Source of the DNA: Endomicrobium sp.
GTDB taxonomy: Bacteria; Elusimicrobiota; Endomicrobiia; Endomicrobiales; Endomicrobiaceae
DNA: 37,492 nucleotides
Reading direction: 5' to 3'
Assembly (NCBI GenBank): GCA_031264105.1
Contig: JAISEM010000025.1
Span: forward strand, 1-37,492
The number at the start of each line of letters is the position of its first letter. Within the stretch, counting starts at the first letter, position 1. Below, in pieces: positions 1 to 37,492 of this stretch. A program made the translations under genes and the position numbers. The notes below the pieces were generated by a model. The model did no database searches. It worked only from the letters and a program-made list of their open reading frames with translations, and had not been told where the DNA came from.

Positions 1-119
1 ATGTGACGATGGAGATAGAGTTGATAATGCCAGTAGCAATGGATCCCCAGTTGAGATTTGCAATAAGAGAAGGCGGAAGAACAATAGGTTCTGGTCTCGT
101 TACTGAAATCGTTGAATAA
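1..119 (+). CDS. tuf: Elongation factor Tu, C-terminal end (partial)
   Basis: The window opens inside this gene; reading from base 3 gives 38 residues and a TAA stop. The visible part matches the last beta-barrel domain of EF-Tu, with the family signatures [15 protein letters not shown] and [15 protein letters not shown]-Tu is the GTPase that delivers aminoacyl-tRNA to the ribosome. The position directly before rpmG, tRNA-Trp and secE is the common bacterial order. The GTPase domain and the start lie outside the window. Confidence 0.95.
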
Positions 120-139
120 TTTGATATAATCAGCAAAAT

Positions 140-166
140 AGAGAGAAGATTTCATATCTTTACTCT
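140..166 (+). terminator. Weak hairpin after tuf
   Basis: An 11-bp stem with one A/A mismatch and a five-base loop (AGAG-A-GAAGAT / ATCTTT-A-CTCT) lies 20 bases after the tuf stop. It is followed by GCCGTTTT, a poor T tract. It could be a weak terminator or an RNA-processing site between tuf and rpmG. Confidence 0.35.
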
Positions 167-220
167 GCCGTTTTAGAAAATATGTCGTTTTATACGCTAT
201 AAAGAAATTGGAGAATTTAG

Positions 221-373
221 ATGGCGGAAAGAGTTATTATAACTATGGCATGCAGTGTATGCAAAAACAGAAATTACTATTTTGATAGAGGAAAAAAGCA
301 AGAAGGAAAGCTTGCACTTAAAAAGTTTTGTAAGAACTGCGGGAAGCGTACTGAACATAAAGAAACGAAATAA
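221..373 (+). CDS. rpmG: 50S ribosomal protein L33 (bL33)
   Basis: This 50-residue protein is shorter than most gene callers report. It begins MAERVIITMACSVCKNRNYY and carries two CxxC pairs (CSVC near residue 11 and CKNC near residue 38), the zinc-ribbon form of bL33. It ends with the basic tail KRTEHKETK. The length is normal for the family. An AT-rich stretch with GGAGAATTT supplies a weak ribosome-binding site before the ATG. It lies between tuf and tRNA-Trp, the usual place. The overlapping open frame from 255 in another phase is a shadow of this gene and of the tRNA. Confidence 0.93.
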   Translation: MAERVIITMACSVCKNRNYYFDRGKKQEGKLALKKFCKNCGKRTEHKETK

Positions 374-393
374 AAATTTGAACATTGCCAGTT

Positions 394-464
394 GGGGGCA
401 TAAGCTAATGGTAAACTGTCGGTCTCCAAAACCGACTTTGGTGGTTCAAATCCATCTGCCCCCG
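394..464 (+). tRNA. trnW: tRNA-Trp (CCA anticodon)
   Basis: The cloverleaf can be drawn by hand. Acceptor GGGGGCA (394-400) pairs with TGCCCCC (457-463). The D arm is 403-417 with one C/A mismatch. The anticodon stem TCGGT/ACCGA encloses loop CTCCAAA, giving anticodon CCA. The T arm is GGTGG-TTCAAAT-CCATC (440-456). The discriminator base is G464, as expected for bacterial tRNA-Trp. The 3' CCA is not encoded. A tRNA-Trp just before secE is a widespread bacterial arrangement. Confidence 0.96.
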
Positions 465-488
465 GTCTAAATATACGAAGGTAAACAA

Positions 489-677
489 ATGAAGTTAATT
501 AAAACAGCCATACAATTTTTTAAAGACGCTTACTATGAACTTACTAAGGCAACATGGCTTGGTAAGAAAGAAGTTGTGAGAACTACTATAGTGGTAGTTG
601 TTTTTGTTATTATCATGTCTATTTTCGTAAGTATTGTTGACATGTTCTTAGGTACGATTGTAGGCGTTATATTATAA
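489..677 (+). CDS. secE: Preprotein translocase subunit SecE
   Basis: This is a 62-residue single-span membrane protein of the SecYEG channel. The N-terminal amphipathic segment with the conserved ELTKATW(L)GKKEV stretch (about residues 17-29) clamps SecY. One hydrophobic helix (about residues 32-58) crosses the membrane. The length is that of the short, one-helix SecE of most bacteria. A GAAGG ribosome-binding site precedes the ATG, and nusG follows 14 bases after the stop, the near-universal secE-nusG pairing. Confidence 0.96.
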   Translation: MKLIKTAIQFFKDAYYELTKATWLGKKEVVRTTIVVVVFVIIMSIFVSIVDMFLGTIVGVIL

Positions 678-691
678 CCCCGGAGTAGAAA

Positions 692-1222
692 ATGGCAAAC
701 CAATGGTACGTTGTCCATACTTATTCAGGACATGAAGATAAAGTTAAAAAAAGTCTGGAAATGGCAGTTGATAATTTAAATATGGGCGACGTTATTTCCA
801 GAGTTCTTGTTCCTACCGAAGAAGTTGTTGAGGTAAAACAAAACAAGAAAAGAATAAAAAAGAGAAAATTTTATCCGGGATATGTTTTTGTTGAAATGAC
901 TGTAAATAATACGACTTACTGGCTTATAAGAAATACAGCTGGAGTAACTGGTTTTCTGGGCGGAGTTAAACCTACGCCAATGGCGCAAGAAGAAGTAGAC
1001 AATCTGCTTAACGCCATTGTAAATCCAAGTGTTTCTAAACCTAGACCAGCGGTATCTTTTGAGAGGGAAGAAAATGTGCGTATTATTGAAGGACCGTTTA
1101 AGCATTTTATCGGTATAGTTGGAGAAGTAAATCAAGAGAGAGGAAGGTTAAGAGTTATGGTTACAATATTTGGAAGACCTACGCCTGTTGAGCTTGACTT
1201 CTTGCAGGTTGAAAAAATATAA
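692..1222 (+). CDS. nusG: Transcription termination/antitermination factor NusG
   Basis: This 176-residue protein binds RNA polymerase, suppresses pausing and couples it to Rho or the ribosome. The NGN domain begins at once (NQWYVVHTYSGHEDKVKKSL) and runs to about residue 110, including the KRKFYPGYVFVEM core. A KOW domain (about residues 120-176) contains GPFKHFIGIVGEVN. The length is normal. It follows secE closely, so the two are surely cotranscribed. Confidence 0.97.
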   Translation: MANQWYVVHTYSGHEDKVKKSLEMAVDNLNMGDVISRVLVPTEEVVEVKQNKKRIKKRKFYPGYVFVEMTVNNTTYWLIRNTAGVTGFLGGVKPTPMAQEEVDNLLNAIVNPSVSKPRPAVSFEREENVRIIEGPFKHFIGIVGEVNQERGRLRVMVTIFGRPTPVELDFLQVEKI

Positions 1223-1231
1223 AAAATGTGT

Positions 1232-1269
1232 AATACTAAACAGTATTTTTAAATACTGTTTTTAGTATT
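1232..1269 (+). terminator. Hairpin between nusG and rplK
   Basis: A long AT-rich inverted repeat (AATACTAAACAGTATTT... paired with AAATACTG...TTTAGTATT) fills the nusG-rplK gap. It has little G+C and only a short T run. It fits a weak attenuator or an RNase processing hairpin separating secE-nusG from the ribosomal protein genes better than a full terminator. Confidence 0.45.
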
Positions 1270-1309
1270 TTACAGAATATTTAAAAGAAACAGATAGGAG
1301 CAATAAGAA

Positions 1310-1744
1310 ATGGCGTCAAAAAAAGTAAAAGCAATGATTAAATTACAGATTCCAGCAGGATCAGCTAATCCAGCTCCTCCAGTAGGTACTGCTCTTGGTC
1401 CTCAGGGCGTGAATATTATGGATTTCTGTAAGCAATTTAATGAAAAGACAAAGAATATGGAAAAAGGTATGGCAATACCTGTTGTTATGACTGTTTTTGA
1501 GGATAGATCTTTTACATTTATAACAAAAGTTTCTCCAGTATCAGCTTTGATTAAAAAAGCAGCTAAAGTTGCTAAAGCTTCTGGAGTGCCGAATAGAAAT
1601 AAAGTAGGTAAAATAACATCAGCTCAAGTTGAAGAAATAGCAAAGCAAAAAATGCCTGACTTAAATGCTAACGGTGACCTGAGAGCAGCAAAGCACATGG
1701 TAGAAGGAACAGCAAGAAGTATGGGAATCGACGTAGTTAAATAA
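1310..1744 (+). CDS. rplK: 50S ribosomal protein L11 (uL11)
   Basis: The 144-residue product is the L11 protein of the GTPase-associated centre, which binds 23S helices 43/44. The N-terminal domain shows [20 protein letters not shown] and [16 protein letters not shown]. The C-terminal RNA-binding domain holds [22 protein letters not shown]. Length is typical (about 140-145). AGGAG at 1296-1300 sits ten bases before the ATG. rplA follows after a 55-base gap that contains a possible regulatory hairpin. Confidence 0.97.
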
Positions 1745-1756
1745 TATAAAAAGTAG

Positions 1757-1794
1757 TTGTGGGCGTCGGATTTCTGGCATTTAACCACAGGGAG
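1757..1794 (+). promoter_or_regulatory. Candidate L1 autoregulatory hairpin before rplA
   Basis: In the rplK-rplA gap, TGTGG (1758-1762) pairs with CCACA (1785-1789), and inside this GTC pairs with GGC around an 8-base loop, leaving an asymmetric internal loop. The 3' arm directly abuts the rplA Shine-Dalgarno GGGAG (1790-1794). Two short helices with an asymmetric internal loop are the general form of L1-binding mRNA sites that mimic 23S rRNA. L1 binding here would block its own translation. Exact identity to an L1 consensus was not checked. Confidence 0.4.
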
Positions 1795-1799
1795 CAAAA

Positions 1800-2483
1800 A
1801 TGGGAAAAAGATTAAATGAAGCTGTAAAATTAATAGATAAAAGCAAGGTTTATCCTATTGTCGAGGCAGTTTCTCTTGTAAAAGAAACTGCAAAAGCAAA
1901 ATTTGATGAAACTGTTGAAGTTCATATTAGATTAGGAATAGATCCTAAGCAAAGCGATCAGACAGTTAGAGGAACCGTATCTTTACCTCATGGTATAGGA
2001 AAAAACAGAAAAGTTGCAGTTTTAGCAAAAGGTGAGAAGCAGAAAGAGGCTGAAACAGCTGGAGCAGATATTGTAGGCTCAGATGATTTAATTGAAAGCA
2101 TGTCAAAAGGAAATATTGATTTTGACATTTTAGTTGCTACTCCAGACGTAATGAAAGATTTAAGTAAAGTCGCTAAAATATTAGGACCTAAAGGTCTTAT
2201 GCCAAATCCTAAGTCTGGAACAGTTGCTTTTGAAGTTGGAACAACTGTAAAAGAGCTTAAAGAAGGAAGAGTTGAGTATAAAAATGATTCTTTTGGGATA
2301 ATTCACGTTCCTGCCGGTAAAGTTTCTTTTGAGAAGGAGAAGATCGTTGATAATATAAAGACATTGATAGATACTATATTAAAAGCTAAGCCTTCAAGCT
2401 CAAAAGGTCAGTATATAAAGAGCATATCCATTTCTTCAACAATGGGACCTGGGATAGGGATATATGCTGAGCAAAAGATTTAA
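1800..2483 (+). CDS. rplA: 50S ribosomal protein L1 (uL1)
   Basis: This 227-residue protein is the L1 stalk component that helps release E-site tRNA. The early residues MGKRLNEAVKLIDKSKVYPI, the IDPKQSDQTVRGTVSLPHG segment and the hallmark ILGPKGLMPNPKSGTV (about residues 127-142) are all present, as is the late SISISSTMGPGI. Length is close to the usual 230. GGGAG lies five bases before the ATG. A strong terminator follows, so the transcript ends here instead of running into rplJ-rplL-rpoB-rpoC as in most bacteria. Confidence 0.97.
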   Translation: MGKRLNEAVKLIDKSKVYPIVEAVSLVKETAKAKFDETVEVHIRLGIDPKQSDQTVRGTVSLPHGIGKNRKVAVLAKGEKQKEAETAGADIVGSDDLIESMSKGNIDFDILVATPDVMKDLSKVAKILGPKGLMPNPKSGTVAFEVGTTVKELKEGRVEYKNDSFGIIHVPAGKVSFEKEKIVDNIKTLIDTILKAKPSSSKGQYIKSISISSTMGPGIGIYAEQKI

Positions 2484-2512
2484 AGTTGCTTTTTAAATGC
2501 GATTGATATTAT

Positions 2513-2545
2513 AAAAGGCGGCTCTCATAGCCGCCTTTTCCTTTT
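2513..2545 (+). terminator. Rho-independent terminator after rplA
   Basis: A perfect stem AAAAGGCGGCT / AGCCGCCTTTT with a five-base loop is followed by CCTTTT. This is the most GC-rich hairpin in the region and closes the secE-nusG-rplK-rplA transcript. Confidence 0.92.
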
Positions 2546-2563
2546 GTAAGGATAGTTATAGAA

Positions 2564-3019
2564 ATGACTAAAGCTGTGGAAGTAGAAAATTTAATTGAGG
2601 CTGTTGCTATCAAAGAAAATTACGAATTGGTAGATGTTCAATATGTTAAAGAAAACGGCGATTGGATTGTAAGAATTTTTATTGATAAAAACGGCGGCGT
2701 AACAATGAGCGATTGTGAGAAAATAAGCTTGCTCTTTGGCGCAATTTTAGATGAAAGTGATATATTAAAAGATTCTTATGTTTTGGAAGTATCTTCTCCA
2801 GGACCTAACAGAGTTTTAAAGAAGGAAGACAGTTTTAAACGTTTTATAGGCGCAAAAATAAGACTTCAAACTTTTGAAGCTATTAACAATCAAAAGAATT
2901 TTCTAGGAAATCTTTTAGATTTTAAAGATGGAAAAGTAAAGATAGAAGATGTCACCAATGGTATTGTGGAAATAAGTTTTTTAGATATAAAAAAGGCTAG
3001 TGTAGAAACAGGATTTTAG
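2564..3019 (+). CDS. rimP: Ribosome maturation factor RimP
   Basis: The 151-residue protein is needed for maturation of the 30S subunit. The N-terminal domain holds the IFIDKNGGVTMSDCEKIS motif (about residues 38-56) and the conserved LEVSSPGPNRVLKKEDSFKR segment (about residues 75-94) typical of RimP, where the family has SSPGLDRPL. The C-terminal Sm-like domain follows. It starts the rimP-nusA-infB-rbfA cluster, ending nine bases before nusA. The start lies 18 bases after the rplA terminator, so the promoter must overlap or lie within the terminator region. TTGCTT (2486) with TATAAA (2510) at 18-bp spacing is a weak candidate. Confidence 0.95.
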   Translation: MTKAVEVENLIEAVAIKENYELVDVQYVKENGDWIVRIFIDKNGGVTMSDCEKISLLFGAILDESDILKDSYVLEVSSPGPNRVLKKEDSFKRFIGAKIRLQTFEAINNQKNFLGNLLDFKDGKVKIEDVTNGIVEISFLDIKKASVETGF

Positions 3020-3028
3020 GAGGATAAA

Positions 3029-4285
3029 ATGGCAGAAAAGGGCGAACTTTTAATGGCTCTTGAGCAAATTGAGAAGGACAAGAAGATTAAGAAAGAAGAC
3101 ATTTTGTCTGTTATAGAAAATGCTCTTGTTTCAGCATATAAAAAACACGTTGGTAAAAATGTAAATGTTGAAGCTAAAGTAGATCCCGATACAGGAGAGA
3201 TGACTGCAAGCGTTGTAAAGGTTGCGGTAAAAGATGTAACTAATCCACTTCTAGAAATATATCTTAAAGACGCGAGAAAAATAAATAAAGAGATAGAAAC
3301 CGGCGAAGAAATAAGGATACCTTTGGATACGCAAGATTTCTCTCGTATAGCAGCGCAAACTGCAAAACAGGTTATTGTGCAAAAGATTAGAGAATCTGAG
3401 AGAGATTCTTTGTTTGAAGAAATGAAAAAAAAAGTAGGACAAATAGTAAGCGGAGTTGTTTACCGTGTAGCAGGGAGAACTCTTATAGTCGACTTAGGAA
3501 AAACCGAAGCCATTCTTCCTGGTAGCGAGCAGGTTTTTAAAGAAAAATTTAATATAGGCCAGCATATAAAAGCGGTTATAATAAAAGTTGAAAAAAGCGC
3601 TAAAGGATCTGGTATTGTTTTATCGCGTGCAAGTGCTGATCTTGTAAAAAGATTATTTGAACTTGAAGTCCCAGAAATTTATGAAAGAGTGGTTGAAATT
3701 GTAAACGCAGCAAGAGATCCTGGAATGAGAACAAAAGTAGCTGTTTTATCTCATAATCCCAAAGTTGATCCAGTAGGTGCGTGCGTTGGAATAAAAGGAG
3801 CTAGAGTAAAACCTATTATAGATGAATTAAGAGGTGAAAGAATAGATTTGATTCCTTATTCTTTGGATCCTGTTAAATATATATCCGGATCATTGTCGCC
3901 GGCAAAAGTTATTTCCGTAAACATAATTTCACAGGATGAAAAGAAAGCTGAAGTTTTAGTAAGTGATGATATTCTCTCTTTAGCCATTGGAAAAAACGGA
4001 CATAACGTAAGACTTGCCGCTAAACTTACCGGGTGGCATATAGATGTAAAATCTGAAAAACAAAAAAGGGAAGAAATTGACGATAAGATAGAAAAACATA
4101 CTGAAACTCTTTCTGAACTTAAAGGAGTTAGCGAAAAGAGTATAGATACGCTTGTAAATTCAGGGTTTACAAATATAGAAAAGCTCGCTTCGTTAGATGC
4201 AGAAGACCTCACTACATTACCGGGTATCGGCGAAAAAACAGCTGAAAAAATTATAGAAGCTGCAAAGAAAAGTCTAGCTAAATAG
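3029..4285 (+). CDS. nusA: Transcription termination/antitermination protein NusA
   Basis: This 418-residue RNA-polymerase-binding protein modulates pausing and termination. Order of domains: N-terminal polymerase-binding region (about 1-125), S1 domain beginning near GQIVSGVVYRVAGRTLIVDL, then KH1 and KH2 domains containing DPVGACVGIKGARVKPIIDE and LAIGKNGHNVRLAAKLTGW, and a C-terminal helix-hairpin-helix region ending LTTLPGIGEKTAEKIIEA. The C-terminal extension holds one HhH-like repeat, shorter than the paired acidic repeats of E. coli. An excellent AGGAGG lies six bases before the ATG. Confidence 0.97.
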   Translation: MAEKGELLMALEQIEKDKKIKKEDILSVIENALVSAYKKHVGKNVNVEAKVDPDTGEMTASVVKVAVKDVTNPLLEIYLKDARKINKEIETGEEIRIPLDTQDFSRIAAQTAKQVIVQKIRESERDSLFEEMKKKVGQIVSGVVYRVAGRTLIVDLGKTEAILPGSEQVFKEKFNIGQHIKAVIIKVEKSAKGSGIVLSRASADLVKRLFELEVPEIYERVVEIVNAARDPGMRTKVAVLSHNPKVDPVGACVGIKGARVKPIIDELRGERIDLIPYSLDPVKYISGSLSPAKVISVNIISQDEKKAEVLVSDDILSLAIGKNGHNVRLAAKLTGWHIDVKSEKQKREEIDDKIEKHTETLSELKGVSEKSIDTLVNSGFTNIEKLASLDAEDLTTLPGIGEKTAEKIIEAAKKSLAK

Positions 4286-4337
4286 TTTTTTAACAGCAGG
4301 CTAATGTCCGATCAATAAATGAGCATGGGAGTATGTT

Positions 4338-6638
4338 ATGCCGACAAAACAAAAAGATACTAAAGAAAAAGTCATAAAAAAGAAAACAGCTTCTGCTTCT
4401 TCAAAAAGCAAAGAGTCTTCTGCAAAAAAGACTGTAAAGAAAACTGCGGGGATCGCTATAAAAAAGACCGTTAAGTCTAATGCTGCTACAAAAAAAACTG
4501 AAGCAAAAGCTGAAACAAAAAAAGTTAGAACAAAAACTTTAAAGACTGCAACCACAGAAAAGAAAACTGTTAAAAAAACTGTTTTACGCAAAAAGAAGCA
4601 TGCTGAAAAAGCTGTGCCAAACAAGATTAATGAACCAAAAGAAAATGAAGCTGTTAAAGTTAAAGAGATTAGCAAAGAAGAACCGGTAAAGACCCAAAAA
4701 GTAGAAGTTATAGATAATCAGAGTAAAAAAGAAGACACAGTTGTTAATAATGAAAAAGTAGCATCTGTAAATCAAAATGTACAAAAAGTTGTAGAGCAAA
4801 AAGAATCTATTCCTGTAAAACCTGAAGAGTCTAAGACCGAAGTTAAAACGCAGGAAGTTAAACCTGTGGCGAGCGAAACTAAATATAAAGCTGTAATTTT
4901 GATTAACGAACTTGTCACAGTGAGAGAACTTGCAGAAAAAATGAGATTGAGATCCGGGGACGTTTTGAAAAAACTTCTTTCAATGGGAAGTCTTGCGACA
5001 ATAAATCAAAGATTAGATACTGATACTGCCGTACTTTTAGCTAATGAGTTTGGATATGATGGGGAAGTAGAATCTATATACTCTGAAGAAAAAATTGAAT
5101 CTTCTAGCAATCAGGAAGAAGATGCGTCAAAATTAAAGCCTCGTTCGCCTATTGTTACAATTATGGGTCATGTTGACCATGGTAAAACCTCTCTTTTAGA
5201 TTCCATAAGAAGCAGTAATGTGACTGGCGGAGAACACGGTGGGATTACGCAGCATATAGGAGCTTATAACGTACAGGTCCCTGGCGGCCATATAACGTTT
5301 TTAGATACGCCTGGCCACGAAGCTTTTACGGCTATGCGTTCAAGAGGTTCTCAAGTTACTGATATAGTTGTACTCGTTGTTTCAGCTACTGATGGCGTTA
5401 TGCCTCAGACTGTTGAATCTATAAATCATGCTAAAGCTGCAGATGTGCCGATTATCGTTGCAATAAATAAAATAGACATGCCTGCTGCCGATCCTCAAAA
5501 GATAAGACAAGAATTGAGTAATTATGACCTTGTCTCAGAAGAATGGGGCGGCGATACGATAATGGTTGATGTTTCAGCCAAGCAAAAGACAAATATAGAT
5601 TTATTATTGGAAATGATTTTGCTTAGAGCTGAAATGATGGAGCTTAAAGCAAGTCCAGATAAGAAAGCTGAAGGAATAGTTATAGAAGCAAGACTTGACT
5701 CCAGAAAAGGAGTTGTAGCGACTTTATTAGTTCAAAGTGGAACTTTAAAAGTTGGCGACAATATTGTAGTTGGAACAACCTATGGAAAAATTAGAGCTTT
5801 GGCTGATGAACATGCTAAGAGATTCAATTTTGCATGTCCAAGCACTCCAGTAAGCGTTTTAGGTATAAATGAACCTCCTCAATGTGGTGATAAATTTATT
5901 GTTGTTGAAAATGAATCTAGAGCCAGAGAAATTTCACGCTCAAGAAAAGAAAAGGTAAAAGAATCTTCTTTGAAACCTACACATCATTTGTCTCTTGCAG
6001 ATATTAGTGCAGGTAAGGTAAAAGATTTAAGAATAATATTAAAGGCTGATGTTCAAGGCTCTTTAGGAGCTTTAAGCGATGCTTTGGAAAGACTTTCTAC
6101 TTCAGAAATTAGTTTAAAGATAATCCACAGAGGCGCGGGTGCTATTACAGAGTCAGACGTTGCTTTAGCAGTAGCATCAGATGCTTTGATAGTTGGGTTT
6201 AATTTGCGTCCTGACAGCGCTGTTGAAAGACTTGCTGAAACAGAAAAAGTAAGCATAAATGTATATAGAATAATTTATGATTTAATTTCAGATGTAAAAG
6301 CTGCAATGGAAGGGTTGTTAGATCCGGATATGAAAGAAAAAGTACTTGGTAAAGCAGTTGTAAAACAAGTATTTAAAATTTCAAGTTTTGGTACCATTTC
6401 AGGTTGTTTAGTAACTGATGGTAAAATTCAAAGAAGCGCTAAAGTAAGACTTTTGAGAGACAATGTGATTATTTTTGAAGGTAATATTTCGTCCCTCAAA
6501 AGATTTAAAGATGACGTCAAAGAAGTTGAAAAAGATTATGAATGCGGCATTGGCCTTGAAGACTTCTCAGATGTTAAATCGGGCGATGTAATGGAAAGCT
6601 TTATTACAGAAAAAATTGCTAGGAAGCTAGAGAACTAA
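4338..6638 (+). CDS. infB: Translation initiation factor IF-2
   Basis: The 766-residue GTPase places initiator tRNA on the 30S subunit. Residues 1 to about 185 are a low-complexity tract rich in Lys, Thr, Ala, Glu and Val, usual for IF-2 linkers and responsible for a long spurious antisense frame. An IF2-N domain follows (VRELAEKMRLRSGDVLKKLL). The G domain shows G1 GHVDHGKT (about residue 277), G3 DTPGHEAF and G4 NKIDMP. Domains II-IV complete the protein, with HRGAGAITESDV and VKQVFKISSFGTISGC near the end. GGGAG upstream supports this ATG over two other nearby ATGs. Confidence 0.97.
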   Translation: MPTKQKDTKEKVIKKKTASASSKSKESSAKKTVKKTAGIAIKKTVKSNAATKKTEAKAETKKVRTKTLKTATTEKKTVKKTVLRKKKHAEKAVPNKINEPKENEAVKVKEISKEEPVKTQKVEVIDNQSKKEDTVVNNEKVASVNQNVQKVVEQKESIPVKPEESKTEVKTQEVKPVASETKYKAVILINELVTVRELAEKMRLRSGDVLKKLLSMGSLATINQRLDTDTAVLLANEFGYDGEVESIYSEEKIESSSNQEEDASKLKPRSPIVTIMGHVDHGKTSLLDSIRSSNVTGGEHGGITQHIGAYNVQVPGGHITFLDTPGHEAFTAMRSRGSQVTDIVVLVVSATDGVMPQTVESINHAKAADVPIIVAINKIDMPAADPQKIRQELSNYDLVSEEWGGDTIMVDVSAKQKTNIDLLLEMILLRAEMMELKASPDKKAEGIVIEARLDSRKGVVATLLVQSGTLKVGDNIVVGTTYGKIRALADEHAKRFNFACPSTPVSVLGINEPPQCGDKFIVVENESRAREISRSRKEKVKESSLKPTHHLSLADISAGKVKDLRIILKADVQGSLGALSDALERLSTSEISLKIIHRGAGAITESDVALAVASDALIVGFNLRPDSAVERLAETEKVSINVYRIIYDLISDVKAAMEGLLDPDMKEKVLGKAVVKQVFKISSFGTISGCLVTDGKIQRSAKVRLLRDNVIIFEGNISSLKRFKDDVKEVEKDYECGIGLEDFSDVKSGDVMESFITEKIARKLEN

Positions 6639-6695
6639 TTATATTATAGTAGCCATTGAAAATATCAATGACTGCTATAAAGTAAAGGAAAATAT

Positions 6696-7046
6696 ATGCC
6701 GTTATCGTATAAAAGATCCGTAAGAGTAGGAGAGCTTATACAGCAAACAGTTTCTGAGGTCGTTAGAGAACGAGGAGATCTTAAGTCAGGACTAGTTACT
6801 ATCATGGGTGTTAAACTTACAGATGATTTGTTGAATTGTAGAATTTATTATTCTGTTTTTGGTTCTCAAGAAGATAAAAATAAAGCTCAAAGTGTTTTAA
6901 AAAAGAATACAAAAGAGATCAGGCATCAACTTGCAATGCGTTTAAACTTAAGACGTACTCCCGAAATAGTTTTTGTTTATGACGACGCTAATGAAAATGC
7001 TGCGAGAGTGTTTGATTTATTGAAAAAAATAGAGGAAGAGAAATAA
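6696..7046 (+). CDS. rbfA: 30S ribosome-binding factor RbfA
   Basis: This 116-residue KH-like protein binds the 5' end of 16S rRNA during late and cold-stress assembly of the small subunit. It begins with SYKRSVRVGELIQQTVSEVV and ends with the family-typical LRRTPEIVFVYDDANENAAR segment. The length matches the family. It lies between infB and nrnA in the standard order. Confidence 0.95.
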   Translation: MPLSYKRSVRVGELIQQTVSEVVRERGDLKSGLVTIMGVKLTDDLLNCRIYYSVFGSQEDKNKAQSVLKKNTKEIRHQLAMRLNLRRTPEIVFVYDDANENAARVFDLLKKIEEEK

Positions 7047-7103
7047 TTTTTATGTCTGATATATTTCTTGTAAGTTATTCTTTTGTCATGGAGGCATAAT
7101 AAA

Positions 7104-8093
7104 ATGGATAATCTTTCTGAACGCGATATCAAAAAAATCTCGGAAATCTCAAAAATAATCAAACAATCAAAAACATTCTTTATAGCTGGGCATGTAAAAC
7201 CAGATGGTGACAGCATAGGTTCAGCTTTAGCTTTGGCCTCTGTCTTAAATAGAATGGGGAAAAAAGTTTCTGTCTACAGCGTTGATGAAATTCCTAAATT
7301 TGTCAAGTTTCTAAAAGGATCAAATAAAATAAAAAAGTTAGCAAAAAGAACTGACGCTTTTGACTGTGCAATAATTTTAGAATCAAATAACTTTTCAAGA
7401 ATGGGAGACATTATAACGTCTTCTCAAGCAAAAAGAATAATAAACATAGATCACCATTTGAGTCATACAGGCTTTGGTGATGTAAATTATATAGTTCCTT
7501 CTTCATCTTCAACTGCTGAACTTGTTCTAAATATATTTGGATATATGAAAATAAAACCATTAAAACATGAAGCTGAATGTTTATATACTGGCATTATTAC
7601 TGATACGGGGCGTTTTCAACAGGTCAATACAACTCCAAATTCTCATATTGCAGCTGCAAAGCTTATGGAGTGTGGTGTAGATATAAATAAGGTTTATAAA
7701 GAAGTTTATGAGAAAGGATCGTTAAATGCGTTAAAGCTTCAAGGATTAGCGCTTTATGGTATAAGAACAATTCTAAATAATAAAGTTTCTTATATACTTT
7801 TAACCAAAGATATATTTAAAAAGACAGGGACTTCAGAAAGTGATTCAGAAGGTGTTGTAAATTACACTTTAAGGATAGATGGTGTATTGGTCGGCTGTGT
7901 TTTTAAAGAGGTTGACGCTAAAGCAACAAAAGTAAGTTTTCGCTCTGTAAAAAGTTTTGATTTGTTGAAAGTTGTACGTGAGTTTGGTGGTGGTGGGCAT
8001 AAAAATGCGGCAGGGTGTACAATAAATGCTGGAATCAATGAGGCCGTAAAAATAGTCTCAGGCATTTTGGAGAAAAATTTAAAAATAAAGTAA
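7104..8093 (+). CDS. nrnA: DHH-family oligoribonuclease / pAp phosphatase (NrnA type)
   Basis: A 329-residue phosphoesterase of the RecJ/DHH superfamily that degrades very short RNA oligomers and 3'-phosphoadenosine-5'-phosphate. Metal-binding motifs are visible: GHVKPDGDSIGSALAL near the N terminus, the DHH motif in INIDHHLSHTGFG, TGIITDTGRF, and the DHHA1 signature EFGGGGHKNAAGC near the C terminus. An in-frame TTG lies 21 bases upstream, but GGAGG at 7090-7094 points to the ATG at 7104. The gene sits between rbfA and truB, where nrnA/recJ-like genes are common in many phyla. Confidence 0.93.
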   Translation: MDNLSERDIKKISEISKIIKQSKTFFIAGHVKPDGDSIGSALALASVLNRMGKKVSVYSVDEIPKFVKFLKGSNKIKKLAKRTDAFDCAIILESNNFSRMGDIITSSQAKRIINIDHHLSHTGFGDVNYIVPSSSSTAELVLNIFGYMKIKPLKHEAECLYTGIITDTGRFQQVNTTPNSHIAAAKLMECGVDINKVYKEVYEKGSLNALKLQGLALYGIRTILNNKVSYILLTKDIFKKTGTSESDSEGVVNYTLRIDGVLVGCVFKEVDAKATKVSFRSVKSFDLLKVVREFGGGGHKNAAGCTINAGINEAVKIVSGILEKNLKIK

Positions 8094-8100
8094 CTTATAT

Positions 8101-8808
8101 ATGGTTAAGACTTACAATAATATATCAGGAATGCTGCTTTTAGACAAACCTACAGGAATCACGTCTTTTAAAGCTGTCCATAAAATAAAAAAAATACTTA
8201 ATGTAAAAAAAACAGGACATTGTGGAACTTTAGATCCGCAAGCTACGGGGCTTTTGCTTGTTTTAATTGGAGAAGCAACTAATCTGCAAGATAAATTTAT
8301 GAAAAAAAATAAAGTTTATTCTAGCTCTTTTCTTTTAGGAACCGTTACGGATACGGGCGATTTAGACGGAAACATAATCTCACAGAAAAATTTTTCGGAT
8401 ATAAATATTAAAAAAATAAAAGAAGCTTCCAAAAAGTTTATTGGAGGAATTTCGCAAATTCCGCCAATGTATTCGGCTTTAAAACATAAAGGCAAAAAGC
8501 TTTACGAGCTTGCAAGACAAGGTATAGAAGTTGAAAGAAAACCAAGAAAAATTATAATAAAAGAGTTTGATATAATTTCTTATCATAATGGAGTTGTAAA
8601 CGTTATGGTTTCATGTTCTAGCGGAACATACGTAAGAACACTAGCTCAAGATTTGGGAAATGTTTTGGGTTGTGGAGCTACAGTTAAAACTTTAAGAAGA
8701 GAACAGATAGATATTTTTGACGTAAAGAATGCATTAAAATATGAATATTGTGACAATACTAATACAATAATAAAAAATATAATGCCTTTAACAGAAATAC
8801 ATAAATGA
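8101..8808 (+). CDS. truB: tRNA pseudouridine-55 synthase TruB
   Basis: The 235-residue enzyme makes pseudouridine 55 in the T loop of tRNAs. The catalytic motif GHCGTLDPQATGLL contains the essential Asp near residue 45. The LLLDKPTGITSF start and the SCSSGTYVRTLAQDLG segment are typical. The C-terminal PUA extension of longer TruB proteins is absent, so this is the short form. The stop codon overlaps the ribF start in an ATGA junction, so the two are translationally coupled. Confidence 0.95.
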   Translation: MVKTYNNISGMLLLDKPTGITSFKAVHKIKKILNVKKTGHCGTLDPQATGLLLVLIGEATNLQDKFMKKNKVYSSSFLLGTVTDTGDLDGNIISQKNFSDINIKKIKEASKKFIGGISQIPPMYSALKHKGKKLYELARQGIEVERKPRKIIIKEFDIISYHNGVVNVMVSCSSGTYVRTLAQDLGNVLGCGATVKTLRREQIDIFDVKNALKYEYCDNTNTIIKNIMPLTEIHK

Positions 8809-9689
8809 AAAAAAAATCAGTTATAACCATCGGGACTTTTGACGGAGTCCATAAAGGCCATAAGTTTCTTATAGACAAAACTTTGTCTATTGCAAAAAGA
8901 AATAATTTAAAAAGTATAATAATAGCTCTTGAAAAACCTGTAAAGAAAGTTAATGGTCTTCTTACTTCTTGTCAAGAAAAACTTGAAGAAATAAGTGCTT
9001 TAGGCGTTGATGAAATCATTTTAATAGATGTTCCCTCTGAAATTTTAACTTATACACCAGATAAGTTTTTTGATGAATTTTTAGTTGGAGACTTAAACGT
9101 ATCAGAAGTGGTGTGTGGTCTGGATTTTGCTTTTGGGAAAGAGAGAGAAGGAGATATATTTTGGCTTAAGAAAAAGACAAAAGATAATACTGTTAAAATA
9201 AATGTAGCTAAATATTTGAAATGTTCTTCAAAACAAATATCTTCGTCTTATATAAGGGCATTAATTGAAAAAGGCGATGTAAAAAATGCTGCAAAAATAC
9301 TTGGCAGGCCTTACTCTTTTTCAGGGATTGCGTTTAAAGGTAGAGGTTTTGGGAAAAAATTAGGATTTCCTACTGTGAATTTAAAAGTAAGCAATGATAA
9401 ACTTCTTCCAAAAGGTGTGTATATAAGCTTAATAGGGCAAAAAGATATATTATGCCCGTCTATTACTAATATAGGCTCAAGAGTTACTTTTAACATAAGT
9501 GAAAATATTGTTCCTGAAACGCATATTCTAAATTTCAATGGTACATGGAAGAATGCTTTAACAAAAGTAACTCTCCTAAAGAAACTAAGAGATGAAAAGA
9601 AGTTCAAAGACATTCAAGATCTAAAGAACCAGATTGCAAAAGATAGGGGTAAAGCTTTAAAGTTTTTCAAATTTAGCAAAAGAGTCTAA
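8805..9689 (+). CDS. ribF: Bifunctional riboflavin kinase / FAD synthetase
   Basis: The 294-residue enzyme converts riboflavin to FMN and FMN to FAD. The N-terminal nucleotidyltransferase domain has ITIGTFDGVHKGHKFLI and, further on, SSSYIRALIEKGDV. The C-terminal flavokinase domain has GFGKKLGFPTVNL and an LRDEKKF segment. It overlaps truB by four bases and ends the rimP-to-ribF operon. The ribF-truB pairing is conserved in many bacteria. Confidence 0.95.
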   Translation: MKKKSVITIGTFDGVHKGHKFLIDKTLSIAKRNNLKSIIIALEKPVKKVNGLLTSCQEKLEEISALGVDEIILIDVPSEILTYTPDKFFDEFLVGDLNVSEVVCGLDFAFGKEREGDIFWLKKKTKDNTVKINVAKYLKCSSKQISSSYIRALIEKGDVKNAAKILGRPYSFSGIAFKGRGFGKKLGFPTVNLKVSNDKLLPKGVYISLIGQKDILCPSITNIGSRVTFNISENIVPETHILNFNGTWKNALTKVTLLKKLRDEKKFKDIQDLKNQIAKDRGKALKFFKFSKRV

Positions 9690-9693
9690 AAAT

Positions 9694-9722
9694 TTGATAT
9701 TCTTTTTGAAATTTGATAAAAT
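9694..9722 (+). promoter_or_regulatory. Sigma-70 type promoter for the HIT gene
   Basis: TTGATA (9694-9699) and TAAAAT (9717-9722) are separated by exactly 17 bases. The predicted start near 9729 leaves a leader of about 27 bases before the ATG at 9756. Confidence 0.6.
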
Positions 9723-9755
9723 CTTAAATAATTTTTGCGTTTTAGTAGGGTTTTC

Positions 9756-10103
9756 ATGGCAGACGACTGTCTTTTTTGCAAAATAGCTAGTAACAAAATT
9801 TCATCACATAAAGTTTATGAAGATGAAGGAGTTTTTGCCTTTAGGGACATAAATCCTCAAGCTCCAATTCACATAGTAATTATACCAAAGAAGCACATAA
9901 GCGGATTAGATAATGCCTCCTGTGAAGATGAGCAAATACTTGGTCATATTCAAGTTGTTGCTACAAAAATAGCAAAGCAGTTTCCAGAGATGAAAAATGG
10001 TTTTCGTCTTATAAATAACTGTGGACAAGATGGTGGACAGACTGTTTTTCATATTCATTATCATCTTTTAGGTGGAAGAGTTTTCGGTTGGCCTCCTGGA
10101 TGA
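9756..10103 (+). CDS. HIT-family nucleotide-binding protein (HinT type)
   Basis: The 115-residue protein of the histidine-triad superfamily is a purine nucleoside phosphoramidase or AMP-lysine hydrolase type enzyme. It starts DDCLFCKIASNKI, has INPQAPIHIVIIPKKHI in the middle, and carries the catalytic triad motif HIHYHLLGG near the C terminus. A longer frame begins 21 bases upstream at a TTG, but the ATG at 9756 gives the normal HinT start MADDCLFCKI. It has its own promoter and lies just before rpsU. Confidence 0.93.
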   Translation: MADDCLFCKIASNKISSHKVYEDEGVFAFRDINPQAPIHIVIIPKKHISGLDNASCEDEQILGHIQVVATKIAKQFPEMKNGFRLINNCGQDGGQTVFHIHYHLLGGRVFGWPPG

Positions 10104-10154
10104 TTTTGGCGATAAAAATTAAACTTTTTTTAAGAAAGGCGGTGTTTTTAAAAA

Positions 10155-10361
10155 ATGGTAAATATCAAGATTCGCGAAGGTGAATCTATTGAAGAGGCTA
10201 TTAAACGCTTCAAAAGAGAATGCGAAAGAAACGGAATCATGCAAGAAATTAAGAAACGCGAATTCTACAAAGCTCCGAGCGTTTTGAAGAAAGAAAAACT
10301 CGCTGAAACAAAAAGAAAGATCCGTCGTAAAATGCTTAAAGATAGCAGATGGTCTAGATAA
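10155..10361 (+). CDS. rpsU: 30S ribosomal protein S21 (bS21)
   Basis: A 68-residue basic protein of the small-subunit platform near the anti-Shine-Dalgarno sequence. It shows the family pattern IREGESIEEAIKRFKREC, the KKREFYKAPS segment and a C-terminal Arg/Lys-rich helix. Its preceding AGGCGG is an imperfect ribosome-binding site set 12 bases away. It heads the macromolecular-synthesis cluster with dnaG and rpoD downstream. Confidence 0.96.
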   Translation: MVNIKIREGESIEEAIKRFKRECERNGIMQEIKKREFYKAPSVLKKEKLAETKRKIRRKMLKDSRWSR

Positions 10362-10370
10362 GTAAACAAT

Positions 10371-10420
10371 AAAGGGAGTTATGATTGGCTTTTGCTAACG
10401 CTTAACTCCCTTTTATTTTT
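10371..10420 (+). terminator. Terminator/attenuator between rpsU and the NIF3-dnaG-rpoD genes
   Basis: AAAGGGAGTTA (10371-10381) pairs with TAACTCCCTTT (10403-10413), with a 21-base loop, followed by a T-rich tail ending at 10420. In the E. coli rpsU-dnaG-rpoD operon a terminator in the same place reduces dnaG expression relative to rpsU. The same logic is likely here. Confidence 0.8.
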
Positions 10421-10448
10421 AGCCTTTAGTGGCTTTAAGGTGGTTAAA

Positions 10449-11405
10449 ATGAAATTAAAAGATATTCAAGATATATTTGTTAAAGAAGGAATCAACGAAG
10501 ATCCAAGAGGTTTAAAGGCAGTAGAAGCGGATCTATTAAAACGCAAAGAAGACTATGATGCTCTTTCTTCCAAAAAGAAAGAGGTTTACGATATTGAAAG
10601 CCTTGCCAATCCTTATTATGATTCAAGAATTATTTATGGCGGTTCAGATTTAGAAGTAAAAACTGTTATGGTTGGCATTGACATAGAAACTCAAGAATTT
10701 TTATTAGCCAATAATCTTATAAATTCAGGGGAAAAAATAGATTTGGTTATAGGACATCACCCTGAAGGCTATGCATATTCAACATTTCACAGTGTTATAG
10801 GAATGCAGACAGATATTTTAAACAAACAGGGCATACCCGTAAATATTACAGAAAAGATTGTTTCTGAGAGAATTAGAGAAGTTCAAAAAAGTGTTCTTTC
10901 TCAAAATAATGAAAGAATTTATGATGCTGCAAAACTTCTAAATATTCCTTTTATGACTGCTCACTCTGTTGCCGATAATCATGTTGCGTCATTTTTACAA
11001 AGAGAAATAAATGCTTTAAATCCGGTTTATTTAAAAGAAATTGTAGAATTGTTTAATAAATATCCTGAATATCAACATGCAACTAAAATAGGGCATGCTC
11101 CTTTTATTTTGTGCGGCAACGAATCTTCAAGATGTGGAAAAGTTTTTGTTGATATGACTGGCGGAACTGAAGGTCCGATAGAATCTTTTGAAAAGCTTGC
11201 AGCAGCAGGTGTTGGAACCATAGTCGGAATGCACTTAAGTTCTAAAGCTGCTAAAGAAGCAGAAAAATGTCATTTAAATGTTGTTTTAGCAGGGCATATT
11301 TCATCTGACAATTTGGGACTCAATCTCATGTTTGACAAGCTTGAAAGTAAAGCAGGAAAACTTGAATTTATAGAATGTTCAGGATTTAGAAGATTTAGAA
11401 GATAA
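10449..11405 (+). CDS. NIF3/DUF34-like protein
   Basis: A 318-residue protein that I place in the NIF3 (NGG1p-interacting factor 3, DUF34) superfamily with moderate certainty. Supporting segments are the N-terminal-half GHHPEGYAYSTFHSVI, with a His pair that could bind metal, and the C-terminal VVLAGHISSDNLGLNLMFD, which resembles the closing GHxxSE-type metal motif. A frame extends upstream to 10392 inside the terminator, but AAGGTGG six bases before ATG 10449 decides the start. The molecular role of NIF3 proteins is poorly known; metal-dependent hydrolase or metal-insertase activity is suggested. It ends one base before dnaG. Confidence 0.65.
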   Translation: MKLKDIQDIFVKEGINEDPRGLKAVEADLLKRKEDYDALSSKKKEVYDIESLANPYYDSRIIYGGSDLEVKTVMVGIDIETQEFLLANNLINSGEKIDLVIGHHPEGYAYSTFHSVIGMQTDILNKQGIPVNITEKIVSERIREVQKSVLSQNNERIYDAAKLLNIPFMTAHSVADNHVASFLQREINALNPVYLKEIVELFNKYPEYQHATKIGHAPFILCGNESSRCGKVFVDMTGGTEGPIESFEKLAAAGVGTIVGMHLSSKAAKEAEKCHLNVVLAGHISSDNLGLNLMFDKLESKAGKLEFIECSGFRRFRR

Positions 11406-11406
11406 A

Positions 11407-13167
11407 ATGGCTATACCTGAAGATATAATAGAAAAAATAAGACTCTCAAACAATATAGAGTTTGTTGTAAGAGACTATCTTCCGGATTTGAAGAGGGCTG
11501 GCCGTAATTGGAAAGCCTGTTGTCCTTTTCATAATGAGAAAACTCCGTCTTTTATAGTGAGTCCAGAAAAAGGTATTTTTAGATGTTTTGGTTGTAATGC
11601 AGCAGGGGATGTATTTAAGTTTGTTATGCTTGCCGATAACATGTCTTGGATTGAAGCTGTAAGAAAATTAGCTCAGAAAGCAGGAATAGCAACTCAAGAA
11701 ACTAAACAAAATATAATAAAAGCTTCAGAAAAATCTAAATTATTTGACATTTTAGAGATTTCGGCTATATTTTATCATAGATATTTAGTTGAGAACGCTA
11801 GCGCAAGCAGGGCTAGAGAGTATCTAAAAAGTCGTGGCATAACAAGCGATACTGTAAATAAGTTCGATATTGGTTTTGCCCCAAAAGGGCAGCTTTTGCA
11901 ATCGGCTTTAAAAAAAGGTCATAGTTATGAAGACCTTGCAAAGGCTGGGTTGATAACCAAAACTGATAGAGGGACTTTTTTTGAATATATGTCCGAACGT
12001 ATCGTGTTTCCAATTTATGATGTTCAAGGAAGAGTAGTTGCGTTTGGCGGTAGAACCATTGGGAATCAGAATCCTAAATATTTAAATACTCCAGAAACAA
12101 TGGTTTATTCTAAGTCGTCAAATCTTTACGGTTTATACCAAACGTTGCCTGAACTTAGAAAAGAAAGAAGAATGGTTGTTCTTGAAGGATATATGGATGT
12201 TGTTATTGCGCAACAGTTTGGTGTAACTGGAGCGGTAGCAACGCTTGGTACGGCGTTTACACAAAATCACGCAAAATTAGTCGCAAGATATGGCGACGAT
12301 GTAACATTGCTTTTTGATGCGGATAACGCTGGTAAAATGGCTACTCAAAGAGCTTTGGAAGTTTTGACAGAATATGATATGGAAGCTAAAATTTCTTCTT
12401 TGCCGGAACATGTTGATGCTGATGAATATTTAAACCAATACGGGAAAGATAAATTCTTAAAGCTATTGAGAGACAGCTCTGAAAACACCATAGATTTTAT
12501 GATTGACAGAATTTACCGCAGCGCTATACCTTCTGGAAGAGTTGCGTCGCCAGAATCAAAAGCTAAAGCTATATCTTTGCTTTTGGATTTTGTATCAAAA
12601 AGTTCGAATACAATAATTCAAAGAGAATGGGTAAAGAAAATAGCCCAAAATATAAATGTAGATGAAGACGCTGTTTGGAAAGAGTTTAAAAAGAAGCAAA
12701 ATTTAAAATTAGAAGGTTATTTTAACGATGATGTTAAGAATTTAACTTCTAAATCTAGTAAAGATAGAAAGATTGCAATGTCCTTAGAAGAAAATCTTTT
12801 AAACATAATTTTAAATAATCGCGATTATATATCAAGAGTAAATGCCGATTTTTTTCAAGATGCAAGATGTAAGAAAGTTTATGGTCTATTTTCTTCAGGA
12901 TTAAGTGATGCTGAAATACTTGGCGAATTATCGCAAGAAGAGAGTGTATGGTTTTCAGAACTTACTTTAAATTCGATAGAGTACAGCAATATAAATGAGG
13001 CTTTTTCAATTATCTTAAAAGACATGGAAGAATATTCTCATAAAAAAAGAAGACGGCAGCTTGAAAAAGAAATTCTTTTAATGACAGAAGGTAAAAAAGA
13101 AAAAGATAATACTTTATTTGAAGAATATAAAAAATTGACAGCTCTTTTAAAGGGGTCGGAGAATTAA
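11407..13167 (+). CDS. dnaG: DNA primase
   Basis: The 586-residue primase makes RNA primers for replication. The N-terminal zinc finger has ligands C39, H42, C60 and C63 ([11 protein letters not shown] ... FRCFGC). The RNA-polymerase core and TOPRIM domain follow, with [16 protein letters not shown] and [12 protein letters not shown] holding the acidic metal ligands. A C-terminal helicase-binding region ends the protein. Length is normal for the family. It starts one base after the NIF3-like stop and ends one base before rpoD. Confidence 0.97.
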
Positions 13168-13168
13168 A

Positions 13169-14890
13169 ATGGCAAAAAAAGATTTATTTAAAGATTTAAT
13201 TGACATTGGTAAAGAGCAGGGATATCTTACATATGAGGATATCAGTAACAACCTTCCGCAGAAATATATGGTTGCTGAAAAGATTGATAGTTTTTTTTGC
13301 ACATTAGAAGACCATGGTATTCAGGTTCTGCAAGATAAAGAGGTTGAGAAAGAAAGGGAAAATACTTCTGAAGCAGTTATTGAACAATCCGTAAAAATTA
13401 CCGAAGAAAAAGAAGATATTAATCCAGTAAGAATGTATTTAAGCGAGATGGCAAAAGTTCCGCTCCTTGAAAGATCTGTTGAAGTTGAGTTGGCCAAAAA
13501 AATAAGAGAAAATGAAAAAAAACTTAAGTTGATAGTATTGGAATCTCCACTGATAATAAAAGAAATAAGGAATTGGGAGACTCTTATAAGCCAAGAAGAA
13601 ATGACAACCAAAGAATTGATGCCAAGAGGAAGAAAATCTCAGGCTCAATTAAGAGGAATGGGCGTAAAAATAAAGACTGCTGTAAAAAAAATAAACCTCA
13701 TAGAAAAAAGTATAAATAATCATGAAAAAAAGTTGAAACTCAAATCTTTATCTCAAAAAGATAAAGATCGTTATCTTGAGAAAGTTAAGAATTTTCGCCG
13801 TGAAATAGTAGAACTTATTGTAAGTCTTAACTTAAATCAAGATAAGATTAAGAGGCTTATAAACAAAATTAAAACTATATCTCAAAAGCTTAACGAAATA
13901 AAAGATAGTATAAGAAGATTTGAACGTAGATATAAAAATTCTTTGTCGAAAGTTCAGACTTTGTTCAAGCAATATGAGTCAGGGAAAATTTCGGCAGCAG
14001 ACTTTAGAAAATCTACAGGAGCGCCAGTAAAAGACGTAAATGAAGATATAGAAAACCTTAAAAGCTTGCTTGAAAAACAAGCAAATCTGCAGGAAGGTTT
14101 TGTTATAAGTGTTGAAGAAATGATAGAAACTGATAGAAAAATAAGAGAGCTTGAAGAAGTTATTCACAGAGATAAAATGAAACTTATTGAAGCTAACTTT
14201 AGACTTGTTGTTTCTATAGCAAAAAAACATGTAGGTATGAGCAATTTAGAATTGTCTGACCTTATACAGGAAGGTAATTTAGGGCTTTCTAAAGCTGTTG
14301 AAAAGTTTGAATGGAAGAGAGGGTTTAAATTTTCAACATATGCAACTTGGTGGATAAGACAGTCTATAAACAGAGCTATTGCAGATCAGGCAAGAACAAT
14401 AAGAATTCCCGTTCATATGAAAGAGCTGATATCAAAACTTAATAAGGTAAAAAAGAAATTTCAGCAAGACATAGGAAGAGAACCTACTATAGAAGAGTAT
14501 GGCAAATCTTTAAGGTTTTCTACTGATAGAGTAAGAAAAATATTGAAAATGATGCAAGAGCCAGTTTCTTTGGCTACGCCGGTAGGCGAAGAAGAAGATT
14601 CAAGACTTGAAGACTTTATAGAAGATAATAATAGTCCAAGTCCTGTAGCAAAAACACAGCAGTACAGACTTCAGCTTGAGCTTGAAAAAGTGTTGAACAC
14701 ATTAGCTCCTAGAGAGGCGGAAATTATAAGTTTAAGGTATGGAGTAGGCGTAGGATATCCAAGTACACTTGAAGAGGTTGGAAAGAAATTTGGCGTTACT
14801 AGAGAAAGAGTAAGACAAATAGAAGTAAAAGCTATAAGAAAATTAAGACATCCAAGCAGAAGCAAATCGCTTCGAGAATATCTTGACTAA
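13169..14890 (+). CDS. rpoD: Primary RNA polymerase sigma factor (sigma-70/RpoD)
   Basis: The 573-residue housekeeping sigma factor. Region 1.1-like N terminus is followed by region 1.2 ([19 protein letters not shown]). A long, Lys/Glu-rich non-conserved insert (about residues 130-320) has coiled-coil character. Then come region 2 ([41 protein letters not shown]), region 3, and region 4 with the helix-turn-helix [20 protein letters not shown]. The start is one base after the dnaG stop. A bidirectional terminator follows at once. Confidence 0.97.
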
Positions 14891-14892
14891 AC

Positions 14893-14935
14893 AAAAAAAA
14901 GAGTTCTGGATAACAATCCAGAACTCTTTTTTTTG
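14893..14935. terminator. Bidirectional terminator between rpoD and bioB
   Basis: A long perfect stem, A-run plus GAGTTCTGGA (to 14910) paired with TCCAGAACTC plus T-run (from 14918), has an eight-base loop. Poly-A on one side and poly-T on the other let it work for rpoD on the plus strand and for the convergent bioB pseudogene on the minus strand. Confidence 0.92.
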
Positions 14936-14944
14936 TTTTATTTT

Positions 14945-15891
14945 CTAATCTTCAAGCTCTAGATCTAAATCTTTAATCATTTGTTTATCTGTAACAATAT
15001 CTCTGCCATTTGTTGTAAGATAACCGCCTGCCATCGTACCGTTTGCGCCTGCCTGAAATATCCAAGATTGCAAATCTCTTAGGTTGATTTCTCTGCCACC
15101 GCAAACCATAATGTCTGGTGTTTGTAATATTATTCTAAAAATGGCTAGCGTCTTTAGAATTTCAATAGGTTTCATTGCTGGTAAATGTTCAAGAGCCGTG
15201 CCTTTTATAGGCATAAAAAAGTTCATAGGGACACTGTCTGAACCTATTTCCTTTAAAGTGAAAGCTAAATCAACTCTATCTTTTAGGCTTTCACCTATTC
15301 CAAATAGTCCACCAGAGCAAAGCTCAAAGTCAAAACTTTTTGCTCTTTTTAATGTATCTATTCTTTCTTGATAACTGTGTGTAGAGCAAATATTTGGATA
15401 GAAATTTGCAGAGGTTTCAAGATTATGATGCATCTTTTTTATTCCTGCATTTCTTATCTTGCGGAAACTTTCGTCTGATATTCGTCCTATTGATACTCCA
15501 AGATGAGATGATTTCTTGTGTTGTTTAAACATTCGCACAGTTTGTCTATTTCATTGTCGTTTAAACTATTTCCGCTTGAAACAATGCCAAAACAACCAAC
15601 ATTTTCTAAAGCTTTTTCAGAAACATCTTTTATTTTTTCTGTATCAAGCGACGGATAAACTTTTACGTCAGTTTTGTTAAAAGAAGACTGAGTGCAAAAC
15701 TTACAGTCTTCGCTGCATTGGCCAGACTTGGCGTTTATAATAGAACAAACTTTTACTTTATTTATTTTATATTGTTTTCTTATTTTTGACGCGGCTAAAC
15801 ATAAGTCTTCTATTTCTAAATCAAAAAGTTTAAGAGCTTCATTTTTATTTATTTGTTTACCATTTACAATGTCCAATATCAAACTTTCCAT
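14945..15891 (-). pseudogene. bioB: Biotin synthase, frameshifted
   Basis: The gene would encode the radical-SAM enzyme that inserts sulfur into dethiobiotin. The N-terminal part (15891 down to about 15487) has the cluster motif SGQCSEDCKFCTQSS. The C-terminal part (from about 15538 down to 14945) has the expected HNLETSANFYPNI, SYQERIDTLKRAK, CSGGLFGIGE and GGREINLR. The halves lie in different frames, and the switch falls in or near the A-rich stretch at about 15500-15530. Joined, they give a full-length BioB, so one indel is the only visible lesion. No ORF-scale damage is seen elsewhere. A sequencing error cannot be excluded from one read-out. Confidence 0.88.
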
Positions 15892-15959
15892 TTATTCGCA
15901 TATCTCCTCTCGTTAGCTAATAAATCCATATTTTATTGTACAAATATATAAAGATACGG

Positions 15960-15987
15960 GTCAACCTTATTTTTGGCATAGGTTGAC
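15960..15987 (-). terminator. Hairpin downstream of the lipoprotein gene
   Basis: GTCAACCTTAT and ATAGGTTGAC form a stem with one bulged T and a short loop. It lies about 35 bases past the end of the minus-strand lipoprotein gene. No T tract follows on either strand, so it may be an mRNA 3'-end stabilising hairpin and not an intrinsic terminator. Confidence 0.4.
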
Positions 15988-16021
15988 ATATATCTTTATG
16001 CTTAATTTAGATCAAAAACTA

Positions 16022-16549
16022 TTATGCAACGAAGCTCTTGCCTAATATATTGTAATGCCTACCGCGTATTCCAAAAACTGGATACCAATTTGTTTGATAG
16101 TCTCTGCTAAACTCTCTATTAAATCCAAGACAAGAGAGTTTGTCGCGGTAAGGGCGTGGAGTAAACCCGATAATAACAATTTCTGGCATTCCTTCAACCT
16201 GTCCAAAGCGTGGATTTACTCGATCAATTCGAGTGTATAGTACCAGTCTCCCTGTAGCAGCATCACAAGTAAATAATGGATAAACTTCAGACCACGAATT
16301 TTCTACTGTATTCGAATACTGTGTTTCTGCGGTTTTAAGTTCTGGTAAACCAAGCCAGTAGTTCTGACCTAGAATGAAAGAGTAATTATTAATATACCTA
16401 TTTTCAAAAGTTATACCCGGACAGCCATAGACTTGTCCAAAAGTAAGTTTTTTAGTTCTCGAAGCAGCTCGGATACCCTTATCACAAGAACAGATAAAAG
16501 GAACTATAAAAAATATACAAACAGCAACGCAAAATAAAGATTTTTTCAT
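16022..16549 (-). CDS. Hypothetical lipoprotein
   Basis: I do not recognise this 175-residue protein. It begins MKK, followed by a hydrophobic stretch (about residues 4-18) that ends in ICSC, a plausible lipobox with Cys at about residue 22, so it is probably lipid-anchored. The mature part is rich in Tyr, Phe, Arg and Gly and has two similar openings, FGQVYGCPGITF and FGQVEGMPEIVI, about 80 residues apart, hinting at an internal repeat. It lies 43 bases after hom on the same strand, and bioB follows in the same direction. No function is inferred. Confidence 0.7.
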   Translation of the reverse strand: MKKSLFCVAVCIFFIVPFICSCDKGIRAASRTKKLTFGQVYGCPGITFENRYINNYSFILGQNYWLGLPELKTAETQYSNTVENSWSEVYPLFTCDAATGRLVLYTRIDRVNPRFGQVEGMPEIVIIGFTPRPYRDKLSCLGFNREFSRDYQTNWYPVFGIRGRHYNILGKSFVA

Positions 16550-16592
16550 TTAATTTCCCTTTTATTACTTTTGTATATGAATATTCTTTTAA

Positions 16593-17876
16593 TCAAATCT
16601 CTATTTTGATTTTTACAACTTCAGATTTTACTATAGACTTTGTAGCGTTAATTTGTTTTAAAGCTTTTTCTAAATTTTCGCGGCAAGCTTCATGCGTAAT
16701 TATAATTATCTGCGTACAGTCATTGTCACTTATGTCAGATTGAGTAAGACTTGCTATTGAAACTTTAAATTTGCCAAGAATACCAGAAATTTTTGACAAT
16801 ACACCAGGCTTATCTAAAATAGCAAATCTTAAATAGTAGGAAGCTTTACTTTTGCCAGAAGGAAAAATTTTAATTTTTATCTTTTTATCATAAACAACAT
16901 CAGGAACAATCCCAGCCGTATTTGTAACTATGAACTTTGAAAGATTTATAATGTCAGATACTACAGCACTTGCAGCTGGTTGTTGTCCTGCTCCTTTGCC
17001 GTAAAATAAAACGTCACCAGAATCTTTTCCTGTAATCATAACGGCGTTATATTCATTTTCAACAGTCGCAAACGCATGATCGTGATTTACAAGACAAGGT
17101 TGTACGCAAAGATCTATTCCATCTTTTGTTTTTTCAGCCGATCCTATAAGTTTTACGTCGTACCCAAAATTTTGTGTTATTAAAACGTCTTCAATGTCTA
17201 AATCTGATATACCTTTTACAGATATATCTTTTACTTTTATCCATCCGCCCCAAGCAAGGGAAGAAAGAATTGCAAGCTTATTTGCCGTATCTATACCATT
17301 TACATCAAAAGATGGATCGGCTTCGGCAAAGCCAGCATTTTGAGCACTTTTGAGTGCGGATTCATAATTGACACCATTTTTAGTCATTTCGCTTAAAATA
17401 AAATTTGTTGTGCCGTTTAAAATTCCTTTTATTTCAAGAATTTCTTCTGAAGCAAGCCCTTCACTTAAACCTTGAACTACAGGTATTACTCCGCCAACAG
17501 AAGCTTCGTAATATATTGATTTTTGGCAATCTTGAGCAGTTGTAAAAATTTGGTCCCAATATTTTGCAAGAACTGCTTTATTTGCAGTCACTACGTTTTT
17601 GTCGGCTTTAAGAGCTTCTATTATTATTGTTCTAGCAGGTTCATATCCGCCGATAAGCTCAACAATTAAGTCTATTTCAGGATCTTTTATTATATCTCTA
17701 AAATTTTTTACATAAAGCTCTGGTTTATCTATAGGCTTTAAGTCGCATATTGATTTTATACGAATAGATTTTCCTACTTTTCTCAAAGCTATTTTTTTAT
17801 TTTCTTCCAAAATTTTAACTACGCCTTTTCCTACTGTTCCATAACCTATGAGACCTATATTTATATACTTGTTCAT
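16593..17876 (-). CDS. hom: Homoserine dehydrogenase
   Basis: The 427-residue oxidoreductase reduces aspartate semialdehyde to homoserine for threonine and methionine synthesis. The N-terminal dinucleotide fold has GLIGYGTVGKGVVKIL. The catalytic region has GILNGTTNFILSEM and ADPSFDVNGIDTANKLAIL. A C-terminal ACT domain (FAILDKPGVLSKISGILG onward) gives likely allosteric control by an amino acid. Length matches the family. It starts 16 bases after the broken aminotransferase gene on the same strand. Confidence 0.96.
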   Translation of the reverse strand: MNKYINIGLIGYGTVGKGVVKILEENKKIALRKVGKSIRIKSICDLKPIDKPELYVKNFRDIIKDPEIDLIVELIGGYEPARTIIIEALKADKNVVTANKAVLAKYWDQIFTTAQDCQKSIYYEASVGGVIPVVQGLSEGLASEEILEIKGILNGTTNFILSEMTKNGVNYESALKSAQNAGFAEADPSFDVNGIDTANKLAILSSLAWGGWIKVKDISVKGISDLDIEDVLITQNFGYDVKLIGSAEKTKDGIDLCVQPCLVNHDHAFATVENEYNAVMITGKDSGDVLFYGKGAGQQPAASAVVSDIINLSKFIVTNTAGIVPDVVYDKKIKIKIFPSGKSKASYYLRFAILDKPGVLSKISGILGKFKVSIASLTQSDISDNDCTQIIIITHEACRENLEKALKQINATKSIVKSEVVKIKIEI

Positions 17877-17892
17877 AAATACCTCACTTATT

Positions 17893-19084
17893 TTAGTGCA
17901 TTTTTGTAAATTTACCTATTCTAAGAAGCGCATCGTGAAATCTTTTGTCATGCGTTACAAGAGACATTCTTATATACCCTTCGCCGTGCTTGCCAAAACC
18001 TATCCCAGGAGAAACAACAACACCAGTCTCTTTTACAAGCCTTTGAGCTACTAAAAGAGATCCTTCTTTAGCTAAGAACTCTGGGAGTCCTGCCCATATG
18101 TACATTGTACCTTTTGTTTCTTTTGCTTTCCATCCTATTTTTTGAAGGACCATGCGTCATCTTTTTCATTCTTCTTTCATAGATGCTTGCTAGCTCTCTT
18201 ATGCAGTCTTGAGAATCATTCAATGCTGCTACACCTGCAAGCTGCATAAAAGATGGTGCTCCATAATCTAGAAATGATTTAAATTTTTCTAGTGGATACA
18301 ATAACTTTTTTGCTCCGCAAACCCAACCGAGTCTCCAACCGGCCATATTAAAAGTTTTAGAAAATGAATGAAACTCTAAAGCTACGTCTTTCGCTCCAGG
18401 AAACTCAAAAACTGAATGAGCGCAATAATCTCCAAAAGTCAATTCCGAATATGCATTATCTGATATAAGAAGAATATTATATTTTTTACAGAATTTTATA
18501 GCTTCTTTCCAGAAATTATTATCTTCAACAACTGCAGCTGTTGGATTGTTGGGATAACTTAAGAACATCATTTTTGCTTTTTGTGCTGTTTTCTCATGGA
18601 TTTTTGTAAAGTCTGGAAGGTAGTTGTTTTTTTCAAGTAAAGGCATTGAATAAAATTTCCCGCCAGCCAAAGCTACGCCGTTGAAATGTACGGGATATGC
18701 CGGATCACAGACCAAAACCAAATCTCCAGAATTTAAATATGCCATACATAAATGGGCAATACCTTCTTTAGAGCCAACAAGAGCTAAAACTTCATTGTCT
18801 GGATCAAGTTCTACTCCAAAACGCCTAGACATCCATTCAGTTATAGTTTTTCTGAACTTAGGCATTCCTTTAGCCTGAGGGTACTTATGTGTGTTTTTAT
18901 GATGTTTTACTGTATCGCAAAGCCTTTCTACTATATGACGCGGTGTAGGTAAATCGGGGTTACCCATACCCAAATCTATAACGTCAAGATTTTTATCATA
19001 AGCTTCTTTTTTTATTTGATTTATTTTTGTGGAAAGATAAGATGGTAATTTTGCCAAATTTTTAGAAGGTTCTATGTTTATCAT
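17893..19084 (-). pseudogene. AlaC/DapL-type class I aminotransferase, frameshifted
   Basis: This would be a PLP-dependent transaminase of the AlaC / LL-diaminopimelate aminotransferase-like group. The larger part (19084 down to about 18150) has MGNPDLPTP, FLSYPNNPTAAV and the PLP-lysine motif SFSKTFNMAGWRLGW. The C-terminal 80 residues (LQKIGWKAKETKGTMYIWAGLP, then VVVSPGIGFGKHGEGYIRMS) are in another frame. The break is at about 18145-18160, where removal of one base restores a continuous family-like sequence. It sits between an HU gene and hom, so its job was probably in aspartate-family or alanine metabolism. Which substrate cannot be settled. Confidence 0.85.
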
Positions 19085-19098
19085 ATATGTTGCTCAAA

Positions 19099-19368
19099 TT
19101 ATATTATTTTCCTCAATGTTGTTGTTGGTTTAAATGAAACTTTTTTCCCAATAGGTATAGGTATTATCTCTCCAGTTTTTGGATTTCTGCCTTGCCTTGC
19201 TTTGCGGGATTTGGCTCTAAAGGATCCAAGCCCTGATAAAGAGATGACATCTCCATTTTTTAAAGTTGATTGTATAACTTTAACCAATGCTTTAATGGTT
19301 TTGTTGGCGTCCCTTTGCGTTAATCCAGAGAGATCGGCAACCTGTTTAATTACATCAGGTTTCTTCAT
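19099..19368 (-). CDS. hup: HU/IHF-family DNA-binding protein
   Basis: The 89-residue nucleoid protein bends DNA as a dimer. The N-terminal helices (MKKPDVIKQVADLSGLTQRD) are followed by GDVISLSGLGSFRAKSRKAR and the beta-arm signature RNPKTGEIIPIPIGKKVSFKP. GGGGAGG lies ten bases before the ATG. An unusual 34-bp palindrome with a T tract on this strand lies in the leader (19402-19435). The aminotransferase and hom follow on the same strand with short gaps. Confidence 0.94.
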   Translation of the reverse strand: MKKPDVIKQVADLSGLTQRDANKTIKALVKVIQSTLKNGDVISLSGLGSFRAKSRKARQGRNPKTGEIIPIPIGKKVSFKPTTTLRKII

Positions 19369-19401
19369 TAGTTTAATACCTCCCCAAAAGTGAATACAAA
19401 A

Positions 19402-19435
19402 AAAATGAATGCATTTTTAAAAATGCATTCATTTT
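19402..19435 (-). terminator. Perfect 34-bp palindrome in the hup leader
   Basis: The two 17-base arms (AAAATGAATGCATTTTT and its complement) are perfectly matched, without a spacer. Read on the minus strand the hairpin is followed by TTTTTTTTG, so it looks like an AT-rich intrinsic terminator that ends nine bases before the hup Shine-Dalgarno sequence. It could attenuate hup, or end an upstream minus-strand transcript. Confidence 0.5.
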
Positions 19436-19467
19436 ATAATAAATTTTGCCAATTATGTCAACAAAGG

Positions 19468-19722
19468 TGAAAAAGTTTAAACAGATATTAGACATTAGAT
19501 GAAAAATAAGTTTTTTGTAAAAGAGCGTTTAAACGCTCTTTTAGAAAGAGCCAAAAACGTCAGAGGTTTAATTATGCAAAATTAGAGCATGTATTATAAG
19601 TTTGGCGCGGACAAAAGCTACAAAGGCGCAAGCTCGAGTCGTTAATTTAGCCTACTTTGACAAAACGGCAAAAGAAAGTGAAAGGGGCATCAAAATGTCT
19701 AAATATGTTGTGAACTATTACA
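19468..19722 (+). repeat. Inverted repeat, copy A
   Basis: This copy matches the reverse complement of 21074-21326 at roughly nine of ten positions by eye, including an exact run of about 70 bases (from GTTAATTTAGCC to ATATGTTGT). Most differences fall between 19575 and 19640. It contains the palindrome core GAGCGTTTAAACGCTC. In the frame that stays mostly open in copy B, this copy has three in-frame stops, so it is the more decayed of the two. Confidence 0.9.
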
Positions 19723-19818
19723 TAAGGTTTAATTTTAAAGTTGTATAATAAATAACAAGACACTCTGTAAACTACTTTTTATATTACTTTATAAACAATA
19801 GTGTAAAGGGAGGTTTTT

Positions 19819-20901
19819 ATGGGCAGAAAAGTAAAAGTTGTTCAATATGGTTGTGGTAAAATGTCTGTTTACACCATGAGATACGTTTACGAAAAAGGAG
19901 CGGAAATAGCTGCTGCATTTGATGTTCGTCCTGAAATTATAGGAAAGGATATCGGAGACGTTATCGGAAGCGGTAAAAAAGGCACTATAGTAAAGAACGT
20001 TTCAGAAGCTGAAAATTTTTTTAAGGCAAATAAACCTGACATATGTATAATTACCACCATGAGCCTTATACAAGATTTAAAAGAAGCTTTTTTAACATGT
20101 GCAAAAACTGGTGTAAATGCAATATCTACTTGTGAAGAAGCTTTCTATCCGCAAAACTCATCTCCTGTTTTAATTTCTGAAATAGATTCTCTAGCAAAAA
20201 AAAACAAATGTACAATCTGCGGTTCTGGATACCAAGACGTTTTTTGGGGAAACCTCGTAACTGTTTTGTCTGGCGCAACTCAAACAATAAAAAAAATCAA
20301 AGGCAAATCAAGTTATAATGTTGAAGATTATGGAATAGCTTTAGCAAAGGCTCATGGCACAGGACTAGATTTGGAAACTTTTGACAAAGAAATTGCTTCT
20401 GCAGACAAAGTAAGCGATGAAGAAAGAAAAAAAATTATACAGTCTGGAAAATTTTTGCCTTCGTATATGTGGAACGTAAATGGTTGGCTTTGTGATAAAC
20501 TCGGGCTTACAATAACAAGACAGACTCAAAAGACTGTCCCTCAAACGTACGGTAAAGATTTAAAAAGCTCAACTCTTCAAATGATTGTAAAAGCCGGAAA
20601 TGCAACTGGAATGTCTGCGATTGTTACGACACAAACAAAAGAGGGAGTAACGATAGAGTCTGAATGTATAGGCAAAGTTTATGCTCCAGAAGAGTTTGAT
20701 CAAAATGATTGGATAATACAGGGAGAGCCTGATACAGAAGTACTAATTAACAGACCTGCTACTGTAGAGCTGACCTGTGCAACTATAGTTAGCAGAATTC
20801 CAGATGTTATAAATGCAGAATCTGGATATGTAACTACAGATAAAATGTCGACTCCGCAATATAGAGTAAGACCTCTGAATGAATATATTAATAAAAGATA
20901 A
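19819..20901 (+). CDS. 2,4-diaminopentanoate dehydrogenase-like NAD(P) oxidoreductase
   Basis: A 360-residue protein with an N-terminal Rossmann fold (VKVVQYGCGKMSVYTMRYV) related to dihydrodipicolinate reductase. The closest family I recognise is the 2,4-diaminopentanoate dehydrogenase (Ord) group of ornithine degradation: AFDVRPEIIGKDIGDVIG, GSGYQDVFWGNL and RIPDVINAESGYVT are in keeping with it. No other ornithine-pathway gene is nearby, so the true substrate is uncertain; related enzymes act on amino-acid-derived imines. AGGGAGG gives a strong ribosome-binding site. Gene and neighbouring tRNA are enclosed by an inverted repeat pair. Confidence 0.75.
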   Translation: MGRKVKVVQYGCGKMSVYTMRYVYEKGAEIAAAFDVRPEIIGKDIGDVIGSGKKGTIVKNVSEAENFFKANKPDICIITTMSLIQDLKEAFLTCAKTGVNAISTCEEAFYPQNSSPVLISEIDSLAKKNKCTICGSGYQDVFWGNLVTVLSGATQTIKKIKGKSSYNVEDYGIALAKAHGTGLDLETFDKEIASADKVSDEERKKIIQSGKFLPSYMWNVNGWLCDKLGLTITRQTQKTVPQTYGKDLKSSTLQMIVKAGNATGMSAIVTTQTKEGVTIESECIGKVYAPEEFDQNDWIIQGEPDTEVLINRPATVELTCATIVSRIPDVINAESGYVTTDKMSTPQYRVRPLNEYINKR

Positions 20902-20942
20902 TTTTATTGATTTTGTAATGAATTCTGAAATTAGTTGATAAA

Positions 20943-21015
20943 CTGCCCGACCTGGACTCGAACCAGGAGACTTCTGCTCCAGAGGCAGACGTGTTACCAA
21001 TTACACCATCGGGCA
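20943..21015 (-). tRNA. trnQ: tRNA-Gln (CTG anticodon)
   Basis: On the minus strand the acceptor TGCCCGA pairs with TCGGGCA, the anticodon stem TCTGC/GCAGA encloses CTCTGGA with anticodon CTG, and the T arm is CCTGG-TTCGAGT-CCAGG. U1-A72 and discriminator G73 are the known identity features of bacterial tRNA-Gln. CCA is not encoded. It lies convergent to the dehydrogenase gene and 58 bases from repeat copy B. Confidence 0.95.
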
Positions 21016-21073
21016 ATTAAATCGATTAGTATAGACGATATTATAACATAAAATTGAAAAAATATCTAGATTT

Positions 21074-21326
21074 TGTAATAGTTTACAACATATTTAGACA
21101 TTTTGATGCCCCTTTCACTTTCTTTTGCCGTTTTGTCAAAGTAGGCTAAATTAACGGCTCGAGCTACGTCTTTGTCCTTTTCGTTGGCGTCAAACTATAA
21201 TACGCGTTGTAATTTTGCATAATTAAACCTCTGACATTTTTGGCTTTTTGTAAAAGAGCGTTTAAACGCTCTTTTACAAAAAACTTATTTTTCATCAAAT
21301 GTCTAATATCTGTTTGAACTTTTTCA
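21074..21326 (-). repeat. Inverted repeat, copy B
   Basis: This is the reverse-complement partner of 19468-19722. It holds a perfect 38-bp palindrome (arms TTTTTGTAAAAGAGCGTTT). On the minus strand a frame without a recognised start continues from beyond the repeat (about 21352) through to a TAG near 21150, and after a frame change a second piece runs to a stop near 21067. Together they read like a decayed protein with segments FFVKERLNALLQKAKNV, RGLIMQNYNAYY and AVNLAYFDKTAKESERGIK. I do not recognise it. Confidence 0.9.
21275..21276. other. Approximate centre of the repeat palindrome (copy B)
   Basis: The perfect palindrome GAGCGTTTAAACGCTC with arms extending to TTTTTGTAAAA / TTTTACAAAAA is centred near here, with a partly mutated partner in copy A near 19540. 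It is too symmetrical to be explained by coding alone. Confidence 0.6.
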
Positions 21327-21379
21327 GATTGTGAACGCTTTGCGAGTTTAACCTACTGATGGCCCAAAAGCGACCCTAA

Positions 21380-21508
21380 AAAAGAGGAAAAGAAATCGTA
21401 GGAGGCAGTGTCGTTGTTTGTCTTTGTGGACAAATAGGCAGGGTTGTGGAAAGAGCGGAAAAGGCAGTGGATGGAGTAGAATTAGTAAAATGTAGCAATG
21501 AGCTATAA
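21380..21508 (+). pseudogene. Possible gene remnant, G-rich open frame
   Basis: A 42-codon frame without a start codon reads EIVGGSVVVCLCGQIG and VVERAEKAVDGVELVK before TAA. It is richer in G than the surroundings. The hydrophobic-Gly pattern suggests a decayed coding segment, but no family was recognised. It could also be chance. Confidence 0.25.
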
Positions 21509-21655
21509 AAGATGAAACGAAGGGGAAAGGAATGAAATTGTAGTAATGTTGAAGACGGGGAGGGGCGTCGAAAATGCCTTGATTATTTTATACCTCAGGA
21601 CGCTTTTAATTTTAATAACTGTTGCATTACTAACTTGAATTTGCCTATACTTGAC

Positions 21656-21684
21656 TTGAATAAGCGTTATTTTAAATGTAATAT
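21656..21684 (+). promoter_or_regulatory. Probable promoter upstream of purF
   Basis: TTGAAT (21656-21661) and TAATAT (21679-21684) are 17 bases apart; an overlapping TATAAT is at 21682-21687. Transcription would begin about 155 bases before purF, leaving a long structured leader. Confidence 0.5.
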
Positions 21685-21689
21685 AATAT

Positions 21690-21829
21690 GTATCTATAAG
21701 CAAGCGGACTAACCTGAAGTTGATAAAGCGAAATAGATACAAATTATAGTATAGCTAGCGCTTAATTGCGCTGGTTTGTAATAGCCAATTTAATGTAGCT
21801 TAATTAGTTGGGCATTTTTTTATTTTTTT
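21690..21829 (+). ncRNA. Candidate structured leader or small RNA before purF
   Basis: Three elements follow the promoter in order. GTATCTAT (21690-21697) pairs perfectly with ATAGATAC (21733-21740), closing a 35-base domain. CTAGCGC (21755-21761) pairs with GCGCTGG (21768-21774). GCCAA (21784-21788) pairs with TTGGGC (21808-21813, one bulge) and is followed by A and 15 bases of almost pure T. The last is an intrinsic terminator 20 bases before purF. The whole looks like a riboswitch- or attenuator-type leader, or a small RNA. It does not match the purine riboswitch pattern I know. Confidence 0.45.
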
Positions 21830-21848
21830 AATAAAAGGAATTTTATTT

Positions 21849-23228
21849 ATGTGTGGAATCATTGGTATAGAAAATAATGAAAATGCAGCTGTGCTTGCTT
21901 CAGCAGGTCTTATAACTCTTCAGCATAGAGGAGAAGAATCTGCCGGTATTACCATCAGCGGCAAAGAGAAAATGAAGACCTTCAGGTCCATGGGACTTGT
22001 TTCAGCCTTGTTTAATGAAGATACTTCAATAAATAAGCTTCAAGGGACAGCAGTCATCGGCCATGTACGATATTCGACATCTGCTAAAAACTCTTTAATA
22101 AATGCGCAGCCTTTTCAGATAACTTGCATTCATGGAAATATAGCTGTAGCTCATAACGGCAACATAACAAATTTTCTTAAGATAAAGGAAATGCTTCTTA
22201 AAAAAGGAGCGATATTTAACCATACTTCAGATACTGAGATTTTGCTTCATCTTATAGCTATGTCTAAAGGCAGTCTTGCTGATGTTACGGCAAAAGCTCT
22301 ACAAAAACTTGAGGGCGCATTTTCTCTTGTTATTCTTAAAGATAAAACGCTAATAGGCGCACGTGACGAACATGGTTTTAGGCCTTTAGTGCTTGGGAAA
22401 ATTGGTAATTCTTATATAATATCTTCAGAAACTGCTGCGATTGAAGTTATTGGTGGTAAATATATAAGAGATATAATGCCGAGTGAAATCGTTGTTATAG
22501 AAAATGGACAAATAAAAAAATCGTTTTTTTATAAAAAGCCTAAACAACAACATACATGTATTTTTGAGCAGGTTTATTTTTCAAGACCTGACAGCATAAT
22601 GTTTGGCAAAATTATAAAAGAAGTTAGAGTAAAGATGGGAGAGTTCCTTGCTGATCAAATGAAAGGTATAAAGGCAGATATCGTAATGTCTGTTCCAGAT
22701 ACAGGCTATTATGCTGCGCTAGGCTTTGCAAGAGCTTCAAATATACTTTTTGAAAATGGCTTTGTAAGAAACCATTATGTGGGAAGGTCTTTTATAAAAC
22801 CTTCTCAAAATTTAAGAGATGTTACAGCAAGACTTAAATTAAGGCCAATAAAAGAAGTTGTAAACGGCAAGGATATTATTCTTATTGATGATTCTATAGT
22901 AAGAGGGACAACGTCAAGGAGACTTCGTGGCGTTTTAAAAGATGCAGGCGCAAAGAAGATTCACTTTGTCTTGTCTTGTCCGCCAATAATAGGTTCTTGC
23001 TATTATGGAATAGATACGCCAACAAAAGATCATTTAATAGCTGCTAGAAGTTCTATTGAAGAAATGAGAAAATATTTAGGTGTAGAAAGTTTGACATTTT
23101 TAAGTTTAGATAATCTTGTAAAAGCTTGTTCTTTTGCAGACAAAAAGGATAAAGTATTTTGCACTGCTTGTTTTACTGGAAAATACCCTACGAAGATTTC
23201 AAAGAATACATATAAGGAAGGCTGTTAA
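21849..23228 (+). CDS. purF: Amidophosphoribosyltransferase (glutamine PRPP amidotransferase)
   Basis: The 459-residue enzyme makes phosphoribosylamine, the first step of purine synthesis. Cys2, the glutaminase nucleophile, directly follows Met (MCGIIGIE), so there is no propeptide. The glutaminase domain shows LQHRGEESAGI and HNGNITN. The PRPP loop is IILIDDSIVRGTTSRR. Cysteines in HTCIFEQ, LSCPPIIGSC and CTACFTGKYP suggest the Fe-S cluster type of PurF. A terminator-bearing leader precedes it, and pyrG follows after one base. Confidence 0.96.
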   Translation: MCGIIGIENNENAAVLASAGLITLQHRGEESAGITISGKEKMKTFRSMGLVSALFNEDTSINKLQGTAVIGHVRYSTSAKNSLINAQPFQITCIHGNIAVAHNGNITNFLKIKEMLLKKGAIFNHTSDTEILLHLIAMSKGSLADVTAKALQKLEGAFSLVILKDKTLIGARDEHGFRPLVLGKIGNSYIISSETAAIEVIGGKYIRDIMPSEIVVIENGQIKKSFFYKKPKQQHTCIFEQVYFSRPDSIMFGKIIKEVRVKMGEFLADQMKGIKADIVMSVPDTGYYAALGFARASNILFENGFVRNHYVGRSFIKPSQNLRDVTARLKLRPIKEVVNGKDIILIDDSIVRGTTSRRLRGVLKDAGAKKIHFVLSCPPIIGSCYYGIDTPTKDHLIAARSSIEEMRKYLGVESLTFLSLDNLVKACSFADKKDKVFCTACFTGKYPTKISKNTYKEGC

Positions 23229-23229
23229 A

Positions 23230-24816
23230 ATGGCAAAGTACATTTTTATTACGGGTGGAGTTGTGAGTTCTTTAGGAAAGGGAATTTCCGGAGCCAGTAT
23301 AGGGAAACTCTTACAGCTTCAAGGCTTTAAAGTTAGCATGCTTAAGTTTGATCCGTATATAAACGTAGATCCAGGTACTATGAATCCATATCAGCATGGG
23401 GAAGTTTTTGTAACAATAGATGGGGCTGAGTCTGACTTGGATTTAGGGACATATGAGAGATTTCTAGATGTTTATACAAGCAAAACAAATACAAATACAG
23501 CTGGAGATATTTACCGTACGGTGATAAATAGAGAAAGAGAGGGTGATTATGATGGCGCTACAGTACAAGTTATCCCTCATATAACAGATGAAATAAAAAG
23601 ACGTTTTGCTGCTTTAAAAGATGAGTGTGATATTTCTATTATTGAAATAGGTGGAACTGTTGGCGATATTGAAGGTCTTCCTTTTATGGAAGCCGCAAGA
23701 CAATTCCAACTTGAAAACAAAAAAGAAGATATTTTCAGCATACATGTTACGCTTGTTCCATATATCACAGGCGCGCACGAACTTAAAACAAAGCCTACGC
23801 AACATTCTGTTAATAAGTTAAGAGAAATAGGTATTTCTCCTGATATGATTATATGTAGAACAGAGTATCATCTTGACGAATCTTTAAAAAGAAAAATAGC
23901 TCTGTTTTGCAATGTCAGACAAGATTGTGTTGTAGAGGTTATGGATGCACCATCAATTTATTACATACCGGAAGCGCTTTATAAGCAGAAAGTTGATTCT
24001 CTTGTTATGGAAAAGTTGGAGATAATGTCTAAAAAGAAATTTGACAAAGCTTGGTTTTCAAAGATAAAGTCTTTTAGTAAATTTTCAAAGACTGTTAAAG
24101 TGGCTGTTGTTGGCAAATATGCAGATTTAAAAGATGCTTATAAATCTATTGATGAGTCTTTAAATATTGCGGCTGCAGATTTAAAAGTAAAAGCGGAGAT
24201 AGATTATCTTGCTGCTGAAGATAAAGATTTAATAAAGAAGTTAAAAAAGTATGATGCTATATTAGTTCCTGGCGGATTTGGTAATAGAGGCATAGAAGGG
24301 AAAATAAAAGCTATAAGTTACGCTAGGGAAAACAAAATTCCATTTCTAGGCATATGTCTTGGTATGCAGTGCAGCGTTATAGAAGTATCAAGAAATTTGG
24401 CAAAGCTTAAAAATGCCAATTCAACTGAATTTGATGAGTCTACAAAATACCCTGTAATTAAAATTCTTGATGAACAAAAAAATGTTAAGTACAGAGGTGG
24501 TACAATGAGGCTTGGTAACTATAAATCTGAGATTAAGAAAAATACTTTAGCTCATAGTTTATATAAGTCTCATGAAATAGAAGAGCGCCATAGACATAGA
24601 TATGAAATGAATCCTGAATTTGTGGGAGCTTTGGAAAAAGCAGGTCTTCATGTAACCGCATATCATAAGGGAGTTTTACCAGAAATTGTAGAAATAAAGA
24701 ACCATCCATTTTTTATAGGTGTACAGTTTCACCCTGAGTTTGGCTCAAGGCTTATGAGGCCGCATCCTTTATTTAAAGGTTTAATTGCAGCTGCATTAAA
24801 AAATAAAAAGAACTAA
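23230..24816 (+). CDS. pyrG: CTP synthase
   Basis: The 528-residue enzyme aminates UTP to CTP. The synthase domain starts YIFITGGVVSSLGKGISGAS, with the nucleotide-binding glycine loop, and contains FDPYINVDPGTMNPYQHGEV. The C-terminal glutaminase has the nucleophile elbow GICLGMQCSV and the catalytic HPEF. A longer frame starts inside purF, but the ATG one base after the purF stop gives the normal family start. AAGGAAGG at the purF end serves as ribosome-binding site. Purine and pyrimidine synthesis are thus coupled in one operon. Confidence 0.96.
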   Translation: MAKYIFITGGVVSSLGKGISGASIGKLLQLQGFKVSMLKFDPYINVDPGTMNPYQHGEVFVTIDGAESDLDLGTYERFLDVYTSKTNTNTAGDIYRTVINREREGDYDGATVQVIPHITDEIKRRFAALKDECDISIIEIGGTVGDIEGLPFMEAARQFQLENKKEDIFSIHVTLVPYITGAHELKTKPTQHSVNKLREIGISPDMIICRTEYHLDESLKRKIALFCNVRQDCVVEVMDAPSIYYIPEALYKQKVDSLVMEKLEIMSKKKFDKAWFSKIKSFSKFSKTVKVAVVGKYADLKDAYKSIDESLNIAAADLKVKAEIDYLAAEDKDLIKKLKKYDAILVPGGFGNRGIEGKIKAISYARENKIPFLGICLGMQCSVIEVSRNLAKLKNANSTEFDESTKYPVIKILDEQKNVKYRGGTMRLGNYKSEIKKNTLAHSLYKSHEIEERHRHRYEMNPEFVGALEKAGLHVTAYHKGVLPEIVEIKNHPFFIGVQFHPEFGSRLMRPHPLFKGLIAAALKNKKN

Positions 24817-24834
24817 TTCACAATATCTCGCATT

Positions 24835-24905
24835 AACCTTTCGGTATATATTGTGTATATGAATTTATAGTATACGTCAACTATATATTCCGAAAGGTTG
24901 TTTTA
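24835..24905. terminator. Long hairpin terminator after pyrG
   Basis: AACCTTTCGG (24835-24844) pairs with CCGAAAGGTT (24890-24899). The stem continues inward through ATATA/TATAT after one T/T mismatch, and GTTTTAT follows. It closes pyrG and lies between convergent genes, so it may also serve the minus-strand lipase remnant. Confidence 0.8.
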
Positions 24906-24929
24906 TATATCAAACATGCGATCCTTTAC

Positions 24930-26309
24930 TTATTGCTCTAAGATCTCTTCTACGGAACTGTCTACATTAGAAAGAATTGACTTGAAAAGTGCTTTAAACC
25001 ATGAATCCTCTTGACCTTTTTTACTTGTCTTTGAGATAAAAAGTTCATCAACATCTATTGCCGTAAGTTCTTTCTTTTTAGTGTTAATTAAATCTATTCT
25101 ATGTTCTGCATCAATCTGCTCTTGTTCAAAACGTGCATATAATCTGTTGCGTCTATTTTCCAATTCTTGATACTTATTTTGTAATTCGTCAACTTCTCTT
25201 TGGATACCTATAACTTCGCCTTGAGCGTTTGGAAATGCTAATTTATTTTTTGCCTTTGCTAATTTAGTTTCTAATGAGATTAAACTCTCGTCAATGGAGC
25301 TCAAAACATCATTTTCTCTATTCAATGTACTAATTGCAAAATTTCTTTTCAGTTCAGCGGATGTTTTTAATTTATCAAGTTTTTTTCAATTATAAGACGT
25401 CCCTGAAGCGCCATATTCCCAAGAACTCTATCCATGCTGTGATGTGATCCTATGCTGTTTCCATCAATTATGCTCCAATCAATTTGATCTCAGCCAAGAT
25501 CACCGCCAGTCAATACACCGTATCCAACTTTTGTGACAATATTCTTCTTATCTTCAATTATTATACTGTTTGAACCTAAAATTTCTTTAAATCTAGCTGC
25601 ACTATCTTTATCAAATGGTTTAGGTGCTTCAAATGTAATTACATCAGTAGGAATACCACCAGAAAGTTGTTTTACAAGAGGAGTCGTTGTAAGTGCTACA
25701 GCTCCACCTAATCTATGCCCAGTTAGAAGTATTCTTTTTACAGTTCCTTGTGCCAGAAAATGTTCGAGTAAATCGCGTATTTGGTGTTCCATAGCTTTGA
25801 AAATATTAAAAAATCCCCTATGTACATTAAGCTCTAGCCCACCAATAGTTACACTTTTATTAAAAAAGTCAGCGTCGCTAAGAGCCTCGTTAAGATTTGA
25901 TGTTTCTCTAAAAGAGATAACTAGAGTTTCTTCGCCGTTTATTTCTGTTGTATATGCAAGACCTTTTTCTTCATAGCTACTTGCATATAGCCCGAAAAGC
26001 CAAGAATTTGGAGCAATAAGAGTTCGGTATTCATTTGCCATTAAGCAAGGTAGGTATTTCGCTGGGATCTGTTACCATGTTGCCTTTACTGGAATATGCC
26101 GCTTTAGCTGCCATTGCTGCATTGTAAAGGAATTCGTATTTATCGAAAATACCATCGTAATAAGAAGGATCGCTGAGTAATTCTTCAGAACCTTCAAGAC
26201 CGCCTATTCCAATGAGCTTTTCCAGAGAACTGTTATAAGCTTGCGCTTTAGCACATATGCCAAAGCATGTAAAGACACTTACTAGAATCAACGAATATAA
26301 GAGTTTCAT
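24930..26309 (-). pseudogene. Secreted class 3 (alpha/beta hydrolase) lipase, multiply broken
   Basis: Read on the minus strand the pieces are: an N terminus with signal peptide (MKLLYSLILVSVFTCFGIC, then AKA), a lipase_3-type core (about 26041-25490), and a C-terminal coiled coil (24930-25325) with VDELQNKYQELENRRNRL. Damage: a frame change near 26035, an in-frame TGA at 25490-25492 (family-like sequence DQIDWSIIDGNSIG continues beyond it), and a frame change in the A run near 25380-25387. In addition the nucleophile elbow, GHSLGG in the family, reads GHRLGG, so the serine is lost. GGAGG precedes the ATG at 26309. No activity is expected. Confidence 0.85.
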
Positions 26310-26414
26310 AGTACCTCCACTAACTTCTATTTAATAAGAATCTTTCTCTTTACTTATAGGTTAGCTCGCCAAAATGGTTTGATTTAGGGGAATTGTGAAA
26401 TTTTTAAAAATCAT

Positions 26415-26458
26415 GAAATAAAAAATCTCCAACCAAGAATTATTCTATGGATGGAGAT
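26415..26458 (-). terminator. Terminator after the porin gene
   Basis: On the minus strand ATCTCCATCC pairs with GGTTGGAGAT (one A/A mismatch), and TTTTTTATTT follows. The hairpin lies about 30 bases beyond the porin stop and closes the transporter-manA-porin operon. Confidence 0.8.
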
Positions 26459-26485
26459 GGGGATACTTTTAATTTAGCTTAAATA

Positions 26486-27658
26486 TTAAAAATCGAATCT
26501 TGTTCTTATTCCTGCTACAAATACATTATGTTTAAGACCTGCGTTCCCTCCGCTAGGGTTTATGAAGTATTGTACAGCTGGTGTGATACCGAGATGTTTA
26601 TTTACACCAATTCTATAATAGAATTCAAACTCGGTTTCTGCTCCATTTTTATAAGTTGCACTTATATTTGAGTAGTCATGCGGACCATACATTTGACCTA
26701 CTGCAAAACCAACTGTATCGTTTCCTCTTGACCATACAGAACCTTGAATTTGCAATCCTAAATCCCAAGATGATGTTGGAGTTACCATATATTTATTATT
26801 TTTTGTATCATACGTAGTTACGGAGGGGTCTTTCCAAGAAAATCTTCCAAATACGCCGAGGAGTTTACTTACTTCATGATCAGCGCTTATGCCAAATCCA
26901 TAAGTTCCTGACTTTTTACTTAAATCGTTACAAGAATAGTGAAGGGTGTTATTGCTCCAAACATAAAGCTTGTAGTTGCCTTTTTTTGAAGGTTTATAGG
27001 TAAGCTGCAAAGCATTTACTCCATCTGAATCAATATGATCTGTTTTTGTCGTATAGTATCCATAAGATAAATCAAATATATTTGATAATGCACAGCTTAA
27101 ATTTAAAGCTACTCTCTGTGCAGGAGCTTCAATTATTTTATCTCCGTTAAAAATACTTGTAATAAACTGAGCATTTTTATCTTTTGAGTATCTATTTCCA
27201 GTAAAATTCGAAGCGAAATCTAGTTTACCAAAACTTATAATTAGTTTGTTGTCTAAACATGACTGTTGATAGTACAAATCTGTGATTTTTGCAAGCTCTA
27301 GTTCCCCGTTGAATGTAGGGTCAGTTACTGCGTTAGCGTTTGCATATGTCTTGACGTTTTTAGATAGTCCATTTCCATTACCGCCTTTAAAACGAACAAC
27401 CACTTTTCCATTATTTTCAAGAATCTTTTCTAATCTTAAATCAAATACATATACTTCTGTATTTGATCCATCTTTAGGCTTTCCTACATTGTCTCGAGGC
27501 GTCCCTTGGAAAACAAATGTGCCTTCACTAGAAATTTCTATATTAATAGTCTGCACTACATCTATGGATTTTGCAACAGTCTGCGCAAATATTTGTGAAG
27601 GAGAAATTAGGGCAAGAACAAGAGCCAAAGCTAAAATTTTCGCTATGAGTTTTCTCAT
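26486..27658 (-). CDS. OprB-like carbohydrate-selective porin
   Basis: This 390-residue protein has a signal peptide (MRKLIAKILALALVLALI, cleaved after IFAQ or nearby) and a mature part of alternating aromatic/polar strands typical of an outer-membrane beta barrel. It ends RTRFDF, with the terminal Phe used for barrel assembly. Segments such as LELAKITDLYYQQS, FGKLDFASNF and FAVGQMYGPHD resemble the OprB carbohydrate porin family. It is the last gene of an operon with a sugar-phosphate transporter and manA, so it probably admits sugars or sugar phosphates through the outer membrane. Family placement is good; substrate is inferred. Confidence 0.78.
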   Translation of the reverse strand: MRKLIAKILALALVLALISPSQIFAQTVAKSIDVVQTINIEISSEGTFVFQGTPRDNVGKPKDGSNTEVYVFDLRLEKILENNGKVVVRFKGGNGNGLSKNVKTYANANAVTDPTFNGELELAKITDLYYQQSCLDNKLIISFGKLDFASNFTGNRYSKDKNAQFITSIFNGDKIIEAPAQRVALNLSCALSNIFDLSYGYYTTKTDHIDSDGVNALQLTYKPSKKGNYKLYVWSNNTLHYSCNDLSKKSGTYGFGISADHEVSKLLGVFGRFSWKDPSVTTYDTKNNKYMVTPTSSWDLGLQIQGSVWSRGNDTVGFAVGQMYGPHDYSNISATYKNGAETEFEFYYRIGVNKHLGITPAVQYFINPSGGNAGLKHNVFVAGIRTRFDF

Positions 27659-27696
27659 CGCAAAATGCCTTTTTGAGTTTTATTTTTATCTACATT

Positions 27697-28680
27697 TTAC
27701 TGAATATATGCTTCCAGAAACTTAGCATCTCCAGTTAATAAAACAGTATTTTTCAAGGCTGCTGGCAACAAAACAGTATTGCCTTTGATTATTTCTTCTA
27801 TTTCGTGATTGTATTTCAAAGTAGCATGTCCATCAAAACATATTAAGATGACGAAAGAATCAATTTGTTTTAAGGCTTCTGTATTATATTTCTTTATCAA
27901 ACTTAAATCTACAGCTTGAACATTGAAATACTTACATTCCGCTACAGGCTTTACCCCAATCTTGTTTTCCGTATTTGGCACAGTGACAGCTTTTGCTGAG
28001 AAATCAATCGCATCAACTGACTCCTGTACATGTAACTTCCTACAATTACCATTTTTGTCTTTACGATTGTAGTCATAGATGCGATATGTTAGATCTGAAG
28101 TTTGTTGAACCTCAATTAGTATTATTCCTGCGCCAATTGCATGAACAAGACCAGCTGGAATTAGAAATCCTTCATTTGGGGCAACTGATTGATAGTTAAG
28201 AGCATCTTCTATCGTGTCATTTTTAGCTCTTCTAATGTATTCTTCTTTATCCAATTCTTTGCTAAATCCCAAAACCAATTTTGCACCTGGATCATTTTGC
28301 AAAACATACCACATTTCAGTTTTACCAAAACTGCCATGGCGCTCTTTTGCAAGAGCGTCATTAGGGTGTACTTGTACGGATAAATTTTCTTTAGCATCAA
28401 TAAATTTAACTAAAAGTGGAAATTCGTTACCAAACTTTTCTGAAACATTTTTGCCTAATATCTCAATGGCATTTGTTTTAAGGATTTCATTTAACGATGT
28501 ACCTGCAAGTTTTCCATTGGAAATTATAGAGATATTTCCTTTAACACCGCTTAGCTCCCAAGATTCACCAATTGATGACGAGTCTGTTTGCTTGTTATAA
28601 CAATTTTTTAATTTAGTTCCACCCCAGACTGTTTCCTTTAGAATAGGCGTAAATTTAAAAGGATAAAGAGATTTAATCAT
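27697..28680 (-). CDS. manA: Mannose-6-phosphate isomerase (class I)
   Basis: The 327-residue zinc enzyme interconverts mannose-6-phosphate and fructose-6-phosphate. It has the family start PFKFTPILKETVWGGTKL, the metal site SVQVHPNDALAKERHG, then IPAGLVHAIGAGIILIEVQQ and SDLTYRIYDYNR. The length is that of the short Firmicutes-type ManA. It begins three bases after the transporter stop and is followed after 38 bases by the porin, which ties it to the uptake of phosphorylated hexoses. Confidence 0.95.
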   Translation of the reverse strand: MIKSLYPFKFTPILKETVWGGTKLKNCYNKQTDSSSIGESWELSGVKGNISIISNGKLAGTSLNEILKTNAIEILGKNVSEKFGNEFPLLVKFIDAKENLSVQVHPNDALAKERHGSFGKTEMWYVLQNDPGAKLVLGFSKELDKEEYIRRAKNDTIEDALNYQSVAPNEGFLIPAGLVHAIGAGIILIEVQQTSDLTYRIYDYNRKDKNGNCRKLHVQESVDAIDFSAKAVTVPNTENKIGVKPVAECKYFNVQAVDLSLIKKYNTEALKQIDSFVILICFDGHATLKYNHEIEEIIKGNTVLLPAALKNTVLLTGDAKFLEAYIQ

Positions 28681-28683
28681 ATT

Positions 28684-30036
28684 TTATTTTTTACTTTCTT
28701 CTTTTGATATAAGGCTATCTTTTTTCCATATAAGAGTAAGAAGCATTATAGTTAGTATTACTGATAGACAACATCCTGTAAAAAGACCTTTCCAGCTATA
28801 TTCTGTAATAATCATTGCAGCTATCACACCGGCAAAGAATGTTCCTATGTATTCAAATATTCCAACAAAACCTATAGCAGCACCAATAGATTCTTTTGGA
28901 GAAAGACGACCAATGAGCGCTCCCATTGCAACGCTTTGAGGCCCTTCTACAAAGAAACCAACTGCAGCTAAAATAAATGCAATTACCCACCAGTGAGTTG
29001 TTACTGAAATAAACGCATACATTGCCCATAAGCTTGCCACTAAAAATACCAAATATATTATACTTATCGGTACGCAACGGCCTTTAAATGCTTTGTCAGC
29101 CAAGTATCCTGCAGATATGCCGCCAAATATGCCAACTATTGGCATAGCTATTAAAAGCGAGGCTGCAGCTGCTGGAGATATCCCTCTTTCTTTCATAAAT
29201 ATTGTAGACCAATCTAAAGATGTAAAACGTACAAAGTATAAAGCCATTGCAGCTATAGAAACAAGCCACAAGTAATAATTTTTAAAGATATATTTACTTA
29301 AAATTTGCCAATGAGAAAGATTGCTTTTTTCTTCTACTTTTACCAATGTACGGTCATTACGGAAATCTTCTATTTTAGGTAACCCAACACATTCTGGTTT
29401 GTCAGTCATTACAAATAACAATGCAACACCAATTATTAGTCCTAAAATTCCTGGTACATAGAAAACTGCTTTCCAATGGCCAGTTGCTATAAAAAAGGTA
29501 GATAAGAAACCTATGCCGGTAATCCCTGCCATTTTAGAAGAACTATGTAGAGTCCATATAGTTCCTCTCTCATTTTGTGAGAACCAATGAACTAGTCCTT
29601 TTGCGCAAGTAGTAAAACCCATTGATTGAAAGACGCCATTTAATCCCCAGAAAAACGCTAAGAGTGGTAAAGTTGGAAGATATGCGAAGAAAAGATTTAT
29701 TACGGAAGAAGCTATAAGACCAAAAGCTAAGAAAAATCTAATGTTACATTTATCAACTGCAAGTCCACTTATAAACTTACCTATAGCGTAAGTTATAGCC
29801 ATTGATGAACCTATAATACCAAACTCAAGCTTTGTAAGATGAAGATCATCAATAAAAAAGGAACCTACATAAGGGATATTTTTTCGTACGAAATAGTACA
29901 TCAAATAACCAACGTACATACTCAAGAACATTCGAATACGCCAATACTTGTACTTCTTTGACACTGCTTGCTCGTTCTTTATGAGATTTGGAGTAGTTGG
30001 TAATGGTTTAATCCACTTTGTTAACTTTGATGTCAT
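28684..30036 (-). CDS. Hexose-phosphate transporter, OPA/MFS family (UhpC/UhpT-like)
   Basis: A 450-residue transporter with about 12 hydrophobic segments. Recognisable stretches are YVGYLMYYFVRKNIPY, the FGIIGSSMAITYAIGKFISG loop, WGLNGVFQSMGFTTCAKGLV and the C-terminal FFVEGPQSVAMGALIGRLSP, all characteristic of the organophosphate:phosphate antiporters. An upstream in-frame start exists at 30066, but GGAGGG eight bases before ATG 30036 decides. Sugar-phosphate import through a UhpC-like protein is the proposed carbon supply of Endomicrobium endosymbionts. UhpC can also be a sensor, but no UhpA/UhpB genes lie nearby, so transport is likelier. Confidence 0.88.
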   Translation of the reverse strand: MTSKLTKWIKPLPTTPNLIKNEQAVSKKYKYWRIRMFLSMYVGYLMYYFVRKNIPYVGSFFIDDLHLTKLEFGIIGSSMAITYAIGKFISGLAVDKCNIRFFLAFGLIASSVINLFFAYLPTLPLLAFFWGLNGVFQSMGFTTCAKGLVHWFSQNERGTIWTLHSSSKMAGITGIGFLSTFFIATGHWKAVFYVPGILGLIIGVALLFVMTDKPECVGLPKIEDFRNDRTLVKVEEKSNLSHWQILSKYIFKNYYLWLVSIAAMALYFVRFTSLDWSTIFMKERGISPAAAASLLIAMPIVGIFGGISAGYLADKAFKGRCVPISIIYLVFLVASLWAMYAFISVTTHWWVIAFILAAVGFFVEGPQSVAMGALIGRLSPKESIGAAIGFVGIFEYIGTFFAGVIAAMIITEYSWKGLFTGCCLSVILTIMLLTLIWKKDSLISKEESKK

Positions 30037-30598
30037 GTCGCTCCCTCCATTTTTATATACAATCAAAATTTTTTAATGAAAAGAAAATACATATTATTTT
30101 AAGGAGCTTTTGGTTACGGGTATATTATTTTGCTAAGCACTACGTTTACCTTATTGTATAAATATTTTTTAGTAGATTATTCTTAATTGTAAAAAAGTTG
30201 TGAAAATAAGGAAAAAGTTAAATATAAGCAAAATTTAAGTAAAAGCTTGCCGTACACTGTTAGAACTTATCCCGGACGAGATTGAACGCCGTATATATCA
30301 GAATCTTTATTTATATTTTAATGCTATTCCATAGTGAAGTCAAAAGTTATAGCATGTCCTAATATATCCAAGCATATACTAATTTTGTTTATATTTTTCA
30401 AGCCTTTTTAGTGCATTAATAAACTCTGCATTATTAAATGTGTAAATCTTATCTATAGGTTTTAAGAAAAGAAATTTATTATATATCGGCATCTTATCGT
30501 AGCGCTAGTCTTAATCGGCAAGTATAAACTTAAAAATACAAAGTTAATTATATTTAGTATAATAACATAATATAACGCCAAAAGTTAGGGGGATGCGA
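30037..30598. other. 560-bp intergenic region with a gene remnant
   Basis: This region separates the divergent transporter operon and phoH-like gene. It includes a probable pabB remnant on the minus strand (about 30330-30492) and TATAAT (30556-30561), a possible -10 for the phoH-like gene. The part from 30061 to about 30300 is AT-rich and I see nothing firm in it. Confidence 0.7.
30330..30492 (-). pseudogene. Possible N-terminal remnant of aminodeoxychorismate synthase component I (PabB)
   Basis: An ATG at 30492 opens a 37-codon frame with KPIDKIYTFNNAEFINALKR and LEKYKQN, ending in TAG at 30379. The sequence just after the stop continues YMLGYIR and, two residues on, YNF. This is the pattern of the N terminus of PabB-type chorismate enzymes, where a helix ending in K/E-rich residues is followed by GYISYEAGYxF. 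After that, stops are frequent and the catalytic part is missing. The match is short and by eye only. Confidence 0.45.
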
Positions 30599-31871
30599 AT
30601 GAAAACATTTGTTTTAGACGCCAATGTTTTATTGCATGGCCCAGACTCAATTTTTTTTCTTTTCAAGACAACAAAGTTGTAATTCCAATGACTGTCGTTG
30701 AAGAGTTGGATTCCTTTAAGAAGTCTAATGATGAAAGAGGTAGAAGTGCCCGTCTTATTTCAAGAAAACTTGATGCTTTAAGGTCAAAAGGAAAGCTTTC
30801 TGACGGTGTAGCCATAAAAAATGGCGGATCTATTAAGATTGAACTGAACCGTCATGATGTTACATTACCTATCGGTTTTGTGGAACAAAAATCTGATAAT
30901 CAAATATTATCAGTTGCTTTGGGGCTTAAGCAAAAAGGCGAAAAAGTAATATTTATAACAAAAGATATAAATTTAAGAATCAAGTCTGAAATTTTAAACA
31001 TAGAAACGCAGGATTACGAAAAATCCAAAATTAAGATTGACGAACTGTGCACAGGTTGGAGAGAAATTTCAGTTCCTTCTGCAAAGATTGATCAGTTTTA
31101 TAAAGATGAGAAGTTGATTTTAAAGCAAGATTTTTATCCAAATGAATTTGTAGTATTAAAAGACGATGCCGGAAGTTCAAAAAGCGCTTTGGCTAAATAT
31201 TCTAGAAGAAAAAAAGCTTTGACATCGATTTTTCACCAGAATTCAATGCCTTGGGGTTTAAAGCCATTAAATATTGAACAGAAATTTGCTATAGAAGTCC
31301 TTTTGTGTAATGATGTTAACTTGGTAACACTTGTAGGGCTACCTGGCGCAGGCAAAACTCTTCTTGCTTTAGCATGATGCGGTTTACAAAAACTATAGAA
31401 GAAAGATATTTTCGTAAGCTTTATATAGCAAGACCAATAATCCCTATGGGTAGCGATATTGGGTTTTTGCCAGGTACTAAAGAAGAAAAACTTGGCGCTT
31501 GGATGGGTGCTATAAATGACAATTTTGAATTTTTGATGAACAAAGGGCGCAATGACGGTTTAAAAGCCGAAGAAAAGATAGACTGTCTTTTTGATTCTGG
31601 TCAGATAGAGGTTGATTCTTTAACGTATATAAGAGGGCGCTCTCTTCCACAGCAATACATTATTATTGACGATGCTCAAAATTTAACGCCTCACGAGATA
31701 AAAACCATTACGTCAAGAGCTGGTAACGGCACTAAGATAGTTTTGACTGGAGATCCGTATCAGATTGACAATCCATATCTTGATGCCTCTTCAAATGGGC
31801 TTACTTATCTTGTTGAGAGATTTAAAGGACAGGAGATATTTGGCCACGTAACGTTCTCAAAATTACTTTGA
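30599..31871 (+). pseudogene. PhoH-like PIN-domain ATPase, broken
   Basis: The intact family protein couples an N-terminal PIN nuclease domain to a PhoH ATPase. Here MKTFVLDANVLLHG starts the PIN domain at 30599. A run of eight T (30652-30659) shifts the frame; the next piece resumes with VVIPMTVVEELDSFKK and runs to the Walker A motif GLPGAGKTLLALA. A TGA at 31375-31377 and a missing base in the A5 run near 31390 break it again. The last piece has YFRKLYIARPIIPMGSDIGF, Walker B QQYIIIDDAQNLTPHE and ends VTFSKLL, shorter than the usual tail. The PHP gene overlaps its stop. Confidence 0.87.
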
Positions 31872-32740
31872 TGAATAGAGGTATAAATAATTCTTATATA
31901 GACATGCATATACATACATCTTTTTCCGACGGTGTTTTTACTCCAAAAGAAGTAGTTGAATATGCATTAAAAATGAATTTGTCTGCAATAAGCATAACAG
32001 ATCACGACTCTATAGATGGCATAGATGAGGCTTTTAGTTTTGCTTTGCACAAAAATATTGAAATTGTTTCTGGAATTGAACTTTCTTGCGAAGTTGAGTC
32101 AGACTCTGGAAAAAGTGAGATGCATGTCTTGGGCTACTTTATAGATCATAAGTCTGAACATTTAAAGAAAGCTTTAAATGTCTTCAAACAAGCAAGATAT
32201 GACAGAGCTATAAAAATATTTGATAAACTCAAAGAAAACGACGTAGAACTAAAAAATGCTGATTTTATTAACAATATTGGCAAAGTAGCGATAGGGCGGT
32301 TGCACTTTGCAAAAGCTTTAATTGAAGAAAGATTTGTAGGAAGTGTTCGAGAAGCATTTCAAAGGTACTTATCAAAAGATAAACCTGCATATGCTCCAAA
32401 ATACTCAATTTCTGCAAAAGATGCCATAAAACTTATTTTGGATTCTGGCGGTATTCCTGTTATGGCACATCCATATTATATGCACTACAGCGATATTGAT
32501 TTATTTAAATCCATTGTTGATTGTGGTCTTATGGGAATAGAAGCTTGGCACATAAAACATTCTGAAAGTACTGTAAAGAAATTTATTGATATGTCTAAGG
32601 AATTTAACGTTATTGCAACTGGTGGTTCTGATTGTCATGGCCCATTTAAAAAAGAAAAACCTATTATGGGAAAGATAAAAGTTCCTTATTCAGTATTGGT
32701 AAACTTAAAGAATGCAAGAGAGTCGCTTTATAAGAATTGA
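31871..32740 (+). CDS. PHP-domain phosphoesterase (RNase AM / nucleoside bisphosphate phosphatase type)
   Basis: A 289-residue member of the polymerase-and-histidinol-phosphatase family. Metal-ligand motifs run in order: DMHIHTSFSDG, ITDHDSIDG, GIELSCE, a middle IGRLHFAKAL, MAHPYY and GGSDCHG. The family hydrolyses 3',5'-bisphosphonucleosides or trims the 5' end of rRNA (the YciV/RnmA group). An in-frame TTG three bases earlier is possible, but the ATG overlaps the phoH-like stop as TGATG, a coupling junction. All catalytic ligands appear intact although the gene before it is broken. Confidence 0.85.
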   Translation: MNRGINNSYIDMHIHTSFSDGVFTPKEVVEYALKMNLSAISITDHDSIDGIDEAFSFALHKNIEIVSGIELSCEVESDSGKSEMHVLGYFIDHKSEHLKKALNVFKQARYDRAIKIFDKLKENDVELKNADFINNIGKVAIGRLHFAKALIEERFVGSVREAFQRYLSKDKPAYAPKYSISAKDAIKLILDSGGIPVMAHPYYMHYSDIDLFKSIVDCGLMGIEAWHIKHSESTVKKFIDMSKEFNVIATGGSDCHGPFKKEKPIMGKIKVPYSVLVNLKNARESLYKN

Positions 32741-32743
32741 TTT

Positions 32744-34189
32744 ATGGAATATATAAATAAAACTGTTTTTCTTAATTATTTGGATTGTCATACTTTAGGG
32801 TGGAAGACAAAAAGAAATCTGCTTCCAAAACTTTCTGGCCTTAACAATGAACTTTTAACTTTAGAAGGAAAAAATATACGCAAAAAAGCACTCAGGTTAT
32901 TTCCTGGTGCGGTAAGTGGAAAAGAGCTTAAACTTGAAAAAGCTGGTGTTTGCTGTAAAGAGGTACTTTTAGATTTAGAAGTAAATAAAGTTATTTATGA
33001 CATGCGTTTTGTTGCAGATGGTTTTTATGCAAAACATAATATATTAAAAAAGCTTGAGGACAATTCTTGGCATTTGTTTGAAGTTAAGTCTGGAAGCAGA
33101 TATAAAGTTAAATACACAAACGATATTTCTTTTAATGTAATGGTTTTGTCAAAACTTGGAATAAAAGTAAGTAAGGCAAGCATTTTGTATTTATCTAATG
33201 ATTACAGACTCTATATGGGCTATTCAAAGCTTTTTGCTGAAACAGATTGTACTGGGAAAGTTGAACTGAAAGTTCAAGAGTTTTCAAACATTTCCAATAC
33301 GGCTTTTGAAGATTTAAATTCTGACAATATGCCACAGCCAGTTTTAAAAAGAAGCTGTAAAAACTGTCCTGTTTTTGATATTTGTATGGGGAAAGGTGTT
33401 GAGAAACATATATTTGATTTACCTAGACTTTCCATATTGCAAATGGACGAGCTTATAGCAATTGGCGCTGACACTATTGATAAAGTTCCTGATGATTTTA
33501 AACTTACTCAACGCCAGAAGATAGTCAAAAATTGTGTTCTTACAAATACTCGCTATGTGTCGGATAATTTAAAGACGGAGTTAGAAAATATAAAACAACC
33601 ATTTTATTATCTTGATTTTGAGTCTGTAACTACGATAATGCCTTTATACCCAGATATAGCGCCGCATACGCAAATTTTAACGCAGTTTTCTTTGGATAAA
33701 GCAGACATTAATGGAAATATTTTGAAACATTATGAGCATATTGCAGATCAAACAAGAGACTGCAGTAAAGATATTGCAGAGAAATTGATAGAGTATTTAG
33801 GTGAAGCTGGCGGCATAATAACTTATGCAAATGCTGAGCGCATTATAATTTCTAAATTGGGTTTACTTTTCCCTGATTTGTCAGAGAAACTTGACAAAAT
33901 AATTGAAAGAATTATAGATTTGGAATTTATAATAAGAAATAATTATTACGATATAAACTTTCACGGCAGAACGTCTATAAAGAAGATTCTCCCTGCTTTA
34001 ATACCTGATATGAATTACGACAGTTTAGACATTGGTGAAGGCGGTGAAGCTTCAGCAGCTTTTGCATTTATGGCAATGGGTCTATACGATGAGGAAAGAA
34101 TAAATGAGACTAAAAAAAATTTACTTAAATATTGCGCTCAAGATACGCTTGCAATGATACGTATACATCAGTTTTTAATAAATGTATAA
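32744..34189 (+). CDS. DUF2779-family protein: Cas4-like nuclease part plus exonuclease-like domain
   Basis: A 481-residue protein. The C-terminal half is a DUF2779 domain: FYYLDFESVTTIMPLYPDI has the D-x-E of a DEDD-type exonuclease, and LEFIIRNNYYD, FHGRTSIKKILPALIPDM, AAFAFMAMGLYDEE and YCAQDTLAMIRIH follow. The N-terminal half looks like a RecB/Cas4-type PD-(D/E)XK nuclease: MRFVADGF gives an Asp and HLFEVKSG the E-x-K. Cys15 (YLDCHTLGW) and a CKNCPVFDIC cluster resemble the four cysteines of a Cas4 iron-sulfur site. Function is unknown; DNA repair or mobile-element defence are guesses. It starts three bases after the PHP gene. Confidence 0.75.
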   Translation: MEYINKTVFLNYLDCHTLGWKTKRNLLPKLSGLNNELLTLEGKNIRKKALRLFPGAVSGKELKLEKAGVCCKEVLLDLEVNKVIYDMRFVADGFYAKHNILKKLEDNSWHLFEVKSGSRYKVKYTNDISFNVMVLSKLGIKVSKASILYLSNDYRLYMGYSKLFAETDCTGKVELKVQEFSNISNTAFEDLNSDNMPQPVLKRSCKNCPVFDICMGKGVEKHIFDLPRLSILQMDELIAIGADTIDKVPDDFKLTQRQKIVKNCVLTNTRYVSDNLKTELENIKQPFYYLDFESVTTIMPLYPDIAPHTQILTQFSLDKADINGNILKHYEHIADQTRDCSKDIAEKLIEYLGEAGGIITYANAERIIISKLGLLFPDLSEKLDKIIERIIDLEFIIRNNYYDINFHGRTSIKKILPALIPDMNYDSLDIGEGGEASAAFAFMAMGLYDEERINETKKNLLKYCAQDTLAMIRIHQFLINV

Positions 34190-34248
34190 AATGATAAAAT
34201 CTTGAAATATGTTTTTTATATAATTTACAGAAATTATAGGGGGAGAGT

Positions 34249-35319
34249 ATGGCAAAAGACGAAAAACTTAAAGCATTGGATTTAGCTCTTTCGCAAATAG
34301 AAAAAGATTTTGGTAAAGAAGCAATAATGAGACTTGGCGAGAAACGCTCGAAAGAAAAAGTTGACTTTATACCAACAGGCGCGCTTCCTTTAGATATAGC
34401 TATAGGCATTGGTGGAATTCCCAGAGGAAGAATAATTGAAATTTACGGTCCTGAATCTTCAGGAAAAACTACTTTAGCTTTGTGTATGGTTGCAGAAACT
34501 CAAAAGCTTGGCGGTATTGCAGCATATATTGACGCTGAACATGCTATGGACCCTGAATATGCTCAAAAATTAGGTGTAGACATAGACAATCTTTTGATAT
34601 CACAGCCAGATTCTGGAGAACAAGGGTTAGAAATTGCGGATAAACTTATACGTTCAGGAGCAGTTGATATTATAGTCGTTGACTCAGTGGCAGCTCTTGT
34701 CCCTAGAGCTGAAATTGAAGGCGAGATGGGAGACTCTTTTGTAGGTTTACAGGCAAGGCTTATGAGCCAAGCTTTGAGAAAGCTTACTTCAAATATTTCT
34801 AAGTCAAAAACGTCAATTATATTTATAAATCAGCTTAGACAAAAAATAGGGGTAATGTGGGGAAACCCTGAAACTACTCCCGGAGGACTTGCTCTTAAAT
34901 TTTATTCTTCTGTAAGGCTTGATATAAGAAGAATAGAATCTGTTAAAAAAGGCGATGATATTTTAGGAAATAGAGTAAGAGTAAAAGTTGTAAAAAATAA
35001 AGTTGCAGCGCCGTTTAAACAGGCTGAATTTGAAATAATGTTTGGACAAGGTGTAGATAGATTTGGATATCTTATAGATATGGGTGTAAACGACGGGATA
35101 ATAGAAAAATCAGGAGCATTTTTTAGCTATAGCGGAGAGAGATTAGGTCAGGGTAGAGATAATGTTAAAGTATACTTGTCTAATAATGCGCAAGTAGCAG
35201 ATGAAATAGAATCAAAAATAAGAGCAAAGGCTTTTGGCGAGGGGAGTAACCAACCAAAACAAGAAGATAAAAAGGAAGATATAGTAAAAGAAAAATCAGG
35301 GAAATCTTCAAAGAAATAG
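34249..35319 (+). CDS. recA: Recombinase A
   Basis: The 356-residue ATPase drives homologous recombination. N-terminal helix then core with Walker A GPESSGKT (about residues 67-74), [20 protein letters not shown], Walker B-region [20 protein letters not shown], the L2 loop [17 protein letters not shown] and a C-terminal Lys/Glu-rich tail. Length is normal. GGGGGAG lies before the ATG. No LexA-like box is visible in the 59 bases upstream, so SOS control by that route is not supported. An intact recA in a decaying genome keeps repeat recombination possible. Confidence 0.97.
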
Positions 35320-35327
35320 GACTCAAT

Positions 35328-36254
35328 ATGAAAATCCTAATAACAGGCGGAGCAGGATTTATAGGGTCAAATATAGCAGACGCTCTGTTAGCAAAAGAGC
35401 ATGATGTTATTGTTTTTGATAATTTATCTTCAGGAAAAAAAGAAAACGTAGATAAAAAGGCCAAATTCTATAAAGCAAACATTTATAATAAAAAAGAAGT
35501 TGACAGAATATTTAAGAAAGAAAAGCCTCAAATTGTAATACATCATGCTGCCCAAATAGACGTAAGAAAATCTGTCGAAGATCCGTTTTTTGACGCGCAG
35601 GTTAATATATTGGGGTCTATAAATGTATTAAATGCATGCGTTGAAAATAAAGTAAAAAAAATTATATTTGCATCTTCTGGCGGTTCAGTTTATGGAGAAT
35701 GCAAGGCTTTGTCACCTAAAGAAGACGCTAAAACAAATCCAGTATCTCCATATGCAATAGCAAAGAATTCTGTTGAAAATTATATAAATTTTTATTCTGT
35801 TGTACATGGTTTAGATTATACAATTCTAAGATATGGCAATGTATATGGGCCAAGGCAAGACCCACATGGAGAAGCCGGAGTTGTTGCTATTTTTACAGGA
35901 AGAATGTTTAAAAACGAAGAAGTACTGGTTTTTGGCGACGGCAAACAAATGAGAGACTATGTTTATGCTGGAGACGTGGTAAATGCGAACCTAAAATCTT
36001 TAACAAAAGGTAAGAATCAAGTTATAAATATAGGAACAGGAGAAGCGGTTTCAGTAAACGAACTTGTTAAAGTAATAAGTAAGTCTATTGGTTACAAGAA
36101 AAAGGCAGTGCATAAACCAAAAAGAGATGGAGAGCTATTTAAAAGTTTCTTAAATATAAATAAGGCAAAAACTGTTTTATTTTGGACTCCTAAAGTTAAT
36201 ATGGAGCAAGGAATAAAATTAACTGTTGACTATTTAAAGAGAGAATATAAATGA
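35328..36254 (+). CDS. NAD-dependent epimerase/dehydratase, UDP-glucose 4-epimerase-like
   Basis: The 308-residue short-chain dehydrogenase-type enzyme has GGAGFIGSNIADALL (NAD-binding glycines), then HHAAQIDVRKSVEDP, SSGGSVYGE, and YAIAKNSVENY with the Tyr-x3-Lys catalytic pair. LRYGNVYGPRQDPHGEAGVV and GDGKQMRDYVYAGDVV are typical of the GalE branch. It probably interconverts UDP-sugars for envelope polysaccharide. It overlaps the nucleotidyltransferase by four bases. Confidence 0.88.
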   Translation: MKILITGGAGFIGSNIADALLAKEHDVIVFDNLSSGKKENVDKKAKFYKANIYNKKEVDRIFKKEKPQIVIHHAAQIDVRKSVEDPFFDAQVNILGSINVLNACVENKVKKIIFASSGGSVYGECKALSPKEDAKTNPVSPYAIAKNSVENYINFYSVVHGLDYTILRYGNVYGPRQDPHGEAGVVAIFTGRMFKNEEVLVFGDGKQMRDYVYAGDVVNANLKSLTKGKNQVINIGTGEAVSVNELVKVISKSIGYKKKAVHKPKRDGELFKSFLNINKAKTVLFWTPKVNMEQGIKLTVDYLKREYK

Positions 36255-37279
36255 AAGCATTTGTTTTAGCTGCAGGGGTAGGGACAAGACTTAGACCTTT
36301 GACGGTAAATATTCCCAAACCAATGATATCTATTTTGGATAAACCGGCTTTATATCATACTTTTTCAAATCTTTGGAAACATGGTTTTACTGATGCTTGT
36401 GTAAATACGTATTATATGTCGAATGTTATAACAGATTATTTTGAAAAAAATAAGTCTGATATAAATCTTAAGTTTTCTAAAGAGAAAATACTTTTAGGGA
36501 CAGCGGGTGCTATAAAGAAAAAAGAAAATTTTTTTGACGATACATTCGTTGTAATGTCTGGAGATGGATTAAGCGATATTAATCTAAAAAAAGTAATAGA
36601 ATTTCATAAGAAAAAGAAATCTTTGGCCACAATAGTGCTAAAGAAAATAAGCTCTCGTCTTGAATATGGAATAGCTATAACAAATAAAAGTGGAGAAATA
36701 AAGAGGCTTGTTGAAAAGCCATCTTTGGGTGATGTTTTCAACGACGAAGTAAATACAGGAATATATGTATTTGAGCCTGAAATTTTTAACTATATTCCAA
36801 AAGATACTTTCTTTGATTTTAGTATGGATTTATTTCCGCTTTTAATGAGGAAAGGTAAGAAAATTTTTGGTTATTTGATGGATGAATATTGGACAGATAT
36901 AGGAAATATATTTGAATACAAAAGAGGGGTTTTTGACGCTTTAGATGGAAGCCTTAAACTTAACTTGAGTTTAATAAATAATAATAACGGCAAATATATA
37001 TCTGTTTCTGCAAAGATTGATAAAAGCGTTAGAATAGAAGGGCCATGCTTTATATCTGACAATGCTAGTATAAAAGAGAACTCTATAATAAAACCATATT
37101 CAGTCATTTCCAGTAATGTTAAAATAGACAAGAATGCAATTATAGATAGAACTATAATCTGGGGAAACTCAACGGTAGGTATAGGTGTAGTATTAATAAA
37201 TAGCGTTATAAGTTCAAATACTTTAATTCATCCAGGTATGTCGTTGTATGATTCTATAGTAATGGAATCTCCATGGTAG
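36251..37279 (+). CDS. Sugar-1-phosphate nucleotidyltransferase (mannose-1-P guanylyltransferase type)
   Basis: The 342-residue protein has the N-terminal signature [20 protein letters not shown], a middle [11 protein letters not shown] and [11 protein letters not shown], and [15 protein letters not shown] at the end of the catalytic domain. After about residue 245 a left-handed beta-helix region begins ([20 protein letters not shown]). This layout fits a GDP-mannose or dTDP/UDP-sugar pyrophosphorylase; manA nearby favours mannose-1-phosphate but does not prove it. The start overlaps the epimerase stop (ATGA). Confidence 0.85.
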
Positions 37280-37296
37280 AAAAAAAGGATAAAAAA

Positions 37297-37492
37297 ATGC
37301 CAAACGAGCAAGGGTATTATTTTACGTCGGAATCGGTAACAGAAGGACATCCCGATAAAGTATGTGATATAGTGTCGGATACGATATTAGATGAGATATT
37401 AAAACAAGATGAGAAAGCGCGAGTAGCGTGTGAAACGTTTATTTCCAAAGGGGTGCTAATAGTAGGAGGGGAAATAACAACGACGGCAAAGA
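37297..37492 (+). CDS. metK: S-adenosylmethionine synthetase, N-terminal part (partial)
   Basis: The window ends inside this gene. Visible residues include [18 protein letters not shown], the family's ATP/methionine-binding start, then ISDxxLD-like [18 protein letters not shown] and VGGEITTTA. An in-frame ATG at 37273 would overlap the previous stop, but AAAAGGAT eight bases before ATG 37297 makes that start likelier. The enzyme makes S-adenosylmethionine from methionine and ATP. Its codons favour GTA, TCG, ACG and GCG in contrast to the TCT, GTT and CTT-rich genes before it. Confidence 0.93.

Follow-up and report, generated by a model that had tools for sequence, protein, structure and literature searches.

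A candidate hexose phosphate uptake operon joining an OPA1 transporter, a mannose-6-phosphate isomerase and a porin in an Endomicrobium genome

Analysis of a 37,492-nucleotide stretch of an Endomicrobium genome (contig JAISEM010000025.1; "the window" below means this whole stretch) revealed adjacent genes for an organophosphate antiporter (OPA1), a mannose-6-phosphate isomerase (ManA) and an outer-membrane porin. We consider it probable (roughly 60%) that this operon serves the uptake of phosphorylated hexose from the cytoplasm of a protist host, possibly shifted towards mannose-6-phosphate, a reading based on gene identities, gene order, purifying selection and retained residues. The window's genome bin comprises 986,526 bases in 54 contigs and is 82% complete. 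Its nearest named relative in the transporter is Candidatus Endomicrobiellum guadaloupense (L005; 91% identity), followed by two Endomicrobium/Endomicrobiellum MAGs at 54–55%, and these matches most likely place the genome in Endomicrobiellum, a group of endosymbionts of termite-gut flagellates (PMC11257099; this and the other papers are cited from the available part of their text). Two OPA transporters were described there by Mies et al. in 2024: OPA1, close to Elusimicrobiaceae homologues, and OPA2, close to those of Bacteroidales and Opitutaceae. Both were read as sugar-phosphate importers that spare ATP, with substrates termed uncertain (PMC11257099). Since sugar-phosphate import by OPA1 was published in that 2024 paper, the core idea is not new; new here are the porin linkage, the OPA1 pocket variant, the manA association and the apparent swapping of OPA1.

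All three genes lie on the minus strand, in the order OPA1 (28684–30036), manA (27697–28680) and porin (26486–27658), with gaps of 3 bases between OPA1 and manA and 38 bases between manA and the porin. An earlier note on this DNA had proposed an OPA-type transporter, ManA and a porin in just such a compact arrangement, and the open reading frames, their gaps and the profile-based families all agree with it. OPA1 begins at an ATG with GGAGGG ahead of it, the mechanically called frame starting farther upstream at a TTG (30066). The terminator that had also been claimed was recovered as a Rho-independent-type hairpin followed by a T run (26405–26460, minus strand): folding of 26405–26490 gave −16.5 kcal/mol (z −2.78), a value equalled by 4 of 200 shuffles, and L005, a sister species, carries the same hairpin, with a pairing base where the window has a stem mismatch. 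A consensus terminator scanner with a loop limit of 3–8 did not report this hairpin. Gene order and strand are identical in G009 and G092, beyond chance expectation. Nei–Gojobori dN/dS values between the window and G009 (0.27 for OPA1, 0.18 for manA and 0.30 for the porin, next to 0.09 for pyrG and 0.27 for IF-2 as comparison genes) indicate that all three genes are under purifying selection. The narrow gaps, common strand and terminator suggest that OPA1, manA and the porin form a single transcript. The region upstream of OPA1 (30037–30210, minus strand) may hold a promoter or leader, and the bases just upstream of the gene are conserved between the window and G009. A promoter scan of 25300–30800 returned 17 matches against a mean of 23.2 in shuffles, which is not above chance and thus demonstrates no promoter for the operon. 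No UhpAB-type regulator lies beside OPA1 within the window.

The transporter scores with the MFS_1 (9.1e-47), UhpC-like PRK11663 (5.1e-88), PgtP-type TIGR00881 (2.2e-87) and GlpT (2.3e-73) profiles, and reaches 180.8 of 497 bits with the UhpT profile NF007107, below its curated cut-off. Because PRK11663, TIGR00881 and GlpT also fall below their curated cut-offs, these profiles do not name a substrate. Direct matches to human SLC37A4 (5.9e-52) and GlpT (2.4e-51), together with a predicted fold that matches GlpT, UhpC and SLC37A4 (mean pLDDT 84.9, from 8 sequences), place OPA1 among proteins whose OPA fold and phosphate-binding core are common to E. coli UhpT, UhpC and GlpT and to SLC37A4. It has the TM1 RK motif, a hallmark of the OPA family (PMC13046256), and an arginine on TM7, and it retains the residues at GlpT R45, R269, K46, K80, Y38, Y42 and Y76. 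The roles of GlpT H165, R45, R269, K46 and K80 follow PMC4598623, and those of SLC37A4 residues follow PMC13046256 and PMC13411879. By sequence, fold and motif the window transporter belongs to the OPA (organophosphate:phosphate antiporter) family, and it probably acts as a phosphate-coupled antiporter of an organophosphate. We assign it to OPA1 since, in our own tree rather than the published one, it groups with homologues from family f13, taken to be Elusimicrobiaceae, and apart from OPA2; its identity to the f13 relatives is mostly 41–48%, and to OPA2-type sequences about 30%.

The substrate pocket departs from those of GlpT and UhpT. In its own numbering the window protein carries K168, E364, I388 and V391: lysine takes the place of GlpT H165, and isoleucine and valine stand at the positions of UhpT D388 and K391. 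Proline at the GlpT E299 position is common to the whole OPA1 group. The role of UhpT D388 and K391, and the GlpT and UhpT residue numbers by which the pocket columns were picked, are as we take them to be. Every one of the 13 distinct f13 genes examined has histidine at the GlpT H165 position, as do 13 genomes of the genus, and another 10 genomes of the genus have lysine there (arginine in G008); typing of G012, G023 and G002 comes from partial genes, and G143 was not assessable. The K/R sequences form one clade with support of 100/98 in a tree from which eight pocket columns were omitted. That tree also left out the G143 pieces, the OPA2-type sequences of G011 and G010, UhpT, two Francisellaceae sequences, RUG807, four near-identical f13 sequences and two duplicates, and it carried G012 as two partial rows. 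In 10 alignment columns, a residue carried by at least 18 of the 21 H sequences is missing from all eight complete K/R sequences; 8 of these columns, including the UhpT D388 position, have no residue in common between the groups. We read window I388 in the alignment as the counterpart of SLC37A4 H366; some of the solved structures show this histidine contacting the glucose ring, and another does not (PMC13046256, PMC13411879).

The third gene belongs to the OprB family (PF04966; 82.5 bits, gathering cut-off 22.9) and encodes an N-terminal signal-like segment and a C-terminal phenylalanine; its AlphaFold model has a mean pLDDT of 27.9, from an alignment of 4 sequences only, too low to bear on a beta-barrel fold. 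Of 294 genomes sampled across the phylum, 41 come from the window's genus, and OPA1 (identity at least 46%, partial genes included) occurs in at least 24 of these 41, among the matches listed; G018 holds short OPA1 fragments only. Among these 24, the porin follows OPA1 with nothing or manA alone between in nine: as OPA1–manA–porin in G000, G009 and G092, and without manA in G005, G013, G019, G004, G156 and G007. Two more (G014, G040) have a spacer of 0.8–1.0 kb between OPA1 and the porin, and two (G136, G056) retain porin remnants beside OPA1, as found by tblastn. The porin is absent beside OPA1 in eight (G017, G161, G182, G116, G008, G020, G099 and G012, where manA follows OPA1 instead), and in the remaining three (G023, G002, G143) the contig ends at or inside OPA1, so that linkage is not assessable. 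Three genomic settings are seen for the pairs: beside pyrG, close to rpsB (G004, G019) and, in G156, with a tRNA synthetase gene and an AcrB-type gene as neighbours. Among the matches listed, the porin family also occurs in sister genera that gave no OPA match (G047, G062 and G065 are examples), and G016, G044 and G104 have a porin without OPA1, which we count against our preferred explanation. The porin is therefore older in the lineage than OPA1 and not bound to it, and the pairing recurs. As a separate observation, basic porins (pI above 8) make up 9 of 11 of those beside OPA1, the exceptions being G004 and G019, and 7 of 15 others; the second porins tested from G000, G009 and G013 are acidic. 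Basic charge would suit anion passage and, given G004 and G019, is not used as evidence.

The middle gene encodes a short-form type I mannose-6-phosphate isomerase (TIGR00218, 154.3 bits against a cut-off of 116.2) that matches PDB 1qwr over nearly its whole length (2.8e-48) and shares its motifs. What sets the window gene apart from that enzyme is its place in a transporter operon and its patchy occurrence across the genus. At 60% identity or more, manA was found in five of the genus genomes searched (G000, G009, G092, G156 and G012), all of which have K-type OPA1; half of the K/R-type genomes (5 of 10) thus carry it, and none of the 13 H-type genomes does. It comes next after OPA1 in four of the five (in G012 at another locus), and in G156 the two genes lie on separate contigs, a point against our explanation. 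K/R genomes without manA are G020 (96% complete), G099 (90%), G116 (85%), G008 (52%) and G023 (69%), whose contig stops at OPA1; two K/R lineages of fair completeness without manA likewise count against it. Fisher's test gave p 0.005 for manA against pocket type (nine K/R rows, G023 left out). Well-supported branches offer only two independent contrasts of pocket type, and over 200 pairings manA changed in the same direction in 1.5 on average and never in the opposite one. With only two independent contrasts, the association is not statistically established, and we treat the apparent covariation of manA and pocket as a lead rather than proof. Remnants of manA were looked for in the OPA1–porin spacers of G014 and G040, and tblastn found none. 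Inheritance of OPA1 and manA as a unit from f13 was considered and not seen: manA lay beside OPA1 in none of five f13 regions read, and in G072, G079, G111, G151, G192 and G253 the two sat either on separate contigs or some 0.6 Mb from each other, in a survey of fragmentary contigs that is not exhaustive. A remote manA-like gene in G004 (34% identity), with a ManC domain about 6 kb away, is a separate matter.

Comparison of gene trees pointed to replacement at this locus. The IF-2 tree gave ((G000,G009),(G092,(G005,G013))) at 100/100, with G092 joining G005/G013 at 99/97; G023 dropped out of this tree, G020 was 42% filled, and G161, G182, G143 and G017 had long branches. The porin tree agrees (86/52 for the branch uniting G092 with G005/G013), as does the ManA tree for the three genomes having manA. 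The OPA1 tree conflicts, grouping the window and G009 with G156, and G092 with G023 and G020/G099, and leaving G005/G013 outside the K clade. Non-synonymous differences per site between the window and G092 are 0.308 for OPA1 against 0.102 for manA and 0.170 for the porin, whereas between the window and G009 OPA1 differs less than the porin (0.041 against 0.065). As the trees of the porin and ManA match the species tree and that of OPA1 does not, and given this pattern of divergence, OPA1 was most likely replaced at the window locus while its neighbours stayed. In G005 and G013, which have H-type OPA1 at the locus, manA is absent. A fuller account, tentative and on balance unlikely as a whole, is that the K/R clade became a carrier of mannose-6-phosphate or mixed hexose phosphates through its remodelled pocket, that manA was kept only with that clade, and that ancestral and new carrier alleles were exchanged at a fixed porin locus, manA being kept or lost accordingly.

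A mechanism can be proposed for the operon in which the phosphorylated hexose anion would cross the outer membrane through the porin, OPA1, like GlpT, UhpT and SLC37A4, would then carry it over the inner membrane in exchange for inorganic phosphate, and ManA would convert any mannose-6-phosphate in the load to fructose-6-phosphate. Inward transport of a hexose phosphate by OPA1 is what the neighbouring genes and homologues suggest, and through its altered pocket mannose-6-phosphate may be a real substrate, either alone or together with glucose-6-phosphate. Loss of PGI as a cause of mannose-6-phosphate being the sole usable substrate was considered and is unsupported. The window's bin yielded no PGI, a gene missing from 6 of 40 genomes and present in G009; the 16-kb G009 contig that bears it has only 17 short repeat-like matches (at most 243 bases) in the window's bin, which suggests a gap there.

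The main rival is that OPA1 and the porin import glucose-6-phosphate or another organophosphate, in line with what has been put forward for all relatives, and that ManA is a passenger, processing mannose-6-phosphate made by a mannose-type PTS. We regard this as a possible, if rather doubtful, reading. It draws on the presence of mannose-type PTS EIID in G000, G009 and G012, the manA-bearing genomes examined for it, on the position of manA away from OPA1 in G156, and on the f13 genome G072, where manA directly follows a ROK-family gene rather than a transporter. Against it, 13 of 16 EIID-bearing genus genomes, from 24 examined, have no manA that reaches 60% identity; E. proavitum, whose PTS is very similar, is cited as not growing on mannose (PMC8809381, available text); and manA goes with the pocket type of OPA1 and sits 3 bases from that gene. 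Alternatively, the pocket with lysine at GlpT H165 could fit a different phosphate ester, such as a glycolytic C3 acid, a hexosamine phosphate or a bisphosphate, with ManA unrelated. The added positive charge in the cavity would be in keeping with this, as would the 10 columns that separate H from K/R sequences, the UhpT D388 place among them; the association of ManA with pocket type and the lack in the operon of an enzyme for another substrate make it quite improbable. That ManA supplies mannose-6-phosphate for GDP-mannose and surface glycans, as its general role and the G004 gene near ManC might hint, is very unlikely since no ManC domain was found in G000, G009 (94% complete) or G012, the manA-bearing genomes examined for it.

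Sugar-phosphate uptake by the porin, OPA1 and ManA set can be compared with several known systems. OPA1 of Endomicrobiellum shares genus and transporter family with the window protein, but its description includes no neighbouring porin, no ManA and no variation of the pocket, and the available text nowhere uses the terms porin, isomerase or operon (PMC11257099). Glucose-6-phosphate import from a protist host was earlier ascribed to Ca. Endomicrobium agilae and E. trichonymphae on the same idea, in available text that, unlike the window, places neither porin nor ManA beside the transporter (PMC8809381). No description of a porin and ManA neighbourhood for an Endomicrobi OPA1 was found in the literature searched. 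The earlier note had placed the operon's use inside a host cell and had credited it with saving ATP; the first fits relatives that are flagellate endosymbionts, and the second is in line with the published reading (PMC11257099). Its view that a porin in one operon with an inner-membrane transporter is a notable arrangement was overstated, as the gltBFGK-oprB cluster of Pseudomonas likewise co-encodes an OprB porin with an inner-membrane sugar importer, in that case an ABC importer of free glucose rather than the predicted sugar-phosphate antiporter of the window (PMC7927077).

These results bear on the diet of termite-flagellate endosymbionts and leave unchanged the general picture of endosymbionts living on host sugar phosphates. 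The covariation of manA and pocket offers a concrete, testable guess at the substrate of OPA1, and the porin linkage points to an outer-membrane channel for testing together with it. If true, the remodelled-pocket reading would represent nutrient-specificity swapping by gene replacement in an endosymbiont.

The window genome (G000) holds an OPA2-type transporter (OPA2 being the second OPA transporter of the genus Endomicrobiellum) that is fragmented and contains a stop at locus L131 (G000:C3:28000-40000) and runs up to a contig end at L132 (G000:C36), whereas the copy in the same-genus genome G009 is open. A class 3 lipase gene lying beyond the porin (window 25490-26309, minus strand) is broken into two overlapping ORFs of 183 and 92 aa; in G009 the corresponding position past the porin is taken up by a single ORF of 460 aa. 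On the plus strand, three ORFs that overlap one another by a few bases (window 30688-32740) together carry PIN and PhoH2-like parts, a layout that may reflect decay or an assembly error.

The porin adjoining OPA1, the window transporter, has a pI of 8.7, in contrast to a second OprB-like porin of G000, which is acidic (pI 5.0; L075 5634-6857, G000:C54). In the single-contig genome G062, from a sister genus, an OprB-family porin lies behind nifH-like and FeMo-cofactor-type genes (L115 4011-7502).

In G012, also of the same genus, OPA1 is followed by manA at a different locus, adjoining a serine hydroxymethyltransferase gene (L068, L070); OPA1 is cut by contig ends there, and the porin is found at pyrG, apart from OPA1-manA. 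At a further locus, L129, manA is preceded by an ORF similar to a ROK-family gene of G072 (family f13), which itself overlaps the manA of G072 by a few bases (L126 4136-6228); this overlap suggests a free-sugar kinase pathway in G072.
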